Origin: Microvirga lotononidis
GTDB lineage: Bacteria; Pseudomonadota; Alphaproteobacteria; Rhizobiales; Beijerinckiaceae
NCBI RefSeq assembly: GCF_034627025.1
Contig: NZ_CP141048.1
Location: forward strand, 1,810,001-1,874,000
DNA: 64,000 bases
Direction: 5' to 3'
Under the pieces are notes generated by a model. It was given only the letters and a program-made list of their open reading frames with translations, had not been told where the DNA came from and searched no databases. A program made the translations under genes and the position numbers. How positions within the stretch are numbered: the stretch's first letter is position 1; each line of letters starts with the position of its first letter. Shown here one piece after another: positions 1-64,000 of the stretch.

Positions 1-917
1 CCAATCCGCACGAGGTGCTCCTCGTCGCCGATGCGCTCACCGGCCAGGACGCGGTCAACACCGCGCGCGCCTTCGACCAGCGCCTCGGCGTCACCGGCAT
101 CGTGCTGACCCGCATGGACGGCGATGCCCGCGGCGGTGCCGCCCTGTCCATGCGCGCCGTCACCGGCAAGCCGATCAAGCTCATCGGCACGGGCGAGAAG
201 GTCGATGCGCTGGAGGAGTTCCATCCGAGCCGCGTCGCCAACCGCATCCTCGGCATGGGCGACATCGTCTCCCTGGTCGAGAAGGCCGCCGAGAATTTCG
301 ACCAGGCGCAGGCCCAGCGCATGGCCGAGAAGATGCGCAAGGGCAAGTTCGACCTGGAAGACCTGCGCGATCAGCTCAGCCAGATGGAGAAGATCGGCGG
401 ACTCTCCGGCATGATGGGCATGCTGCCGGGTGTCGCCAAGATGAAGTCGCAGCTCGAGAACGCCAATCTCGACGACCGGATCATCAAGCGCCAGCGCGCC
501 ATCATCGATTCCATGACCCCGGCCGAGCGCCGCAACCCCGACATTCTCAAGGCCTCGCGCAAGAAGCGCATCGCGGCCGGTGCCGGCGCCAAGGTCGAGG
601 AGATCAACAAGCTGCTCAAGATGCACCGCCAGATGGCCGACGTCATGAAGATGATGGGCGGCGGCAAGGGCAAGGGCATGGCGGGCGCCCTCGGCAAGAT
701 GTTCGGCCTCGGCGGCGGCGGCGGCATGCCCCAGCCGACGCCGGAGCAGATCGAGGCCCTGCAGAAGCAGATGGGCGGCAAGCTGCCCGATTTCCCCGGC
801 GGCGCCGGCGGTCTCCCGTCCATGCCCAAGGGCGTGTCGGGCCTGCCGGGCCTCGGCGCCGGCAAGATCCCGGGCCTTCCCGGCATCGGCGGCTTTCCGT
901 TCGGGAAGAAGAAATGA
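1..917 (+). CDS. ffh: Signal recognition particle protein Ffh (3' part)
   Basis: This is the C-terminal part of the GTPase that binds signal sequences on ribosomes and, with 4.5S RNA and FtsY, delivers membrane proteins to the translocon. The reading frame is open from the window edge. It shows the end of the G domain (TRMDGDARGG, the G4-type stretch) followed by the methionine-rich M domain (GLSGMMGMLPG, then the basic SRKKR helix that contacts SRP RNA). A glycine/methionine-rich tail of roughly 90 residues follows, as is common in alphaproteobacterial Ffh. It lies upstream of rpsP-rimM-trmD, a conserved bacterial order. The N domain and the P-loop lie outside the window. Confidence 0.95.
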   Translation, partial: NPHEVLLVADALTGQDAVNTARAFDQRLGVTGIVLTRMDGDARGGAALSMRAVTGKPIKLIGTGEKVDALEEFHPSRVANRILGMGDIVSLVEKAAENFDQAQAQRMAEKMRKGKFDLEDLRDQLSQMEKIGGLSGMMGMLPGVAKMKSQLENANLDDRIIKRQRAIIDSMTPAERRNPDILKASRKKRIAAGAGAKVEEINKLLKMHRQMADVMKMMGGGKGKGMAGALGKMFGLGGGGGMPQPTPEQIEALQKQMGGKLPDFPGGAGGLPSMPKGVSGLPGLGAGKIPGLPGIGGFPFGKKK

Positions 918-921
918 GTTT

Positions 922-949
922 CGTCATTCCCGCCCAGGCGGGGATGACG
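922..949. repeat. Short dyad after ffh (GTCAT-type intergenic palindrome)
   Basis: Arms GTCATTCCCGC and GCGGGGATGAC flank a short CAG-containing loop, with one G-T type mismatch, starting 5 bp after the ffh stop. The same GTCATCCCGG / CCGGGATGAC style recurs at 48597-48718 and 54318-54420. It could act as a weak hairpin between ffh and rpsP, but no T-tract follows, so it is listed as a repeat. Confidence 0.6.
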
Positions 950-989
950 CGAAGGCAAGTTTGATCACAGGACACCAAAGGAGAAACCC

Positions 990-1349
990 ATGTCCCTGAA
1001 GATCCGTCTCACCCGTGGTGGTGCGAAGAAGCGTCCCTACTACCGCATCGTCGTGGCCGATTCGCGCTCCCCGCGCGACGGCCGCTTCATCGAGAAGGTC
1101 GGCACCTACGACCCGATGAAGCCGAAGGACGATGCCGGCCGCGTCGTTCTCGAGACCGAGAAGATCCAGGCCTGGCTCGCCAAGGGCGCCCAGCCGACCG
1201 ACCGCGTCCTGCGCTTCCTCGATGCCGCCGGCCTCCTGAAGCGTCCGGCCCGCAACAACCCGCAGAAGGCCGTCCCGGGCAAAAAGGCCCAGGAGCGCGC
1301 CGCCGAGAAGGCCGCTGCGGCCGAGGCTGCCGGCGGCGAAGCCGCTTAA
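990..1349 (+). CDS. rpsP: 30S ribosomal protein S16
   Basis: Small-subunit protein S16, needed for 30S assembly. It is 119 residues: the conserved S16 core is at the N-terminus ([19 protein letters not shown], then [19 protein letters not shown]), followed by an alanine/lysine-rich tail of about 35 residues typical of alphaproteobacteria. A good ribosome-binding site (AAAGGAG) precedes the ATG. It is the first complete gene of the rpsP-rimM-trmD group, although 183 bp holding a large inverted repeat separate it from rimM. Confidence 0.97.
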
Positions 1350-1393
1350 AGCATAACGATGAAGCGGGGGCGTTCAAACAACCAGGACCCTCG

Positions 1394-1523
1394 CCCTCTC
1401 CCCTTCGCGGGAGAGGGCGGCCCTCGCGTCGGCGAGGGCCGGGAGAGGGGCCGCGCTCGGTCGTCGAACGCCCCCTCTCCCGGCTCGCTCCGCTCGCCAC
1501 CCTCCCCCGCGAAGGGGAGAGGG
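1394..1523. repeat. Large intergenic inverted repeat between rpsP and rimM
   Basis: The outer arms at 1394-1417 and 1500-1523 are reverse complements at 23 of 24 positions (CCCTCTCCCCTTCGCGGGAG on the left). Inner arms GGGAGAGGGG (1441-1450) and CCCCTCTCCC (1472-1481) nest inside. Each outer arm is itself nearly palindromic. This is the architecture of a REP/BIME-like element. It sits inside a ribosomal operon, 10 bp before the rimM start, so a transcript hairpin could affect rimM translation. Confidence 0.8.
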
Positions 1524-1532
1524 AGCGGCGCT

Positions 1533-2096
1533 ATGCCCGTCCGGGACGACCTCGTCCTCGTGGGCGAGTTCGGTCGCGCCCACGGCCTCAAGGGCGAGGT
1601 GCGGCTGAAATCCCATACGGGCGATCCACAGGCGATTGCCCAATACAGGCCGTTGATCGCCTCCAACGGCAAGACCTTTTCCCTCAAGACCGTGCGGCCC
1701 GCTCCCGGCGCCGCGCCCGATCTTCTCATCGCCATCGTCGACGGCGTGACGACGCGCGAGGCATCCGAAGCGCTCAACCGCGTGCAGCTCTATGTGGAGC
1801 GCGACAAGCTTCCGCCGCCCGACGAGGAAGACGAATTCCTGCTCGCGGACCTGATTGGCCTCACGGTCACCAGCGAGGCGGGTGACATGATCGGCACCGT
1901 GGTCGATGTGCCCAATTACGGCGGCGGCGATCTTCTGGAAATCGCGCCCGCGCAAAAAGGCCCGACGGCGCTTCTGCCCTTCACCAAGGCCTTCGTGCCG
2001 CATGTCGACCTGGCCGGCAGGCGCATCGTGGCCCATCCACCGGACGACCTGTTCGAGCCGGCGAAATCCGCACCTGATTCCGAGGACGGGGCGTGA
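1533..2096 (+). CDS. rimM: Ribosome maturation factor RimM
   Basis: RimM binds S19 in the 30S head and assists 16S rRNA processing. The protein is 187 residues. The N-terminal beta-barrel begins with [21 protein letters not shown], the family hallmark; the C-terminal PRC-barrel part contains DLIGLTV and a GGGDLLEI stretch. The frame is open back to 1359, but that upstream part lies wholly inside the inverted repeat, so the ATG at 1533 is chosen. The gene overlaps trmD by 4 bp (GTGA), so the two are translationally coupled. Confidence 0.94.
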
Positions 2097-2773
2097 GCTT
2101 TTCCGCCACCATTCTCACTCTTTATCCCGACATGTTCCCAGGTCCGCTCGGCATGTCCCTGTCGGGCGACGCGCTCGCACGCGGGGTCTGGTCCCTGACG
2201 GCGAAGAACATCCGCGATCATGGCCTCGGTCGGCACCGCACGGTGGACGATACGCCGGCGGGCGGCGGTCCCGGCATGGTGATCCGCTGCGATGTGCTGG
2301 CCTCCGCCATCGACGCCAATGTTCCGCCCGAGGATCCGCGTCCCAGGCTGCTCATGAGCCCGCGCGGAAAGCCGCTGACTCAAGGCTATGTGCGCGAGCT
2401 CGCGGCCGGCCCCGGCGTTGTCATCGTCTGCGGCCGCTTCGAGGGCGTCGACGAGCGGGTGATCGAGGCGCGGGGCTTAAGGGAAGTCTCCATCGGCGAT
2501 TACGTGCTCTCCGGCGGCGAGATGGCCGCGATGATCGTGCTCGATGCCTGCGTGCGGCTGTTGCCCGGCGTCATGGGCAAGGAGGCCTCCGGCACCGAGG
2601 AGAGCTTCGAGTCGAACCGCCTCGAATATCCGCACTACACGCGCCCTCGCGAATGGGAGGGCAGACCCATTCCCGACGTGCTGCTCTCCGGCAATCATGC
2701 CAAGATCGAGCGCTGGCGCCGCGAGGAATCGGAACGCATCACGCGGGAGCGGCGGCCGGACCTGCTGGAGTAG
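2093..2773 (+). CDS. trmD: tRNA (guanine-37-N1)-methyltransferase
   Basis: TrmD methylates G37 of tRNAs next to the anticodon, using S-adenosylmethionine, and prevents +1 frameshifting. It is a knotted SPOUT-family enzyme of 226 residues. Visible motifs are [11 protein letters not shown] at the N-terminus, LMSPRGKPL and [11 protein letters not shown] (AdoMet and tRNA site), and [11 protein letters not shown], the deep trefoil-knot signature. It starts at GTG overlapping the rimM stop. Length and order match the family. Confidence 0.97.
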
Positions 2774-2794
2774 ACAGGAACTCGGGAGCCGCCC

Positions 2795-3526
2795 ATGCCG
2801 ACACAGAACATCTACGACGATCCGGATTTCTTCGAGAATTACAGCCGCCTGGAGCGTTCGCGGGAGGGGCTGTCCGGTGCGGCGGAATGGTCCTCGCTGC
2901 GAGCGCTGCTTCCTGATCTCAGCGGTCGCCGGATCGTCGACCTCGGATGTGGCTATGGTTGGTTCTGCCGCTGGGCGCGGGACCACGGTGCGGAGCGGGT
3001 GCTCGGCCTCGACGTGTCGGAACGCATGCTGACCCGAGCGACCGCCATGACGTCCGATCCAGGGATCGCCTATCGCCGTGCCGATCTCGAACGGCTCGAT
3101 CTCGGGACCGACACGTTCGACTTCGCCTACAGCTCGCTTGCCCTGCATTACATCGAGAATCTGCCGGGTCTCCTGGCCGAGCTGCATCGCGCGCTCTTGC
3201 CTGGCTCGACATTCGTTTTCTCCGTCGAACATCCGATCGTGACGGCGCCGATTCCGGCGGGCTGGTCCGTCGGCGCGGACGGCCGCAGGACATGGCCGGT
3301 CGACAGCTACCACGAGGAAGGCCCGCGACGGACGAACTGGCTCGCCGAGGGCGTCATCAAGCAGCACCGCACGCTCGGCACCTATCTGAACCTCCTCATC
3401 CGCCTCGGCTTCACGATCGCGCATGTGGAGGAATGGGCTCCCACGCATGAGCAGGTCGCCGCGAGGCCCGATTGGGCGGAAGAGCGCGAACGTCCCATGT
3501 TCCTGCTCATTGCAGCTCAGCGCTGA
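2795..3526 (+). CDS. Class I SAM-dependent methyltransferase
   Basis: Predicted methyltransferase of 243 residues with a Rossmann fold. Motif I is IVDLGCGYGWFCRWA (about residue 48); post-I is LGLDVSERML; a motif II/III-like stretch FDFAYSSLALHYIEN follows. This pattern fits the Methyltransf_11/UbiE-like group acting on small molecules. The substrate cannot be told from sequence. It follows trmD by 21 bp on the same strand, so it may be cotranscribed, though it is not part of the conserved operon. A degenerate fragment of the dispersed repeat lies just after its stop. Confidence 0.85.
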   Translation: MPTQNIYDDPDFFENYSRLERSREGLSGAAEWSSLRALLPDLSGRRIVDLGCGYGWFCRWARDHGAERVLGLDVSERMLTRATAMTSDPGIAYRRADLERLDLGTDTFDFAYSSLALHYIENLPGLLAELHRALLPGSTFVFSVEHPIVTAPIPAGWSVGADGRRTWPVDSYHEEGPRRTNWLAEGVIKQHRTLGTYLNLLIRLGFTIAHVEEWAPTHEQVAARPDWAEERERPMFLLIAAQR

Positions 3527-3533
3527 GGCACCA

Positions 3534-3573
3534 AACTCAAGAGCAGACCCGCTTCGGGAGCGAATCCGATGCT
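3534..3573. repeat. Fragment of dispersed two-part repeat (copy A)
   Basis: The sequence AGACCCGCTTCGGGAGCGAATCCGATGCT resembles the second half of module 1 of the element at 54875-54989. It is degenerate and lies between convergent genes. Confidence 0.5.
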
Positions 3574-3607
3574 TGTCCTGCCCTCCATGTCCGGCTGCGG
3601 GCGCCGC

Positions 3608-4159
3608 TCAAGGCGAGGCGTGCATGAACAGGGCGGCTTTGACCAGCTTGTCAGGGCCGAGATCGCGGTCCGCATCGAGTTTGAGGATTTCCGACAGGCG
3701 ATTGCGGGCGCGGTTGATCCGGCTCTTGATGGTTCCGATATTGGTGCCGCAGATCCGCGCCGCGTCCTCATAGGACAGGCCCTCCGCGCCGACGAGCAGC
3801 AAGGCCTCGCGCTGATCGACCGGGAGCTTGCTGAGGGCTTTGAGCATGTCGGTGAAGTCGAGCCGCGCACCCTGGTCGGGCATCACGGCGACTTTCTCGG
3901 CCCAGGAGCCTTCCGGATCCTCGACCTCGCGCTTTCTCCGGCGTGTTTGGGTGAGAAAATCGTTGCGCAGGATGGTAAAGAGCCAAGCCTGCATGCTTGT
4001 GCCCGGCTGGAACTTGTCGAAATTGCTCAATCCCTTGAGCAACGTGCTCTGAACCAGATCATCTGCCTTGTCGACGCTCCCGGAGAGAGAAATGGCGAAG
4101 GCCCGCAAATGCGGGATGGCATTGAGCATCTGCTGTTTCAGGGAGTTTTCGACTGACAA
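3608..4159 (-). CDS. EcfG-like ECF sigma factor
   Basis: Extracytoplasmic-function sigma factor resembling EcfG, the general-stress sigma factor of alphaproteobacteria. Region 2 shows LRAFAISLSGSVDKADDLVQ and MQAWLFTILRNDFL; region 4 shows LPVDQREALLLVGAEGLSYEDAA and the helix-turn-helix GTIKSRINRAR. I place the start at a TTG (4159) because GAGGAG lies 9 bp upstream and the protein then begins MSVEN, as EcfG proteins do. The in-frame ATG at 4186 and a farther start at 4207 fall inside a dispersed repeat. No NepR anti-sigma factor or PhyR is adjacent. Confidence 0.85.
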   Translation of the reverse strand: MSVENSLKQQMLNAIPHLRAFAISLSGSVDKADDLVQSTLLKGLSNFDKFQPGTSMQAWLFTILRNDFLTQTRRRKREVEDPEGSWAEKVAVMPDQGARLDFTDMLKALSKLPVDQREALLLVGAEGLSYEDAARICGTNIGTIKSRINRARNRLSEILKLDADRDLGPDKLVKAALFMHASP

Positions 4160-4180
4160 TCTGCACAACTCCTCTGTCGA

Positions 4181-4289
4181 GAGCATCGGACTCAAAAGCG
4201 GACCCACTCTCGAGATCCATCCAATGTTCCACTCTTAGAAGAATGCATCGTGAGAAAAACCGAGGCCTTTTCTCCGCCAATGCGCTAAG
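4181..4289. repeat. Dispersed two-part palindromic repeat (copy B)
   Basis: Full-length but diverged copy: module 1 starts GAGCATCGGACTCAAAAGCGG, then the linker ACTCTTAGAAGAATGCATCG, then module 2 ending CCAATGCGCTAAG. It aligns end to end with copy G at 54875-54989. It lies directly upstream of the sigma-factor gene and contains that gene's apparent upstream start codons. Confidence 0.75.
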
Positions 4290-4578
4290 ACACCGTCACC
4301 AGACCCCAAATGGCAATCCGCTGCATTAACTTATGCGAAGCCTAGCGCGATCTTTTGGTGGCATCGCAGGGGCATCAATAAGCAAATCGTGAAGCATTGA
4401 TCCGATTTCTTGGCTGGAGATTTACATTGGTCAATGCGAAGGACGGTGTAGTCCGCTAGTCGTCTTCCAAACTGCGGAAACATCCTTTGGCGATTGTTCA
4501 CCCGTTCCTGACGTTTGCTCTCCCGGCTGCCGCACCGGATCGGACCCGGAAAAAGATCCACCTTCCGTCCCCAGGCTG
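4290..4578. other. Gene-free divergent intergenic region
   Basis: This is less GC-rich than its surroundings and lies between the divergent sigma-factor and response-regulator genes, so it should hold promoters for both. I looked for an EcfG-type promoter (GGAAC plus CGTT with a spacer of about 16-17) and found no match with correct spacing. No ORF with coding character is seen. Confidence 0.5.
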
Positions 4579-5022
4579 ATGCTCCAACCGGTCGAGCCAC
4601 CAAGCACGATGGATATGATGGCACAAACCCGCTGCATGATCGTCGAAGACCAAGCATTGCTCGGCATGTCCCTGGAGGCATTCCTGGAGGATGCCGGCTT
4701 CGCGGTGGCCGGGGTTTTCATGAGCAATGACCAAGCCCTGCAATGGCTCGAGAGCGACGTGCCGGACGTGGCGATCCTCGACATCATGATCAAGGATGGG
4801 ACCTCCCTGGAAATCGCCCGTGCGCTGAAGAGCCGGGGCATTCCCTTCATGGTCTATTCCGGCCTCCCCCAGAAAGCCGATGGCCCTCCCGAGCTGAGGA
4901 ACGTTCCCTGGCTTGAAAAGCCCGTCAGCCGGGAAACGCTGCTGGGCGTTCTCGATGAGTTGATCGAAGTCGGTCACGATCGGGACGGGACGCATACAGC
5001 CATGCTTCCACCGCGCGAATAA
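4579..5022 (+). CDS. Single-domain response regulator
   Basis: A CheY-like receiver with no output domain (147 residues or fewer). The acidic pocket is in IVEDQALLGM; the phosphoacceptor Asp is in VAILDIMIKDG; the switch Ser is in MVYSG in place of the usual Thr; the conserved Lys is in LEKPVS. Such regulators act through protein partners or as phosphate sinks. It is divergent from the EcfG-like sigma gene, which suggests a role in stress signalling, but it lacks the sigma-like domain of PhyR. ATGs at 4609, 4615 and 4618 are alternative starts; the ribosome-binding site is not decisive. Confidence 0.83.
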   Translation: MLQPVEPPSTMDMMAQTRCMIVEDQALLGMSLEAFLEDAGFAVAGVFMSNDQALQWLESDVPDVAILDIMIKDGTSLEIARALKSRGIPFMVYSGLPQKADGPPELRNVPWLEKPVSRETLLGVLDELIEVGHDRDGTHTAMLPPRE

Positions 5023-5182
5023 GACCATCTCGCCTTCGGACGCGTCCGGCTCCTAAGACGGAAGCGGGGCATTCAACCTTGGCCCTTGTCCGCTTTTCCG
5101 GCGACGCCATTGGCGTTTCGTCAGAATCCTTGGCGGTATCGGGGTTATTCTCGGCCGTTGAAGACGCCGCCTAGAAAGGTTA

Positions 5183-5250
5183 GAACATTGGACCCACAAG
5201 TAGATTGGCATTATTGGGATCGATTCCGACGCTCCATCCTGTAAAGAGCC
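5183..5250. repeat. Dispersed repeat, module 1 (copy C)
   Basis: ACATTGGACCCACAAGTAGA through GGGATCGATTCCGACGCTCC and GTAAAGAGC matches module 1 plus the start of the linker of the element seen complete at 46875-46990. It lies in the gap before nrnC. Confidence 0.6.
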
Positions 5251-5306
5251 AACCTCCCGGCCCGCACGGATGCGTGTAAGGCAGTTCTCGACTTTTTGGA
5301 TACGCC

Positions 5307-5921
5307 ATGACAGTACGCTTCCATCGCGGTGATCTGCCCGCCGGCTACAAGGCCGGCCCGGCGATCGCCATCGACACCGAGACCCTCGGTCTCAATCCGC
5401 ACCGCGATCGCCTGTGCGTGGTGCAGATCTCGACCGGGGACGGCACGGCGGACGTGGTGCAGATCCTCAAGGATGGGCCCCTGCCGGAGAACCTGATCCG
5501 TGTGCTCTCCGACGAGAGCGTGCTCAAGATCTTCCATTATGCCCGTTTCGACCTCGCGGTCATCTTCCACACCTTCGGCATCATGCCGCGCCCGATCTAC
5601 TGCACCAAGGTCGCCTCGAGGCTCGTGCGCACCTATACCGACCGCCATGGGCTCAAGGAGCTGGTGCGCGAACAGCTCGGGGTGGAACTGTCGAAGCAGC
5701 AGCAATCCTCCGATTGGGGCGCCGACACCCTGACCGCGGCCCAGCTCGATTACGCGGCATCCGACGTGCTTCACCTTCACGCTCTGAAGGAAAAGCTCGA
5801 TATTCTCCTGGAGCGGGAGAACAGGCTGGGCATTGCCCATCAATGCTTCGGCTTCCTGCCGACCCGGGCCCAGCTGGACCTCCTCGGGTGGGCGGAGACG
5901 GATATTTTCGCCCATTCTTGA
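5307..5921 (+). CDS. nrnC: NrnC-type 3'-5' oligoribonuclease (RNase D-like)
   Basis: DEDDy exonuclease that in alphaproteobacteria replaces Orn and degrades 2-5 nt RNA (nanoRNA). Catalytic residues are visible: D23 and E25 in AIDTETLGLN, the Asp in FHYARFDLAVI, and Tyr/Asp in DYAASDVLHL. At 204 residues it is only an exonuclease domain, without the HRDC domains of true RNase D, which matches NrnC of Bartonella and Brucella. It precedes lptC by about 100 bp, a common placement in Hyphomicrobiales. The assignment rests on family knowledge; annotation pipelines often call this ribonuclease D. Confidence 0.9.
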   Translation: MTVRFHRGDLPAGYKAGPAIAIDTETLGLNPHRDRLCVVQISTGDGTADVVQILKDGPLPENLIRVLSDESVLKIFHYARFDLAVIFHTFGIMPRPIYCTKVASRLVRTYTDRHGLKELVREQLGVELSKQQQSSDWGADTLTAAQLDYAASDVLHLHALKEKLDILLERENRLGIAHQCFGFLPTRAQLDLLGWAETDIFAHS

Positions 5922-6024
5922 CGCCGGCTTAAACTTTCCCGCATAAAACCAATGTCCGTCATAACATCGCCATGTCCTCACGGCATGGCGCCATGCCGAA
6001 AGTTTGGCGGAAGGGGTTGATGAA

Positions 6025-6762
6025 GTGACGGCAATTCAGGGCACCACGATGCGTGATGGCCCGGCCTCGAGGTCGGCCGTGCGGTCGCGCGCCTTCAAAA
6101 AGGCCCGTCGCCATTCCCGCTGGGTCCGCCTCGCCAAGGTGGCGATTCCCGTCGGCTCCCTGCTCGGCATGGCCAGCGTCGGCCTGGTGGCCTATTACAA
6201 TCCCTTCAGGCAGATCGAGAACCTGAGCTTCGGCTCCATCGGGGTGAGCGGCACGAACGTCACCATGGACAGCCCGAAGCTGACCGGATTCAAGAACGAC
6301 AACCGCCCCTACGAGGTGACGGCGAGCGCCGCCACGCAGGACGTGCGCAAGCCCGATCTCGTGCAGCTCAAGGATCTCAGGGCGCGCATCGTGACCGACG
6401 AGCGCGGCAGCGTCGCGAGGCTCCAGGCCGATTCCGGGGTCCTCGACACCAAGAAAGAGCAGATGAGGCTGCGCGACAACATCGTGGTCACCACGGATGC
6501 CGGCCACGAGGTCAAGCTTCGCACGGCCTTCGTGCGGTTCAAGGCCGGTGCTGTGGCCTCCACCGATCCCGTCACCGTGTCCTTCGGCAACGGCACCATC
6601 GAGGCGGAGGGGCTCGACGTCGCGGATAACGGCAAGGTCATGAGCTTCACGGGCCGCGTCCGTACGGTCATCCAGCCCTCAGGCTCCACCCCATCCACCC
6701 CGGAAGCTGCCGGCACGGGCTCCACGGCGCCTGCACCCCAACAGACAAGTATTCGTCCATGA
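6025..6762 (+). CDS. lptC: LPS export protein LptC
   Basis: Bitopic inner-membrane protein that passes lipopolysaccharide from LptB2FG to periplasmic LptA. One membrane segment (about VAIPVGSLLGMASVGLVAYY) follows a basic N-terminus; the rest is the periplasmic beta-jellyroll, with GTNVTMDSPKLTGF and RPYEVTA. I choose GTG 6025 because AAGGGG lies 8 bp upstream; TTG 6004 and ATG 6049 are in frame. The C-terminus is Pro/Ser/Thr-rich. It overlaps lptA by 4 bp (ATGA) and heads the lptC-lptA-lptB run. Confidence 0.9.
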   Translation: MTAIQGTTMRDGPASRSAVRSRAFKKARRHSRWVRLAKVAIPVGSLLGMASVGLVAYYNPFRQIENLSFGSIGVSGTNVTMDSPKLTGFKNDNRPYEVTASAATQDVRKPDLVQLKDLRARIVTDERGSVARLQADSGVLDTKKEQMRLRDNIVVTTDAGHEVKLRTAFVRFKAGAVASTDPVTVSFGNGTIEAEGLDVADNGKVMSFTGRVRTVIQPSGSTPSTPEAAGTGSTAPAPQQTSIRP

Positions 6763-7397
6763 TGAGTTTCACCCGCGCCGCCCTGGCCCTCGCGCTCCTC
6801 TCTCCGGCCCCCATCGACGTGGCCTTCGCCCAGGCCGGCAAGGAGCGGGCCGTGGGGTTCGGCAATTTCGGCTCGAGCAAGGAGCCCATCAAGATCGATG
6901 CCAACAAGCTCGACGTCTTCGACAAGGAGGGCCGTGCGGTCTTCACCGGCGACGTGGTGGCGGTCCAGGGCGAGAGCACCATGAAGTGCACGATCATGAC
7001 CGTGTTCTACGATCAGCGGAATCAGAACGGCGGGCAGCCGGCGGCCCCGCAGGCGACCGACGACAGCGCCATCAAGAAGATCGATTGCAAGGGACCGGTC
7101 ACCATCGTGTCGCGCACCCAGGTCGCGACGGGCGAGAACGCCACCTTCGACCGGGGCTCGAACAAGATCATGCTGACCGGCAACGCGACCTTGAGCGACG
7201 GGCCGAACGTCACCAAGGGCGAGCGGGTGCTCTACGACATCAATACCGGCGTGGCGAATATCGAGACGACGCCCGGTGGCCGGGTGAGGGCGCTCTTCGT
7301 TCCCGGCCAGGGCGGGCCTGCCCCGACCGGCGCCGGCGGAGCTCCGGCCGCAGGTGGGGCCAAGCCGAAGCCGCAGCAGAGGCCGGCCACGAACTAG
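6759..7397 (+). CDS. lptA: Periplasmic LPS-binding protein LptA
   Basis: OstA-family periplasmic protein that polymerises into the bridge carrying LPS to the outer membrane. It is 212 residues with a signal peptide ending near VAFAQA. The OstA core follows: PIKIDANKLDVFDKEGRAVFTGDVVAVQG and later ATFDRGSNKIMLTGNATLSDGPN. The C-terminal tail (about residues 183-212) is rich in Gly, Ala and Pro and probably disordered. It is coupled to lptC by the ATGA overlap and followed 33 bp later by lptB. Confidence 0.92.
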   Translation: MMSFTRAALALALLSPAPIDVAFAQAGKERAVGFGNFGSSKEPIKIDANKLDVFDKEGRAVFTGDVVAVQGESTMKCTIMTVFYDQRNQNGGQPAAPQATDDSAIKKIDCKGPVTIVSRTQVATGENATFDRGSNKIMLTGNATLSDGPNVTKGERVLYDINTGVANIETTPGGRVRALFVPGQGGPAPTGAGGAPAAGGAKPKPQQRPATN

Positions 7398-7430
7398 GGC
7401 GGGAGACATTCTCCCGCTTTTCCCCTTTTC

Positions 7431-8294
7431 ATGATCGACGATGAGCCCGTGAAACCGCTTTTCAACCGTTCTCAACCCGGTCCTTCCGATGTGAGCCTCC
7501 TGGAACCCCGTTCCGTCGGGACGAACCCGCATGTCTTTCACCGCACGGAGAACGAGGCCGTGTTCGGCGGCCCGGGAATCCTTGCCGTCAAAGGTCTGCA
7601 GAAGAGCTATCGCGGCCGTACCGTGGTGCAGGATGCGGGCCTGAACGTGCGCGCGGGCGAGGCGGTCGGCCTGCTTGGGCCCAACGGCGCGGGCAAGACC
7701 ACCATCTTCTACATGATCACCGGCCTCGTCGCCGCCGATCGGGGCGTCATCAGCCTGGACGGGCACGAGGTGACCGGCCTGCCCATGTATCGCCGCGCCC
7801 GTCTGGGCATCGGTTATCTCCCGCAGGAGGCCTCCATCTTCCGCGGCCTCAACGTGGAGGACAACATCCGGGCGGTGCTCGAGATCGTCGAGCCGAGCCG
7901 CAAGGAGCGCGAGCGCAAGCTCGATGCGCTCCTCGACGAGTTCAACATCACGCGCCTGCGCAAATCGCCCTCCATCGCCCTCTCGGGCGGCGAGCGGCGG
8001 CGCTGCGAGATCGCCCGGGCGCTGGCGGGCGAGCCGACCTTCATGCTCCTCGACGAGCCCTTCGCCGGCATCGATCCCATCGCGGTGGGCGACATTCAGA
8101 ACCTCGTGCGGCACCTGACCCGCCGCGGCATCGGCGTGCTCATCACGGACCACAACGTCCGCGAGACCCTCGGCCTCATCGACCGCGCCTACATCATCCA
8201 TTCCGGCCGCGTCCTGACCGAGGGCACCCCCGACGCGATCGTGTCGAACGAAGAGGTCCGCCGCCTGTATCTGGGCGAGGATTTCCGCCTCTAG
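7431..8294 (+). CDS. lptB: LPS export ABC ATPase LptB, N-terminally extended
   Basis: Cytoplasmic ATPase that powers LPS extraction with LptF and LptG (not in this window). Walker A is GPNGAGKTT (residues 83-91), the signature is LSGGERRR, Walker B is MLLDEPFAGIDP, and the switch His is in ITDHNVRETL. The ABC domain proper starts near residue 49 (GILAVKGLQKSY). About 47 N-terminal residues are extra compared with a usual LptB of about 240, and no Met lies between residue 1 and the domain. A 9-bp hairpin follows the gene at 8334-8359. Confidence 0.93.
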   Translation: MIDDEPVKPLFNRSQPGPSDVSLLEPRSVGTNPHVFHRTENEAVFGGPGILAVKGLQKSYRGRTVVQDAGLNVRAGEAVGLLGPNGAGKTTIFYMITGLVAADRGVISLDGHEVTGLPMYRRARLGIGYLPQEASIFRGLNVEDNIRAVLEIVEPSRKERERKLDALLDEFNITRLRKSPSIALSGGERRRCEIARALAGEPTFMLLDEPFAGIDPIAVGDIQNLVRHLTRRGIGVLITDHNVRETLGLIDRAYIIHSGRVLTEGTPDAIVSNEEVRRLYLGEDFRL

Positions 8295-8333
8295 GGTATC
8301 GGACGCAGACGCGGAAGCCACGTCTCACGGCAT

Positions 8334-8359
8334 CGGACGTGACTTCGGGTTCACGTCCG
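8334..8359. terminator. Perfect 9-bp hairpin after lptB
   Basis: CGGACGTGA and TCACGTCCG are perfect arms around an 8-nt loop CTTCGGGT. No T-run follows directly (CCGTTCC), so it may be a weak terminator or mRNA-stabilising hairpin at the end of the lpt transcript. Confidence 0.45.
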
Positions 8360-8413
8360 CCGTTCCAAGTTCATTCGCCTTTTGACCTTCGGGCAACGCG
8401 CGGTAAAACTGTC

Positions 8414-8436
8414 CAGGCATGCAAGAAGCATGCCTG
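8414..8436. promoter_or_regulatory. Inverted repeat upstream of rpoN
   Basis: CAGGCATGC-aagaa-GCATGCCTG is a perfect 9-bp inverted repeat ending 19 bp before the rpoN start. It could be an operator or a leader hairpin near the ribosome-binding site. I do not recognise a known binding site. Confidence 0.45.
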
Positions 8437-8455
8437 ACGTTTCCCGGGTGCGTTC

Positions 8456-9880
8456 ATGAATACGATGCAACGGCTGGAGCTGCGCCACGGTCAGTCCCTG
8501 ACCATGACCCCCCAGCTCGTTCAATCCATCAAGCTGCTGCAGCTCTCCCATGCGGAACTCGCGGCCTATGTGGAAGCGGAGCTCGAGCGTAATCCCCTGC
8601 TGCAGGAAGGGGAGGCACCGGGCGATGCGCCGATCCCGAGCCTTGCCGATTTCCTGCGCGCCAAGCAGAAGGCGGATGCCGCCGGCCCCCGGATCGTTCC
8701 CGGCCCGCCTCCGTCCCGGTCGGAAGCCGTGTCGACGTCGGCCGGGCAGGCGTCGGCCGCGGCCCACAGTGAGCTCAACCCCGAATGGGGCGAGAGGCTC
8801 GCCCGGGCTGCGAGCCTGAGCGAGCATCTGGAGGCGCAGCTCGATCTCGCCACCGCCGATCCGAAGCTGCGCCTGATCGGCGAGCACCTGATCCGCAATC
8901 TCGACGAGGCCGGATACCTGAGCGAGGATCTGGCCGAGCTGGCCGCCCGGCTCCGGGTCACGCCCGAGGAGGTCGAGGGTGCCTTGAGGCTGATCCAGAG
9001 CTTCGAGCCGTCTGGCGTCGGCGCCCGCAATCTGGCCGAATGTCTCGCGATCCAACTGCGCGAGCGCGACCGGCTCGATCCGGCGATGCAGGCCCTCCTG
9101 TCCCACCTTCACCTCGTCGCCCGGCGGGATTTCGCCGCGCTGAGAAAGGTCTGCGGCGTGGATCAGGAGGATCTCGTCGACATGCTGGCCGAGATCCGTC
9201 GCCTGGAGCCCAAGCCGGGGCAGGCCTTCGCGGCTGCGGCCATCGACGTGCTCGTGCCCGATGTCCTGGTGCGCACCGCCCCGGACGGCAGCCTTCATGT
9301 CGAACTGAACCCGGACACCTTGCCCCGCATCCTGCTCAACCGCTCCTATTACACGGAAGTCGCCAAGGTGGTGCGCAAGGACGAGGACAGGAGCTTCCTT
9401 TCCGACTGCCTGCAGACAGCAAGCTGGCTGACCCGCAGCCTGGACCAGCGCGCCAAGACGATCCTGAAGGTCGCCGCCGAGATCGTCAGCCAGCAGGAGG
9501 CATTCTTCCGCCAGGGGGTGTCGGCCCTGCGTCCCATGACGCTGAGGAGCGTGGCGGAGGCCATCGGCATGCATGAATCCACCATCTCCCGCGTGGCGGC
9601 GAACAAGGCGATCGGGACCGAGCGCGGTACCCACCCGATGAAGTTCTTCTTCAGCGCCGCCACCGGGGAGGGCGAGCACTCGGCCCGGGCGGTCCGGCAT
9701 CGGGTCCGGCAGCTGATCGCAGCGGAAGGCCCCGATGACGTGCTCTCCGATGAGGCAATTGCCCAGAGATTGAGATCGGACGGGATCCAGGTCGCCCGCC
9801 GTACGGTTGCGAAATATCGGGAATCCCTTCGCATCCCCTCTTCGGCCGACCGTCGCCGCAAGAACAGGATCAAGACCTGA
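8456..9880 (+). CDS. rpoN: RNA polymerase sigma-54 factor
   Basis: Sigma factor for -24/-12 promoters that need AAA+ activators, typically for nitrogen metabolism. It is 474 residues. Region I is Gln/Leu-rich (RLELRHGQSLTMTPQLVQS), followed by an acidic/alanine linker, the core-binding domain, a helix-turn-helix and the RpoN box ARRTVAKYRE at 447-456, which contacts the -24 element. It stands in the conserved order rpoN-hpf-ptsN, which links sigma-54 to the nitrogen phosphotransferase system. Confidence 0.97.
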   Translation: MNTMQRLELRHGQSLTMTPQLVQSIKLLQLSHAELAAYVEAELERNPLLQEGEAPGDAPIPSLADFLRAKQKADAAGPRIVPGPPPSRSEAVSTSAGQASAAAHSELNPEWGERLARAASLSEHLEAQLDLATADPKLRLIGEHLIRNLDEAGYLSEDLAELAARLRVTPEEVEGALRLIQSFEPSGVGARNLAECLAIQLRERDRLDPAMQALLSHLHLVARRDFAALRKVCGVDQEDLVDMLAEIRRLEPKPGQAFAAAAIDVLVPDVLVRTAPDGSLHVELNPDTLPRILLNRSYYTEVAKVVRKDEDRSFLSDCLQTASWLTRSLDQRAKTILKVAAEIVSQQEAFFRQGVSALRPMTLRSVAEAIGMHESTISRVAANKAIGTERGTHPMKFFFSAATGEGEHSARAVRHRVRQLIAAEGPDDVLSDEAIAQRLRSDGIQVARRTVAKYRESLRIPSSADRRRKNRIKT

Positions 9881-9997
9881 TCTGTCGGAACCCTGCCATT
9901 TCAAGGCTTGCATTAGGCCTCATTCGGATCATCATCGGCTCCAAGCGCCACCCAGAAGGATCGCAGCGAAGCGACGGCGCAAGAGGAGGAGAACGCG

Positions 9998-10576
9998 ATG
10001 ACGTTGAGGGTGTCGGGGAAGAATCTCGATATCGGCGAAGCCCTTCGATCTCAGGTCCAGGATCGGGTGGCCGGGGCGCTGTCGAAATATTTCGACGGCG
10101 GCTATTCCGGCCACGTGACCGTCACCCGCGATGGGACCGGCTACCGGACCGATTGCGTGCTCCACCTGACCTCCGGCATGACCCTGGAGGCCTCCGGGGC
10201 TGCTCCGGACGCCTATGCCAGCTTCGATCAGACGGCAGGCCGGCTCGAGAATCGCCTGCGCCGCTACAAGCAGCGGCTCAAGGGGCGCTCCGGCCCTCCG
10301 ACCGGCCGGGCGGGCAACGGCCTGGAGGTGGCCTATTCCGTCCTGGAAGCCCCCGGCGACGATTGGATCGAGGAGGAAAGCTACCACCCGATGGTGATCG
10401 CCGAGACCACGAAGCCCCTTCATAGGCTTTCAGTCAGCGACGCTGTGATGCAGCTCGATCTCACCGGGGCGGCCGCTCTCGTGTTCATCCATGCTAGCAC
10501 CGGCCGCACGAACGTCGTATACCGCCGCGGCGACGGAGCGATCGGTTGGGTCGATCCGCCGCTCCCACAGCCTTGA
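9998..10576 (+). CDS. hpf: Ribosome hibernation promoting factor, long form
   Basis: Long HPF (192 residues), which pairs 70S ribosomes into inactive 100S dimers in stationary phase. The N-terminal S30AE domain (MTLRVSGKNLDIGEALRSQV, about residues 1-105) binds near the decoding centre. The C-terminal dimerisation domain is about residues 130-190 (PLHRLSVSDAVMQLDLTG and the VVYRRGDGAIGWV end). AGGAGGAGA precedes the ATG. It lies 117 bp after rpoN. Confidence 0.93.
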   Translation: MTLRVSGKNLDIGEALRSQVQDRVAGALSKYFDGGYSGHVTVTRDGTGYRTDCVLHLTSGMTLEASGAAPDAYASFDQTAGRLENRLRRYKQRLKGRSGPPTGRAGNGLEVAYSVLEAPGDDWIEEESYHPMVIAETTKPLHRLSVSDAVMQLDLTGAAALVFIHASTGRTNVVYRRGDGAIGWVDPPLPQP

Positions 10577-10652
10577 GGGGAGCTACCTCTTCTTGGCCCG
10601 GTTCTTGCGTGGAACGGTGAGAGGCCTTCCAGGCTTCACATCATAATGCAGC

Positions 10653-11117
10653 GTGATCATGCCTTTGCTGGATTTTCTAGACCCTCGGGCCGTTCTGCCC
10701 GCCTTGCGCGTCAGCGGCAAAAAGCAGGCCCTTCAGGAACTGGCCTCCCAGGCGGCCCTCCTCACGGGCCTCACCGACGACGCCATCTATGAAGCTCTCC
10801 TGCAGCGCGAGCGCCTCGGCTCGACCGGGATCGGCGAGGGCATCGCCATCCCGCACGGCAAGCTGCCGGGCCTGACCCGCATCTTCGGCCTTGTGGCGAG
10901 GCTTGAGAAACCGGTCGATTTCGAAGCTCTCGATGGCCAGCCGGTGGACGTGCTCTTCCTGCTTCTGGCGCCCGAAGGGGCCGGAGCCGATCACCTGAAG
11001 GCCCTGGCGCGGGTGGCCCGGGTCCTGCGGGAGCCCGGATTGATCGAGCGGGTCAGGGCCACGCGGGACGCCACCGCGCTCTATGCCATCATGACGGAAT
11101 TGCCGAAGGCGGCCTGA
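10653..11117 (+). CDS. ptsN: PTS IIA-like nitrogen regulatory protein
   Basis: EIIA-Ntr, end point of the nitrogen phosphotransferase chain (PtsP-PtsO-PtsN), which regulates rather than transports. It is 154 residues of the PTS EIIA type-2 fold; the phosphorylatable histidine is H68 in GIAIPHGKL. ERLGSTGIGEG before it is the family motif. It starts at GTG 10653; ATG 10659 is an alternative. It closes the rpoN-hpf-ptsN group. Confidence 0.94.
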   Translation: MIMPLLDFLDPRAVLPALRVSGKKQALQELASQAALLTGLTDDAIYEALLQRERLGSTGIGEGIAIPHGKLPGLTRIFGLVARLEKPVDFEALDGQPVDVLFLLLAPEGAGADHLKALARVARVLREPGLIERVRATRDATALYAIMTELPKAA

Positions 11118-11212
11118 AGCGAAGCGCAAGCGGATTTCTGACCTAACGTAAATCTCTCTTTAACGCGTCCGCCGCAATCCTGCCGCAAAGTCCTAAAGAG
11201 GGATTCGGGGGA

Positions 11213-13201
11213 ATGTCGTCTCTTGCTCGTTTGAGGCGGCCGTCGGTGCGGGTGCGCGTCGCCACGTTGAGTGGCGTCATGGTGCTCGGCTTCGCGGTCA
11301 TCGGTGCGGTTTTTCAGGCTGGCCGCCATGAGGTCGAACAGGCGCTGTCGGCGCAGCAGACCTATTCAGCCCTGGCCGAGAAGGCCAACCAGTTCCGGGG
11401 CAGGGCCGATGCCCTGAAGGTGACGGCCGGAGAATGGACGGCGAGCCGCCTCGGCCATCATGGCCAGTCCTTCATGGATCAGCACAAGGCCCTTGCTGGC
11501 CAGCTCGACGAGATGAGCGCCGCCGCCGGCGCCGGATTGATCGAGCCCGAGATCGACGCCTTGAAGCAGCATGCGGCGGCGCTGATCGGTCAGGGCAGCG
11601 CCCTCAACAAGCTTTATGTGGCGGTCGGCACCAAACCGGACGAAGGGGCCCAGGGGCGCCTTCTCAGGGCCGAGGCGAATCTGGAAAAGCTGGTACGTCC
11701 CCTCACGGGCAGCGGCGAGGCGATCACCTGGCGCATCTGGGCGGCCATGCTCGGCATGTTCAACCAGGAGGCCCGCGCCCGCATCCTTCTGGAGGAAAGC
11801 ATCCTGGGCGCCTTCGAGGTCGAGCAGGGACGCTTCACCCGCGCGTTGGCCCAGTTCTCCGGCGATCCGAAGGACAAGGCGGCGATCGAATCCGCGAGTG
11901 TCACGTTCCAGGAAGCCTTCCACGCCTGGAGCGAGCTGGAGCAGCAGGTGTCCGGCCAGGGCGAGAAGCTGATGGGCCAGTTCGATCTGCTCGTCCCGGT
12001 TCTCGACCAGCTCCTGACCAAGGTCCGGACCGAGGCCCACAAGACCGAGGAGCAGCTCACCGCCTCGCAGAACCGCACCTTCACCCTGATCCTCTGGGCG
12101 ATGGGCGCCACCCTGCTGTTCGGCCTGGTGCTCAACGTCCTCGTCGGCCGCTCGATCTCCCTTCCCCTGACCCGCCTCCAGCAGGCGATGCGGCGGCTGG
12201 CGGACGGCGATGCGGCGAGCGAGATTCCCTCCACCGATGCCACCGACGAAATCGGCGCCATGGCCCGCACCGTCCTGGTCTTCCGCGACAACGCCCGCGA
12301 ACGCGAGCGGCTGACGCAGGAGCGCGAAGGCATGGCGGCCATCGATGCCGACCGGGCTCACAGGATTTCCAATGCGATCATGGCCTTCGACACGTCGGTC
12401 GAGCAGATCCTCGCGGAGGTTCGGCAGGTGACGGGCGATCTCGCGAAGGCATCCGGGCAGCTCGAGGGATCGGCCAATCACGTCACCCAGCAGGCGCAGA
12501 TCGCGGGGGCGGCATCCACCCGCACCGCCCATAACATGTCGGCCGTCGCGAGCGCCGCGGACGAACTCGACGCGTCGCTTGCCGAGGTCGCGGCCCAGAC
12601 CAATGCCTCCGCCCAGGCTTCCGAGCGCGCGGTGGCGGAGGCCCGGGGCGCGTCCAACAGCATGTCGACCCTTTCGACGGCCACGTCGCAGATCGGCGAG
12701 GTGGCGAACCTCATCCGCTCCATCGCGGCGCAGACCAACCTGCTGGCGCTGAACGCCACCATCGAGGCGGCCCGCGCGGGCGAAGCCGGCAAGGGCTTCG
12801 CCGTGGTGGCCTCCGAGGTAAAGGATCTCGCCGGCCAGACGGCCAAGGCGACCGAGGAGATCGCACGCCAGATCGAGGCCGTGCAGGCGGCCTCGCGCGA
12901 AACCCTGGTGGCGCTCGGCACCGTGCAGGCCTCCGTGGAGGACCTGGCCGGAGTCGTGTCCACGGTGGCCGGAACCGTCAGCCAGCAGACGGCGGCGGTG
13001 TCCGAGATCGCCCGGTCGGTAGCCCAGGTGTCCACGGAAGCCCAGGCGGGCACCTCCGCCATCGAGACGACGCAAGGCGTCGCCTCCCAGTCGCTCGAAG
13101 CAGCCCAGGGCGTGGCGGACCTGTCGGTTCTCCTGGAGAGCCAAGCCCAGCGCCTCGGCGCCGAGATCGGCCGGTTCCTTCAGAGCGTCAGGGCCGCATG
13201 A
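11213..13201 (+). CDS. Methyl-accepting chemotaxis protein with large periplasmic domain
   Basis: Transmembrane chemoreceptor, 662 residues. TM1 is near residues 16-37; a helical periplasmic sensor of about 250 residues follows; TM2 is near 285-310 ([21 protein letters not shown]); then a HAMP domain ([18 protein letters not shown]). The cytoplasmic coiled coil carries the highly conserved hairpin tip around [20 protein letters not shown], where CheA and CheW bind. No C-terminal CheR/CheB-tethering pentapeptide is evident. No che genes are nearby. The ligand is unknown. Confidence 0.93.
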
Positions 13202-13223
13202 GCCTCGAGGGTGGCCGGGATCC

Positions 13224-13946
13224 TCAGGGCTTCCCGGCCATCTCCCAGACGAGTTGGACATTGGCCGTGTAGCGGATCGTCGCCGGCGGCACGATCGGGA
13301 CCGACTCGGCGCCCTTGGCCATCGCCATGGACATGCGCATGTCGGGCTGCGGCTCGAACGGCTGGGCGGAGCCGTCGCGGATCTCCAGCAGGCGGCCCAG
13401 TGAGACGCCGGCGGCGGCGGCATAGACTTCCGCCTGGCGGCGGGCGTCACGCACGGCGGCCTCGCGGGCCTTGTCCCCGCCTTCTTCCTGCCTGTCGAGG
13501 CCGAAGGTGACCGCCTGGAAGGTCATGTCGCCGCTGGCCAGGATCTCGCCCGCCAGACGACCGACGCCGTCGAGGTCGCGGGTGGTGATCCGCAGCTGAT
13601 GGTTGGCCGAGAATTTCGGCGTCTTCATCTCCTTGCCGTCAGGACCGACCTGCTGCGGCGTCTGGAAGACCTGGAAGTTCGCTGTCCGGATGTCCTCCCG
13701 CTTGATGCCGAGGCCCTGGATGCGGGCAAGCACCCGCTCCGTCGCATTGTTGTTGGCGGAGGTCGCCTGCGCGACGGTGTCGGCCTGGGTCGCGACCGTC
13801 ACATGGATGCGCGCGAAGTCCGGCTTCAGCTCCGCCTCGCCCGTTCCCATGACGCTGATCGTCGGCTCGCGCGGCGTGGGCGTCTGGGCGAGCGCCGGGG
13901 CGGCAAGGCTCAAGGTCGCGAGGGCGGCGACGGCGGCAAGGCGCAT
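13224..13946 (-). CDS. SIMPL domain (DUF541) periplasmic protein
   Basis: SIMPL-family protein of 240 residues with a clear signal peptide (MRLAAVAALATLSLAAPALA). The start at 13946 is chosen because AAGGAC lies just upstream and the signal peptide begins there. The mature part shows the family pattern ISVMGTGEAELKPDFARIHVTV, then NNNATERVLARIQGLGIKREDIRT and ANVQLVWEM near the end. Relatives such as YggE are periplasmic oligomers linked to oxidative stress; the activity is unknown. It converges on the chemoreceptor gene with a 22-bp gap. Confidence 0.88.
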   Translation of the reverse strand: MRLAAVAALATLSLAAPALAQTPTPREPTISVMGTGEAELKPDFARIHVTVATQADTVAQATSANNNATERVLARIQGLGIKREDIRTANFQVFQTPQQVGPDGKEMKTPKFSANHQLRITTRDLDGVGRLAGEILASGDMTFQAVTFGLDRQEEGGDKAREAAVRDARRQAEVYAAAAGVSLGRLLEIRDGSAQPFEPQPDMRMSMAMAKGAESVPIVPPATIRYTANVQLVWEMAGKP

Positions 13947-13967
13947 GACGGAGAGTCCTTCTTCAAT

Positions 13968-13995
13968 GGAAAAGCCTCGCCCATGGGCGAGGCTT
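13968..13995 (-). terminator. Rho-independent terminator of the potF-like gene
   Basis: Read on the minus strand, AAGCCTCGCCC and GGGCGAGGCTT form an 11-bp perfect stem with a 2-nt loop, followed by TTTT. It lies downstream of the PotF-like gene stop and just upstream of the SIMPL gene start, so it separates the two transcripts. Confidence 0.85.
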
Positions 13996-14037
13996 CGAGG
14001 GCTGCGGGACAATGCCCGGGCGAACCTGAGCGGCGGA

Positions 14038-15123
14038 TTAACGGCCGGTCTTCACCTTGGTCCAGAGGCGCGTGACGGTGCGCTGCGAGCGCTCGTCATA
14101 GGCCGTGTTGGTGAAGAGGCGCTTCATGGTGGCCTCGTCCGGATAGATGCCGGGATTGTCGAGGATCGCCTTGTCGATATGCTGCTTGGCCGCGAGGTTG
14201 CCGGAGGCATAGGACACGAAGTTCGAGTTCATGGCGGCGATCTCGGGCTTCATCATGAAGTTGATGAACTCGTGTGCCTCGGCCACGTTCTTGGCATCGG
14301 CCGGGATCGCGAAGCTGTCGAACCACATCAGGGCGCCTTCGCGCGGGATGACGTAGCCGACCTCGACGCCGTTCTTGGCTTCCTCGGCCCGGTTCTTGGC
14401 CTGGATCATGTCGCCCGAATAGCCCACCGCCACGCAGATGTCGCCGTTGGCGAGCGCGTTGATGTATTCGGACGAGTGGAACTTCTGGATGTTGCCGCGG
14501 ATGCGGAACAGGGCATCGCCCGCCTTGTTCAGGTCCTCGGTGCGCTTGGAATCCGGGTTGAGGCCGAGATAGGCCAGCACGCCCGGGAAAAGGTCCTCGG
14601 GTGAGTCGAGCATGTAGATGCCGCAGGCCTTCAGCTTGGAGGCGATCTCCGGCTTCAGCACCAGGTCCCAGGTGTTGAGCGGCATGTCTCCGAGGATCTC
14701 CTTCACCTTCTTCACGTTGAGGCCGATGCCGGTGGTGCCCCACATGTAATTGACGGCATATTGGTTGCCCGGATCGAACACGGCGAGACGCTGCGTCACC
14801 TCCGGCCATTGGTTGGCCAGGTTCGGCAGTTTCGCCTTGTCGAGCTTCTGGAACACCTTGGCGCCGATGAGGCGCTGCAGGAACGGGCCGGAGGGCACGA
14901 CGATGTCGTAGCCGGACTTGCCGGCGAGAAGCTTGGTCTCGACGATCTCGTTGTTGTCGTAGGTGTCGTAGACCACCTTGATGCCGGTCTGTTTCGTAAA
15001 CTCGTCCAGCGCCTTCGGGTCCACGTAGTCGGACCAGTTATAGACGTTGACCACGCGCTCCTGGGCGGCGGCGGCGGTGACAAGACCGAGGGTCAGAGCA
15101 ACCGAGGCGAGAAGACGGAACAT
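14038..15123 (-). CDS. PotF-like polyamine ABC transporter substrate-binding protein
   Basis: Periplasmic binding protein of the PotD/PotF family (361 residues), expected to bind putrescine or spermidine for a PotGHI-type importer. The signal peptide is MFRLLASVALTLGLVTAAAA, cleaved before QERVV. VYNWSDYVDPKALDEFTKQT and GYDIVVPSG are the family hallmarks; MWGTTGIGLN and FWFD-like residues (LMWFDSFAIP) line the site in relatives. No permease or ATPase gene is adjacent, so the rest of the transporter must be encoded elsewhere. A terminator follows. Confidence 0.9.
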   Translation of the reverse strand: MFRLLASVALTLGLVTAAAAQERVVNVYNWSDYVDPKALDEFTKQTGIKVVYDTYDNNEIVETKLLAGKSGYDIVVPSGPFLQRLIGAKVFQKLDKAKLPNLANQWPEVTQRLAVFDPGNQYAVNYMWGTTGIGLNVKKVKEILGDMPLNTWDLVLKPEIASKLKACGIYMLDSPEDLFPGVLAYLGLNPDSKRTEDLNKAGDALFRIRGNIQKFHSSEYINALANGDICVAVGYSGDMIQAKNRAEEAKNGVEVGYVIPREGALMWFDSFAIPADAKNVAEAHEFINFMMKPEIAAMNSNFVSYASGNLAAKQHIDKAILDNPGIYPDEATMKRLFTNTAYDERSQRTVTRLWTKVKTGR

Positions 15124-15220
15124 TTAGGGCGGCACTCCTCAAGATAAGTGTGAATGGGGGCAGGCTAGGAAATTCCGGCCCAAGAAACAATGTCCAAGTT
15201 GTTGGCGGGCCACATGGATT

Positions 15221-16375
15221 TCAGGCCGCTCTTCTGATCGCCTTCGCGAGCCGCTCCAGCCCGGCATCCAGCGTCGAATCCTTCTTGGCGAAGCAGAATC
15301 GAACCACGTTCTTCACCGCTCCCTCCGCGTAGAAGGCCGAGACCGGGATCGCCGCGACGCCGTGCTCCATGACGAGGCGGCGGCAGAAGGCCACGTCGTC
15401 GGTTTCGCCGAGAGCCGAGATGTCGATATTGACGAAATAGGTGCCCTGGCTCGGGATCACATCGAAGCCCAGGGTCCGCAATCCATCGGTGAAGCGGTCG
15501 CGGCTGCGGCCGAAATTGGCCCTCATGCCTTCGAAATACGCATCGTCCTTGGCGAGCCCGTAGGCCACGGCGGCCTGCAGGTTCGGCGCCGTCGTGAAGG
15601 CGAGGAACTGGTGCGATTTCGCCAGCACCTTCATGATGTGCGGCGCGGCCGCCACGAACCCGACCTTCCAGCCTGTCAGGCTGAAGATCTTTCCGGCCGA
15701 GCCGATCTTCACCGAACGGTCGCGCATGCCCTCCAGCCCCAGCACCGGCTGGTGCCGACGGCCGTCGAAGACCACGTGCTCCCAGACCTCGTCGGAAATC
15801 GCGATGGCATCGAACCGGCGGCAGAAATCGGCGAGAAGATTCAAATCCTCGTTCGAGAACACGGTCGCGGTCGGGTTGAGCGGGTTGTTGAACACCACGG
15901 CCTTGGTCTTGGGCGAGAAGGCCTTGGCCAGCGCCTCTTCGGTCAGGCGGAAATGGGGCGGCTGCAGGGTGACGAATTTCGGCACGCCGCCGGCCAGGCG
16001 CACGAGCGGCAGGTAGGCGTCGTACATGGGCTCGAACAGCACCACCTCGTCGCCCGGCTCCACGATGCCGAGGATCGCGCCCGCGAGCGCCTCCGTGGCC
16101 CCGGAGGTCACCATGACCTCGGCATTCGCATCGAGATCGGTGCCCTGCCAATGCTTGTAATGGGCCGCGATGGCCGTGCGCAGTTCCGGGATGCCCATCA
16201 TCGACGGATACTGGTTGTAGCCGTTGAGCACCGCATCCGCCGCCGCCCGCCGCACGTCCTCGGGACCAGGATCGTCCGGGAAACCCTGGCCGAGATTGAT
16301 CGCCCCGGTCTCCCGGGCAAGGCTCGACATGACTTCGAAAACGGTGGTGGGCAGGTTGGCGAACAGTCGGTTCAT
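15221..16375 (-). CDS. PLP-dependent aminotransferase, class I/II
   Basis: Fold-type I aminotransferase of 384 residues. INLGQGFPD near the N-terminus and NNPLNPTATVFS (substrate and PLP contacts) resemble methionine or kynurenine aminotransferases (YbdL-like). AISDEVWEH contains the PLP-ring Asp, and the Schiff-base lysine is in GSAGKIFSLTGWKVG. The carboxylate-binding Arg is in VVRFCFAKK. ATG 16375 has GAGAGAG upstream; the frame is open to a GTG at 16422. The physiological substrate cannot be fixed. A long possible leader with a strong promoter lies upstream. Confidence 0.9.
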   Translation of the reverse strand: MNRLFANLPTTVFEVMSSLARETGAINLGQGFPDDPGPEDVRRAAADAVLNGYNQYPSMMGIPELRTAIAAHYKHWQGTDLDANAEVMVTSGATEALAGAILGIVEPGDEVVLFEPMYDAYLPLVRLAGGVPKFVTLQPPHFRLTEEALAKAFSPKTKAVVFNNPLNPTATVFSNEDLNLLADFCRRFDAIAISDEVWEHVVFDGRRHQPVLGLEGMRDRSVKIGSAGKIFSLTGWKVGFVAAAPHIMKVLAKSHQFLAFTTAPNLQAAVAYGLAKDDAYFEGMRANFGRSRDRFTDGLRTLGFDVIPSQGTYFVNIDISALGETDDVAFCRRLVMEHGVAAIPVSAFYAEGAVKNVVRFCFAKKDSTLDAGLERLAKAIRRAA

Positions 16376-16602
16376 GCCGCTCTCTCGTTTGGATTTCCCT
16401 AGCGTCGAGGTGTTTCGTATCACGGAGCGGCCGAAGATCGAACCGGCTTTCTCGACAAGCCAGCACCTTGGGGCCCGCAGCTTGCGCTGCGAGCCTGCAG
16501 GTCAGTCGAGGGAGGGCGCGAGAAGGCGTCCGGCTCGGTTGTAAGCTAATGGAAGAACCCGACGGCTCCTCGCGCACGGTTCTTTTAGGCGTTTCGACTT
16601 GG

Positions 16603-16722
16603 ACCAGCACAGGGCTGCCAAGGGCCTCCTGCCGCCGGCTGCGTGACCGTCGGACAGGACCGTGCCGGATCCCACACCGTGCGACGCCTCGCGAAGCGCG
16701 CCCCTCGTCGGATCAGGCTGTG
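16603..16722 (-). ncRNA. Candidate small RNA or structured leader (unassigned)
   Basis: On the minus strand, the segment downstream of the promoter at 16727-16755 begins GCACAGCC and ends CCCTGTGC about 115 nt later, so its ends can pair. It contains further internal dyads (CGCGCTTCGCG; CCGGC...GCCGG). After it, AAGAACC and GGTTCTT form another perfect 7-bp stem. It does not match SRP RNA, tmRNA, RNase P RNA, SAM-II or cobalamin riboswitch features that I could check by eye. It is either an sRNA or part of a roughly 345-nt leader of the aminotransferase gene. Confidence 0.35.
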
Positions 16723-16726
16723 CAAC

Positions 16727-16755
16727 GATATAGCCAAGGTTCACGCCCCTGTCAA
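16727..16755 (-). promoter_or_regulatory. Near-consensus sigma-70-type promoter
   Basis: Minus strand: TTGACA (16755-16750), a 17-bp spacer, TATATC (16732-16727). The -35 is a perfect consensus match, and this is unusually strong for this GC-rich genome. Transcription would start near 16720 and run toward the aminotransferase gene 345 bp away. Confidence 0.7.
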
Positions 16756-17101
16756 GAACAAAGTGAGAACATAACATCACGCTTCCCACACCCGCCGCGT
16801 CATCACCTCCCCGGACTTGATCCGGGGATCAGACCCCGCCACCCACGTGTTCCAGCCACGGCAAAAGGCGTGGGTGGCCGCACTTGGTGCGGCCATGACG
16901 TTCAGGATGTCATTCCCGGCCGGAGCGCAGCGCAGGGGGAGGAAATCCACCCGCGCAGCGCTTGATCGTGGATCCCCTTCCCGGCCTACGGCCGCCGGGA
17001 ACGACACCGAGCGGCTCTTCCAAGCGCGATGCCCGACAGGCCCGGCTTTGCCGTCCCGATCTTTCGTGCTCTATCCAAGGGAGCAAAGAAACCGCAGGTC
17101 C

Positions 17102-18106
17102 ATGTCCCTCGCCCGGTCCTCCCTCATTTCCGGCCTGATCGTCCTTCTCGGATGCCTGAGCGTCGTGTCCCTCGTCGTCGGCCCGGCGCCGATCGCGGTG
17201 CCGGAAGCCCTGCGGGCGCTCGTGTCGGACCAGGGGGCGGCCAGCATCGTGGTGCGGGAGATCCGCCTGCCGCGCACGCTTCTCGCCTTGCTCATCGGCT
17301 GGATCTTCGGCCTTTCGGGCGCGGGGCTGCAGGGGCTGCTGCGCAATCCGCTCGCCGACACGGCGGTGTTCGGGGCCCCGCAGGCGGCCGCCCTGGGGGC
17401 CGTGGTCGTGATCTATTCCGGCCTCGTCGGCACCCTGTCCTGGGCGCTGCCCTTCGCGGCGATTGCCGGAGCCCTCCTGTCGATCGCGCTCGTCGTGGCG
17501 GTCGCGGGACGGGGCGCCACCATCGTGGTGCTGGTTCTCGCGGGCCTCGCGGTCGGATCCCTGGCGGGAGCGGGCACGTCGCTCGCCATCAGCCTGTCGC
17601 CCAATCCCTTCGCCGTGACGGAGATCGTGTTCTGGCTCCTCGGCTCCTTCGAGGACAGGTCCTTCGTCCATGTGCTGCTTTGCGCGCCCTTCATCGTCCT
17701 GGCCTCGGGCCTGATCCTGTCGGCGGGATCGGGCCTGCGGGCGCTCGCGCTCGGCGAGGAGACGGCGCAGAGCCTCGGGATCGACGTACCGCGTCTGCGC
17801 GGCCTGATCGTCGCGGGCGCCGCCATCGGCACCGGGGCCTCGGTGGCGGTCGCCGGCTCCATCGGATTCGTCGGCCTTGTCGTGCCGCATCTCGTGCGCC
17901 CCTTCGTGGGCTACGATCCTGCCCGGACCCTCGTCCCGGCGGGCCTCGCCGGAGCTGTGCTCCTTCTCGCCGCCGACATCGCCGTGCGCCTCATCCCCTC
18001 CGGTGCCGAGGTGAAGATCGGCGTGCTCACGGCCCTGCTCGGTGTCCCGTTCTTCCTCTGGATCATCGCGCGCCGCAGGGCGGAACTGGTGGAGACGCCC
18101 GCATGA
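17102..18106 (+). CDS. FecCD/BtuC-type ABC transporter permease
   Basis: Inner-membrane permease of the iron-siderophore/haem/cobalamin importer family, 334 residues with about 9-10 membrane segments. Family motifs are EIRLPRTLLALLIGWIFGLSGAGLQGLLRNPLADT and LSPNPFAVTEIVFWLLGSF near residue 170. SIGFVGLVVPHLVRPFVGYD near residue 255 contacts the ATPase. The frame is open upstream, but membrane-protein character begins at ATG 17102. It overlaps the ATPase gene by 4 bp (ATGA). No binding-protein or TonB-receptor gene is nearby, so the substrate (Fe3+-siderophore, haem, B12) is undetermined. Confidence 0.9.
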   Translation: MSLARSSLISGLIVLLGCLSVVSLVVGPAPIAVPEALRALVSDQGAASIVVREIRLPRTLLALLIGWIFGLSGAGLQGLLRNPLADTAVFGAPQAAALGAVVVIYSGLVGTLSWALPFAAIAGALLSIALVVAVAGRGATIVVLVLAGLAVGSLAGAGTSLAISLSPNPFAVTEIVFWLLGSFEDRSFVHVLLCAPFIVLASGLILSAGSGLRALALGEETAQSLGIDVPRLRGLIVAGAAIGTGASVAVAGSIGFVGLVVPHLVRPFVGYDPARTLVPAGLAGAVLLLAADIAVRLIPSGAEVKIGVLTALLGVPFFLWIIARRRAELVETPA

Positions 18107-18888
18107 CGCGTCTCGAAGCCCGGTCCCTGACAGTGGACCTCGGAGCCCGCCGCGCCCTCGACGGGGTCGACCTCTCCCTCGAGCCGGGACGCTTCACTGT
18201 GATCGTCGGCCCGAACGGGGCCGGCAAGACGACCCTGTTGCGGAGCCTGGCCGGTCTGGCGGTGCCGTCGAAGGGCGAGGTCCTGCTGAACGGCCTCTCC
18301 CTGATCCGAATGCCTGCCGGCGGGCGGGCACGCTCCATCGCCTATCTGCCCCAGGGCGGCGGCGTCGCCTGGCCCTTGCCGGTCGCGGGCGTGGTCGCGC
18401 TCGGCCGCCTGCCCCATGGGGAAAAGCCGGATCGCCTGTCCGACGCGGGCCGGGAGGCGGTCGCCTCAGCGCTCCGCTCGGTCGGGCTGCAGGACTTCGG
18501 CCGAAGACCCGCCACGGCCCTGTCCGGCGGCGAGCGGGCCCGGGTCCTGCTCGCCCGCGCTCTCGCGACGCAGGCGCCGGTGCTGCTGGCCGACGAGCCC
18601 GTCGCGGCACTCGACCCGCGCCATCAGCTCGTCGTGCTCGACGTCCTGAAGACCCGCGCCCGGGCCGGCGCGAACGTGGTCGCCATCATGCACGACCTGA
18701 CGCTGGCGGCCCGCTTCGCCGACGACATCGTGCTGCTCCAGCGGGGGAGGGTCGAAGCCTTCGGCCCGCCCGCAACGGTTCTGACCGAGGAGAGGCTCGC
18801 CGCGATCTTCGGCATCCGGGCGCAGGTTCTGACGCGGGCGGGCGGCCTCCTGGTGGTGGCCGAAAGCCCCCTGCCGGGCCTCCCGTGA
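18103..18888 (+). CDS. FecE/BtuD-type ABC transporter ATPase
   Basis: ATPase partner of the preceding permease, 261 residues. Walker A is GPNGAGKTT near residue 36; a Q-loop is in IAYLPQGGG; the signature is LSGGERARVLLARAL; Walker B is LLADEPVAALDP; the switch His is in IMHDLTLAARFAD. The longer open frame upstream belongs to another reading frame of the permease region and is not used. The gene is coupled to the permease by the ATGA overlap. The operon lacks its substrate-binding protein. Confidence 0.9.
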   Translation: MTRLEARSLTVDLGARRALDGVDLSLEPGRFTVIVGPNGAGKTTLLRSLAGLAVPSKGEVLLNGLSLIRMPAGGRARSIAYLPQGGGVAWPLPVAGVVALGRLPHGEKPDRLSDAGREAVASALRSVGLQDFGRRPATALSGGERARVLLARALATQAPVLLADEPVAALDPRHQLVVLDVLKTRARAGANVVAIMHDLTLAARFADDIVLLQRGRVEAFGPPATVLTEERLAAIFGIRAQVLTRAGGLLVVAESPLPGLP

Positions 18889-18963
18889 CGAATTCCGCGC
18901 ATGGGCTTTATGTTACGGACTTACATTGACAAAGCCACAAGCCCGACGGATACCCCTGGTCAG

Positions 18964-19097
18964 AGCGCCGGACCCGAAGTGAATTTGCACTTTTGGAACC
19001 CATCCGGTGCATCTTCTCGTTGCTGGCGCATCGTTCTTCGCAGAAAACGGGGTCCATTGTTCACTCTCGCGGCCCTTGAGGGCCGCACGATGCGCTA
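18964..19097. repeat. Dispersed two-part palindromic repeat (copy D)
   Basis: GCCGGACCCGAAGTGAATTT, CACTTTTGGAACCCATCCGGTGC (module 1), then GCGCATCGTTCTTCGCAGAA and GCACGATGCGCTACGG (module 2). It lies in the 224-bp gap before the nucleotide-sugar dehydratase and may contain part of that gene's upstream region. Confidence 0.65.
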
Positions 19098-19112
19098 CGG
19101 TACGGCAGGGCT

Positions 19113-21077
19113 ATGAATCAGCAGGGTCTCAAGAAAGCGCTCATCGTTGTGCATGATCTCGTGGTGACGGGCGTGGCCGTTCTCGCGACCTTCTACGTGC
19201 GCTTCGACGGCTCGTTCCTCTACGATCGGCTCGTCCATCTGCCGCTTTTTCTTCCTCCCTTCGTCGCCTTCGCGGGCGTGGTCTACTGGTTCTCCCAGCT
19301 CTACAAGTCCAAGTGGCGCTTTGCGTCCCTGCCGGACCTGTTCAACATCTTCCGGGCCGCGACCATTCTGGCGGTCGTCCTCCTGGTGGTCGATTACCTG
19401 CTCGTCTCGCCGCAGCTCCGCGGCACCTTCTTCTTCGGCAAGATCACGATCGCCCTCTACTGGCTGATCCAGATGTTCCTGCTGGGCGGCCCGCGGCTGG
19501 CGTTCCGCTACATGAAATATGCCCGCTCGCGCCATACCCTGCAGCGCGACGCCAGCACGCCGACCCTGCTCCTGGGGCGCGGCAGCGACATCGAGGTGAT
19601 CCTGCGGGCCATCGAGGCCGGCACGGTCAAGAAGACGCAGCCCAAGGGCATCCTGACCTGGCGCAGCGACGATGTCGGGCAGTCCATGCGCGGCGTGCCC
19701 GTGCTCGGCACCTTTGCCGATCTCGATCAGGTCATTCAGGATTTCCACGAGCGGGGCACGCCCATCCGCCGCCTCCTGGCGACGCCGAGCGCCCTGATGC
19801 CGGAGGCCCATCCCGACATGCTGCTCGCCCGCGCCCGACGCCTCGGCCTGCCGCTGGTGCGGGTCACGAGCCTGGGCGAAGGCATGCGCGACGCCGAGCT
19901 CGCCCCGCTGGAGATCGAGGACCTGCTCCTGCGTCCGACCGTGCAGATCGACCGGAAGCGTCTGGAGAATTTCATCCGCGGCAAGCGCGTCCTGGTGACG
20001 GGCGGCGGCGGCTCCATCGGGTCGGAGATCTGCACCCGCGTGGTCGCCTTCGGGGCCAGCGACCTCATGATCCTCGAAAGCTCCGAGCCGTCCCTGCACC
20101 ACATCCTGGAAAACCCGACCTTGCTGTCGAGCGACACCAACGTGGACGGGGTCATCGCCGACGTGCGCGACCGGGACCGGGTGCGCGAGGTCATGAACGG
20201 GTTCCAGCCCGAGGTGGTCTTCCACGCCGCCGCCCTCAAGCACGTCCCCTATCTCGAGAAGAACTGGACCGAGGGGGTCAAGACCAACGTGTTCGGCTCG
20301 GTGAACGTGGCCGACGCGGCCGTCGAGGCCGGGGCCGACACCATCGTGATGATTTCCACCGACAAGGCCATCGACCCGGTCTCCATGCTCGGCGCCACCA
20401 AGCGCTTCGCCGAGATGTACGGGCAGGCGCTGGACGCCGAGTTCATGGGCCGCAACGGCGCGACCCGCATCATCGCGGTGCGCTTCGGCAACGTGCTCGG
20501 TTCGGTCGGTTCCGTCGTACCGAAGTTCAAGGCGCAGATCGCCCGCGGCGGGCCGCTCACGGTCACCCATCCGGACATGGTGCGCTACTTCATGACCACC
20601 CGCGAGGCGGCGGATCTCGTGCTCACCTCCGCGTCCCACGCGGAAGAGAGCCGCGCCCTGACCGAGCGCACCAACGGCGACGAGCGCGCCTCGGTCTATG
20701 TGCTCAAGATGGGCCAGCCGGTGAAGATCTACGAACTGGCCGAGCGGATGATCCGGCTCGCCGGCTACGAGCCCGGCGAGGATATCGAGATCCAGGTCAC
20801 CGGCACGCGGCCCGGCGAGCGGCTGCACGAGATCCTCTTCGCCCGCGAGGAGCCCCGCACGGAGATCGGCATCGACGGCGTCATGGCGGCGAAGCCCATC
20901 TTCGCCGATCGCGACCGGGTCGATCAGTGGCTGCAGATCCTGACGCGCTCCCTGGCGAACGGCGACCGCGCCCTGGCCGAGCAGGTGTTCGAGGATGCGA
21001 TCCCGGAGTTCAAGCGCCGGAAGCCCGCGCCCCAGCCTGCCGAGCCAGTTCAGCAAGCGCGTCTCGCGTCGAGCTGA
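19113..21077 (+). CDS. Membrane-bound nucleoside-diphosphate-sugar 4,6-dehydratase (WbpM/PglF/CapD family)
   Basis: Polysaccharide-biosynthesis enzyme of 654 residues, likely a UDP-GlcNAc-type 4,6-dehydratase making deoxy-amino-sugar precursors. Four membrane segments occupy the first 135 residues or so, followed by a CoA-binding-like region with LLLGRGSDIE. The C-terminal extended SDR domain has the NAD(P) loop VTGGGGSIGSE near residue 297 and the catalytic STDKA motif with LGATKRFAE. Its neighbours, a lipid-linked sugar transferase and two epimerases, fit an O-antigen or capsule role. Its 3' end overlaps the convergent epimerase gene by 68 bp. Confidence 0.9.
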   Translation: MNQQGLKKALIVVHDLVVTGVAVLATFYVRFDGSFLYDRLVHLPLFLPPFVAFAGVVYWFSQLYKSKWRFASLPDLFNIFRAATILAVVLLVVDYLLVSPQLRGTFFFGKITIALYWLIQMFLLGGPRLAFRYMKYARSRHTLQRDASTPTLLLGRGSDIEVILRAIEAGTVKKTQPKGILTWRSDDVGQSMRGVPVLGTFADLDQVIQDFHERGTPIRRLLATPSALMPEAHPDMLLARARRLGLPLVRVTSLGEGMRDAELAPLEIEDLLLRPTVQIDRKRLENFIRGKRVLVTGGGGSIGSEICTRVVAFGASDLMILESSEPSLHHILENPTLLSSDTNVDGVIADVRDRDRVREVMNGFQPEVVFHAAALKHVPYLEKNWTEGVKTNVFGSVNVADAAVEAGADTIVMISTDKAIDPVSMLGATKRFAEMYGQALDAEFMGRNGATRIIAVRFGNVLGSVGSVVPKFKAQIARGGPLTVTHPDMVRYFMTTREAADLVLTSASHAEESRALTERTNGDERASVYVLKMGQPVKIYELAERMIRLAGYEPGEDIEIQVTGTRPGERLHEILFAREEPRTEIGIDGVMAAKPIFADRDRVDQWLQILTRSLANGDRALAEQVFEDAIPEFKRRKPAPQPAEPVQQARLASS

Positions 21078-21951
21078 CCGGCTTCCAGCCCAGGTTCCGC
21101 AAGGCTTCGGGGCTCGCGACCAGCGAGCCCGCCAGCCGCTCGTAGGCCTCGCTCCGGCCCGTGAGCGTGGCGGCTCCCTTCAGGAGGAACGACGGCACCG
21201 GGACGAGCCCGGGCCTGCGTCCGAAACCCTTGCGCAGTGCCGTGACGATCTCGGGGATCGTCACCGGCTCCGGATCGGCCACGAGGAAGGGGCGCCTCAG
21301 GGGGCCTTCCGCGCGCAGGATCGTGTCCACGGCGGCCGTGAGATTGTCGAGGGAGAGGAGCGAGCGCCTGGCGCCCAAGGCCCCGAGGGGCAGGGGCCAG
21401 GGCGATTGCGCGAGCGCCAGGAGCGCCGCCATGTTGCCCTTCACTCCGGGACCGTAGACGAGCGCGGGGCGAAGGGCCGCCCAGTCGAGGCCAAGGGCCG
21501 CGAGGCCCCGCTCGGCCTCGAGCTTCGAGCGGCCGTAAGGATCGGTGGGGCGGGGTTCCAGGGCTTCGGTCAGGACGCCCTCGGCCGTCGGGCCGCTCTG
21601 GGCCCGGATCGAGGAGAGGAACACGAAGCGCTTCACGCCCGCCCGCTCGGCGGATTGCGCGAGCTTCACGGTCGCCTCGGTGTTGATGGTCCGGTAATCG
21701 TCCTCCGGGCGTCCCGACATGGCATGGGCGAGGCCCGCCGAGTGGATCACCATGTCCACGTCGCGAAGCGCCGCCGCCATGTTGTGCGGGGAGGCGATGT
21801 CGCCGATCACCGCGCTCGACGCGCCGGCGGGCACCTCGGACGGCCGGCGCAGCAGCACCCGGACCCGGTATCCTCGCCGGGGCAGCTCGTTCAGGAGATG
21901 TCGTCCGATGAAACCCGTGGCGCCGGTCAGGGCAATCAGGGGTGAATTCAT
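21010..21951 (-). CDS. NAD-dependent epimerase/dehydratase (extended SDR)
   Basis: Sugar-nucleotide-type SDR of 313 residues. The NAD loop is LTGATGFIGRHLL at the N-terminus; Ser is in RFVFLSSIRA; the catalytic pair YxxxK is in YGRSKLEAE. It begins at ATG 21951, overlapping the stop of the upstream sugar transferase by 4 bp, and ends 68 bp inside the convergent dehydratase. It resembles WbpV/GalE-like reductases that act with WbpL-type transferases (4-keto reduction), but the exact substrate is inferred from context only. Confidence 0.87.
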   Translation of the reverse strand: MNSPLIALTGATGFIGRHLLNELPRRGYRVRVLLRRPSEVPAGASSAVIGDIASPHNMAAALRDVDMVIHSAGLAHAMSGRPEDDYRTINTEATVKLAQSAERAGVKRFVFLSSIRAQSGPTAEGVLTEALEPRPTDPYGRSKLEAERGLAALGLDWAALRPALVYGPGVKGNMAALLALAQSPWPLPLGALGARRSLLSLDNLTAAVDTILRAEGPLRRPFLVADPEPVTIPEIVTALRKGFGRRPGLVPVPSFLLKGAATLTGRSEAYERLAGSLVASPEALRNLGWKPVSSTRDALAELARQAGARASGA

Positions 21952-23039
21952 CGGGAAACCTCCAGGGGAACTGACACGCGGGGATGCGAGAAGCGCCTGA
22001 GAACCAGGCCGACGAGAACGACCCCCAAGGCAAGCGCCGCGATCTGCACCGCGCCCGAGGGCCAGACAAGGGTCATAGCGGCGAGACCGGCCAGGACAAG
22101 GTTGAGGGCGAAAACATAAGCCGCGACCTGAAGGACCGAGAAGCCGTTGTCGGTGGCCTTCTGGTAGAAATGGCTGCGATGCGCCTCCCACACCTTCTCA
22201 CGCCGCGCGAGGCGGCGCAGCAGGGTGATGGTCGCATCCATCAGGTAGTAGAGCGGCAGCAGGAGCGCCGCCGCCAGCGCGCCCGTTCCGGCGAGCTGCA
22301 GCAGCATCCAGCCGACGAGAAGCCCGATGGGTAGCGACCCGACATCCCCGAGAAAGAGCCGCGCGACCGGCTTGTTGAAGGGCGCGAAGCCGAGGAGGGC
22401 GCCGCAGAGAGAGGCCGCCACGAAAACGATCGGCGTGCCGGTGATGAGGCCGAGGCCTGCGAGAAAGCCGGTGATCGGCACCATTTCGGCGACGGTGATC
22501 CAATCAAGTCCGTCCATGAAGTTGACGAGGTTCACGAACCACACGCCGCCGAGAACGAGAAGGGCGAATTCGATGCCCTCTGGGATCCAGGCGGGTAGGA
22601 TGTGGGTGCCTGAGGCTACGACGACTACGGCGACTGCCACGATCTGCAAGAGCAGTCGATGCATCGCAGACAGGGGGCGAATGTCGTCAACGGCACCGAC
22701 AACGGCAAGCCCGATGGCAGCAATCAAAACGACCCAGACAAAGCGAAAATGAATTCCGCTGCCCCAATTCACTTTGATGTCAGGCGCGAGGATGACGGCA
22801 AGGATTGAAACCGGAACAATCGTTGCGGTCAGGACTGCAATACCCCCCCCTTGGGGAGTTGGAATGCGGTGGCTTGAGCGGGCGTTGGGCCGCGCGAGGG
22901 CATAGCGCTGGAGCAGCGGCATGAGGATCGCGATCAAAGCCGCGGACAGCAATCCCGAAAGGACTATGAGGCCGAGAAGCACGCTTTCGCGTTCGAGAAA
23001 ACCCAAAAGATTCAGAGCGAGATTCTTTACGGAGTCCAT
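21948..23039 (-). CDS. Undecaprenyl-phosphate sugar-1-phosphate transferase (WecA/WbpL/MraY family)
   Basis: Polytopic membrane enzyme of 363 residues that starts lipid-linked glycan synthesis by moving a sugar-1-phosphate onto undecaprenyl phosphate. It has about 10-11 membrane segments. Motifs are TPQGGG, GAVDDIRPLS (Mg-binding Asp pair), VNFMDGLDW, LFLGDVGSLPIG and AHRSHFYQ. It is coupled to the downstream epimerase gene and adjacent to the upstream epimerase, with a WbpM-like dehydratase convergent: a compact WbpL/WbpM-style initiation module for O-antigen. Confidence 0.92.
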   Translation of the reverse strand: MDSVKNLALNLLGFLERESVLLGLIVLSGLLSAALIAILMPLLQRYALARPNARSSHRIPTPQGGGIAVLTATIVPVSILAVILAPDIKVNWGSGIHFRFVWVVLIAAIGLAVVGAVDDIRPLSAMHRLLLQIVAVAVVVVASGTHILPAWIPEGIEFALLVLGGVWFVNLVNFMDGLDWITVAEMVPITGFLAGLGLITGTPIVFVAASLCGALLGFAPFNKPVARLFLGDVGSLPIGLLVGWMLLQLAGTGALAAALLLPLYYLMDATITLLRRLARREKVWEAHRSHFYQKATDNGFSVLQVAAYVFALNLVLAGLAAMTLVWPSGAVQIAALALGVVLVGLVLRRFSHPRVSVPLEVSR

Positions 23040-23040
23040 T

Positions 23041-24048
23041 TTACGCCCTGTGGTAGTCGCGGTACCAGGCCACGAAGCGCCTGATCCCTTCCTCGAGCGA
23101 CGTCGCGGGCGCGAAGCCCACGTCGCGGCGCAGGTCCGTCACGTCGGCGCGCGTTTCCAGCACGTCGCCGGGCGGGAGCGGCACGTCCACCCGCTTCGCC
23201 TTTTTGCCGAGGGCATCCTCGATGAGCGCGATGAGATCGTTCACCTCTTCCGGTGAATCGTTGCCGATGTTGTAGACCCGGTGCGGCGCGGGGCCGGTGG
23301 CCGGATCGGGATGCTCGGCATCCCAGGTCGGATCGGGCGCCGGGATCCTGTCGACCAGCCGGACGATCCCTTCCACGATGTCGTCCACATAGGTGAAGTC
23401 GCGCCAGACCCGCCCCGCCTGGGCGACCTGGATCTCGCGGCCTTCGGCGATGGCATGGGTGAACTTGTAGACCGCCATGTCGGGCCGGCCCCAGGGACCG
23501 TACACGGTGAAGAAGCGCAGGCCCGTGCAGGGCAATCCGAAGAGGGACGCATAGGAATGCGCCATCATCTCGTTGGCCTTCTTGGTGGCGGCATAGAGGC
23601 TGATCGGGTGATCGGCGCTGTCGTGCTCGGAGAAGGGCAGCTTGCGGTTGGCGCCGTAGACCGAACTCGACGAGGCGTAGACGAGGTGCCGGATCCCGCC
23701 GTGGCGGCAGGCTTCCAGCATGTTCATGAAGCCGATGAGGTTCGACGCCGTGTAGGGCTGAGGATCGACGAAGCGCACGCCCGGCTGGGCGGCAAGATGG
23801 ATGACCTTCTCGAAACGGTGGCGCTCGAACAGGTCGCGGGTCGCCTCGGCGTCCGCGAGGTCCAGGCGCTCGCCCACGAAGGTGTTGTGCGGGGTCAGCG
23901 TTCCGAAGCGGGCCTCCTTCAGGCTCACGTCGTAATAGGGCGTGAAGCTGTCGACCCCGACCACCTGATGGCCGTCGGCCATGAGCCGCCGCGCGACGTG
24001 GAAGCCGATGAAACCTGCTGCACCGGTGACGAGGATGGGAGCTGACAT
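23041..24048 (-). CDS. NAD-dependent epimerase, UDP-glucuronate 4-epimerase-like
   Basis: Extended SDR of 335 residues. ILVTGAAGFIGFHVARRL binds NAD; VVGVDSFTPYYDVSLKEAR near residue 30 and HLAAQPGVRFVDPQPY near residue 80 are characteristic of UDP-glucuronate 4-epimerases (LpsL/WbnF group). The catalytic YxxxK is YAATKKANE. It would make UDP-galacturonate for LPS or exopolysaccharide. ATG 24048 is the start; sequence upstream is the dispersed repeat, not coding. It precedes the sugar transferase by 1 bp. Confidence 0.88.
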   Translation of the reverse strand: MSAPILVTGAAGFIGFHVARRLMADGHQVVGVDSFTPYYDVSLKEARFGTLTPHNTFVGERLDLADAEATRDLFERHRFEKVIHLAAQPGVRFVDPQPYTASNLIGFMNMLEACRHGGIRHLVYASSSSVYGANRKLPFSEHDSADHPISLYAATKKANEMMAHSYASLFGLPCTGLRFFTVYGPWGRPDMAVYKFTHAIAEGREIQVAQAGRVWRDFTYVDDIVEGIVRLVDRIPAPDPTWDAEHPDPATGPAPHRVYNIGNDSPEEVNDLIALIEDALGKKAKRVDVPLPPGDVLETRADVTDLRRDVGFAPATSLEEGIRRFVAWYRDYHRA

Positions 24049-24080
24049 GAAAAGGCCTGCCTGGTGAAGTGGAGGGAACC

Positions 24081-24268
24081 TTAGCGCATCGTGCGGAAAA
24101 GTGGACCTGGTTTTCCCGCGTCGAACGATGCGCCAGCCAAGAGCGGAGCGTCGGATCGATCCCAAAAGTGCAAGTCCACTTTCGGGTCCAATGCGCTCCC
24201 CCAAGAGTGGGGCATCGGATCGAACCCAAAAGGGCAGGTCCACTTTTGGGTCCGCTGCGTCAGACCTT
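24081..24268. repeat. Dispersed repeat, compound copy (copy E)
   Basis: Module 2 comes first (GCGCATCGTGCGGAAAAGTGG to CGAACGATGCGCC). Two module-1 units follow in reversed orientation (GCGTCGGATCGATCCCAAAAG to CGGGTCCAATGCGCT; GCATCGGATCGAACCCAAAA to TTTTGGGTCCGCTGCG). This is a tandem arrangement not seen in the other copies. It fills the gap upstream of the glucuronate epimerase gene. Confidence 0.75.
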
Positions 24269-24312
24269 TTCGTTAAGGGGATATCTTTTCGGGGCACCGC
24301 GCGGCGCGGGAT

Positions 24313-25251
24313 TCAGGTCGCGAAATCCTTCATAGAGACGGCTCTTGGCTCCTCGGCTTTCGCCCGCGGTTCCGGGCAATCCTTGTCCAGGTCGTCCTCC
24401 AAAGGCTCGAACGCGAAGGATTGGCGCTCCCGTGCCATGAAGGCCGTGGGCATGACGGCCTGCATCTCGGCCTCGGCGGCCTTCAGGAACGCGTCGTCGT
24501 GACCGGGATAGAGGTGGAAGATCGCCAGCGCCTTCACGCCGGCGCTCTGGGCCAGTTCGACGCCCTTCTGCCAGGTGGAATGGCCCCATCCGCGGCAATA
24601 GGAATATTCGGCGTCGGAGAACATGCCGTCGAAGACCATCAGGTCGGTGCCGCGCACGAAATCCGCGAGGCTCGGATCGGGCCAGGGATCGCTGTGCTCC
24701 ACGTCGCTGATGTAGCAGATGCTGCGGCCCCGGTGGCTGATGCGGAACCCCGTGGCTCCGCCCGGATGGTTCAGGAGATGCGTCTCGATCCGGGTGCCGT
24801 CGTCGAGGACGAGCGGTTCGCCCGCCTTGAAGCCGTGATGCTCGAACCGGGCGGGGAGCTGGCCGAGGCGCACGGGAAAGAGCGGCGGAGCGAAGAGGCG
24901 GTTCAGGGGCTCCATGGCGCTCTCCCCTTCCAGGTGGCCGCAATAGGTGCGGATCACCCGGTCCTTGGCGAGAAGGGCAGGCTTGAAGAAGGGAAGGCCG
25001 CTGATGTGGTCGAGGTGAAGATGGCTGAGCAGAATGTCGATCTTCTCGGGCGCGGAGGCGGCGAGTTCGGTGCCGAGGGCGGAGAGACCGGTTCCCGCAT
25101 CGAGGATGAACAGGCGGTCTCCGCAGCGGACTTCGATGCACGGCGTGTGCGAGCCGAACTCGACGTATTGGGGGCCGGATGCGCAGGTGGAGCCGCGTAT
25201 GCCCCAGAACCGGACCCGCAACGCGTCAGAGGATGCAACACGCCTTACCAT
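24313..25251 (-). CDS. MBL-fold metallo-hydrolase
   Basis: Metallo-beta-lactamase-fold protein of 312 residues. The metal site HLHLDH is at residues 77-82, and FILDAGTGLSALG and the opening VRFWGIRGSTCASGP place it in the RNase Z/PhnP-like branch (phosphodiesterase-like). Later ligand candidates are H in LLNHPGG, D in CYISDVEHSD and H in AIFHLYPGHDD. Several cysteines and a long acidic C-terminus are present. The natural substrate is unknown. A perfect 18-bp palindrome lies 33 bp upstream of the start. Confidence 0.85.
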   Translation of the reverse strand: MVRRVASSDALRVRFWGIRGSTCASGPQYVEFGSHTPCIEVRCGDRLFILDAGTGLSALGTELAASAPEKIDILLSHLHLDHISGLPFFKPALLAKDRVIRTYCGHLEGESAMEPLNRLFAPPLFPVRLGQLPARFEHHGFKAGEPLVLDDGTRIETHLLNHPGGATGFRISHRGRSICYISDVEHSDPWPDPSLADFVRGTDLMVFDGMFSDAEYSYCRGWGHSTWQKGVELAQSAGVKALAIFHLYPGHDDAFLKAAEAEMQAVMPTAFMARERQSFAFEPLEDDLDKDCPEPRAKAEEPRAVSMKDFAT

Positions 25252-25283
25252 TTCAGGATCATGACCAATCGAAAACCCTGCTT

Positions 25284-25301
25284 ATGTGCGCTAGCGCACA
25301 T
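25284..25301. promoter_or_regulatory. Perfect 18-bp palindrome upstream of the MBL gene
   Basis: ATGTGCGCT-AGCGCACAT is perfectly self-complementary with no spacer. It sits between the stop of the ABC-like gene (25346) and the start of the MBL gene (25251), where a promoter is expected. It looks like a dimeric repressor operator; the regulator is not identifiable. Confidence 0.5.
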
Positions 25302-25345
25302 CGACAAGCTGCCCCCGAGCGGGACGGCAGGTCAAGGTAAATATA

Positions 25346-27904
25346 TCACGCACTGAGTGCCTCGAGAGGCCTGGTGCGGCGATCCACCACCGGCTCGCCC
25401 CGCTCGAAATAGATAACAGCGTCGAAGGGCGGTTGATCCATGGCCGGTGAGATCGACGGCGTGACGAGGATCAATCCGCGTCCGACGAAGGCGCGGCGCA
25501 GGTTGGTGACGAGCCGGTCGGCGGCGGGCCCCGGCAGGCCGTCGAGCGCGCGCTGCACCACCAGGATGCTCGGCCGGCGCACGAGGCCGCGCACCAGGTC
25601 GATGGCTGCAACCTCGCTCAGGGTCAGGTCGTCACCCTGCGGATCGACCGGGGTGTCGAGGCCGATGCGCGAGACCTCGCCGTCGAGGCCGCGCTGCGTC
25701 AGGACCTGGCGCGTCGCCTCCTGCACGGCCTCGAGCGCGCCGGCCTGATCGGCCACGATGCGCCCGAAGAGCAGGTTGTCCTGGATGCTCGCCGCCGCGC
25801 AGAAGCGGCCCTCGTCGTAGAACTCGATGGAGGATTTCAGGCTCACCGGCAGCATGCGGGCGAAATCCGCGCGGGCGACGAGGATCTGCTCTTCCATGGA
25901 GGGTTCGAGCAGGCCCAGGCGATGCCGGCTTTCGTTGTAGCGCAAGGCGAGGCCGATCAGGCGCTCCCGGTCCCGCGAGGTCTGGTCGCTGCGCCGCTGC
26001 TCGTTCCTGCGGTCGACGAGATCCTGGAAATAGGGACGGTCCGCGGCCGAGAAGAACGAGAAGCGCTCGAAGAGCGGAGAGCCGTCCGGAATGTCGGAGA
26101 AGATCTCGATCATGCTCGTGGCGATCGACAATCCTATCCGGGCGAGCGGCTTGGTCAGCTCGTTGGCCTCCAGGATCGCCCGGACGAACGGATGGCTCGA
26201 CAGGCGGTCCTCCTGGAACGAGTCGCCGATGGGCTTTCCGAACAGCAGGTTCTCGCCGATGGTCGCATAGCGGTTGTAGCGCGTGGCGCTGAAGGGGTCG
26301 ACGTAGCGGTCGATCCCTTCGGCCGCAAGCGCCGCCTGCACGGCGCGGCGCGCTTCCACGATGGCGGCGGCGAGCTTCGGCTCCCGCTCCGGATCGAGGG
26401 TGCCCGACAGGCCGCGCGCATGGGTCAGGCGGTCGAGGCCCGCGACCGCGATGGCCTCGGACAGACGATGCCTGAGTTCGGCCTCCGGGGCGGAGGCGCC
26501 ATAGAGCAGGTTGTCCCGCAAGCTGCCCTCGATCAGCACCGTGTTACCCGTGAAGGCGATGCGCCGGCTGCGCTCCACCGGATCGGCAGCGGAGAGTTCG
26601 ACGCCGCCATAGGTCAGACGGCCGAACGAGGGGGGGATTTGACCGCTCATGAGAGCTGCGAGAAGCCGGGGGCCCGCATCCCCGTCGCCGACCAGGGCCA
26701 CGTGGGACGGGAAGGCGATGTTCAGGTTGACCGAGGTCACCCGCGCCCCGCTGGCGGGATCGTAGGCCGAGACTCCTTCGGCCACGAGCGCGCCGCTGTC
26801 GGGCAGGCCGGCCTTGCCCTTCAGGGCCGCGCGCAGCTTCAGCGGCCCCAGGCCCTTGCCGAGATCGATGAGCAGCGCCCGCGCCCTCAGGGTGAGCCTG
26901 TGCCACTGGACCACCTCCCGCGTTCCGTAGGCGGCCAGCGCCGCCGCAAGGACGCAGGCCGCCACCGTTCCGGCCGTGATGGGACGCTCCTGCGAGAACC
27001 ATGCGCCGAGGGCCAGGATCGACAGCGGAGCGATCATGAGCACGGCCGCGGAGGCCGCTTCGGCAAGCGCCAAGCGGTACTCCCACCGCATCACCGGCCG
27101 ATGGCTCCGCACCAGCGCCTCGCGCACCCGGTTCCGCTCGTAGGGAGCGGTGCCGTGGGCGCGCAGGGCCGGGATGCGATGCTCCAGACCCTCGAACACG
27201 TTCTCGGCCTCGTCGCCTTCCCGGTGCCGGGCGGCGGTGGCGTCGAACCGCAGCAGGGAGCGGCGGGCGCTCGCGATGGCGCCCAGCGCCAGGACCATCG
27301 CCAGGGTGGCGCCCAGATGCCAGTCCATGACGAACACATAGGTGCAGGCGAGGCCGATCATGCCGCCCAGCTTCACCGGCATGAGAAGGCTCGAGCCCAG
27401 GACGCCGCTTTCCCGCGCCAGTCCGCGGCCCGCGAGCGCCGTCACCATGGCGATCTCGTCATGGGAGGCGGACGGCACCTTGAGAATGACGTCGAGGGCG
27501 GCCGATTGGGTTTTCGTGAGCATCCTCAGGCCGATGCCGACCACCAGCCATTCGAAGCCGACCAGGAGCAGGCCGAGGAGAAGGGGGACGAGCAGGATGC
27601 CGACGATCGACGCCACGGCGAAGGCCTCTGGTCCCAGCAGGATGCCTGGAAACAGGACGATGGAATCGGACGGGGGAGCGCCCGGGGACACGATGGCGAT
27701 CCGCAGAAAGGACGCGGGCGCATCCCAGCCACCCGCCCCGCCGGTCGCCCGGTCGACGACATCGTGCACGAGGTGGAATCCCACGAGGATCAGAAGGCCG
27801 GCCAGGGCCAGAAGTCCAAATCCGACGAGATGGCGAAAAGGAGATGTTTTCCACGCCAGGCGCAGCGGATCGCGCTCCACGACAACTCCCAAGGACGACT
27901 CCAA
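25346..27904 (-). CDS. ABC-exporter-like membrane protein with degenerate ATPase domain
   Basis: 852 residues. The N-terminal half (1-345) resembles a type I exporter membrane domain with about 6 segments. The C-terminal half aligns with an ABC ATPase, but every catalytic motif is altered: Walker A is GDGDAGPR (405-412) without the GK(S/T); the Q-loop region is FTGNTV without Gln; the signature place reads LTLSEVAAIDLVRGL (760-774); Walker B reads ILVVQRALDGL without Asp/Glu; the switch His is replaced (LVTPSIS). A 270-residue insert separates the halves and carries three NLL(Y/F)G motifs (515, 552, 710). A divergent pseudo-ABC protein; function unknown. Confidence 0.8.
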   Translation of the reverse strand: MESSLGVVVERDPLRLAWKTSPFRHLVGFGLLALAGLLILVGFHLVHDVVDRATGGAGGWDAPASFLRIAIVSPGAPPSDSIVLFPGILLGPEAFAVASIVGILLVPLLLGLLLVGFEWLVVGIGLRMLTKTQSAALDVILKVPSASHDEIAMVTALAGRGLARESGVLGSSLLMPVKLGGMIGLACTYVFVMDWHLGATLAMVLALGAIASARRSLLRFDATAARHREGDEAENVFEGLEHRIPALRAHGTAPYERNRVREALVRSHRPVMRWEYRLALAEAASAAVLMIAPLSILALGAWFSQERPITAGTVAACVLAAALAAYGTREVVQWHRLTLRARALLIDLGKGLGPLKLRAALKGKAGLPDSGALVAEGVSAYDPASGARVTSVNLNIAFPSHVALVGDGDAGPRLLAALMSGQIPPSFGRLTYGGVELSAADPVERSRRIAFTGNTVLIEGSLRDNLLYGASAPEAELRHRLSEAIAVAGLDRLTHARGLSGTLDPEREPKLAAAIVEARRAVQAALAAEGIDRYVDPFSATRYNRYATIGENLLFGKPIGDSFQEDRLSSHPFVRAILEANELTKPLARIGLSIATSMIEIFSDIPDGSPLFERFSFFSAADRPYFQDLVDRRNEQRRSDQTSRDRERLIGLALRYNESRHRLGLLEPSMEEQILVARADFARMLPVSLKSSIEFYDEGRFCAAASIQDNLLFGRIVADQAGALEAVQEATRQVLTQRGLDGEVSRIGLDTPVDPQGDDLTLSEVAAIDLVRGLVRRPSILVVQRALDGLPGPAADRLVTNLRRAFVGRGLILVTPSISPAMDQPPFDAVIYFERGEPVVDRRTRPLEALSA

Positions 27905-28219
27905 CGAACAGGTTCACATGACGGAGATGGAACCTAATGCATTTTTCGGCGAATGCGACGAGCTTGGCCGTTAAAAAGTGCGTTGCGGCACATGATGGGT
28001 GCCGGAGGCGCTCCGCTGTCATCCCGGGGCCCCAGGCCGGAAAGGGGATCCATGGCTCTGCGCCTGATCTGGAAGGGGCCGTTCCAGCCGCCTTCGAGCC
28101 AGCTTCCCGTCGCTTCAAACTTTGCCGGTTTCTCCTCTCGCCGCGCCGCGCTTCAACGCTATGTCACCCCCCTTGGAATCCCGCTTTCTCGTCTTGCACG
28201 GAGGATCGCAAGCCTGTCC
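27905..28219. other. Gene-free region between the ABC-like gene and the TPR gene
   Basis: An open frame reaches back from the TPR gene, but it has no protein character. TGTCATCCCGGGGCCCCAGG near 28018 is of the GTCATCCCGG repeat style. The region lies between divergent genes and should carry both promoters; none stands out. Confidence 0.4.
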
Positions 28220-28774
28220 ATGACGTCTCCTCTGCCGCTCGATTCGGTCTTCCAGACGGTCCTCGATGTTCCGAACAAAACACCGAGCCCTGATCTGCCG
28301 CGCCGCCTGACAGGGCTCTTCAGGGAACTGGCCCTGCCCGAACCGACGCGTCCGGTCGAGGACATCGAGGACCAGATCTGGGCCCTGTGGGGTTCGCACG
28401 AGGACCGTCTGGCCGAGGAGACCCTGATGGCGGCCGTGGAGGCCATAGGCTCGGGTTCGCTCAAGGCCGCCAGGCCCCTGCTCGACCATCTGGTCGGCAA
28501 GCATCCGGACTGGGCGGAAGCCTGGAACAAGCGGGCGACGCTCGCCTCCATCGAGAAGCGCGACGCGGACAGCCTGCTCGACATCGACCGGACCCTGCAG
28601 CTGGAGCCGCGCCATTTCGGCGCCATCGCGGGCTTCGGCAACATCTGCCTGCGCAACGGCCATCTCAACGAGGCCCGGGCCGCCTTCCAGATCGCCCTGT
28701 CGATCAACCCGCACATGGACGATCTGCGCGACATGCTGGAGAACCTGTCGCCGCATCACCTGATGCTGCATTAG
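28220..28774 (+). CDS. TPR-repeat protein
   Basis: 184-residue soluble protein with tetratricopeptide-like helices in its second half: WAEAWNKRATLASIEKRDADS, then EPRHFGAIAGFGNICLRNGHL and EARAAFQIALSINPHMDDLR. This is close to the small TPR proteins of Hyphomicrobiales annotated only as tetratricopeptide proteins. No signal peptide is evident from the chosen ATG (28220). Such repeats bind partner proteins; no partner is apparent. It lies 79 bp upstream of mmcB on the same strand. Confidence 0.8.
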   Translation: MTSPLPLDSVFQTVLDVPNKTPSPDLPRRLTGLFRELALPEPTRPVEDIEDQIWALWGSHEDRLAEETLMAAVEAIGSGSLKAARPLLDHLVGKHPDWAEAWNKRATLASIEKRDADSLLDIDRTLQLEPRHFGAIAGFGNICLRNGHLNEARAAFQIALSINPHMDDLRDMLENLSPHHLMLH

Positions 28775-28853
28775 ACGGTGCGGGAACGATCCCCGCCGCA
28801 AGCGCGACAATGGAGCCGTTGCGGCCTGCCGGCGAGGGCGTACCTTAGGCGCC

Positions 28854-29351
28854 ATGTCCGATTCGCCTGCCCTTCTGTCCCGCCCCATCGTCCTGCCCGT
28901 CGACGGCCGTCAGTCGCCCGTCGCCTCCGGCGTTCAGCGCGGCGTGCGCCGCCTGTTCTCGCAGCTCGGCCACGTGACCCTGCCGGAATTCACCCTCGCC
29001 AACGGAAGGCGCGCCGATCTCATCGCGCTCGCGCCCGACGGCGCGCTGACGATCATCGAGATCAAGTCGAGCGTGGCGGATTTCCGGGCCGACCGGAAAT
29101 GGCCCGATTACGAGGATTTCTGCGACCGGTTCTATTTCGCCGTGCCGGAGACGGTCCCCTTCGACATCCTCCCCGAGGATCGCGGCCTGATCGTCGCCGA
29201 CAGCTTCGGGGCGGCGATCATGCGGGAGGCGGCGCACCATCCGCTTGCCGGCGCGCGCCGCAAGGCCGTGACCCTGCGCTTCGCCCATTCGGCCGCTTCC
29301 CTGCTGCACGCCCTCGCCGACCCGGACCGGATCGCCGACGGGCGGCTCTGA
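28854..29351 (+). CDS. mmcB: MmcB family DNA repair protein
   Basis: 165-residue protein of the MmcB (DUF1160) family, implicated in mitomycin-C damage repair in Caulobacter. It has a restriction-endonuclease-like core: RRADLIALAPDG then TIIEIKSSVADFRADRKWPDY, with D and ExK residues of a PD-(D/E)xK site, followed by FCDRFYFAVP. The family is under LexA control in Caulobacter, but I found no GTTC-N7-GTTC box in the 80 bp upstream here. Function as a nuclease is inferred. Confidence 0.85.
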   Translation: MSDSPALLSRPIVLPVDGRQSPVASGVQRGVRRLFSQLGHVTLPEFTLANGRRADLIALAPDGALTIIEIKSSVADFRADRKWPDYEDFCDRFYFAVPETVPFDILPEDRGLIVADSFGAAIMREAAHHPLAGARRKAVTLRFAHSAASLLHALADPDRIADGRL

Positions 29352-29446
29352 GGCTCGAGGCCCGCCATGACAATGGGGGATTTACGTCGGAGCATGCTTG
29401 GCCATAATCCGCGTCACGCGCAGGCGGCGAGGATTGCGGGACAATC

Positions 29447-30004
29447 ATGGAACAGGCGATCAGGTTTCTGCTCAGCAATTTCACGCTGACGCTTTTCGTC
29501 GTCGGGCTCATCGCCTCGCTCATCGCCCTGCTGCGGCGCCCGCGCCCCTGGAGCCGCGCGACGGTCGCCGAGGCCCTGCTGTCCTGGTTCCTGTTCTTTT
29601 CGCTCGGCGTGAGCTTCCTCTACAATTTCGTCATGCACGTCTTCTTCTCCGAGACGGCTGCCGCGTTCATCGGCTGGCAGACCAGCCCGTTCCAGAAGGA
29701 GGTCGGCTTTGCCAGCCTCGGGTTCGCCGTGGTGAGTTTCATGGCGTTCAAAGGCGGCCGCGGGATGCGTCTCGCCGCCCTCGTGGGCCCGGCCTGCTTC
29801 CTCTGGGGAGCCGCCGCCGGTCACGTGCAGCAGATGATAGCGGCGCACAACTTCGCGCCCGGCAATGCAGGCGTGATCTTCTACACGGACATCCTGCTGC
29901 CGCTGTTCGGACTTGGCCTGCTCTGGATGCGAGGACGGAGCGAGACGATCGGGGAGACGGGCCTGCGGACCAAAGCTTCTCCGCTCTGGCCTTCAAGGCA
30001 TTGA
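29447..30004 (+). CDS. Small integral membrane protein (DUF6790-like)
   Basis: 185 residues with about five hydrophobic segments (near 10-27, 42-62, 85-100, 108-122, 140-158). HVQQMIAAHNFAPGNAG near the fourth segment resembles the DUF6790 group, but I give that name with caution. The C-terminus is polar. It converges with the response-regulator gene with a 3-bp gap. No function can be assigned. Confidence 0.7.
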   Translation: MEQAIRFLLSNFTLTLFVVGLIASLIALLRRPRPWSRATVAEALLSWFLFFSLGVSFLYNFVMHVFFSETAAAFIGWQTSPFQKEVGFASLGFAVVSFMAFKGGRGMRLAALVGPACFLWGAAAGHVQQMIAAHNFAPGNAGVIFYTDILLPLFGLGLLWMRGRSETIGETGLRTKASPLWPSRH

Positions 30005-30007
30005 GGG

Positions 30008-30565
30008 TCAGCGCGGCGCGCGCTTGGCGAGGATCCGCTGGAGGGTCCGGCGGTGCATGTTGAGGCGCCGGGCCGTTTCCGAGACGTTGCGGCCGCAGAG
30101 CTCGTAGACGCGCTGGATGTGCTCCCAGCGCACCCGGTCGGCCGACATGGGGTTCTCCGGCGGCAGGGCGCGCTCGCCGGGCTGCGCCATGAGGGCGGCA
30201 TGAATCTCGTCCGCATCCGCAGGCTTCGCCAGGTAATCGAAAGCCCCCATCTTCACCGCCGTCACGGCGGTGGCGATGTTGCCGTAACCGGTGAGGATGA
30301 CCCCGCGGGCATCGGGGCGGCGGCTCTTCAGGCGCTCGATCACGTCGAGCCCGTTGCCGTCGCCGAGACGCATGTCGATCACCGCGAAGGCGGGCGGTTC
30401 GCTCTCGATGGCGGCCAGGCCGTCGGTTACGCTCTCGGCCACGCGCACCTGATAGCCGCGCCCTTCCATGGCGCGGGCGAGACGGGTCGAGAACGGCCGG
30501 TCGTCGTCGACGATCAAGAGGCTCTTGTCGGCGCGATCTTCGAACGCGGCAGGCGCATCGGCCAT
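30008..30565 (-). CDS. regA: Redox response regulator RegA/ActR/PrrA
   Basis: Response regulator of 185 residues partnering the RegB-type kinase 80 bp upstream. The receiver has the acidic triad VDDDRP, phosphoacceptor D64 in VIDMRLGDG, Thr in ILTGYG and Lys in LAKPAD. A short proline-containing linker leads to a Fis-type helix-turn-helix at the C-terminus (NVSETARRLNMHRRTLQRIL). RegA controls respiration, carbon and nitrogen fixation and other redox-linked genes in alphaproteobacteria. ATG 30565 is preceded by AAGGAGAT; the frame is open farther upstream. Confidence 0.94.
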   Translation of the reverse strand: MADAPAAFEDRADKSLLIVDDDRPFSTRLARAMEGRGYQVRVAESVTDGLAAIESEPPAFAVIDMRLGDGNGLDVIERLKSRRPDARGVILTGYGNIATAVTAVKMGAFDYLAKPADADEIHAALMAQPGERALPPENPMSADRVRWEHIQRVYELCGRNVSETARRLNMHRRTLQRILAKRAPR

Positions 30566-30646
30566 CGGAACATCTCCTTGCATCTTAAGGTCGAACTCCT
30601 CATGAGCGAGCCTTTCCGGCTCTTCTCTCATATGGGAATTCTTCCC

Positions 30647-32002
30647 CTAACCTTTGAGAGACGGCGGAGAGTCTCCCTGCGGCGAAATTGCCGCACCTCG
30701 TTCAAACGCATGACGGGGCCAAACGATCCGTGCGATGGCCCCTGAGGCTGGCGGAGCGGCGTTCGTCAGGTTCAATTCGGCACCCGACCGTTCGATCAGG
30801 GTCTTGGCGATGAACAATCCCAAACCCAGTCCTCCGCCTTCCTCGCTGTCCTCCGTCCGTTCGGCGGCGCTGCGGGTGGTCACATAGGGCTCGCCCACCC
30901 TGAGCAGAATATCGGGCGCGTAACCTGGGCCGTCATCCCGGATCTCGATGAAAACCTCGTGAGGGGACCAGCAGGCCTCGATCAGGACCCGGCTTTCGGC
31001 GAAGTCCGTGGCGTTGTCGAGGATGTTCGACAGGCCGTAGACGACGCCCGGATTGCGCCGCCCCATGGGCTCGGGGCCCTCGCCCCTCGTCTCCACCTTC
31101 ACGTCGAAGCCCACGGCGCGCTGCGGCTCGATGATCTCCTCCACCAGATGGCTGAGCGAGATGGTTTCGAGAAATTCCGCCTCCTCCTCCTGGCCCATGG
31201 AGGTGAGTTTGGTCAGGATCGTGCGGCAGCGCTCCACCTGCTCCTGCAGGAGCTTCAGATCCTCTCCCACGGGCCCGTCCTTGGGCATGGTATGGCTCAG
31301 CTCCTTCGTCACCAGGGCGATGGTGGCGAGCGGCGTGCCGAGCTCATGAGCTGCTGCTGCGGCCAGGCCGTCGAGCTGGGACAGGTGCTGCTCCCGGGCG
31401 AGGACCAGCTCGGTGGCCGCGAGCGCCTGGGCGAGCTGCCGTGCCTCCTCGGCGACCCGCCAGGCATAGATGCCGGTAAAGGCCGTGCCGAGCGCGACCG
31501 CCGTCCAGATTCCGGTCACGTAGAGGAAGGGGAGAGACAGATCCTGTCCGGGAAACCACGGCAGCGGCCGGTGGGTGAGCACCAGGAGCGTCGCGCAGCC
31601 GATGGCCAGGAGGCCTAAGCCCAGGGTCCGCTCGGGGGTCAGGGCCGTGGCCGAGATCAGAACGGGCGCCAGGAACAGCATGGCGAAGGGATTCTCCAGC
31701 CCTCCCGTCAGGTAGAGAAGTCCGGTCAGCTGCAGGATGTCGAAGGCGAGCAGCGCCGTGGCGATGTTGTCGCTGAGCCGGTGGCTCGCCGGGTACTGGA
31801 TGCGCAGGAGCAGGTTGACCCAGACCGAGGCGCCGATGACCAGGAAGCAGAAGGCGAAGGGCAGGGGAAAGCCCAGGCCGAATCGCACCCCCGCGACCGC
31901 CGTCGCCTGACCGGCGATGGCGAGCCAGCGCAGGCGGACGAGCGTGTCGAGGCGCAGGTGCCGCGCGTGGTGGGTCAGGCTCTTCTGGTCGATCTTGGAC
32001 AT
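30647..32002 (-). CDS. regB: Redox sensor histidine kinase RegB/ActS/PrrB
   Basis: Membrane kinase of 451 residues with six N-terminal membrane segments. The ubiquinone-binding heptad GGLENPF is at residues 100-106, the phosphoaccepting H219 is in AAAHELGTPLA, and the redox-active cysteine C259 is in ERCRTIL. The ATPase domain has DNATDFA (N box), DDGPGYAPD and GGGLGLGLFIA (G boxes). All features diagnostic of RegB are present. I use ATG 32002; a GTG at 32044 is also in frame. It is divergent from phaZ. Confidence 0.95.
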   Translation of the reverse strand: MSKIDQKSLTHHARHLRLDTLVRLRWLAIAGQATAVAGVRFGLGFPLPFAFCFLVIGASVWVNLLLRIQYPASHRLSDNIATALLAFDILQLTGLLYLTGGLENPFAMLFLAPVLISATALTPERTLGLGLLAIGCATLLVLTHRPLPWFPGQDLSLPFLYVTGIWTAVALGTAFTGIYAWRVAEEARQLAQALAATELVLAREQHLSQLDGLAAAAAHELGTPLATIALVTKELSHTMPKDGPVGEDLKLLQEQVERCRTILTKLTSMGQEEEAEFLETISLSHLVEEIIEPQRAVGFDVKVETRGEGPEPMGRRNPGVVYGLSNILDNATDFAESRVLIEACWSPHEVFIEIRDDGPGYAPDILLRVGEPYVTTRSAAERTEDSEEGGGLGLGLFIAKTLIERSGAELNLTNAAPPASGAIARIVWPRHAFERGAAISPQGDSPPSLKG

Positions 32003-32233
32003 CACCGAACAGAATAGGGCCGTGCCGGTGTTCGCCAAGAACACGATTCCGGCCTATTTTCCTACATTGTGCTTAGGCTCTTCCCCGAAACCAAAGTATG
32101 TAGTTCGTTTTCGCTGTGGAACAGATAGTCTGTTGCAATAATCTCAAGGAACTTTAATCTTAAAATTACGGTTGAGGATAAAGCCTACCGCATGATGCGA
32201 GAAACAGGCGCCCGGCCTTTTTTGGGGACAGTG
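32003..32233. other. AT-richer regB-phaZ divergent promoter region
   Basis: The 230 bp between the two divergent starts are markedly AT-richer than the surroundings, as expected for a two-way promoter region. TTGCAA followed 16 bp later by TAATCT points toward phaZ but matches consensus only partly. No clear operator was recognised. Confidence 0.4.
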
Positions 32234-33496
32234 ATGAACTTTTCTTATGTTTGGTACGATACAGCGCATTGGCTTTTGAGTCCCGCTCGTGCCGCGTCCG
32301 ATTTCACGAAGCATTTCTTCGACAATCCCGACAACCCCCTGACCAACACCCCCTATGGCCGGACCGTCTCGGCGGCCTGCGAGTTGTTCGAGCGCACCAC
32401 GCGGCGCTACGGAAAGCCCGCCTTCAACCTGCCGACCACCGTGATCGGCAACGAGGAGGTGGCGGTCACCGAGCGAATCGTCTGGGAGCATCCCTTCTGC
32501 CGTGTCATCTCCTTCGAGCGCGACCATGCCGGCGCCAAGGCGCAGCCGAAGCTCCTGATCGTCGCGCCCATGTCGGGCCATTACGCCACGCTTCTGCGCG
32601 GCACGGTGGAGACGTTCCTGCCGACTCACCAGGTGATGATCACCGATTGGACCGATGCCCGCATGGTGCCCCTGGCGGAGGGCGCCTTCGACCTCGACGA
32701 CTATATCGATTACCTCAAGGACATCTTCCGCGCCCTGGGCCCGGACCTGAGCGTCATGGCCGTGTGCCAGCCGGCGGTTCCCGTGATCGCCGCCATCGCC
32801 CGGCTCGAGGCCGAGAACGACCCGCTCATCCCCCGCTCCATGATCCTGATGGGCGGCCCCATCGACACCCGCCGTTCCCCCACCGCCGTGAACCGGCTGG
32901 CGGAGGAGCGCGGCATCGAGTGGTTCCGGCAGCACTGCATCACCAAGGTGCCCCCGTCCCATCCGGGCTTCTGGCGCGACGTCTATCCGGGCTTCCTGCA
33001 ACTCTCCGGCTTCATGGCCATGAACATCGACCGGCACCTGACCGCCCATTACGAGATGTTCAACCATCTCGTGGACGGGGACGGTGATTCGGCCGAGAAG
33101 CACCGGGAGTTCTATGACGAGTACCTCGCGGTCATGGATCTGACCGCCGAGTTCTACCTGCAGACGGTCGAGAAGGTCTTCGTCAACCATGAGCTGCCCA
33201 AGGGCGAGATGATGCACCGGGACGAGCCGGTGGATCTCATGGCCATCCGGCGCTGTGCCATCATGGCGGTCGAAGGCGAGCGGGACGATATCTCGGGCGT
33301 GGGCCAGACCCTGGCTGCCCTGGAGTTGACCCCCAACCTGTCCTCCGACAAGAAGCTCTATCATCTGCAGGCCGGGGTCGGTCACTATGGCGTCTTCAAC
33401 GGTTCTCGTTTCAGGGCTCAGATCGCTCCTCGAATCGTTGAATTCATTGAGAATCACAACCGGGAACCGGCCCGGAAAGCCGCGTCAAGAGCCTGA
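32234..33496 (+). CDS. phaZ: Intracellular polyhydroxybutyrate depolymerase
   Basis: Depolymerase of 420 residues that mobilises stored PHB granules in the cytoplasm. The nucleophile is cysteine, C178 in VCQPAVP, replacing the lipase-box serine as in PhaZ1 of Cupriavidus. Family markers are MNFSYVWYDTAHWLLSPAR at the N-terminus, LIVAPMSGHYATLLRGTVE, ITDWTDAR and the histidine in VGHYGVFNG near the end. ATG 32234 fits the family N-terminus better than the in-frame start at 32192. It implies the organism stores PHB. Confidence 0.93.
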   Translation: MNFSYVWYDTAHWLLSPARAASDFTKHFFDNPDNPLTNTPYGRTVSAACELFERTTRRYGKPAFNLPTTVIGNEEVAVTERIVWEHPFCRVISFERDHAGAKAQPKLLIVAPMSGHYATLLRGTVETFLPTHQVMITDWTDARMVPLAEGAFDLDDYIDYLKDIFRALGPDLSVMAVCQPAVPVIAAIARLEAENDPLIPRSMILMGGPIDTRRSPTAVNRLAEERGIEWFRQHCITKVPPSHPGFWRDVYPGFLQLSGFMAMNIDRHLTAHYEMFNHLVDGDGDSAEKHREFYDEYLAVMDLTAEFYLQTVEKVFVNHELPKGEMMHRDEPVDLMAIRRCAIMAVEGERDDISGVGQTLAALELTPNLSSDKKLYHLQAGVGHYGVFNGSRFRAQIAPRIVEFIENHNREPARKAASRA

Positions 33497-33572
33497 TTCT
33501 GTTCTTGATGCGTTCTTAGGAGCGGCAAACGGCTGCGCTGACAGAATCGACCTGTCAGGGCAGATTGCGGAC

Positions 33573-34316
33573 ATGAAATCCGCCCTGTTTCGCCGCGTTC
33601 CTGCGGACCCGCCTCACCTCAAAGTCTTCCACGAGGGCCAAACCTTCAAGGTAGCCCTCAAACGCCGGCCGACCGCCAAGCGAATCACGCTGCGCGTCTC
33701 GAACGCGACCGGCGAGGTCGTGCTCAGCATCCCCGAGCGCACGGATGTGGGCCTCGCCCAGAAATTCGCCGACAGCCACGGCCAATGGATCGCCACCCGC
33801 CTCGCCAAGGTGCCGGAGCGGGTGCCGTTCGAGCCGGGCGCCCTCGTGCCCTTTCGCGGCGTGCCGCACCGGATCGTCCATTGGTCGTCCATCCGGGGCG
33901 TGACGCAGGCCACCAAGGGCGGCGCGGGTGAGCCGATCATCGCCGTATCCGGCGAGGCGTCGCACGTGGCCCGGCGGGTGCGGGACTTCCTCGAGGCCGA
34001 GGCGAAAAAGGATTTCGCCGCCGCCGTGAAGAAGCATACGGCCCAGCTCGGGCAGCCGGCCAAGCGCATCACCGTGCGCGACACCAAGAGCCGCTGGGGC
34101 TCCTGCTCGGCCAATGGGGCGCTCAGCTTCTCCTGGCGGCTCATCATGGCGCCGCCCTTCGTGCTCGATTATCTTGCGGCCCACGAGGTGGCTCACCTGC
34201 GCGAACTGAACCATTCCAACCGCTTCTGGAAGCTTACCTACCAGCTCTGCCCCCGCACCGACGAGGCGGAAGCCTGGCTCAAGACCTATGGCAGCGCCCT
34301 GCACCGGATCGGGTGA
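33573..34316 (+). CDS. YgjP-type zinc metallopeptidase domain protein
   Basis: 247-residue protein of the M48-like YgjP/DUF45 family. The metal site is HEVAH in YLAAHEVAHLRELNHS, with a further His in the following helix; TVRDTKSRWGSCSANGALSFSWRL just before is the strongly conserved family block. The N-terminal part (residues 20-60) forms the usual beta strands. Proteins of this family are often called M48 family metallopeptidase; substrate and cellular role are unknown. ATG 33573 is used; the frame is open through the end of phaZ but without protein character. Confidence 0.87.
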   Translation: MKSALFRRVPADPPHLKVFHEGQTFKVALKRRPTAKRITLRVSNATGEVVLSIPERTDVGLAQKFADSHGQWIATRLAKVPERVPFEPGALVPFRGVPHRIVHWSSIRGVTQATKGGAGEPIIAVSGEASHVARRVRDFLEAEAKKDFAAAVKKHTAQLGQPAKRITVRDTKSRWGSCSANGALSFSWRLIMAPPFVLDYLAAHEVAHLRELNHSNRFWKLTYQLCPRTDEAEAWLKTYGSALHRIG

Positions 34317-34331
34317 GGGCGGTCGCCGGAC

Positions 34332-35888
34332 TCAGTGAAGGATGATCTTTCCGAGAACGTGTTTGAACGAGCTGCCGTTCGGGCCGGTTTCTCCCGAGAT
34401 GTTTCTCACGATGAATGTTCCCCGGCGGCCATCACTGCTCTCGATTGCGGGATAGGGGTCATCTTGCGGAGGACGACGTCCGGTATCCGACAGATATCTG
34501 GCCAGCAGTGGCGAAAGATCAAAGCGGGAGGTGCCGTCTTCCCCGCTGACCTCCACGAAATTGTCCTTGAACAGGATCGTGTATGGGCTGGACGCCAGGT
34601 AGCGGGTCTCTGCGTCGCCGTTGTGGTAAAGGTAGACGTCATCGATCAAGGTGGCCGAGCCGAAGCGGATCGCCTTTCTTTCCGAGAAGTTGACGTAATT
34701 GTTCTCCGGCTTAAAAACTTTGGTTCCCTTGAGATGTGTCTCCTCTGACGGAACGCTCGCTTCAGCGCGGGACGATTGACTATAGACGGTCACCCTCTCG
34801 GCACTCAGCGGCCCAACCGCCGCGACGAGTGCCAGAACGCCACCCGTGAGCGGCACGAGGCGAATGTCGAGGGGCCGCCGAACGAGAACGGATGCCACCA
34901 GGAATATGGCGCCGACGATCACCAGAATCAGCCAGTAGCGCTCCTCCGTAAGCCCATAGGCGTGAACCCGGATGGCGGTCGCGAGCGTCAACAGGATGAG
35001 CGGGATCAACGTGCTCGCAAGCCACGAGCGGTGAAACAGACGCCGCAGGCGGGCAAACGGCGCCGTGGGCCCGGAGGCGAGAAGATAGGTTCCATAACCA
35101 AGCGCTAAGGAGATCGGCACGATCATGCCGATCTGGCCTTTCGGAAACTCGCCAGCGACTGCAATGCGGATGGCATAGAGATGAATGATGGCGCCGAAAA
35201 TCAGCGTGAGAGGAATGAGCAGCGTGTCGGTCAAAACAGAGATGGCGCGCAGCAGGATGTTGTCGTGAGTTTCCTTGATCCCTTCGACCACGATGGGGGC
35301 CACGAGGGTCAACCAGAGCAGAGGAAAGGCGAAGAAGGCGACTAGCGTCCCCAGTGTTATGACAAGCTTGTCGCTATTCCATCCGAGCAATGAATTGATA
35401 GCGAAGAACACGATTGCGCCGCCTCCAAGAACGATGCCCAGCGCGATGAGACAGGCGGCAAGACTTAAGGCGAGATGAGCATTTGCAAGCCAAAAGCCGT
35501 TCGCGCCGCGCCGCGTTGCCATGCCGGCGGCCACCGACAGGAAGCACACGAAAGCAACAAGCAGGGGAGGGACGGTGTAGTCTCCGAACTTCACCCAGAA
35601 GAGGAGCGAGACGCCGATCAGAAAACCTGTTGCCTCGGCCAGAATTCGGACTCGAAGTCTTCGTCCGGAGAAGGCAAAAGCCATGATGGTGGCCGGGAAG
35701 AACGCCAGGATCAGTGCCAAGATGACATTGCCCGGATTGTGAAAGTGGTTCTGCATCCGCGCGTCATCGAAGATCAGGAGCAGAATCCCGGCCGTCGCAA
35801 GGCCAGCGGCAAGGATGGCAAACGGGAAGCGGCGCAGCGCCAGACCGAGGTCAGGATGAAAGTGGCTGGTCTTGGTAGTTCGGGACAT
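34332..35888 (-). CDS. DUF4153 integral membrane protein
   Basis: 518 residues. The first 375 or so contain roughly 11 membrane segments typical of DUF4153 (FPFAILAAGLATAGILLL near the N-terminus; EERYWLILVIVGAIFLVASVLV late). The last 140 are a soluble domain beginning VYSQSSRAEASVP, rich in Tyr and Asp, presumably outside the membrane. Codon use is somewhat AT-richer than in neighbours. No enzymatic motif is recognised. It stands alone, convergent with the metallopeptidase gene, and its function is unknown. Confidence 0.82.
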   Translation of the reverse strand: MSRTTKTSHFHPDLGLALRRFPFAILAAGLATAGILLLIFDDARMQNHFHNPGNVILALILAFFPATIMAFAFSGRRLRVRILAEATGFLIGVSLLFWVKFGDYTVPPLLVAFVCFLSVAAGMATRRGANGFWLANAHLALSLAACLIALGIVLGGGAIVFFAINSLLGWNSDKLVITLGTLVAFFAFPLLWLTLVAPIVVEGIKETHDNILLRAISVLTDTLLIPLTLIFGAIIHLYAIRIAVAGEFPKGQIGMIVPISLALGYGTYLLASGPTAPFARLRRLFHRSWLASTLIPLILLTLATAIRVHAYGLTEERYWLILVIVGAIFLVASVLVRRPLDIRLVPLTGGVLALVAAVGPLSAERVTVYSQSSRAEASVPSEETHLKGTKVFKPENNYVNFSERKAIRFGSATLIDDVYLYHNGDAETRYLASSPYTILFKDNFVEVSGEDGTSRFDLSPLLARYLSDTGRRPPQDDPYPAIESSDGRRGTFIVRNISGETGPNGSSFKHVLGKIILH

Positions 35889-36214
35889 CGACCGACTCGC
35901 ATGAAATAAAGTTTCGCTCTATGCGGCTTGCCTCCGTCTTCGGCAAGTCCGTCGTTCTCGAGAACCAACAAGCACGACAGTCTCGGCACGGTGGCAGGCA
36001 TTCATTTTCATCCGACCATAAAGAGCATCCACGCATTCGGACGTGCCTCGGTCGAGAATGTCGCTGAGCCCGACTTCCCTTGTTCCCATTGGGGAATTTA
36101 TCGGTTTTTTAACCGTCGCCACGCAGATCTAACGTTAGGGCAATAGGCCTGACATCTGCCGATCCGGTTCTCCAGAGCCGGACGGGCAGGCAGGTCTGCA
36201 GGGGCACGATTCCA
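35889..36214. other. Gene-free region before the second chemoreceptor
   Basis: 326 bp between divergent genes, AT-richer than average around 36075-36130 (GGGGAATTTATCGGTTTTTT). It should contain promoters for both the DUF4153 gene and the chemoreceptor. No convincing ORF, repeat copy or operator is seen. Confidence 0.4.
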
Positions 36215-37900
36215 ATGTCATTCAAGAATTTCTCGATTCCGCAGAAGGTGATTGCGGTTGTTTCTCTCATGGGGCTGGTGGCGGCCGTGATCGCCGTGGT
36301 GGGCTGGCACGAGACGTCCGCGCTCCGGGACGCGATGGAGACCGTCGGACGGCGCGAGGAAGCCGCGCGCGAGGCGATGGACCTGCGGGTCGACATCATC
36401 GCCATCAGCCGGATGACCTATCAGGTCGCGCAGCAGCCGAACAAGGCGTCCGATTTCAGCACGGAGGCCGACCGCCGCACGAAGGAGATGCTCGAACGCT
36501 TCCGGATCCTCGAAGGGGTCGCGGATGCGCAGGAGAAGACCCTGCTCGACCAGATGCGGGCGGCCCTGAACGCCTATTTCGACGTCATCCGCTCCATGAT
36601 CAAGGTGGCAGCCTCCGACAAGGGGAGCGATCAGGCGCTCATGAACGCCGAGGTCGAAAAGGGATTGGCCGCACAGCGCAATGTCACGGACACCGTGAAG
36701 GCCTACAGCGCCTATACGGCCAAGAAGCTCGCCGCGATGCGCTCGGCCTCCGAGGAAGGGGCGAATGCGGCCATCAGGCTCCAGATCGGCGTAGCGGCCA
36801 TTGGCATCCTCCTCGGGCTTCTGATCAGCCTCATGATGACGCGGTTCAGCATCGTATCGCCCCTGCGCAACCTGACCTCGGTCATGCGCCGCCTGGCGCA
36901 TGACGATCTCGCGGTCGAACTCCCCTCCGGCAACCGCAGCCGCGACATCGGCCAGATGATCGAGGCCGTGCAGGTCTTCAAGGACCGCATGGTCCGCAAC
37001 AAGGCCCTCGAATTCGAGGCGGTTCAGGCCCACGAGGCCTCCGAGGTCCAGCGCAAGCAGATGATGATCGAGCTGGCCGAGACCTTCGACGGGGCCATCG
37101 GCGAGATCATCCTGTCCGTCTCGACGGCCGCCGGCCGCATGCAGGCCACGGCCGAGCAGCTGACGAGCTCGGCCCAGGCGACCTCCTCGCGGTCCACGGC
37201 CGTCGCGGCGGCGGCCGAGCAGACCTCGGCCAACGTGCTCGCCATGTCGAGCGCCACCGAAGAGCTCGGCGCCTCCGTGAGCGAGATCAGCCGTCAGGTC
37301 GAGCAATCCGCCGTCATGTCCCGCGAAGCCGTGCAGGCCGCGACCCTGACGACCGAGATCGTCTCGCAGCTGAGCACCGCCGCCGACCGTGTCGGCGCGG
37401 TCATCGACATGATCTCGGCCATTGCCGGCCAGACCAACCTGCTGGCGCTGAATGCCACCATCGAGGCGGCCCGCGCCGGCGAGGCGGGACGAGGCTTCGC
37501 CGTGGTCGCCACCGAGGTTAAGTCGCTCGCCGACCAGACCTCCAAGGCCACCGCCGACATCTCGAGCCAGATCGCCGCGATCCAGGCCTCGACCTCCCAG
37601 GCCGTGGAGGCGATCAACGGCATCACCCAGCGCATCCAGGCGATGAGCGACGTATCGAGCAGCATCGCCATGGCGGTGGATCAGCAGGGGGCGGCCACGC
37701 AGGAGATCGTGTCCTCGGTGAACCAGGCATCCGCCGGCACGGGGGAAGTGACGGCCAACATCAACAAGGTGGCCCAGGTGGCCGAGGAGACGGAAGTGGC
37801 GGCCCACCAGGTGCTGACGTCGTCCTCGGCTCTCGTGAACCAGGCCGAGCACCTGCGCAACCAGGTCAACAACTTCCTGACGACCGTACGGGCGGCTTGA
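36215..37900 (+). CDS. Methyl-accepting chemotaxis protein, four-helix-bundle sensor type
   Basis: Chemoreceptor of 561 residues. TM1 is near residues 11-30 ([20 protein letters not shown]); a periplasmic four-helix-bundle-like sensor of about 160 residues follows; TM2 is near 187-207; then HAMP ([17 protein letters not shown]) and the signalling hairpin with [20 protein letters not shown]. It ends directly after the adaptation helices, with no tether pentapeptide. It is followed by a strong hairpin terminator. The ligand is unknown. Confidence 0.93.
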
Positions 37901-37972
37901 GGCCTGTCGCATCGTGCCGACCGAGGGCCCGCGCGAGCGGCAAACCGTCTCGAGGCAACCGCATCGGCCGTG

Positions 37973-38013
37973 AACGAGAAGGCGGCTCTTCCCTGAAGAG
38001 CCGCCTTCTCGTT
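37973..38013. terminator. Bidirectional terminator with perfect 19-bp stem
   Basis: AACGAGAAGGCGGCTCTTC and GAAGAGCCGCCTTCTCGTT are perfectly complementary over 19 bp around a 3-nt loop CCT. It lies between the chemoreceptor and the convergent RTX gene (stop at 38027) and could terminate both, although T-rich tails are short on each side. Confidence 0.75.
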
Positions 38014-38026
38014 GGTCCATCGCACG

Positions 38027-41000
38027 TCAGATGATGAAGAAGCTGGCGTATGTCAGGGCCGGCTTCACGCCGTTCTCGTTGAGGATGGCGAACAGGATCG
38101 GTGCGACATCCTTCTTGGAGCCGCTCGCACCGTCCACGTCGAAGAAGAGACGCCCGGTCGCCTGATCGTAGATGATCCGGTCGTCCTGGTCGTGGGCTTC
38201 GGTCCCGAGCGCGAAGGCGTTCGCGGTGAGCTGACCGAGACCCAGGCCGATGAAGATCTTCTGCGAGAGCCAGATGCGATCCCCCTCGGCGAGGCTGAAG
38301 TCCAGGACCGAGTCGGCCGCCGTCTTCATCACGGCCGTGTCGAAGACGAACGTATCCGCTCCCGCGCCGCCGATGAGCTGATCGCGCCCTTCGCCGCCAT
38401 GCAGCGTATCGTTGCCGCCGGCACCGTTGAGCGTGTCGTTTCCGGAGCCGCCGCGGATCACGTTGTCCCCGCTGTTGCCGACCACATTCTCACGGCGCTC
38501 GTCCTCGACGGTGATCGTGAAGGTCTTGTTGACGGTCTCCAATCCGTCGCTCACGGCGATCGTGACGGCGAACTGGGAATGCTGCTCGAAGTCGATCTTC
38601 GTCGCATCCTTGACCCGCAGCTGATTGCCCACGAGTTCCACGCCGCCGCCCGCATCGTCCAGCAGGGTGTAGGACAGGGCCGTTCCATTCGGATCGCTGG
38701 CCGAGACCAGGCCGATGACATACCCTTCGGCGACGTTCTCCTGAACGACGGACTTGGAGAGCTGAAGGTTCGCCGGCGCCTTGTTGATGTCGGCTACGGC
38801 GATGGACACGGTGCCGGAGGTCTGGCCGCCATGCCCGTCATCGGCGATCACGCCATAGGTGAAGGTGGTGTTCTGCGCGACCTGGATGAGCTTCGGATCG
38901 CGAAGCACGACCAGGTTGTTGACGATCTCGAACCGCCCGTCCGCGCTGATCCGGCCATCGGAGCCGGCCAGGGCCTGACTGAACGTATAGGTGACGGCAT
39001 CGCCGTTCGCATCGCTGGCCGAAAGGGTGCCGACCTGGCTTCCGGCTGCCGCCATGTCGCTGATCGAGCCGCCCGTCATCTCGGGTGCGGTCGGGGCGAT
39101 GTTCGACGCGACGGAGGCGACCGAGATGTTGCCGTTCGCCTGGCCCGCGACCCCTTTTTCGTCGACGATGGAGATCGTGAAGTTCGTCGTCTGGACGGAG
39201 CCGGCCGGCGCGACGCGGTTCTCGGGATCGAACTGGAGCGCCTGGATGGCGGCCTGGACCTGGGCGACCGTTCCGGTGACCGTGTAGGTGCCCGCGACCC
39301 GGTTGTAGGTGCCGATGCCCAGATTGGTGAACTCGCCCTCGGAGGCCGTGTCCATGGTGATGGTCACGGTCACCGTCGCGCTGTCGTCGGAGATCGTCAC
39401 GGCTGAGAACGGCGATGCCACATCGGCATCCGTGATGTTCACCGCCACGGGAGCGTCAGCCCCTCCGATGACAGGCGCCGCGTTCGGGAGCATGCCGTGA
39501 ACCGATTCCACGCGGATGTTGTTGTCAATGGCCTGGAGGCCGGACGCATCGTAGAGCCTGATTGTGAAGGAGCTGGTCTCGACGCTGCCGTTCTCGGCAT
39601 CGGGGCGTGATCTCGGATTGTACTCCAGCGCCCTCAGGGCCGCCTGGACGTCCTGCACCTTCCCCGAGATGGTGTAGTAGTAATAACCGTTCTGGGGATC
39701 GGGATTATACATGATGGTGCCGCCCTTGCCGGGGACGAGAACACCCTTGGCGGGATCGTCGAGATACACCCTCAGCTGCACGAAGGAACTGGTCCCGGTC
39801 GCTTCCGGATCGTCGAGCGCCACGCTCGCGAAGGGAGTGGCGAGGGCATCGTCCTCGTCGTCTGCGATCCTCACCGTCACCGGCTGGGCCTGGATGATCG
39901 GGGCCCTGTTCGGCATGGCCGGGTTCAGGGTGAAGTTCGCGTTGGTCGTGGTGAGGGAGCCGTCCGTCACGGTGACGGTGAACTTCACCGTGGCGGTCTG
40001 CAGGGCGTTGAACTGCAGGGCACGGATCGCCGTCTGAACCTGTGCCGCCGTTCCGGTGACCGTATAGGTCCCGGCCACCGCATCGTAGGAGCCGCTGCCG
40101 AGATTCACGAACGTTCCGCGATGCGGCAAGTCCATGGCGACCGTCGCGGTCACGCTCGGGCTGCTGTCCGAGACCGTCAGCTTGGTGAAGGCCGCGATCG
40201 GGCTCGTGACGCCATAGGAGATGCTGTCCGATCCCGAGACGACGGGCGCCGAATTGGCCGGGGCGGTGCCATGGACGGCATTGACCTGGATCGTGCTGAT
40301 CGGCCCGCTCGACGCGCCGGCGGCATCGCTCACCGTGATGGTGAACTTCGTGGTTTCGATGCCGTTTACCGCACGATCCGTCGGGTTGAACTTGATCGTC
40401 CGCACGATCGACTGAATGCTCGAAGCCGATGCGGTGACCGTGTAGACGCCGGTCGTTGCGTTGTAGGTCCCGCTCGTGCCGGTCAGCGTCCCTTTGCCGG
40501 GCGAATCCAGCGCGATCGTCACCGTGATCATATCGCCCTGGTTCGCCTCGAGGATCGCCACGCCCGCGAACGGCGCCACAAGGTTCACGTTGTCGGTATC
40601 CGACATCGAGTAGGCGGCCGTCGGAGCCACCAGGATCGGGGCGCGGTTCTGCGTCACCACGTCGACCGAGATGTTGCTGTTCGGCACGGACGCGATGCCG
40701 TGATCGTCCACCACGGTAATCGTGAAGGTGTCGCTCGTCACCGTTCCGACCGCGAAGGCGGAGCTTGGCGAATCGTTCGGATCGAACTGCAGTCCCCGCA
40801 GGGCGGCCTGCACGGTGGCGATGTCGCCGCTCACCGTGTAGGTGCCGGCGAGCCGGTCATAGGCGCCGGGCCCCAGATTGGTGAAGGTGCCGAGGGCGTA
40901 TCCTGGAAGCTGGTTCATCTTCACCGTGACGGTGACCCAGGACCCGTTGTCGTCGATGGTCAGATTCGCGAAGGGATTGACGATGCCCGTATCCGCCACC

Positions 41001-42610
41001 GTCACCCGGGTCGGGCCCGATGCGCCGAGAACCGCCGGAGCGCGGTTGCTGTAGTCGATGCTGCCCTCGCCGACGAGGATCACGTTCTCGATGTTGGCGA
41101 GCTTGAGATGATCGAAGCCGCCGACCGAGATGTAGACGGTGTCGTTGCCCCCGTCGGCCAGCTCCGAGACGGAGTCTCCGAGATTGTCCACATAGTAGAT
41201 GTCGTTGCCGGCGCCGCCCACCATGCTGTCGGCGCCGTTTCCGCCGTCCAGCGTGTCGTCGCCGTTTCCGCCATCCAGCGTGTCCCGGCCGCTGCCGCCG
41301 AGAAGGCGGTCGTGACCGTCTCCGCCCTTCAGAAGATCGTTGTTGATGCCACCGTCCAGGGTGTCGTTGCCGGTGCCGCCATCGAGCGTGTCGTTGCCCG
41401 CGTCTCCAGTGAGCACATCGTCGCCGCCGGCGCCGCCGAGGCTGTCGTTTCCGCCGAGGCCGTACAGGTGGTTGTTCAGGTTATTGCCCGTGACGGCGTC
41501 ATTGTATTGGGTCGCAACGAGATCGAGGGCCGAAGAGAAGATCCGATCCTCTCCGAACTTCGGGAAGCTCGAGCCCGGTACGTTGTCGAACTTGGAAACA
41601 TAACCCTGGGCCAGGTCCGCCGAGATCGCGCCGGCGATGTTGTTGCCCTGGGCGTTGAGCAGGACCAACTGGTCGTAGCGGAGGGTCGTGGCTCCGTTGG
41701 CGTAGATGAGATCGCTGCCCGCCGATCCATAGACCACGTCGGCGCCCGATCCCACATACAGCTCATCATTGCCGCTGCTGCCGTAAAGCGTATCGTTGCC
41801 TGCGGCGCCGTCGAGCGTCGCCGCTACATTCCCGGCCCTGAGAACGTCGCCGCTGTTGCTGCCGATGACATGGGTGATGGATTGAAGGGTATCGGTGCCT
41901 TGCCCGGTGGCGGTTCCCGTCGCCAGATCGACCCGCACGGCGGCGTTGCCCTGGAAATACGCGATTCCGCCGATCAGGAGGTCGTCACCGGCGCCGCCGA
42001 TGAGGTAATCCTTGTCCCATTCATTGCTTCCGGCGCCCATAAGGGTGTCGTTTCCGGCGCCGCCATAGAGCGTGAACTGGTCCGGAGTATCGGACGCATT
42101 GATGATGTCGTTGCCCTGGGAGCCGATAAACGTCTCGACGTTGACGTAGCTGTCGATGCCTCCCCAGGTGTCCTTGCCGGTCATGGACGCATAGGTCCGG
42201 CCGTTATAGGTCCAGCTGGCGCCCGTGAGATTGATCACGACGCCCGTGCCGCCCGTTTCCGTCTCATAGGAGACCGCGTCGTAGCCCTCGCCGCCGTCGA
42301 GCGTATCGTTGCCGCGCCATCCGATCAGGAGATCGTTGTCGTCATCGCCATAAAGCTTGTCGTTGCCGGTGCCTCCCCGCAACGTGTCATTCCCGAAGTC
42401 ACCGTAGATCGTGTAGGCCGTGGTGCTGCTGTGGCTGCCGAGATCGTTGTTGCCGTAATCGCCGGTGATCACGGACGGATTGCCTGCGGCGGCGATGGCG
42501 AACGATCCGGTCTTCTGCGTGGATGCTTCTTCGTCATTCTCCGGGAGCTGGGTGACATCGCTCAGGATCGTGTCCATCGCGTTGATGGTCGGGTCGGCAG
42601 GCTCATTCAT
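38027..42610 (-). CDS. Giant RTX/cadherin-like calcium-binding exoprotein
   Basis: About 1,527 residues, predicted to be secreted. An N-terminal block of GGxGxDxL nonapeptides (GNDTLRGGTGNDKLYGDDDN and more, to about residue 510) binds calcium. The middle (about 520-1380) has repeated beta-sandwich modules of about 110-130 residues marked by YDRLAGTYTVSGD/YNRVAGTYTVTGT and VQAAIRALQF, ending with cadherin-like modules. The C-terminus has a second RTX block (GGSGNDTLNGAGGNDTLHGG) and a serralysin-type tail with hydrophobic end YASFFII, typical of type I secretion. No secretion genes are adjacent. Start 42610 has GAGGTG upstream; ATG 42664 is also possible. Likely an adhesin or matrix protein. 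Confidence 0.9.
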   Translation of the reverse strand: MNEPADPTINAMDTILSDVTQLPENDEEASTQKTGSFAIAAAGNPSVITGDYGNNDLGSHSSTTAYTIYGDFGNDTLRGGTGNDKLYGDDDNDLLIGWRGNDTLDGGEGYDAVSYETETGGTGVVINLTGASWTYNGRTYASMTGKDTWGGIDSYVNVETFIGSQGNDIINASDTPDQFTLYGGAGNDTLMGAGSNEWDKDYLIGGAGDDLLIGGIAYFQGNAAVRVDLATGTATGQGTDTLQSITHVIGSNSGDVLRAGNVAATLDGAAGNDTLYGSSGNDELYVGSGADVVYGSAGSDLIYANGATTLRYDQLVLLNAQGNNIAGAISADLAQGYVSKFDNVPGSSFPKFGEDRIFSSALDLVATQYNDAVTGNNLNNHLYGLGGNDSLGGAGGDDVLTGDAGNDTLDGGTGNDTLDGGINNDLLKGGDGHDRLLGGSGRDTLDGGNGDDTLDGGNGADSMVGGAGNDIYYVDNLGDSVSELADGGNDTVYISVGGFDHLKLANIENVILVGEGSIDYSNRAPAVLGASGPTRVTVADTGIVNPFANLTIDDNGSWVTVTVKMNQLPGYALGTFTNLGPGAYDRLAGTYTVSGDIATVQAALRGLQFDPNDSPSSAFAVGTVTSDTFTITVVDDHGIASVPNSNISVDVVTQNRAPILVAPTAAYSMSDTDNVNLVAPFAGVAILEANQGDMITVTIALDSPGKGTLTGTSGTYNATTGVYTVTASASSIQSIVRTIKFNPTDRAVNGIETTKFTITVSDAAGASSGPISTIQVNAVHGTAPANSAPVVSGSDSISYGVTSPIAAFTKLTVSDSSPSVTATVAMDLPHRGTFVNLGSGSYDAVAGTYTVTGTAAQVQTAIRALQFNALQTATVKFTVTVTDGSLTTTNANFTLNPAMPNRAPIIQAQPVTVRIADDEDDALATPFASVALDDPEATGTSSFVQLRVYLDDPAKGVLVPGKGGTIMYNPDPQNGYYYYTISGKVQDVQAALRALEYNPRSRPDAENGSVETSSFTIRLYDASGLQAIDNNIRVESVHGMLPNAAPVIGGADAPVAVNITDADVASPFSAVTISDDSATVTVTITMDTASEGEFTNLGIGTYNRVAGTYTVTGTVAQVQAAIQALQFDPENRVAPAGSVQTTNFTISIVDEKGVAGQANGNISVASVASNIAPTAPEMTGGSISDMAAAGSQVGTLSASDANGDAVTYTFSQALAGSDGRISADGRFEIVNNLVVLRDPKLIQVAQNTTFTYGVIADDGHGGQTSGTVSIAVADINKAPANLQLSKSVVQENVAEGYVIGLVSASDPNGTALSYTLLDDAGGGVELVGNQLRVKDATKIDFEQHSQFAVTIAVSDGLETVNKTFTITVEDERRENVVGNSGDNVIRGGSGNDTLNGAGGNDTLHGGEGRDQLIGGAGADTFVFDTAVMKTAADSVLDFSLAEGDRIWLSQKIFIGLGLGQLTANAFALGTEAHDQDDRIIYDQATGRLFFDVDGASGSKKDVAPILFAILNENGVKPALTYASFFII

Positions 42611-43029
42611 CGGACGCACCTCATCCATAGGCCCGGCAAAGTGGCCTTTCGTCCGATGGATCATATGTAAACGATCGTCAGGGAGCCGCTCTCTGAATCA
42701 GCAGGGCCGGCGAGGAGGACTCACAACTTCAAATGTTATTACGTTAAAAACATTTGGAATCAACGTGTTAGAACCGCACGGCGAAGCCGCAAAGAGACTT
42801 TGCGGAAATGCACTTAGTTAAAAGATATTTAATAACAACAACTTGCGCTTGAACTTGCCGACGGTCTTCCACAATGCCCGATGGGCCTGCTACCTGCAGG
42901 TGCGCTTGTGGGAATGGATCGGCGCGAGCCTCGCGGCAGTGAGCGAAGACGCGCCGGATGCCCAAAACAGATGACAGCCTCACCGTTTCGGCTTAACCGG
43001 ACGTGCCCGTCATCGTTGAAATCCGCTCC
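42611..43029. other. AT-rich intergenic region upstream of the RTX gene
   Basis: The stretch 42720-42850 is strikingly AT-rich for this genome (for example ATTACGTTAAAAACATTTGG and AGATATTTAATAACAACAAC), consistent with the promoter of the exoprotein gene and possible H-NS-like (MucR/Ros) protein binding. The right part (42843-42974) holds a short open frame discussed under findings. Otherwise no gene is seen. Confidence 0.5.
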
Positions 43030-44229
43030 ATGCTCAAACCCGACACGCTGGCCCTCACCATCGTCCTGGCGCTGCTGACCGCGCTCGGGCCGCTCTCGAC
43101 GGACATGTACCTGCCCTCGCTGCCGGCGATCGCCACGGGGCTCGAGGCCAGCACCGGACAGACGCAGCTGACCCTGTCGGCCTTTCTTCTCGGCTTCGCC
43201 GCCGGGCAGTTCTTCTACGGGCCCGTCTCCGACCGGATCGGGCGCAAGCCCGTGCTGCTCTTCGGGCTCGGGCTCTTCACGGTAGCCAGCCTGATCTGCG
43301 CGCTCTCGCCCAACATCGAAACGCTGATCGGCGCCCGCTTCCTGCAGGCGCTCGGCGCCTCGGGCCCCATCGTGCTCGGACGCGCCATCGTGCGCGATTT
43401 CTACGAGGGTCCGCGCGCCGGCCGCGAATTGTCGCGCATGGGCACGATCATGGGCGTCGTGCCGGCCGCGGCCCCCGTGCTCGGCGGCGTGATCGAGCGC
43501 TTCAGCGGATGGCGCGTCACTTTCGGCGTCATGATCCTGTTCGGCATCGCGCTCGCCGCCACGATCCTGTGGCGCATGCCGGAGAGCATCCGCCGGAAAT
43601 CGGACGTGCCGATCTCGTTCCCGTCGATCCTGCGTGGTTTCCGGCTTCTTCTCGGCCATGCCGGCTACCGGACCTATGTGGGCCTGTCCATGCTCACCTA
43701 TGGCGGCCTCTTCGCCTTCATTTCCGGCTCGTCCTTCGTGCTGCAGAAGATCTACCGCCTGGACGAGCTGTCCTTCGCCTTCTCCTTCACCTTCGTGGTG
43801 GTGGGCTTCATGACCGGTACCACGCTGGCGCAGCGCCTCGTTGGCCGCTACGGGCTCGACGGCACGATCAGGATCGGCGTGACCTGCCTCGCTCTCGGCG
43901 GCGTCACCATGCTGGCTCTGGTGCTCGCGGGTGTTCCGTCGTCCTTGAGCATCAGCGCCCCCATGGCGCTCTACGGCGTAGGCGTCGGCCTCACCATGCC
44001 GCAATCCATGGCCTCGGCCCTGATGCCGTTTCCGGACCGCGCCGGCGCGGCCTCGTCCTTGCTCGGCATCTGCCAGATGACCTTCGCGGCCATCGTGGGC
44101 ATCCTGCTGGGGCGCAACCTCGACGCCTCGGCGGTTCCGCTGCCCGCCACCATCGCCATGACGGGCGTGCTGGCGCTCGCCCTGTTCCTGGCGACGGGAC
44201 GGGCGCGGGGCGATCAGCCCAAGGGCTGA
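43030..44229 (+). CDS. Bcr/CflA family drug efflux MFS transporter
   Basis: Major-facilitator drug/H+ antiporter of 399 residues with 12 predicted membrane segments. The opening TALGPLSTDMYLPSLPAIA is typical of Bcr/CflA transporters; motif A is GPVSDRIGRKPVLLFG; motif B/C-like sequences are ARFLQALGASGPIVLGRAIVRD and GVVPAAAPVLGGVI. The substrate may be a drug such as bicyclomycin or a metabolite; sequence alone does not decide. I use ATG 43030; GTG 43003 is in frame. Confidence 0.9.
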   Translation: MLKPDTLALTIVLALLTALGPLSTDMYLPSLPAIATGLEASTGQTQLTLSAFLLGFAAGQFFYGPVSDRIGRKPVLLFGLGLFTVASLICALSPNIETLIGARFLQALGASGPIVLGRAIVRDFYEGPRAGRELSRMGTIMGVVPAAAPVLGGVIERFSGWRVTFGVMILFGIALAATILWRMPESIRRKSDVPISFPSILRGFRLLLGHAGYRTYVGLSMLTYGGLFAFISGSSFVLQKIYRLDELSFAFSFTFVVVGFMTGTTLAQRLVGRYGLDGTIRIGVTCLALGGVTMLALVLAGVPSSLSISAPMALYGVGVGLTMPQSMASALMPFPDRAGAASSLLGICQMTFAAIVGILLGRNLDASAVPLPATIAMTGVLALALFLATGRARGDQPKG

Positions 44230-44564
44230 TCCGCCACGGGGAGCTTGGCCACGACGTCGGCCGCCCGATGGTCGGCGGAAACCCCGTCGATGAAGAAGAC
44301 GTCGCCGCGCGAGTTCTCGGTCCGCAGCGGCAGGATGCGCCGGTAGGTAGGCGAGTCGTACCAGGCGCGGGCCCGGTCCCTGTCCGGAAACGCGATCACG
44401 ATCAGGTCCCCCGACCAGGACCCTTCCATCACCGTCACCGGCCCGCCGTGAATGATGAAGCGCCCGTCGAACGGCGCGAGGGTTTCGTCGATGCGGCACA
44501 GGTATTCGACGATGTCGGGACCGACATTGACGTCGTGCAGATGACCGACGGCATAGGTTGTCAT
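44214..44564 (-). CDS. DUF1330 domain protein
   Basis: 116-residue ferredoxin-like-fold protein of the DUF1330 family (dimeric alpha-beta barrel). Markers are YLCRIDETLAPFDGRFIIHGG, VIAFPDRDRARAWYDSPTYRRILPLR and the end DVFFIDGV. The start at 44564 has AAGGAG upstream. Its 3' end overlaps the convergent MFS gene by 16 bp. Function is unknown for the family. Confidence 0.85.
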   Translation of the reverse strand: MTTYAVGHLHDVNVGPDIVEYLCRIDETLAPFDGRFIIHGGPVTVMEGSWSGDLIVIAFPDRDRARAWYDSPTYRRILPLRTENSRGDVFFIDGVSADHRAADVVAKLPVADQPLG

Positions 44565-44718
44565 GGCAGGCTCCTTCCTAAGTGGTGAAGCGAGCATGCC
44601 AGGGGCAGGGAAGGCTGGCGATTACGTGGCAGGTAATGGCTCAAGCATTCTCGAACGCTTCCCCGTCACTCCGAGGACACCCCGGAATGACGATGCGTCG
44701 AACGAAGGAGTCCGGGCC

Positions 44719-46851
44719 TCAAAGCCCGAACAGCTTCTCGAAGAAGTTCTTCTCGCGGCTGGCGCGGCGCTGCGGGGCGGGCTGGGGCATGATCCAGGCA
44801 TTGTCGCCGGCGCCCGCCGTGGCATAGCGCGGATCCTGACCGGCGCCGGCTACCGGCACTTCGTTCCGGAAGCGCTCGCTGCCCGGCAGCGGCACGGGCT
44901 GCTGGTCCTTCAGGGCGACCTTCATGAAGTTGTGCCAGACCTCGCTCGGAAGATTGCCGCCGCTGACCCGCTTGGTGAGCGTGCCGTCGTCGTTCCCGAG
45001 CCAGACGCCCGCCACGAGGCTGCCGGTGAAACCCACGAACCAGGCATCCTTGTAATCGTCGGTCGTCCCGGTCTTGCCGGCCATGAGCCAGCCGGGAACC
45101 TGCGCCGAGCGGGCCGTGCCGACGACGAAGGTGTTGTGCATCATGTCGTTCATCATGGCGACCACGTTGGGATCGATGACGCGACCCAAGCCTCCCGAAG
45201 TCGGGCGCTTGTAGATCAGCTTGCCGTCCGTGGTCTTCACCTGGGCAATCACGTAAGGCACGACGCCCATGCCGCCATTGGCGAAAGACGCGTAGGCACT
45301 CACCAGTTCGAGCGGGGTAACCTCCGAGGTGCCGAGCGCGAGCGAGCCGTTGGCCTGGAGCGGCGAGGCAATGCCGAGGCGCTGCGCCGTCTGCACCACG
45401 TTCTTCGGCCCGACCTCCATGTTGAGCTTGACCGCGATGGTGTTGAGCGAGAGCGCCAGGGCGTCGCGCATCGCGATCGGCCCGCGATACTTGCGGTCGT
45501 AGTTCTTCGGGGCCCAGCCGCCGAAATTGACCGGCCCGTCCTCGAGGACCATGTCGGGTGTGTAACCCCGCTCCACGGCCGTGAGATAGACGAACGGCTT
45601 GAAGGACGAACCGGGCTGGCGGCGGGCGGTCGTGGCCCGGTTGAACTGGCTCGTCTCGTAATTGCGGCCGCCCACCAGCGCCCGGACGGCGCCGTCCGGC
45701 TGCAGGGCCACGAAGGCGCCCTGGCTCACGTTGAACTTCTGGCCCTTGGCGTTGAGCTCCTCCACGAGGACGCGCTCGGCGGTCGCCTGCATGGTGGGCT
45801 CGATGGTGGTCGAGACCACGATGTCGGATTCCACGTTGCCGACGAAATCGTCGAGCACGTCCATCACGTAATCGGCGGCGTAATTGGCCGAGCCGGCGCC
45901 GTTCGGGCGCACGGGTTCGGCGGGTGCGCCGAGGGCGGTCTTGGTCATGCCCGGCGTGATGAAGCCGAGCTCGTTCATGGCCGCGATCACGAGTTCCGCG
46001 CGGGCCTGTGCGCGTTCGGGGTTGCGGTTGGGCGCAAGGCGGGAGGGCGACTGGACGAGGCCCGCCAGCACGGCGGCTTCCGAGAGCGAGATGTTGCGGG
46101 CGGACTTGCCATAATAGCGCTGGGAGGCGGCCTCGACGCCATAGGCGCCCGCGCCGAAATAGACCCGGTTGAGATAAAGCTCGAGGATCTGGTCCTTGGA
46201 GTAGTTGCGCTCGAGCCAGAGCGCCAGGATCGCCTCCTGGATCTTGCGCGAGGCGGTGCGCTCCTGGGTCAGGAAGAGGTTCTTGGCGAGCTGCTGGGTC
46301 AGGGTCGAGCCGCCCTGGAGGCCGCCCTTATGGGCCAGGTTGCGGTAGATCGCGCGGGCAATGCCGACGGGATCGATGCCGAAATGGTCGTAGAAGCGCC
46401 GGTCCTCGATCGCCACGAAGGCCTTGGGCAGGTAGGGCGGAAGCTCCTTGAGCGAGACCGTGCGTCCGCCGGTTTCGCCGCGATTGGCCAGGAGCGAGCC
46501 GTCGCTCGCCATGATGGCGATGTTCGGCGGGCGCTTGGGCACCGTGAGCTGGTCGATGGGCGGCAGCTGCGAGGCGTAATAGGCCACCACGCCGCCGATC
46601 CCGATGACGCCCCAGAGGCAGAGCACGAGACCGGCATAGACGAGCTTGCTGAAGAAGGAACGGCCGCCCTTGCGCTTGGATTTCTTGAGCTTGGCCGGAC
46701 GGCGCGGTCCGCCCCCGCCGTTTGAAGAAGCCCGCCTGCGCGCCATGATTCCCCCTGCCCGATCCTCGGGCGAGAGGCGAAAGTCCAGCTCCCCCGCTTC
46801 CCCAGCGGTCGCATCGAAGACCGGCTCGCGCCGGTCGCGTCCGTTCGCCAC
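44719..46851 (-). CDS. Class A penicillin-binding protein (PBP1A family)
   Basis: Bifunctional peptidoglycan synthase, 710 residues. A basic cytoplasmic tail precedes one membrane anchor near 70-93. The GT51 glycosyltransferase domain has the catalytic Glu in AIEDRRFYDHFGID (E149) and GGSTLTQQLAKNLFL. The transpeptidase domain has SSFK (acyl-serine) near 425, SLN and KTGTT. The C-terminus is Pro/Arg-rich. GTG 46851 includes an N-terminal stretch with LDFRLSPEDRAGG, which I recall from other alphaproteobacterial PBPs; ATG 46746, preceded by AGGGGG, is a good alternative start. Confidence 0.93.
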   Translation of the reverse strand: MANGRDRREPVFDATAGEAGELDFRLSPEDRAGGIMARRRASSNGGGGPRRPAKLKKSKRKGGRSFFSKLVYAGLVLCLWGVIGIGGVVAYYASQLPPIDQLTVPKRPPNIAIMASDGSLLANRGETGGRTVSLKELPPYLPKAFVAIEDRRFYDHFGIDPVGIARAIYRNLAHKGGLQGGSTLTQQLAKNLFLTQERTASRKIQEAILALWLERNYSKDQILELYLNRVYFGAGAYGVEAASQRYYGKSARNISLSEAAVLAGLVQSPSRLAPNRNPERAQARAELVIAAMNELGFITPGMTKTALGAPAEPVRPNGAGSANYAADYVMDVLDDFVGNVESDIVVSTTIEPTMQATAERVLVEELNAKGQKFNVSQGAFVALQPDGAVRALVGGRNYETSQFNRATTARRQPGSSFKPFVYLTAVERGYTPDMVLEDGPVNFGGWAPKNYDRKYRGPIAMRDALALSLNTIAVKLNMEVGPKNVVQTAQRLGIASPLQANGSLALGTSEVTPLELVSAYASFANGGMGVVPYVIAQVKTTDGKLIYKRPTSGGLGRVIDPNVVAMMNDMMHNTFVVGTARSAQVPGWLMAGKTGTTDDYKDAWFVGFTGSLVAGVWLGNDDGTLTKRVSGGNLPSEVWHNFMKVALKDQQPVPLPGSERFRNEVPVAGAGQDPRYATAGAGDNAWIMPQPAPQRRASREKNFFEKLFGL

Positions 46852-46874
46852 CTCTTAAACCCCGCATCGATCCA

Positions 46875-46990
46875 GAGCCTCGGACCCAAAAGTGGATTTG
46901 CACTTTTGGGATCCATCCGATGCTCCCGCCATTGATGAGCACATCGTTGGGCGCGGAAAACCGGATCCACTTTTCCGCACGATGCGCTAG
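46875..46990. repeat. Dispersed two-part palindromic repeat (copy F)
   Basis: Near-complete copy. Module 1 is CGGACCCAAAAGTGGATTTG to TTTTGGGATCCATCCGATGC; the linker is TCCCGCCATTGATGAGC; module 2 is ACATCGTTGGGCGCGGAAAA to TTTTCCGCACGATGCGCTAG. It is upstream of the PBP gene, within a 263-bp gap. Confidence 0.8.
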
Positions 46991-47114
46991 CCGGTATATC
47001 GTCCGGCCTTTCATGCTCTGGAGCACCCTAAATGTGGCGGTTTAAGGGGCGGTTAACGAGGATTAACGTCTCATCGGGCGGATCTGCCGGGGCGTGGTTT
47101 TCTTGCCACGAACC

Positions 47115-48557
47115 CTATTCCGCAGCGAGAGGCAGCTCCCCGGTCTCCAGGTCGGCCTTCGCGAGATCGTGAATGCGGCGCAGGTCGTTCAGGAACGCCT
47201 CGTAGGCCTCCCGCCTGGTCGCCTCGTCGGGCAGGCGCAGCAGATAGGACGGGTGCACGGTGACGTAGCCTTCGTAGGGCCCGAACCGGGCCCTCCCGCG
47301 CGAACGGGTGATCGGCGTCGCTTTGCCCGTCAGCGCCAGAAGCGCCGTCGCTCCGAGCGCCACGACGAGCTTGGGCTTCACCAGTTCGAGCTCCTTCATC
47401 AGCCAGGGCCGGTAATGCTTCACCTCGCCGGCCGTGGGCTTGGAATGGATGCGCCGGTGCCCGCGCTGCTCGAACTTGAAATGCTTCACCGCATTGGTGA
47501 GATAGGCATGCTCGCGGTCGATGCCGGCTTCCTTCATGGCCTTGGTCAGGAGCTTGCCGGCGGGGCCCACGAAGGGGCGGCCCTGCAGGTCCTCCTGGTC
47601 GCCCGGCTGCTCGCCGACGAACACGAGCTCGGCATGGGCCGGGCCTTCGCCGAACACCGCCTGGGTCGCGCCGGGCACGAGGGGGCCGGCCTTGGCGATG
47701 ATGGCGTTGAGGTCTTCCAGGGTCTTCGGCTCCTGATCCCACATGGCCTCAAGAGCACGCTCGGGGGTGCGTTTGGCGGGCATCGTCGCCTCCTGTTCGA
47801 TCATCCGTTCAACGCGCCGGGAGGCGGTTTGGATCAGGCCGGGAATCGCCGCGGTCTCGGGCATGTTGCGCCAGTACTTCTTCGGCATTTCGGCCCGCAT
47901 GGCGGTGGGGTTGACCCGGGCAGGGTTGAACACGCTCTCGTAATAGCCGCGCCATCCTTCCTCGAAACTGTCCCCGGAGGGGGCATCGTCGCGCTGCCCC
48001 GGCGGGCCGAAGGTCAGGGCCCGGCGGTCCCAGCGCGCCGAGCCGATGGGCGTGAGGATCGTCCAGTCCATGGAGCGGAAGCGGTCGACGAAGAAGGGGG
48101 CCGCCGCCTCCAGGATGAAATGCTCGGGCTCGAACCAGGCGGCGAAGCGCTCGAGGTCCTCGCCCGGCATCCGCCGGAAGCGCACGAAGGCATGCATCTT
48201 GTGCAGGTCGCGGCGGACGGACCGTGCCATCAGGTCGATGCGGTGCACGAGCGGGTCGGTCGCGACATCGAGCAGATCCCGCTCGCCGTTCAGCACCCGC
48301 CAGACGAGCTGGTAGAGCAAGGCGTAGCGTTCAGGGTCGCTGTGGCAGACCACGTGCTCGATCAGCCGCGCCACGCCCTTCGGGATCGTGACCGGAGGCG
48401 CATCGCCGATGGATTCCTCCCCGAACAGGCCGGGCGCGTCGTCGATCACGAAGACCACGTGCTGCGGCGCCAGTTCCTCGGCGATCAGGCGCCGCACCGA
48501 CTGGCGGAAGGTGTGGAGATCCGCGCCGGCTCTGAGGGTGATGCGGTGGAGGGTCAT
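47115..48557 (-). CDS. DUF4130-UdgX-like uracil-DNA glycosylase fusion
   Basis: 480 residues, two domains. About 1-260 is the DUF4130/TIGR03915 probable DNA metabolism domain (RMPGEDLERFAAWFEPEHFIL, ERMIEQEATMPAKRTPERALE). About 285-460 is a family-4-like UDG: GEQPGDQED (316-324), LTNAVKHFKF, the UdgX-type loop GHRRIHSKP with H371, and VHPSYLLR. In UdgX that His forms a covalent bond to uracil-excised DNA. Oddly, the UDG domain has no cysteine, so the usual [4Fe-4S] ligands are absent. AGAGGAA precedes ATG 48557. Partner of the radical-SAM gene upstream. Confidence 0.88.
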   Translation of the reverse strand: MTLHRITLRAGADLHTFRQSVRRLIAEELAPQHVVFVIDDAPGLFGEESIGDAPPVTIPKGVARLIEHVVCHSDPERYALLYQLVWRVLNGERDLLDVATDPLVHRIDLMARSVRRDLHKMHAFVRFRRMPGEDLERFAAWFEPEHFILEAAAPFFVDRFRSMDWTILTPIGSARWDRRALTFGPPGQRDDAPSGDSFEEGWRGYYESVFNPARVNPTAMRAEMPKKYWRNMPETAAIPGLIQTASRRVERMIEQEATMPAKRTPERALEAMWDQEPKTLEDLNAIIAKAGPLVPGATQAVFGEGPAHAELVFVGEQPGDQEDLQGRPFVGPAGKLLTKAMKEAGIDREHAYLTNAVKHFKFEQRGHRRIHSKPTAGEVKHYRPWLMKELELVKPKLVVALGATALLALTGKATPITRSRGRARFGPYEGYVTVHPSYLLRLPDEATRREAYEAFLNDLRRIHDLAKADLETGELPLAAE

Positions 48558-48596
48558 GGGTTTCCTCTTGTCATCCTGGAGGGGCACGTCTTCTGT

Positions 48597-48718
48597 CGTC
48601 ATCGCCGGCCTTGTGCAGGTGATCCCGATTTATGAGGCGCCGCGCTTCTCCTGATCGGGATGGCCGGGAGTGCCGGTCTCACGATCTCGGTCTTGCTGCG
48701 CAGTCCCGGGATGACAGT
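48597..48718. repeat. GTCATC-type intergenic inverted repeat
   Basis: The outer ends GTCATCGCCGG and CCCGGGATGAC are imperfect inverted arms, with GATCCCGAT and GATCGGGAT nested inside. It fills most of the 172 bp between the radical-SAM and UdgX-like genes, so an mRNA spanning both would carry it as a structure. Confidence 0.6.
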
Positions 48719-48729
48719 CGCAGGTCGGC

Positions 48730-49944
48730 TCACCCGAACAGGCTCAGCTGTTCCGGCTTCTCGACCAGCCGCTCGCGCAGGCCGAGGGAATCGAGCTTCG
48801 CTTTCGGGTGGTGGTCGGCCGTGATGAGGAAGGGTCTGGCGCGCTTCAGCCCCGAGGTGAGGCGAGCCACGTCCTCCAGGCGCAGCGTCGTGTGCTTTCG
48901 CGCCACCACGATCTTGTCCACCGCCCGCGCGCCGAGGCCCGGGACGCGCAGCAGCATCTCGCGCTCGGCCCGGTTCACGTCGACGGGAAAGCGGTGGCGG
49001 TTCCTGAGCGCCCAGGCGAGCTTCGGGTCGATGTCGAGGTCGAGCATGCCCTTGTCGGTCCCGGTGGCGATCTCGTCCACGTCGAAGCCGTAATAGCGCA
49101 GCAGCCAATCGGCCTGGTACAGCCTGCTCTCGCGCATCAGCGGCGGCGACTTCAGGGGCAGGATGGCGCTGGAATCCGGAATCGGGCTGAAGGCGGAGTA
49201 ATAGACGCGCTTCATGGCGTAGTGACCATAAAGCTTGGCCGAGGTGCGCAGCACGTCCGCGTCCGTGGTGTCGTCCGCGCCGACGATCATCTGGGTGGTC
49301 TGGCCGGCCGGCGAGAAATGGCGACGCTCCTCGCGGGCCTCCTCGATGCGTTCGAACATCTGCGCCATGGCGGTCTCGATGGAGGCGCCGTCCTTCTCCG
49401 GTGCCAGCCGCTCCAGGCTCTTCTCCGTCGGCAGTTCCAGATTGATCGACAGCCGGTCGGCCCACAGGCCCGCCTCCTCGATGAGCCAGGGACTCGCCTC
49501 GGGAATGGTCTTCAGGTGGATGTAGCCGCGAAAGCCGTGGTCGCGGCGCAGCTTCTTGGCCACCAGCAGCATCTGCTCCATGGTGTAGTCCGGCGAGCGG
49601 ATGATGCCGGACGAGAGGAACAGCCCCTCGATGTAGTTGCGCTTGTAGAACTCGACCGTGAGCGTCACCACCTCGTCGACCGAGAACTTCGCCCGTTTCA
49701 CGTTGGACGAGCGCCGGTTCACGCAATAGGCGCAGTCGAACAGGCAGTAATTGGTCAGCAGGATCTTCAACAGCGAGACGCAGCGCCCGTCGGGCGTGTA
49801 GGCATGACAGATGCCGCTGCCCTCCGTCGAGCCCAGGCCTCCCATGTCGGCCTTCCGCTTGGGGGCGCCGGAGGAGGAGCAGGAGGCATCGTATTTCGCC
49901 GCGTCCGCCAGGATGCGCAGCTTCTTGGCAAGCTTCTCGTCCAT
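48730..49944 (-). CDS. Putative DNA modification/repair radical SAM protein (TIGR03916 type)
   Basis: 404 residues. The radical-SAM cluster motif Cx3Cx2C is CLFDCAYC (cysteines 67, 71, 74). Other marks are LKILLTNY, NYIEGLFLSSGIIRSPDYTM and YIHLKTIPEASPW. A helix-hairpin-helix DNA-binding unit is near the C-terminus (LLRVPGLGARAVDKIVVAR), and the protein ends QLSLFG. Extra cysteines near residue 22 and at 46-55 could bind another cluster. This family always travels with the DUF4130/UDG protein, as here. The reaction is unknown. ATG 49944 has GGAAGA upstream; a LexA-type box lies 18 bp before it. Confidence 0.9.
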   Translation of the reverse strand: MDEKLAKKLRILADAAKYDASCSSSGAPKRKADMGGLGSTEGSGICHAYTPDGRCVSLLKILLTNYCLFDCAYCVNRRSSNVKRAKFSVDEVVTLTVEFYKRNYIEGLFLSSGIIRSPDYTMEQMLLVAKKLRRDHGFRGYIHLKTIPEASPWLIEEAGLWADRLSINLELPTEKSLERLAPEKDGASIETAMAQMFERIEEAREERRHFSPAGQTTQMIVGADDTTDADVLRTSAKLYGHYAMKRVYYSAFSPIPDSSAILPLKSPPLMRESRLYQADWLLRYYGFDVDEIATGTDKGMLDLDIDPKLAWALRNRHRFPVDVNRAEREMLLRVPGLGARAVDKIVVARKHTTLRLEDVARLTSGLKRARPFLITADHHPKAKLDSLGLRERLVEKPEQLSLFG

Positions 49945-49961
49945 GGGTCTTCCGCAGAATT

Positions 49962-49976
49962 GTTCGTGTTTTGTTC
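49962..49976. promoter_or_regulatory. LexA-type SOS box (GTTC-N7-GTTC)
   Basis: Plus strand GTTC-gtgtttt-GTTC; read toward the gene it is GAAC-aaaacac-GAAC. This exactly matches the direct-repeat LexA operator of alphaproteobacteria, including the A/T-rich spacer. It ends 18 bp upstream of the radical-SAM start codon. Confidence 0.75.
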
Positions 49977-50208
49977 TAGCATGGGGATGGGCCATTGGCG
50001 AGGCCCGGAACAGGGGCGGGAGGTCGCATCCGATCCCGATGCCGGAGGATATGGCAGGATAGTGGTGCGGGCGGGACGATCCCGTGCAGGACCTCCCTCG
50101 AAAGACCCGAAGAACAGGTCGCTCAAGTCTAACTGTGCTCTAATTCTCTCCTCTGATGATGCCGGGTGAAGGATTTCGGGAACAACCCGGCCGTCAAAGG
50201 AGGATACG

Positions 50209-50583
50209 ATGCGCTTATCTCATCTCGGAGTCGTGCTCGCTCTCGGCTCCCTGCTCGCCTCGCCGGTTTTCGCACAAACCGCCGCTCCGGGCACCGCCAC
50301 GCCCGGCGCCGCCGCGAAGCCGCCGATGACCAGCACGGCTCCTTCGACCGGGGCCGCCAAGCCGATGCCGAGCACGACATCGTCCACCAGCGCGCTCATC
50401 GACATCAACAGCGCGTCTAAGGACGAACTCGACAAGCTGCCCCAGATCGGCGCGGCCCGGGCGGATGCGATCATCAAGGGCCGCCCCTATCGGGCCAAGA
50501 ACGAGCTCGTGGACAAGAAGATCATTCCGCAGAACGCCTACGATGCGATCAAGGATCGGATCATCGCCCATCAGAAATCCTGA
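50209..50583 (+). CDS. ComEA-like helix-hairpin-helix exported protein
   Basis: 124 residues with a signal peptide (LSHLGVVLALGSLLASPVFAQ), a low-complexity Ala/Pro/Thr linker of about 40 residues, and one ComEA-type HhH unit (IDINSASKDELDKLPQIGAA then ADAIIKGRPYRAKNEL). AAAGGAGGATACG precedes the ATG. ComEA binds DNA during uptake, but this short stand-alone form is widespread in alphaproteobacteria and its role is unproven. It ends at a strong terminator. Confidence 0.87.
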   Translation: MRLSHLGVVLALGSLLASPVFAQTAAPGTATPGAAAKPPMTSTAPSTGAAKPMPSTTSSTSALIDINSASKDELDKLPQIGAARADAIIKGRPYRAKNELVDKKIIPQNAYDAIKDRIIAHQKS

Positions 50584-50592
50584 GCCGCCAAC

Positions 50593-50618
50593 AAAAAAGG
50601 GGCCCGACGGGCCCCTTT
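50593..50618. terminator. Bidirectional Rho-independent terminator
   Basis: AAAAAA-GGGGCCC-gac-GGGCCCC-TTTCT: a 7-bp all-GC stem flanked by A6 and a T-run. It serves both the ComEA-like gene (plus) and the convergent PRC-barrel gene (minus, where it ends in TTTTTT). Confidence 0.92.
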
Positions 50619-50639
50619 CTCCGATCCGCCCGAAGCGGT

Positions 50640-51218
50640 TTAGCGGCTGTACTTGAACTCCGGAGCAGCCTTCAGCTGATCCTTTGTCATGTCCAGCATG
50701 GCATGATCCGGAGCGGACCGGTTCATGTTGTTGTCGGCGGTCGTGGTGGTGGTCGACCCCGTCGTGGCCGGTGCACTCGAGGTGGTGCTCGTCGTGCCGG
50801 CCGTGCCGGCCGTGCCGGTCGTGGTGTTCGAAGCGGTCGCGTTCGAGCGCGGCTCGTTCACGAACTTGATCTGGTCGAAGGGAACGGCGACGTCATGCTG
50901 ACCCATGCCGAGGAAACCGCCGACGCCGACCACCACGGCCTCAATCTTGCCGCTCTGGTCAACGAGCAGCTCGCTGATGTCGCCGATCTTCTCGTTGTTG
51001 TTGTTGTAAACGTTCAGGCCTTCGATCTTCGAGGCACGCCACTGGCCGGCCTTCTCCTGAGTCATCCAGTTGCCGCTGGACATGGATCCGCCCGACGTGC
51101 TGGACGACGAAGAAGCGTTCGGGCTGGTCGACGGGGTGGCGGGCTGGTTCTGGGCAAGGGCCGGGGCCGACAGAAGAGCCGTTCCGAGAAGCGCCATCAT
51201 GAGATGCTTTGAAGCCAT
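50640..51218 (-). CDS. PRC-barrel domain exported protein
   Basis: 192 residues with a signal peptide (MASKHLMMALLGTALLSAPALAQ), then a Ser/Thr-rich segment, a PRC-barrel (ASKIEGLNVYNNNNEKIGDI, VGVGGFLGMGQHDVAVPFDQI) and a Thr-rich linker. The C-terminus is DMTKDQLKAAPEFKYSR. AGGAGG-like sequence (TTCAGGAGGAAT) precedes the ATG. Periplasmic PRC-barrel proteins are common in Hyphomicrobiales and poorly understood. The repeated GGTGGT-type codons of the linker explain the local base bias. Confidence 0.88.
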   Translation of the reverse strand: MASKHLMMALLGTALLSAPALAQNQPATPSTSPNASSSSSTSGGSMSSGNWMTQEKAGQWRASKIEGLNVYNNNNEKIGDISELLVDQSGKIEAVVVGVGGFLGMGQHDVAVPFDQIKFVNEPRSNATASNTTTGTAGTAGTTSTTSSAPATTGSTTTTTADNNMNRSAPDHAMLDMTKDQLKAAPEFKYSR

Positions 51219-51421
51219 GTATTCCTCCTGAATATCGGTGACGCACTGTCACGTCTGATTTCACAACGGCGGAGGCGGAGATTGGTTCTGTCGAGAAGAT
51301 GGGCAGTCTCTCATGTTTTGCGCAAAGCCTGCGCAGACGCACGGCAAGGAACCGCTTGCTCCAACGGAGAATGCTCCTAAACTCGGCCAAGCTTTCTCGC
51401 CGCGCATCCGAGACGGACCGC

Positions 51422-51967
51422 ATGATCCGAACCTTCCTCGACGGCCTTTACCGCTTCGCCGGCTACCTTGCCGGTGTCTTCCTTCTCGCGATCTTTCTGC
51501 TGATGATGGGCCTGTCCCTGGGCCGGGGCCTCGGCGTCAACATCCCGGCCGGCGACGATCTCGCCTCCTGGTCCATGGCCGCGATGGCCTTTCTGGGGCT
51601 GGCCCATACCTTCCGGTCCGGCGAGATGATCCGGGTCGGCCTCCTGACGGACCGCCTGGAGGGCCGCACCCGCTGGTGGTTCGAAATGTTCGCCCTCGCG
51701 ATCGGCCTCGGATTCGTGGGCTTCTTCGCCTGGCATGCGGTGCTCCTCACCTATGACAGCTGGCGCTTCAACGACATGGCCCAGGGCGTCCTGGCGATTC
51801 CGCTCTGGATCCCACAGATCGGCTATGCGACCGGACTCGTGATCCTCTTCACCGCCTTCGTCGACGAGTTCATCCATGTGCTGCGCGGCGGCGACCCGCG
51901 CTATGAAAAGCCGCCCGCCTCCACGGCCGAAGAGGTGGTGGAGCGCGCGATCCAGAGCGGAGTTTGA
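51422..51967 (+). CDS. TRAP transporter small permease (DctQ)
   Basis: Small membrane subunit of a tripartite ATP-independent periplasmic transporter, 181 residues with four membrane segments. The conserved DctQ pattern is seen in RTFLDGLYRFAGYLAGVFLLAIF and in FRSGEMIRVGLLTDRLEGRTRW. ATG 51422 is chosen; the frame is open back to 51299 without membrane character. The large permease gene starts 6 bp after its stop. The C-terminal tail is cytoplasmic and acidic. Confidence 0.9.
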   Translation: MIRTFLDGLYRFAGYLAGVFLLAIFLLMMGLSLGRGLGVNIPAGDDLASWSMAAMAFLGLAHTFRSGEMIRVGLLTDRLEGRTRWWFEMFALAIGLGFVGFFAWHAVLLTYDSWRFNDMAQGVLAIPLWIPQIGYATGLVILFTAFVDEFIHVLRGGDPRYEKPPASTAEEVVERAIQSGV

Positions 51968-51973
51968 GGCACC

Positions 51974-53281
51974 ATGGAACTCATCGAGATTTCGGGCCTG
52001 CTGCTCCTGCTGCTCGCGCTGCTTCTGGCCGGCGGTGTATGGATCGCCATCGCCCTCATGGCCTGCGGCTGGGTCGGCATGCAGTTCGTGGGCGGCGGAA
52101 TCCCGGCCGGCTCCGTGCTCGCCACCACGATCTGGGGCAATTCCGCCTCCTGGACGCTCGCCGCCCTGCCGCTTTTCATCTGGATGGGCGAGATCCTGTT
52201 CCGGACCCGTCTCTCGGAAGAGATGTTCCGGGGCCTCGCGCCTTGGCTCAACTGGCTGCCGGGACGATTGATGCACGTGAACGTCCTCGCCTGCGGCATC
52301 TTCGGGTCGGTTTCCGGTTCGTCCGCCGCCACCTGCGCGACGGTTGCCAAGATCGCCCTGCCGGAGCTGAAGAAACGCGGCTACGACGACATGGTGAGCC
52401 TGGGCTCGCTCGCGGGTGCGGGCACCCTCGGCATCCTCATCCCACCCTCGATCACCATGGTGGTCTATGCGGTGGCTGCCAACGTGTCCATCATCCAGAT
52501 CTTCCTTGCCGGCTTCCTGCCGGGCCTGCTCGTGATGGCACTGTATTCCGGGTACATCGCCGTATGGTCGATGCTCAATCCGGCAAAGTCGCCTCCTCCC
52601 GAGCCGACGATGTCATTCCGCGAGAAGCTGAGGGAATCGACCAATCTCATCCCCGTCGCGCTCCTGATCGCGCTCGTCTTCCTCACCCTCATGCTCGGCT
52701 GGGCGACCGCGACCGAATGCGCCGCCTGGGGCGTGCTCGGTTCGCTCGCCATCGCCTGGTGGTCGGGCTCCCTGTCGTGGGAATCCTTCTGGGCCAGCGT
52801 CATGGGAACCACGCGCATCACCTGCATGATCATGCTGATCCTGGCAGGCGCCTCCTTCATGTCCACCTCGATGGCCTATACGGGCATCCCCCAGGCGCTC
52901 GCCTCCTGGGTCGACAGCCTGCATCTCTCGCCCTATGCGCTGATCGCCGCCCTCACGATCATGTACATCCTGCTCGGCACGGCGCTCGACGGCATCTCGA
53001 TGATCGTGCTGACCACCGCGGTGGTGATTCCGATGGTGAAGACCGCGGGGTTCGACCTGATCTGGTTCGGCATCTTCCTGATCCTGGTGGTCGAGATGGC
53101 GGAGGTCTCGCCGCCGGTCGGGTTCAATCTCTTCGTGCTGCAGACCATGTCGGGCAAGGATTCGAACACGGTGGCGCTGGCCTCTCTGCCCTTCTTCTTC
53201 CTGCTCGTGGTGGCCGTCGCCATCATCACGGTCTTTCCGAGCATCGTGATGATCCTGCCGCAGATCGCCTTTCCGGATTGA
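51974..53281 (+). CDS. TRAP transporter large permease (DctM)
   Basis: Large transport subunit, 435 residues with 11-12 membrane segments. Signature stretches are CGIFGSVSGSSAATCATVAKIALPELKKRGYD, with the Ser/Gly-rich substrate and sodium site; AGAGTLGILIPPSITMVVYAV; and MYILLGTALDGISMIVLTT near residue 340. EVSPPVGFNLFVLQ near the end is the conserved C-terminal motif. It works with DctQ and the downstream binding protein to import a carboxylate-type solute driven by Na+. Confidence 0.95.
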   Translation: MELIEISGLLLLLLALLLAGGVWIAIALMACGWVGMQFVGGGIPAGSVLATTIWGNSASWTLAALPLFIWMGEILFRTRLSEEMFRGLAPWLNWLPGRLMHVNVLACGIFGSVSGSSAATCATVAKIALPELKKRGYDDMVSLGSLAGAGTLGILIPPSITMVVYAVAANVSIIQIFLAGFLPGLLVMALYSGYIAVWSMLNPAKSPPPEPTMSFREKLRESTNLIPVALLIALVFLTLMLGWATATECAAWGVLGSLAIAWWSGSLSWESFWASVMGTTRITCMIMLILAGASFMSTSMAYTGIPQALASWVDSLHLSPYALIAALTIMYILLGTALDGISMIVLTTAVVIPMVKTAGFDLIWFGIFLILVVEMAEVSPPVGFNLFVLQTMSGKDSNTVALASLPFFFLLVVAVAIITVFPSIVMILPQIAFPD

Positions 53282-53313
53282 AAAGCTCCATAAAAACCAG
53301 AGGGAGAACGACG

Positions 53314-54297
53314 ATGAAACATAGGACACGCTTCGGTCTGGGGCTCGCGGGAGCCCTGCTCCTGGCAGCCCCCGCGATGGCGCAGACCAAGTGGAACCTG
53401 CCTGCCGCCTATCCGCCGGACAATTTCCACACCGAGAACCTGAACGCCTTCGCCAAGGATGTGGCCGATGCGACGGGCGGCAAGCTGCAGATCACGGTTC
53501 ACGGCAATGCCTCGCTCTTCAAGGCGCCGGAGATCAAGCGCGCGGTGCAGACCGGGCAGGCCCAGGTCGGCGAGGTCCTGATGTCGCTGCACGAGAACGA
53601 GGATCCGGTCTACGGCCTCGACGTGGTGCCCTTCCTCGCCACGTCGTTCGAGCAGGCGAAGAAGCTCTGGGACGTGCAGAAGCCGGCCATCGAGAAGAAA
53701 TTCGCCAGCCAGGGCCTGATGCTGCTGTTCGCGGTGCCGTGGCCGCCGCAGGGCATTTTCGCCAAGAAGGACATCAACACCGTCGAGGATCTGAAGGGCG
53801 TCAAGTGGCGCTCCTACAATCCCGGCACCGCCCGCATCGCCGAACTCGTCGGCGCGCAGCCCGTCACGGTTCAGGCAGCGGACCTGCCGCAGGCGCTCGC
53901 CACCGGAGTGGTCACCACCTTCATGACGTCGGGCGCCACCGGCTACGATTCGAAGGTATGGGAATCGCTGTCGCATTTCTACGACACGCAGGCCTGGATC
54001 CCGAAGAACCTGACCTTCGTCAACAAGGCCGCCTTCGACGCCCTCGACAAGCCGACCCAGGAAGCCGTGCTGAAGGCCGCCAAGTCCGCGGAGGAGCGCG
54101 GTTGGAAGACCGCGCAGGAGAAGACCAAGTGGTACGTCGACCAGATGGCCGCGAAGGGCATGAAGATCCAGCCGCCGAGCGCCGAACTCAAGGCCGGACT
54201 GCAGAAGGTCGGTGAGCAGTTGACGCAGGATTGGCTGAAGAAGGCCGGGTCCGACGGACAGGCCATCATCGACAGCTACAAGAAGGCCGCGATGTAG
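53314..54297 (+). CDS. TRAP transporter substrate-binding protein (DctP)
   Basis: Periplasmic solute receptor of 327 residues. The signal peptide ends AAPAMAQ; the mature protein begins TKWNLPAAYPPDNFHTENL. The carboxylate-binding Arg expected of the family is in GVKWRSYNPGTARIAELVG, followed by PQALATGVVTTFMTSGATGYDSKVWE. ATG 53314 follows AGAGGGAGAACG; the open frame farther upstream is the shadow of DctM. It completes the Q-M-P operon (32 bp after DctM). The substrate is probably an organic acid but not determinable. A long inverted repeat follows. Confidence 0.93.
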   Translation: MKHRTRFGLGLAGALLLAAPAMAQTKWNLPAAYPPDNFHTENLNAFAKDVADATGGKLQITVHGNASLFKAPEIKRAVQTGQAQVGEVLMSLHENEDPVYGLDVVPFLATSFEQAKKLWDVQKPAIEKKFASQGLMLLFAVPWPPQGIFAKKDINTVEDLKGVKWRSYNPGTARIAELVGAQPVTVQAADLPQALATGVVTTFMTSGATGYDSKVWESLSHFYDTQAWIPKNLTFVNKAAFDALDKPTQEAVLKAAKSAEERGWKTAQEKTKWYVDQMAAKGMKIQPPSAELKAGLQKVGEQLTQDWLKKAGSDGQAIIDSYKKAAM

Positions 54298-54317
54298 GCC
54301 TGGATGTTGTCAGCAAG

Positions 54318-54420
54318 GCGTCATCCCGGACGGCATAAGCCGATCCGGGATCGCCACCATAATAAGGCACTGTTCTCGTCACGCGATCCCGGGTTCCGCT
54401 TTGCGGCCCCGGGATGACGC
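54318..54420. repeat. GTCATCCCGG-type inverted repeat after the TRAP operon
   Basis: The terminal arms GCGTCATCCCGG (54318-54329) and CCGGGATGACGC (54409-54420) are perfect 12-bp inverted repeats. Nested GATCCGGGATCG and CGATCCCGGG lie inside. It separates the TRAP operon from the convergent osmC gene. Confidence 0.75.
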
Positions 54421-54424
54421 TTTT

Positions 54425-54847
54425 CTAAGCCAGCGTGAAATCCATCGTGATTTCGGCGTTGAGCACCTTGGAGACCGGGCAATTCTTCTCCGCCGCGTGG
54501 GCCAGTTCCTCGAACTTGGCGCGGTCGATGCCGGGCACGTTGGCGTTGAGCGTCAGGGCCGACTTCTTGATCGCGAAGCCGCTCCCTTCCTGCTCGAGGG
54601 AAACGACCGCCTCGGTGGCAAGCTCGGTGGGCGTGAAGCCCGCGCCCTGGAGCTGGAACGCAAGGGCCATGGTGAAGCAGCCGGCATGGGCGGCGGCGAT
54701 CAGTTCCTCGGGGTTCGTGCCCTTCTCGTCCTCGAAACGGGTCTTGAAGGAATAGGGCGTCGAGGACAGAACGCCGGAATCCGAGGTGAGATGGCCGCTG
54801 CCATCCTTGCCCGTACCCTGCCAAACGGCTCTTGCCTTGCGATTCAT
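54425..54847 (-). CDS. osmC: OsmC family peroxiredoxin
   Basis: 140-residue thiol peroxidase of the OsmC/Ohr superfamily that reduces organic hydroperoxides. The catalytic cysteines are C57 in AAAHAGCFTMALA and C123 in EKNCPVSKVL, at the expected spacing; NPEELIAAAHAGCF is the OsmC signature. AGGAGA precedes the second of two adjacent ATGs, so 54847 is preferred over 54850. It ends beside the TRAP-side inverted repeat. A dispersed repeat copy lies just upstream. Confidence 0.93.
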   Translation of the reverse strand: MNRKARAVWQGTGKDGSGHLTSDSGVLSSTPYSFKTRFEDEKGTNPEELIAAAHAGCFTMALAFQLQGAGFTPTELATEAVVSLEQEGSGFAIKKSALTLNANVPGIDRAKFEELAHAAEKNCPVSKVLNAEITMDFTLA

Positions 54848-54874
54848 CATGGTCTCCTTTTGCGGACAGGCTCG

Positions 54875-54989
54875 GAGCATCGGACCCGGAAGCGGACCCG
54901 GCTTCGGGATCGATTCCGATGCTCCACTCTCTGAAGAGTGCATCGTTCGGTGCGGAAGATCGGGTCCACTTTTCCGCACGATGCGCTAG
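54875..54989. repeat. Dispersed two-part palindromic repeat (copy G)
   Basis: The clearest complete copy: GAGCATCGGACCCGGAAGCG to GGGATCGATTCCGATGCTCC (module 1), ACTCTCTGAAGAGTGCATCG (linker, itself a small dyad), then TTCGGTGCGGAAGATCGGGT to TTTTCCGCACGATGCGCTAG (module 2). It lies between divergent osmC and the DUF1345 gene. Confidence 0.85.
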
Positions 54990-55051
54990 TGATCTAGGAC
55001 AGTTCGCGCCAGGCTCCAGAGTCCCTATCTTATTCGAGTTGCGAGTATGTG

Positions 55052-55696
55052 ATGTCGATTATCAATCAGATCCGTCTGCGCCCGCGGCTCCTCGGAGCGG
55101 CTCTCGTCGTCCTTCTGGTCTTCGCGGCCCTGCCGTCCTCCTGGCAGCTCAATTCACGGGTGCTCGTCGCCTGGGATCTCGGCGTGGTGTTCTATCTCGT
55201 GCTGGCGGGCATCATGGCGGCGCGTTCCTCGACGGCCATGATGCAGAACCGCGCCGCGCAGGAGGACGAGGCGGCCGCCGTGGTGCTCGCCCTGACGCTC
55301 GCGGCCTCGATCGCAAGCCTCGCCGCCATCGCGGTGGAACTCGCCGGCATCCGCGACGGCGGGGCCGACGGGAAGGGCTTCCACCTGTCCATCGCGGGCA
55401 TCACGATCCTCTGTTCGTGGTTCTTCGTGCACACGATCTACGCCATCCATTACGCCCATGAATATTACGGCGACAAAGGCGAGCGGCAGGGGCTCGCGTT
55501 TCCGCACAAAGGCCAGCCCGATTACTGGGACTTTCTCTATTTCGCATTCAACCTCGGGGCCGCGGCACAGACGTCGGACGTGGTCATCGTGTCCAAGCGC
55601 ATGCGACGCCTGGCGCTTGCCCACACGATCCTGTCCTTCCTGTTCAACACCACGATCCTCGCGCTCGCCGTGAACGTGGGGGCGGGAATGCTTTAA
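55052..55696 (+). CDS. DUF1345 integral membrane protein
   Basis: 214 residues with about six membrane segments, typical of DUF1345. Markers are VAWDLGVVFYLVLAGIMA, ILCSWFFVHTIYAIHYAHEYY near residue 120 and YWDFLYFAFNLGAAAQTSDV near 155. The function of the family is unknown. GTG 55049 directly precedes ATG 55052 and either could start it. It stands alone, with the acetyltransferase gene 115 bp downstream on the same strand. Confidence 0.85.
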   Translation: MSIINQIRLRPRLLGAALVVLLVFAALPSSWQLNSRVLVAWDLGVVFYLVLAGIMAARSSTAMMQNRAAQEDEAAAVVLALTLAASIASLAAIAVELAGIRDGGADGKGFHLSIAGITILCSWFFVHTIYAIHYAHEYYGDKGERQGLAFPHKGQPDYWDFLYFAFNLGAAAQTSDVVIVSKRMRRLALAHTILSFLFNTTILALAVNVGAGML

Positions 55697-55811
55697 GGCC
55701 GGGGCGCCGGCAGGCTCGGGCCTTGCATGACCATGATTGTTATGCAGAAATTATCGGTAACGACGCGTGCTGCCGCTCAGGGCGCGTGATCCATGCCCGC
55801 CGAATGAACCG

Positions 55812-56360
55812 ATGCCCACCGTCCCTTCCGTTCCCGTCCCGATTCTCGAAACCGAGCGCCTCGTCCTGCGCGGCCACCGGGCGAACGATTTCGCCGATTG
55901 CTTCACGCTCTGGACGGACCCGGGCGTCACGCGCTTCATCGGCGGCAAGCCCTCCACGCAGGAAGAGGTCTGGGGACGGTTGCTGCGCTATGTGGGGCAC
56001 TGGGCGATGCTCGGTTTCGGCTACTGGGTCATCACGGACAAGACGACCGGCCGCTTCATGGGTGAGGTCGGGTTCGCCGATTTCAGGCGCGAGATCGATC
56101 CGTCCCTCGACGGCATGCCGGAAATCGGCTGGGTTCTCGCGCCCGAGTGCCAGGGCAAGGGCTACGCGACCGAGGCCGCACGTGCCGCGATTCGATGGGG
56201 CGAGAAGCATTTCGGTCCCGTGCGCACGGCCTGCATCATCGCGCCGGAGAACGAAGCGTCGATCCGGGTGGCGGAAAAATGCGGTTACCGGGAGTTCCGG
56301 CGCACCACCTACAAGGATCAGCCGACGATCATGTTCGTGCGGGAGCAGGCGAGGGCCTGA
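55812..56360 (+). CDS. GNAT family N-acetyltransferase (RimJ/RimL-like)
   Basis: 182-residue GNAT enzyme resembling the Acetyltransf_3 (RimJ/RimL) group. It opens ILETERLVLRGHRANDFAD; the acetyl-CoA loop is in IGWVLAPECQGKGYATEAARAA (Q/R-x-x-G-x-G/A); SIRVAEKCGYREF closes the fold. Substrates range from ribosomal protein termini to antibiotics and cannot be told here. ATG 55812 is chosen because the family N-terminus begins there. Dispersed repeat copy H follows. Confidence 0.88.
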   Translation: MPTVPSVPVPILETERLVLRGHRANDFADCFTLWTDPGVTRFIGGKPSTQEEVWGRLLRYVGHWAMLGFGYWVITDKTTGRFMGEVGFADFRREIDPSLDGMPEIGWVLAPECQGKGYATEAARAAIRWGEKHFGPVRTACIIAPENEASIRVAEKCGYREFRRTTYKDQPTIMFVREQARA

Positions 56361-56485
56361 AGCATCGAACGCAAACGTGAAATTCGGTTTTGTGTGCAAG
56401 GATGCGTCGGACAACATGCATCGAACGCAAAAGTGGGAACCGGTTTCGCGTAGAAGGATGCCTCAAACCAAAACCTTAGCATCGC
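56361..56485. repeat. Dispersed repeat, module-2-like variant (copy H)
   Basis: AGCATCGAACGCAAACGTGA to GTGTGCAAGGATGCGTCGG, then TGCATCGAACGCAAAAGTGG to CGCGTAGAAGGATGC: two tandem GCATCGAACGCAAA(A/C)GTG units. They have the same layout as module 2 elsewhere but a diverged sequence. It lies between the GNAT gene and recX. Confidence 0.6.
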
Positions 56486-56513
56486 GCGGAACACTCAGCC
56501 CGGTTGTCCGCCA

Positions 56514-57062
56514 TCAGGCGTCGGGATCGTCGTCGGGGTCCATGTCGATGACATCGCGGGCGACGGCGAACCGGAATCCGGCCCGCGCCATGGCGGCCAG
56601 GTCCTTGTCGCGGTAAGGCGCCCGCTCGCCGGGCCGGAACGGCCCGAGCTTCCGGCGACGGGCGAAGGCGCGGGCGGCCTGTTCCTCGTCCCCGTCCTCG
56701 CCCTCCAAGGCGGCCGCGATGGCCGTGCGGTCCACGCCCTTGGCGGAGAGCTTGGCCTGGATGGCGCGGGCCGAGCCGCCCCGGCGCCGCAGGGTGGCGA
56801 CCCGGGCTTCCGCATAGCGGGTATCGTCGATGAGGCCGCTCCTGAGGCTTTTCGCCACCACCTCGTCGATCATCTCCTGGAACCCGGCCGGATCCTCTCC
56901 GCGCAGGCGGCAGCGCTTGTCGACCTTGCGCCGCAGCACGCGGCGCAGGTTCTCGGCCGAGGAGGCGTAGCGTTCGAGATAGGCAAGGGCCGCGCGCTGC
57001 AGATAGGCGGGCGTCACCTGTCGCGGCGGCTTGCGGAGCGGTTTTCCGGGATCGTCCGTCAT
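56514..57062 (-). CDS. recX: RecX family regulatory protein
   Basis: 182-residue helical protein of the RecX family, which caps RecA filaments and limits recombination. Three-helix repeats are visible: YLQRAALAYLERYASSAENLRRVLRRKV, GLIDDTRYAEARVATLRRRGGSARAIQAKLSAKGV and the AARAFARRRKLGPF end. In many bacteria recX sits beside recA, but here it overlaps a PAP2 phosphatase gene by 4 bp (ATGA), a placement I recall in some Hyphomicrobiales. ATG 57062 is used; an upstream open frame is a shadow of the phosphatase. Confidence 0.87.
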   Translation of the reverse strand: MTDDPGKPLRKPPRQVTPAYLQRAALAYLERYASSAENLRRVLRRKVDKRCRLRGEDPAGFQEMIDEVVAKSLRSGLIDDTRYAEARVATLRRRGGSARAIQAKLSAKGVDRTAIAAALEGEDGDEEQAARAFARRRKLGPFRPGERAPYRDKDLAAMARAGFRFAVARDVIDMDPDDDPDA

Positions 57063-57811
57063 TCCGGCTTCGCATCGGAGGGCGGCGTGAGCTCGCCCGG
57101 CTTTTCGACCTGCCCCCGCCGTTGCAATTGGAGCGCCACGAACCAGCACAGGGCCGCCCAGGCGGCGCCGACGGCCCAGCCGGCGAGAACGTCGCTCGGC
57201 CAGTGCACGCCGAGATAGACCCGGCTGATGCCGACCAGGAGAGTCGTGATGATCGCCAGACCCATGATGAAGGTGCTGACGCGTCGGCTCTTCTCCACCC
57301 GCGCCAGCAGGGCGCCGAGGGTCAGGTAGGTGATGGCCGACATCATGGCATGGCCGCTCGGGAAACTCGCCGTGTACACCCTCGTGGCGTGCGGCACGAG
57401 ATCGGGCCGGGGGCGCTCGAACCCGAGTTTCAGCCCGGTGGACAGGAGCGTACCGCCCACGATGGCGACCAGGACCAGGATGGCTGCGCCGCGTTTGCCG
57501 GCCATGAGCAGATAGATGACGGCCGCCAGGGTGATCAGCGTCAGGATCGCGTAGCCGCCGAGACCGGTGAAGTCCCTGGCGGATTCCTCGAGCCATGAGG
57601 GGCCGAGGGGATTGGCCGGGTTCTGCGGATCGCGCAGGGCCAGCAGGAGGTGGCTGTCGAGGGCATGGGTTTCGCCCTCCCGCACCTCGTCGGCCAGAGC
57701 GATGAACGCCCAGGCGAAGAAGCCGCAGGCGGACAGCGACAGGAGCGGACCGACCTCATTGAGGCGCAGGCGAAGCCACAGGCGCGTGGCGGGGGCGAGA
57801 AGCGTATTCAT
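57059..57811 (-). CDS. PAP2 family phosphatase (membrane)
   Basis: Type-2 phosphatidic acid phosphatase of 250 residues with about six membrane segments. The three catalytic motifs are LKLGFERPRPD (KxxxxxxRP), SFPSGHAMMS (PSGH) and SRVYLGVHWPSDVLAG (SRxxxxxHxxxD), all intact. Likely substrates are lipid phosphates such as undecaprenyl diphosphate or phosphatidic acid. AAGAGG lies before ATG 57811. It is coupled to recX by an ATGA overlap, although no functional link is known. Confidence 0.92.
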   Translation of the reverse strand: MNTLLAPATRLWLRLRLNEVGPLLSLSACGFFAWAFIALADEVREGETHALDSHLLLALRDPQNPANPLGPSWLEESARDFTGLGGYAILTLITLAAVIYLLMAGKRGAAILVLVAIVGGTLLSTGLKLGFERPRPDLVPHATRVYTASFPSGHAMMSAITYLTLGALLARVEKSRRVSTFIMGLAIITTLLVGISRVYLGVHWPSDVLAGWAVGAAWAALCWFVALQLQRRGQVEKPGELTPPSDAKPE

Positions 57812-57940
57812 GGCCTCTTGAGATAGGAGAGTCCGGCGCATCTGGCGAGGGGCGGCGGCGGGCAAGGCAAGGCGCGGCGCTTCAGACAGGCGCGATGACC
57901 GGCCCAAGGCGGGCCACGACGGTCGGGTGTGTCATGACCC

Positions 57941-59134
57941 TCACACGTCCAGCAGGGCCTGCCATTCCTTCGGCGCGGTGATGCTGCCGAGGTTGAGCCA
58001 TTGGGCCATCAGGCGAAGCTCCTCGCCGAGAGCGGGAGCGATCTCGTCCTGCGCCGCTGAGGCTTCCGGGTGGATCGAGTGGACGATGAGGTTGCCCGCC
58101 GCCCGGTCGGCCTTGAGGTCCACGCGGGCGACGATCCTTTCGCCGAGCACGAAGGGCAGGCAGTAATAGCCGAATTCCCGCTTCTCGGCCGGCGTGTATA
58201 TCTCGATCCGGTACCGGAAGTCGAACAGGCGCTCCGTGCGGGTGCGCTCCCAGACGATGGGATCGAAGGGCGATACGAGGGCCCGGGCCTCGACCCGGCG
58301 GGGGAGTTTGGCCTGCGGGTCGAGATAGACCGGCCCGCTCCAGCCTTCGACCGTGACGGGCACGAGATCGCCGGCCTCCACCAATTCGGGAATGCGGACC
58401 TTCGCATCCTGCGGCTCCAGGCGAAAATAGTCGCGCAGGCAGCGCTCCGACGCGATGCCGAGCGCCCGGATAGAGTGCCGCAGCAATTCGCGTTGCGCCT
58501 CGTCGGCCGAGGGTGTGGGGACGTTCAGGATGTCCGAAGGCAGAACCCGCTCCGGCAGATCGTAGATGCGCTCGAAGCCGCGCCGGGTTGCGGTGGTGAC
58601 CTCGCCGGCCCAGAACAGCCATTCCAGGGCCCGCTTGCCGTCGCTCCATCCCCACCAGGAGCCCTGTCCCTTATGCCCTCCGGAAAGCTCGCCCGCGGCC
58701 ATGGGGCCCTGTGTTGCGATCTCGCGGCGCACCTCCTCGATGAAGGCACGCTTTTCCTGCCCGAACTTGGCGAGCCCCCCATAGATGCCCTCGCCCCGCC
58801 TGGCGCGTTCCATCCGCCAGCGGAAGACGGGATGCAGGTCGAGCCGGATCAGCGAGGCCTCGTGGCCCCAGTACTCGAAGGTCTCGCGCTTCCTGGCGTG
58901 ATAGGCGGCCTTCTCGAGAAGATCGCGGTCATAGGCGCCGATCCGCGAGAAGAGCGGCATGTATTGGGCCCGGACCAGCACGTTGACCGAATCGATCTGC
59001 AGGAGGTGCGAGCGTTGCAGCACGCGGCTCAAGTGCCGCCGCGACGTGGATGCGGGCCGGACTTCATGGAGCCCTTGCGCGGCGAGCGCGATGCGACGGG
59101 CCTGGGCGAGACTGAGCTTGGTACGGGGTGCCAT
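57941..59134 (-). CDS. ycaQ: YcaQ-type DNA glycosylase (HTH_42 winged-helix protein)
   Basis: 397 residues of the YcaQ/AlkX/AlkZ family, DNA glycosylases that unhook alkylated bases and interstrand crosslinks. The catalytic QxD motif is Q46-I-D48 in LLQIDSVNVL, followed by PLFSRIGAYD. Later family marks are FEYWGHEASLI, WSDGKRALEWLFWAGEV, SPFDPIVWERTRTERLFDF and YCLPFVLGERIVARVD. The protein carries three winged-helix-like domains in the family. A LexA-type GTTC-N7-GTTC box lies 5 bp upstream of the ATG, suggesting SOS control. Confidence 0.92.
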   Translation of the reverse strand: MAPRTKLSLAQARRIALAAQGLHEVRPASTSRRHLSRVLQRSHLLQIDSVNVLVRAQYMPLFSRIGAYDRDLLEKAAYHARKRETFEYWGHEASLIRLDLHPVFRWRMERARRGEGIYGGLAKFGQEKRAFIEEVRREIATQGPMAAGELSGGHKGQGSWWGWSDGKRALEWLFWAGEVTTATRRGFERIYDLPERVLPSDILNVPTPSADEAQRELLRHSIRALGIASERCLRDYFRLEPQDAKVRIPELVEAGDLVPVTVEGWSGPVYLDPQAKLPRRVEARALVSPFDPIVWERTRTERLFDFRYRIEIYTPAEKREFGYYCLPFVLGERIVARVDLKADRAAGNLIVHSIHPEASAAQDEIAPALGEELRLMAQWLNLGSITAPKEWQALLDV

Positions 59135-59138
59135 GGGC

Positions 59139-59153
59139 GAACAATACCGGAAC
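59139..59153. promoter_or_regulatory. LexA-type SOS box (GTTC-N7-GTTC) before ycaQ
   Basis: Plus strand GAAC-aataccg-GAAC; on the gene strand it reads GTTC-cggtatt-GTTC. It exactly matches the alphaproteobacterial LexA direct-repeat operator. It ends 5 bp before the ycaQ start codon, where a bound repressor would block initiation or early elongation. Confidence 0.65.
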
Positions 59154-59413
59154 GTTGTCGCCGGACGCCAGAGCCTTGGCCTGGAATGACGCGGAAGCTG
59201 TGGATCGTTGTTCCACTCTACCCTCGGCGCCCGAAGGCCGGAGAGCGGGGCCTCGTGGATCAGCCCGGCGTGGGTATCTTTTCAGTTCTGCAAATATGCT
59301 GAATCGCCAACGGGTCATTCTTGCATTTCAGCAAGATCGGCTTGGCGTCCCGCCGTCTCGCAAGGGCACTCTCCCGGGTCTATCTTCACCCCAACATTGA
59401 TGGAGACAGCACC

Positions 59414-60352
59414 ATGAAGCTGACCGGGATTCACCATTTGACGGCCGTCACCGCCGACGCGCCGGGCAACCACGCCTTCTATACGCAGTCCTTGGGTCTG
59501 CGCCTCGTCAAGAAGACCGTGAACCAGGACGACGTGAGCGCCTACCATCTGTTCTATGCGGACGGAAAGGCATCGCCCGGCACCGACATCACCTTCTTCG
59601 ACTGGCCGGTCGAGCGCGAGCGGCGCGGCACGCACAGCATCTCGCAGACGGCGCTGCGCGTGAACGGCGAGAAGGCGCTGCAATGGTGGAAGGACCGCTT
59701 CGGCGCTCTCGATATCCGCAGCGAGGCCATCGTGGAACGGGACGGTCGCCTCAGCCTCGACTTCGAGGATTTCGAGGGGCAGCGCCTCAGCCTCGTCGAC
59801 GATGGCGGGCAGGGCGAGGCGCATCCGTGGGAGCGCAGCCCCGTGCCGGTCGAATATCAGATCCGCGGCCTCGGCCCGATCCGGATCAGCGTGCCGAAGC
59901 TCGAGCGCACGGCTCGCGTCCTGACGGAAGCCATGGATATGCGCGCCGTCCGCGAGTACCGGGTCGGCGACACCCCGGTCCATGTGTTCGCGATGGGCGA
60001 GGGCGGTCCGGCGGCAGAGCTGCATGTGGCGGTGGAGCCCGGCCTTCCCCCGGCCCGACCGGGAGCGGGCGGCGTGCACCATGTGGCCTTCCGCACGCCG
60101 AACGAGCAGACCTATCAGGAATGCTGGGAGCGGTTGCAATCTCTGAGGGCGCCATCCAGCGGCCCGGTCGATCGCTACTATTTCCAGAGCTTGTACTTCC
60201 GCGAGCCGAACGGGATCCTGTTCGAGATCGCCACGGACGGCCCGGGCTTCGCCACGGACGAGCCGATGGAGAAGCTCGGCGAGCGCTTGGCCCTGCCGCC
60301 CTTCCTGGAGCCGCGCCGAGCCGAGATCGAGGCGGGCCTCAAGCCGCTTTGA
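59414..60352 (+). CDS. Ring-cleaving dioxygenase, VOC family (MhqO/LinE-like)
   Basis: Extradiol-type dioxygenase of 312 residues made of two vicinal-oxygen-chelate modules. The opening [23 protein letters not shown] with [16 protein letters not shown] is characteristic of MhqO/LinE-type hydroquinone dioxygenases. Metal ligands are expected at His in GIHHLT, His in [10 protein letters not shown] and Glu in [13 protein letters not shown]. It probably opens hydroquinone- or catechol-like rings, in detoxification. It is a single gene; a strong terminator follows at 60396. Confidence 0.9.
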
Positions 60353-60395
60353 GGCGCTCTGTCCGGTAACCTGAACACGACTGGAATTTTCCGGA

Positions 60396-60430
60396 CCGTC
60401 TCGCGTTATAGCGCGAGACGGTTTTTCTTT
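60396..60430 (+). terminator. Rho-independent terminator after the dioxygenase gene
   Basis: CCGTCTCGCG-ttatag-CGCGAGACGG forms a 10-bp perfect stem, followed by TTTTTCTTT. It ends the dioxygenase transcript. Confidence 0.92.
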
Positions 60431-60577
60431 GCGGAAGTCATGCCGCTACGTTTGGATAACCATGACAAAATAACACCGGCGCTTTCGCCCTTTTACTTCC
60501 GTAGCGGAGTTGTGTAACGCTTTGATCAAATTTATGTGTTTCTATCGCTTATATTTAATGCTCCGTAGGGGAATTGC

Positions 60578-61096
60578 ATGCTCGGCGCCAAGATGAGAAT
60601 GGGCCTGCTGGGAACGCTTGTCGCGTTCCTGGGTATTTTTGGCGTGGCCTATGCCGCGTCGTTGCCGGCTCCCAAGGAGCGGCCGATCCTCACGATCTCC
60701 GGCAAGATCGACGTCACCAACAAGGACAACACGGCCCAGTTCGATCGCGCGATGCTGGAATCGCTGGGTCTTGTGACGGTCGAGACGACGACGCCCTGGC
60801 ATGAAGGCAAGGTGAAGTTCGAAGGCGTCTCCATGGACAAGCTGATGAAGCTGGTGGGGGCCTCCGGGCAGAGGATCGTGGTCGTGGCCTTGAACGACTA
60901 CACGACTGAAATTCCGATGGAGGATTTCGCGAAATTCAACGTCATCCTCGCCATCAAGCGCAACGGGGAATACATGTCCGTGCGCGACAAGGGCCCCTTG
61001 TTCATCATCTATCCCTATGACAGCAATCCGGATCTGAAGAGTCAGACCTACTTTGCACGCTCGGCTTGGCAGGTCGCCAGGATCGAAGTGAAGTAA
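60578..61096 (+). CDS. Exported SUOX-fold (oxidoreductase molybdopterin-binding-like) protein
   Basis: 172 residues with a signal peptide or anchor (MGLLGTLVAFLGIFGVAYA). The mature part resembles the PF00174 sulfite-oxidase fold: ILTISGKIDVTNKDNTAQFD, WHEGKVKFEGVSMDKLMKLVG, VVALNDYTTEIPMEDF and RDKGPLFIIYPYDS. It has no cysteine, so the ligand that holds molybdenum in true enzymes is absent and it probably does not bind Moco as an enzyme. It lies 29 bp upstream of a GGDEF-EAL membrane protein, suggesting a periplasmic sensing partner. Confidence 0.83.
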   Translation: MLGAKMRMGLLGTLVAFLGIFGVAYAASLPAPKERPILTISGKIDVTNKDNTAQFDRAMLESLGLVTVETTTPWHEGKVKFEGVSMDKLMKLVGASGQRIVVVALNDYTTEIPMEDFAKFNVILAIKRNGEYMSVRDKGPLFIIYPYDSNPDLKSQTYFARSAWQVARIEVK

Positions 61097-61125
61097 GTAG
61101 GGTAGGCAGGGGCGGAGGCCTCCCA

Positions 61126-63057
61126 TTGTCGCTGCGCACATTCAAAACGGTGATCGCCCTCGTGATCGGTGGGTTTCTGATCGCCGCGATCTACATCTCG
61201 GTGCTGGTCGTCCAGCGCCAGGGTGCGCTGCGCCAGATCTCCGTCTACAATCCCGCCTGGGAGGCGAGCCAGGCAGCCTCCGAATTCGTTCGGTTGGAGC
61301 ATCGCCTCTCGGAGTTCGAGAGGCCCGGGAGCGGAGTCGACAAGGATGAAGTGGCCCTGCGCTACGACATCCTCATCGGCCGGGTGAAGATGCTGAACGA
61401 GGGCGATTTCCACGCCCTGCTCCGGCGGGAGCCCGAGCATCAGGCCAATCTGCAGCGTCTCGAGACCGCGCTCGAAGCCATGGAGCCGCTGATCCAGAAC
61501 CTGGAGCAGCCCGGCAGCGTCCAGAAGGTGATCGACAGCCTGAAGCCGTTCGACGGCAGCCTGGCCCAGATCGCGTCGACCGTGCTCATCTACGGGTCCG
61601 AAATCGTACAGCAGGATCAGCACGAACTCATTCGCCTGCATTGGGTGTTTTCGGCTATCGCCGCGAGCCTGATCCTGATCGGGGTCGTCCTGATCCTGCT
61701 CCTCAACCGGCATAATCGCCTGTTGGGACGAGCCCACGAGGAACTGCACGTCCTCGCCCATCAGGACGCACTCACGGGCCTGCCCAATCGCGTGGTGCTT
61801 CGCAGCGAGGTGGAGCAGGCCCTCACGCGGCTGAAGCCGAACGGCCGCACGCTGGCCGTCTCCTATCTGGATCTGGATCACTTCAAGGACGTGAACGATT
61901 CCTTCGGCCATGAAACGGGCGATGAACTGCTCAAGGCCGTTGCCGAGCGGCTGCGCGCCTGCATTCCGGCCAGCGAAGGCCAGGTGCGGAACCTGATCTC
62001 CCGGTTCGGGGGTGACGAATTCGCCATCCTTCAGACGGGCATCCGGCGGCCCGAGGAATGCGCCGCGCTCGCCTCGCGCATCGTCGAGGCGTTGCGCGAG
62101 CCGTTCAGCGTCAACGGGCAGGAGCTTTTCATCGGCACCAGCATCGGCATCGCGCTGGCTCAGAAAAACGTGACCCCGAGCCAGATCCTGAAGCATGCCG
62201 ATATGGCGCTCTATCATGCCAAGGCCGATGGACGGGGCACGTTCCGCTTCTTCGAGCCCGACATGGACGAGCAGCTTCAGGCGCGCCGCGCCCTCGAGGT
62301 CGATCTGCGCAAGGCGATGAGCAACGGCGAATTCGAGCTGTTCTATCAGCCGCAGATCAACATCCAGAAAAACGAGATCGGCGGCTTTGAGGCTCTCCTG
62401 CGCTGGCACCATCCCGAGAGAGGCTTCGTCCCGCCCGCGGAGTTCATCCCGGTCATCGAAGATACCGGCCTCATCTCGCCCCTGGGCGACTGGATCATCG
62501 AGCAGGCCTGCAAGGAGGCCGCCACCTGGCCCGGCGAGATGCATGTGGCCGTCAATCTCTCGCCGATCCAGTTCCGCAACCGCGGTCTCGTGCAGAGCGT
62601 CAGCAATGCCCTGGCGTCGTCCGGGCTCTCTCCGCAACGGCTGGAGCTGGAGATCACCGAGTCGGTCCTTCTGCAGGACAACGAGATGACCGTGTCCACG
62701 CTCCATCAGCTGCGGCGGCTCGGCGTGCGCATCGCGATGGACGATTTCGGAACCGGCTACTCGTCCCTGAGCTACCTTCGCAGCTTTCCGTTCGACAAGA
62801 TCAAGATCGATCAGTCCTTCGTGCGGGAAATGTCCCAGCGGGCGGATTGCCTGGCGATCGTGCAGTCGGTCGCCAATCTGGGCTCGAGCCTCGGCATGCC
62901 GACCGTGGCCGAGGGCATCGAGACGGAGGACCAGCTGCGCCAGGTCCAGGCGGCGGGATGCACCGATGCCCAAGGCTATTATTTCGGACGGCCCAAGCCG
63001 GCTCGGGAGCTCGTCCATACCCTGGCGGCCCTCCGGCACAAGGTTCAGGTCGCGTGA
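61126..63057 (+). CDS. Membrane-anchored GGDEF-EAL cyclic-di-GMP protein
   Basis: 643 residues. TM1 is near 9-29; a helical periplasmic domain of about 150 residues follows; TM2 is near 175-195. The GGDEF domain has an intact GGDEF at 295-299 (SRFGGDEFAIL) and no RxxD inhibitory site. The EAL domain has EAL at 422-424 (GFEALLRWHHP), NLSPIQFRN, ELEITESVLL, DDFGTGYSSLSYL and AEGIETEDQL, so phosphodiesterase activity looks possible. I choose TTG 61126 because GGAGG lies 8 bp upstream. It is likely cotranscribed with the SUOX-fold gene and regulates motility or biofilm. Confidence 0.92.
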   Translation: MSLRTFKTVIALVIGGFLIAAIYISVLVVQRQGALRQISVYNPAWEASQAASEFVRLEHRLSEFERPGSGVDKDEVALRYDILIGRVKMLNEGDFHALLRREPEHQANLQRLETALEAMEPLIQNLEQPGSVQKVIDSLKPFDGSLAQIASTVLIYGSEIVQQDQHELIRLHWVFSAIAASLILIGVVLILLLNRHNRLLGRAHEELHVLAHQDALTGLPNRVVLRSEVEQALTRLKPNGRTLAVSYLDLDHFKDVNDSFGHETGDELLKAVAERLRACIPASEGQVRNLISRFGGDEFAILQTGIRRPEECAALASRIVEALREPFSVNGQELFIGTSIGIALAQKNVTPSQILKHADMALYHAKADGRGTFRFFEPDMDEQLQARRALEVDLRKAMSNGEFELFYQPQINIQKNEIGGFEALLRWHHPERGFVPPAEFIPVIEDTGLISPLGDWIIEQACKEAATWPGEMHVAVNLSPIQFRNRGLVQSVSNALASSGLSPQRLELEITESVLLQDNEMTVSTLHQLRRLGVRIAMDDFGTGYSSLSYLRSFPFDKIKIDQSFVREMSQRADCLAIVQSVANLGSSLGMPTVAEGIETEDQLRQVQAAGCTDAQGYYFGRPKPARELVHTLAALRHKVQVA

Positions 63058-63151
63058 CCGGAACACACGCGAGCGTTCGATAGTCTAGTCTATAGGCGGG
63101 CTTGTTCGTGACCGCCTCGATCGTGCTAACCTTGTCAAAACGAGGGGCAGC

Positions 63152-63778
63152 ATGACGAACTTCTTCCAGGGCCCACTGCAAGGGATCCCCCTATCGGAAC
63201 AAGTCACCAATCCGCATATCGTCGTCGGACGCTACAGCTATTACGCGGGCTATTACCACGGCCATTCCTTCGACCGATGCGCACGTTACCTGCTGGCCGA
63301 CGAGCCGGAGGCCGACAAGCTGATCATCGGCAGCTTCTGCTCCATCGCGACCGGCGTGACGTTCGTGATGCACGGAAACCAGGGGCATCGGCGCGATTGG
63401 GTTTCCACCTTCCCGTTCTTCTACATGAACAAGGACGGAGCCTTCGGAAGCCCCCCGGATCCGTTCATTCCGGCCGGCGACACGGTGGTGGGCAACGATG
63501 TCTGGATCGGGACCGAGGCCATGATCATGCCGGGCGTGCGAATCGGCCACGGCGCCATCGTAGGAAGCCGGGCCGTGGTCACCCGGGACGTCGAGCCCTA
63601 TACGGTCGTGACCGGCAATCCCGCGCGTCCCGGCCGCAAACGCTTCTCCGACGAGGAGATCGCCATGCTGCTCGAAATGGCCTGGTGGGACTGGCCTGTC
63701 GAGCAGATCCGAGACGCCATGCCGCTTCTGTGCTCGTCCGACATCGAAGGGCTTTACCGCTCCTGGCAGGATCGATGA
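63152..63778 (+). CDS. CatB-related O-acetyltransferase (hexapeptide repeat)
   Basis: Left-handed beta-helix acetyltransferase of 208 residues, xenobiotic type (CatB/VatD-like). [18 protein letters not shown] and [25 protein letters not shown] are the family opening, with the catalytic His in FVMHGNQ. The hexapeptide repeats run [39 protein letters not shown], then [11 protein letters not shown]. CatB enzymes acetylate chloramphenicol or streptogramins; many relatives act on sugars instead, so resistance cannot be claimed. A ribosome-binding site, GAGGGG, precedes the ATG. Confidence 0.9.
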
Positions 63779-63916
63779 CGAGCGCCGAATGGAACCGACG
63801 CCATAAGAGAAAATACCTTCTCACTCTTTGCCCGTCCGGTTGTCCTATGTTACGCAGGATCAATCTGCCGGAACGTTAAGCAGACAGCACGACCAGGATC
63901 AGCGGGAGCAGGATTG

Positions 63917-64000
63917 ATGAAGACCTACTGCGAATTCACGTTCGAGGCCGCGCATTCGGTGGCTCCCTATTCCGGGCTGCATGGGCATACCTTCATCGTC
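63917..64000 (+). CDS. queD: 6-carboxytetrahydropterin synthase-like QueD (5' end)
   Basis: The first 28 codons of a 6-pyruvoyl-tetrahydropterin synthase family protein, cut by the window edge. The start MKTYCEFTFEAAHSV contains the first zinc histidine, and LHGHTFIV the next two. In bacteria this enzyme makes the queuosine/7-deazaguanine precursor. GGGAGCAGG precedes the ATG. Only the N-terminus is visible, so the QueD versus PTPS-III distinction cannot be made. Confidence 0.8.
   Translation, partial: MKTYCEFTFEAAHSVAPYSGLHGHTFIV

Follow-up and report, generated by a model that had tools for sequence, protein, structure and literature searches.

The radical-SAM/DUF4130 gene pair and its upstream box

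The stretch of Microvirga lotononidis DNA analysed here, called the window below, is 64,000 nucleotides long. Its minus strand carries a gene for a radical-SAM protein, followed by one for a partner that joins a DUF4130 domain to a UdgX domain. A LexA-type box precedes the pair.

49962-49976, minus strand: LexA-type operator GAACAAAACACGAAC (pattern match and conservation in 145 of 151 orthologue promoters)
48730-49944, minus strand: radical-SAM protein TIGR03916 (rSAM_link_UDG), 404 aa (NCBIfam 564.3 bits, cut-off 343.5)
48892-48984, minus strand: helix-hairpin-helix-like segment of that protein, residues 321-351 (PF12836, 20.8 bits against a gathering score of 27)
47115-48602, minus strand: partner protein, a TIGR03915/DUF4130 and TIGR03914/UdgX fusion of 495 aa (NCBIfam, Pfam; 48557 is an equally possible start)
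47853-48521, minus strand: DUF4130/TIGR03915 domain, residues 28-250 (194.9 bits, cut-off 112.25)
47172-47846, minus strand: UdgX domain, residues 253-477; it carries motif A (GEQPG), the RRIH loop and motif B (HPSYLLR)

An earlier note on this DNA had named the two products as a TIGR03916 radical-SAM protein and its DUF4130/UDG partner; NCBIfam and Pfam confirm both. The Pfam Radical_SAM domain matches the TIGR03916 protein, whose family we take to be the radical-SAM/HhH family COG4277 and whose closest relatives are Microvirga proteins. Its cluster motif CxxxCxxC is formed by C67, C71 and C74. Three additional conserved cysteines, C22, C46 and C55, lie outside the motif, and all 194 homologues examined, a number that counts 2 duplicates, share the six-cysteine pattern. 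Being conserved in all 194, the three further cysteines suggest a second iron-sulfur cluster, so that the six would perhaps serve one radical-SAM cluster and one more. The stretch that holds them (residues 20-55) has a pLDDT below 50 in the structural model, and the second cluster can therefore not be judged from it.

In the partner, H386, H450 and P451 are invariant among 37 aligned DUF4130-UdgX fusions. GEQPG is found in 75 of 79 UdgX domains, and the UdgX-type histidine in 77 of 79, the remaining 2 being unaligned there. A structure search with the partner protein gave a match list filled by the UDG domain; among the 29 matched PDB sequences, none has its best stretch over DUF4130. A spacer of about 170 nt (48558-48729) separates the two genes, and its middle matches dispersed genome repeats at about 75-90%. 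Because of this partly repeat-derived spacer, co-transcription in the Microvirga genome is an assumption; in Microvirga pudoricolor (L187) the two genes overlap as ATGA.

The box GTTCGTGTTTTGTTC lies at 49962-49976 on the plus strand and is an exact GTTC-N7-GTTC, as previously noted; GAACAAAACACGAAC is the same box in the direction of the radical-SAM gene. Its distance to the ATG at 49944 is 17 nt, rather than the 18 bp given before. The conserved radical-SAM start MDEKLAKKLRILADAAKYD begins at this ATG. An alternative longer reading frame from 49995 would span the box; unlike it, 13 aligned orthologues start near 49944. A scan of 49900-50250 around the box recognised no sigma-70-type promoter. 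On the other side, about 230 nt from the box, starts a divergent gene (50209-50583, plus strand) for a small secreted-looking protein with a helix-hairpin-helix match (PF12836, 40.6 bits), ComEA-like by appearance.

Chance counts make the bare pattern unconvincing. The 64-kb window holds 4 exact GTTC-N7-GTTC matches; shuffling gives a mean of 1.52, with 4 attained in 10 of 100 shuffles. Genome-wide the pattern occurs 241 times and its reversed form 162 times. Part of this excess comes from 30 identical matches, GTTCTCACTTTGTTC, and all copies inspected (14 of 14) lie within one dispersed repeat. Since the 30 seem to stem from that one repeat, the genome-wide excess was dropped as independent evidence. 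The case thus rests on the position of the box and on its conservation.

A single LexA match in the genome exceeds the cut-off (184.4 bits against 110.95). The box of lexA itself, GAACACAGCAAGAAC, starts 77 nt before the matched start, and recA, ssb, dnaB and a gene for a YrrC-type helicase are preceded by boxes as well (ssb and the helicase from short fragments). GTTC-N7-GTTC is the published LexA motif of alphaproteobacteria, as given in passages of PMC8565304.

Conservation and change of the operator across Pseudomonadota

Orthologous loci were gathered in two sets. The first comprises loci over the TIGR03916 cut-off: 22 from 289 alphaproteobacterial genomes and 103 from 397 genomes of the phylum, 10 of these shared with the 22. 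In total it holds 80 alphaproteobacterial loci, own genome included, and 35 others. A control of the alphaproteobacterial search also shows a TIGR03916 match, above or below the cut-off, in Caulobacter vibrioides. The second is made of the best 80 loci of a longer listing, with 73 counted as alphaproteobacterial (among them one 'Proteobacteria' MAG) and 6 gammaproteobacterial loci counted apart; L198, whose start region was not found, was left out. A box was scored where GAAC-N7-GAAC or its complement occurred in the 160 nt before the conserved YDxSC codon.

The box is present in 78 of 80 alphaproteobacterial promoters of the first set (missing at L034 and L082) and in 69 of 73 of the second, drawn from the best 80 listed (missing at L204, L239, L240 and L261). 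With 2 duplicates removed, 145 of the 151 unique alphaproteobacterial orthologues have GAAC-N7-GAAC in front of them, in related genomes that are not independent of one another. Among the 6 promoters without the exact box, L240 has no near match by eye. The earlier note had named absence from orthologous promoters as the finding that would count against its reading; the box is kept, and at spacing 7 only. In the same 151 promoters, spacings of 0-6 and 8-15 give 0-5 matches each, and 4 promoters match when the half-site is reversed at spacing 7. The pattern occurs in 0 of 1058 windows of 160 nt within genes and in 13 of 3885 other flanking windows. From the box to the nearest in-frame start the median gap is 6 nt (143 promoters), and a repressor bound so close would plausibly block transcription.

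Outside the Alphaproteobacteria the operator is a different one. Across the 41 other Pseudomonadota loci, GAAC-N7-GAAC is found at none, whereas the E. coli-type CTGT-N8-ACAG is found at 25, other CTGT spacings yielding 0-1; 5 further loci have CTGT-N8-CCAG. An exact dyad, GTCTCA-N5-TGAGAC, stands before the operon at 6 loci (Xanthomonas, Pseudoxanthomonas and family f169), and at 1 more with one mismatch; these 7 were called by eye, and three of them confirmed by a site scan. At 4 of the 41 (L080, L118, L226, L251) no recognised site precedes the operon. No LexA match exceeds the cut-off in the genomes of L034, L082, L080 and L118; the matches span the C-terminal part only in three of these four. 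LexA is present in the genomes of Luteibacter (L226) and Rhodanobacter (L251), whose operon lacks a recognised box.

The dyad is not confined to the operon. Of the 40 genomes from family f169, which is probably the Xanthomonas family, 26 carry it at 1-3 sites per genome, with 0 sites for the reversed control in all 40. We examined 51 sites in these Xanthomonas relatives (L267-L274, L307-L331 and L346-L363): 15 precede a DEAD/DEAH helicase gene, 10 the radical-SAM gene, 6 mraZ, 2 uvrA, 2 recA, 2 dnaB and 1 an AAA ATPase gene, and 13 have no assigned gene. MraZ and DnaB were named by eye, and UvrA, RecA, the helicase and the ATPase by Pfam; the helicase is DEAD/DEAH by Pfam, and its HRQ1 winged-helix match is below the cut-off. 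For comparison, 12 lexA-like promoters were taken from eight dyad-bearing genomes. By eye, 6 have sites of TTAG(T/C)AGTA.TACTA type and 4 have GTGTACAAATGTACAC; a related palindrome stands at L332, and L333 carries neither site type. As most lexA-like promoters carry other sites, the dyad was not adopted as a LexA site. It may still be that of a diverged LexA, since degenerate dyads occur at lexA-like promoters (L343 with 2 mismatches, L339 and L341 with 3) and duplicated LexA proteins change their motif, according to passages of PMC8565304. The string TGAGAC was not found among the matches listed in the literature searched.

The composition of the pair was followed over the same loci. A DUF4130 frame lies downstream on the same strand at 113 of 115 first-set loci and at 79 of 79 second-set loci (best 80 listed). 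UdgX is fused to it at 78 of 115, with a separate frame at 1, and at 69 of 79 in the second set, again from the best 80 listed. DUF4130 occurs without UdgX in the retrieved stretch at 34 of 115 loci, in 2 of which (L039, L119) the end of the stretch cuts the frame short. The other 32 have an exact clade-typical box in 23 cases, a one-mismatch box in 5 and none in 4. As most loci without a fused UdgX still have the box, UdgX is not a constant part of the system; the earlier reading needs this correction, while the gene identities that it gave were right.

Probable LexA control and possible role of the operon

The box is very probably a working LexA operator that controls the radical-SAM/DUF4130-UdgX operon. 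In an undamaged cell, LexA would sit on GAACAAAACACGAAC by the start codon and keep the two-gene operon low. Upon DNA damage, RecA filaments would trigger the self-cleavage of LexA, and the radical-SAM enzyme and the DUF4130-UdgX protein would be made. Less certainly, a damaged base or a similar DNA lesion might be the target of radical chemistry by the radical-SAM enzyme together with DUF4130; a fused UdgX, where present, might covalently capture uracil or abasic sites via H386.

That a short direct-repeat pattern occurs here by chance, with no role, would agree with the modest excess over expectation (4 window matches against 1.52, 241 against 162 genome-wide), but it is hardly credible, and was rejected on the strength of the conservation of the box at one spacing in 145 of 151 unique promoters, compared with 0 of 1058 windows in genes. 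It is also quite improbable that the conserved operator is read by another repressor with the same half-sites. GTTC-N7-GTTC is the alphaproteobacterial LexA motif in the passages of PMC8565304, it stands before lexA and recA in this genome, and the E. coli LexA box takes its place at 25 of 41 other Pseudomonadota loci. What speaks for such a repressor comes from the Xanthomonas relatives: the operon dyad there differs from the clear site at their own lexA genes, and a non-LexA DNA-damage regulator is therefore conceivable in that clade.

Granted SOS control, the main job of the operon could be uracil base excision by the UDG domain, making up for mistakes by SOS polymerases; this is the suggestion made in passages of PMC8565304. 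The frequency of the fusion (78 of 115 loci, plus 1 separate frame, and 69 of 79 among the best 80 listed) and the reactive histidine, kept in 77 of 79 domains, fit this proposal; we nevertheless consider it unlikely, as 34 of 115 loci have DUF4130 without UdgX (2 frames running off) and 23 of the other 32 keep the exact box, while UdgX, as described in passages of PMC10359453, holds on to its product instead of turning over. Equally doubtful is a photolesion repair enzyme of the spore-photoproduct-lyase (SplB) type. At E <= 0.001 NCBIfam gives TIGR03916 only and no SplB family, and at E <= 0.01 the radical-SAM protein has no sequence relative in the PDB. The Foldseek list is led by MgmA, MtaB, biotin synthase, MiaB, RimO and HydE; by structure alignment of the model (VIA-align), HydE and lipoyl synthase lead, and SplB is not among the 50 matches listed, which leaves room for an SplB-like fold. 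We tentatively put forward that the constant SOS-controlled unit is the radical-SAM protein with DUF4130, a widespread repair enzyme with six conserved cysteines rather than a uracil glycosylase, to which UdgX is an optional add-on. Operator changes between clades would then keep damage control, and the Xanthomonas relatives would expose a DNA-damage operator, GTCTCA-N5-TGAGAC.

SOS control of this operon is known in kind. Passages of PMC8565304 predict it for the COG1573-COG4277 operon of Bacteroidetes; they also cite reports of it in Verrucomicrobia and in Alphaproteobacteria, the alphaproteobacterial one being a Caulobacter SOS paper (references given: Erill 2016, da Rocha 2008). That operon resembles ours in its two genes, its UDG-superfamily member and its LexA control. 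There it is read as uracil repair, whereas here, over 151 alphaproteobacterial and 41 other promoters, control follows the radical-SAM protein and DUF4130 with or without UdgX. The earlier claim that an SOS operator supports a DNA-damage role gains from the conservation of the box (145 of 151), but the support is not new in kind, because such control was already in print in PMC8565304. New, as far as we searched, are the scale, the operator switch and the tie of control to radical-SAM plus DUF4130 irrespective of UdgX.

Passages of PMC3765255 place DUF4130, an SplB-like radical-SAM protein and UDG in a predicted SOS/mutagenesis network; the domain types are the same, and the basis is gene neighbourhood, with no operator analysis of the operon in those passages. 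M. smegmatis UdgX is reported to capture uracil or abasic sites covalently via H109 (passages of PMC10359453; PDB 6ajo and others). By comparison, Microvirga UdgX is fused behind DUF4130 and operon-paired with a radical-SAM gene. 'SOS' and 'LexA' are absent from the main texts of the UdgX papers searched, and among the papers listed in a search thin on subscription journals, none deals with the chemistry of the UdgX/radical-SAM/DUF4130 system.

Broad comparative evidence places the TIGR03916 radical-SAM family in the DNA-damage response. For the search for its substrate, it offers SOS induction as the condition and radical-SAM plus DUF4130 as the minimal unit. Its change of operator from clade to clade offers a natural experiment on how a regulon retains its members when the recognition by its repressor shifts. 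The operon can also be used to look for further damage operators, as in the Xanthomonas relatives.

Further boxes in the window

A second LexA-type box, GTTCCGGTATTGTTC, lies at 59139-59153, 4 nt before the following gene.

57941-59134, minus strand: AlkZ-like DNA glycosylase gene (PF06224, 235.7 bits)

In a scan of 30 of the 41 order-level matches to this gene, in which L295 was misplaced, the box is found at 3 of 30 loci, own included, and the gene was rejected as a broadly conserved regulon member. Other spacings give 0 of 30, so a few of these boxes may be real.

At 16756-16770, a dispersed repeat carries a perfect GAAC-N7-GAAC, GAACAAAGTGAGAAC, with 30 identical box matches genome-wide; such boxes might draw LexA away from its operators, or have no meaning at all. 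One more exact match to GTTC-N7-GTTC, GTTCTTGATGCGTTC, is located at 33501-33515.
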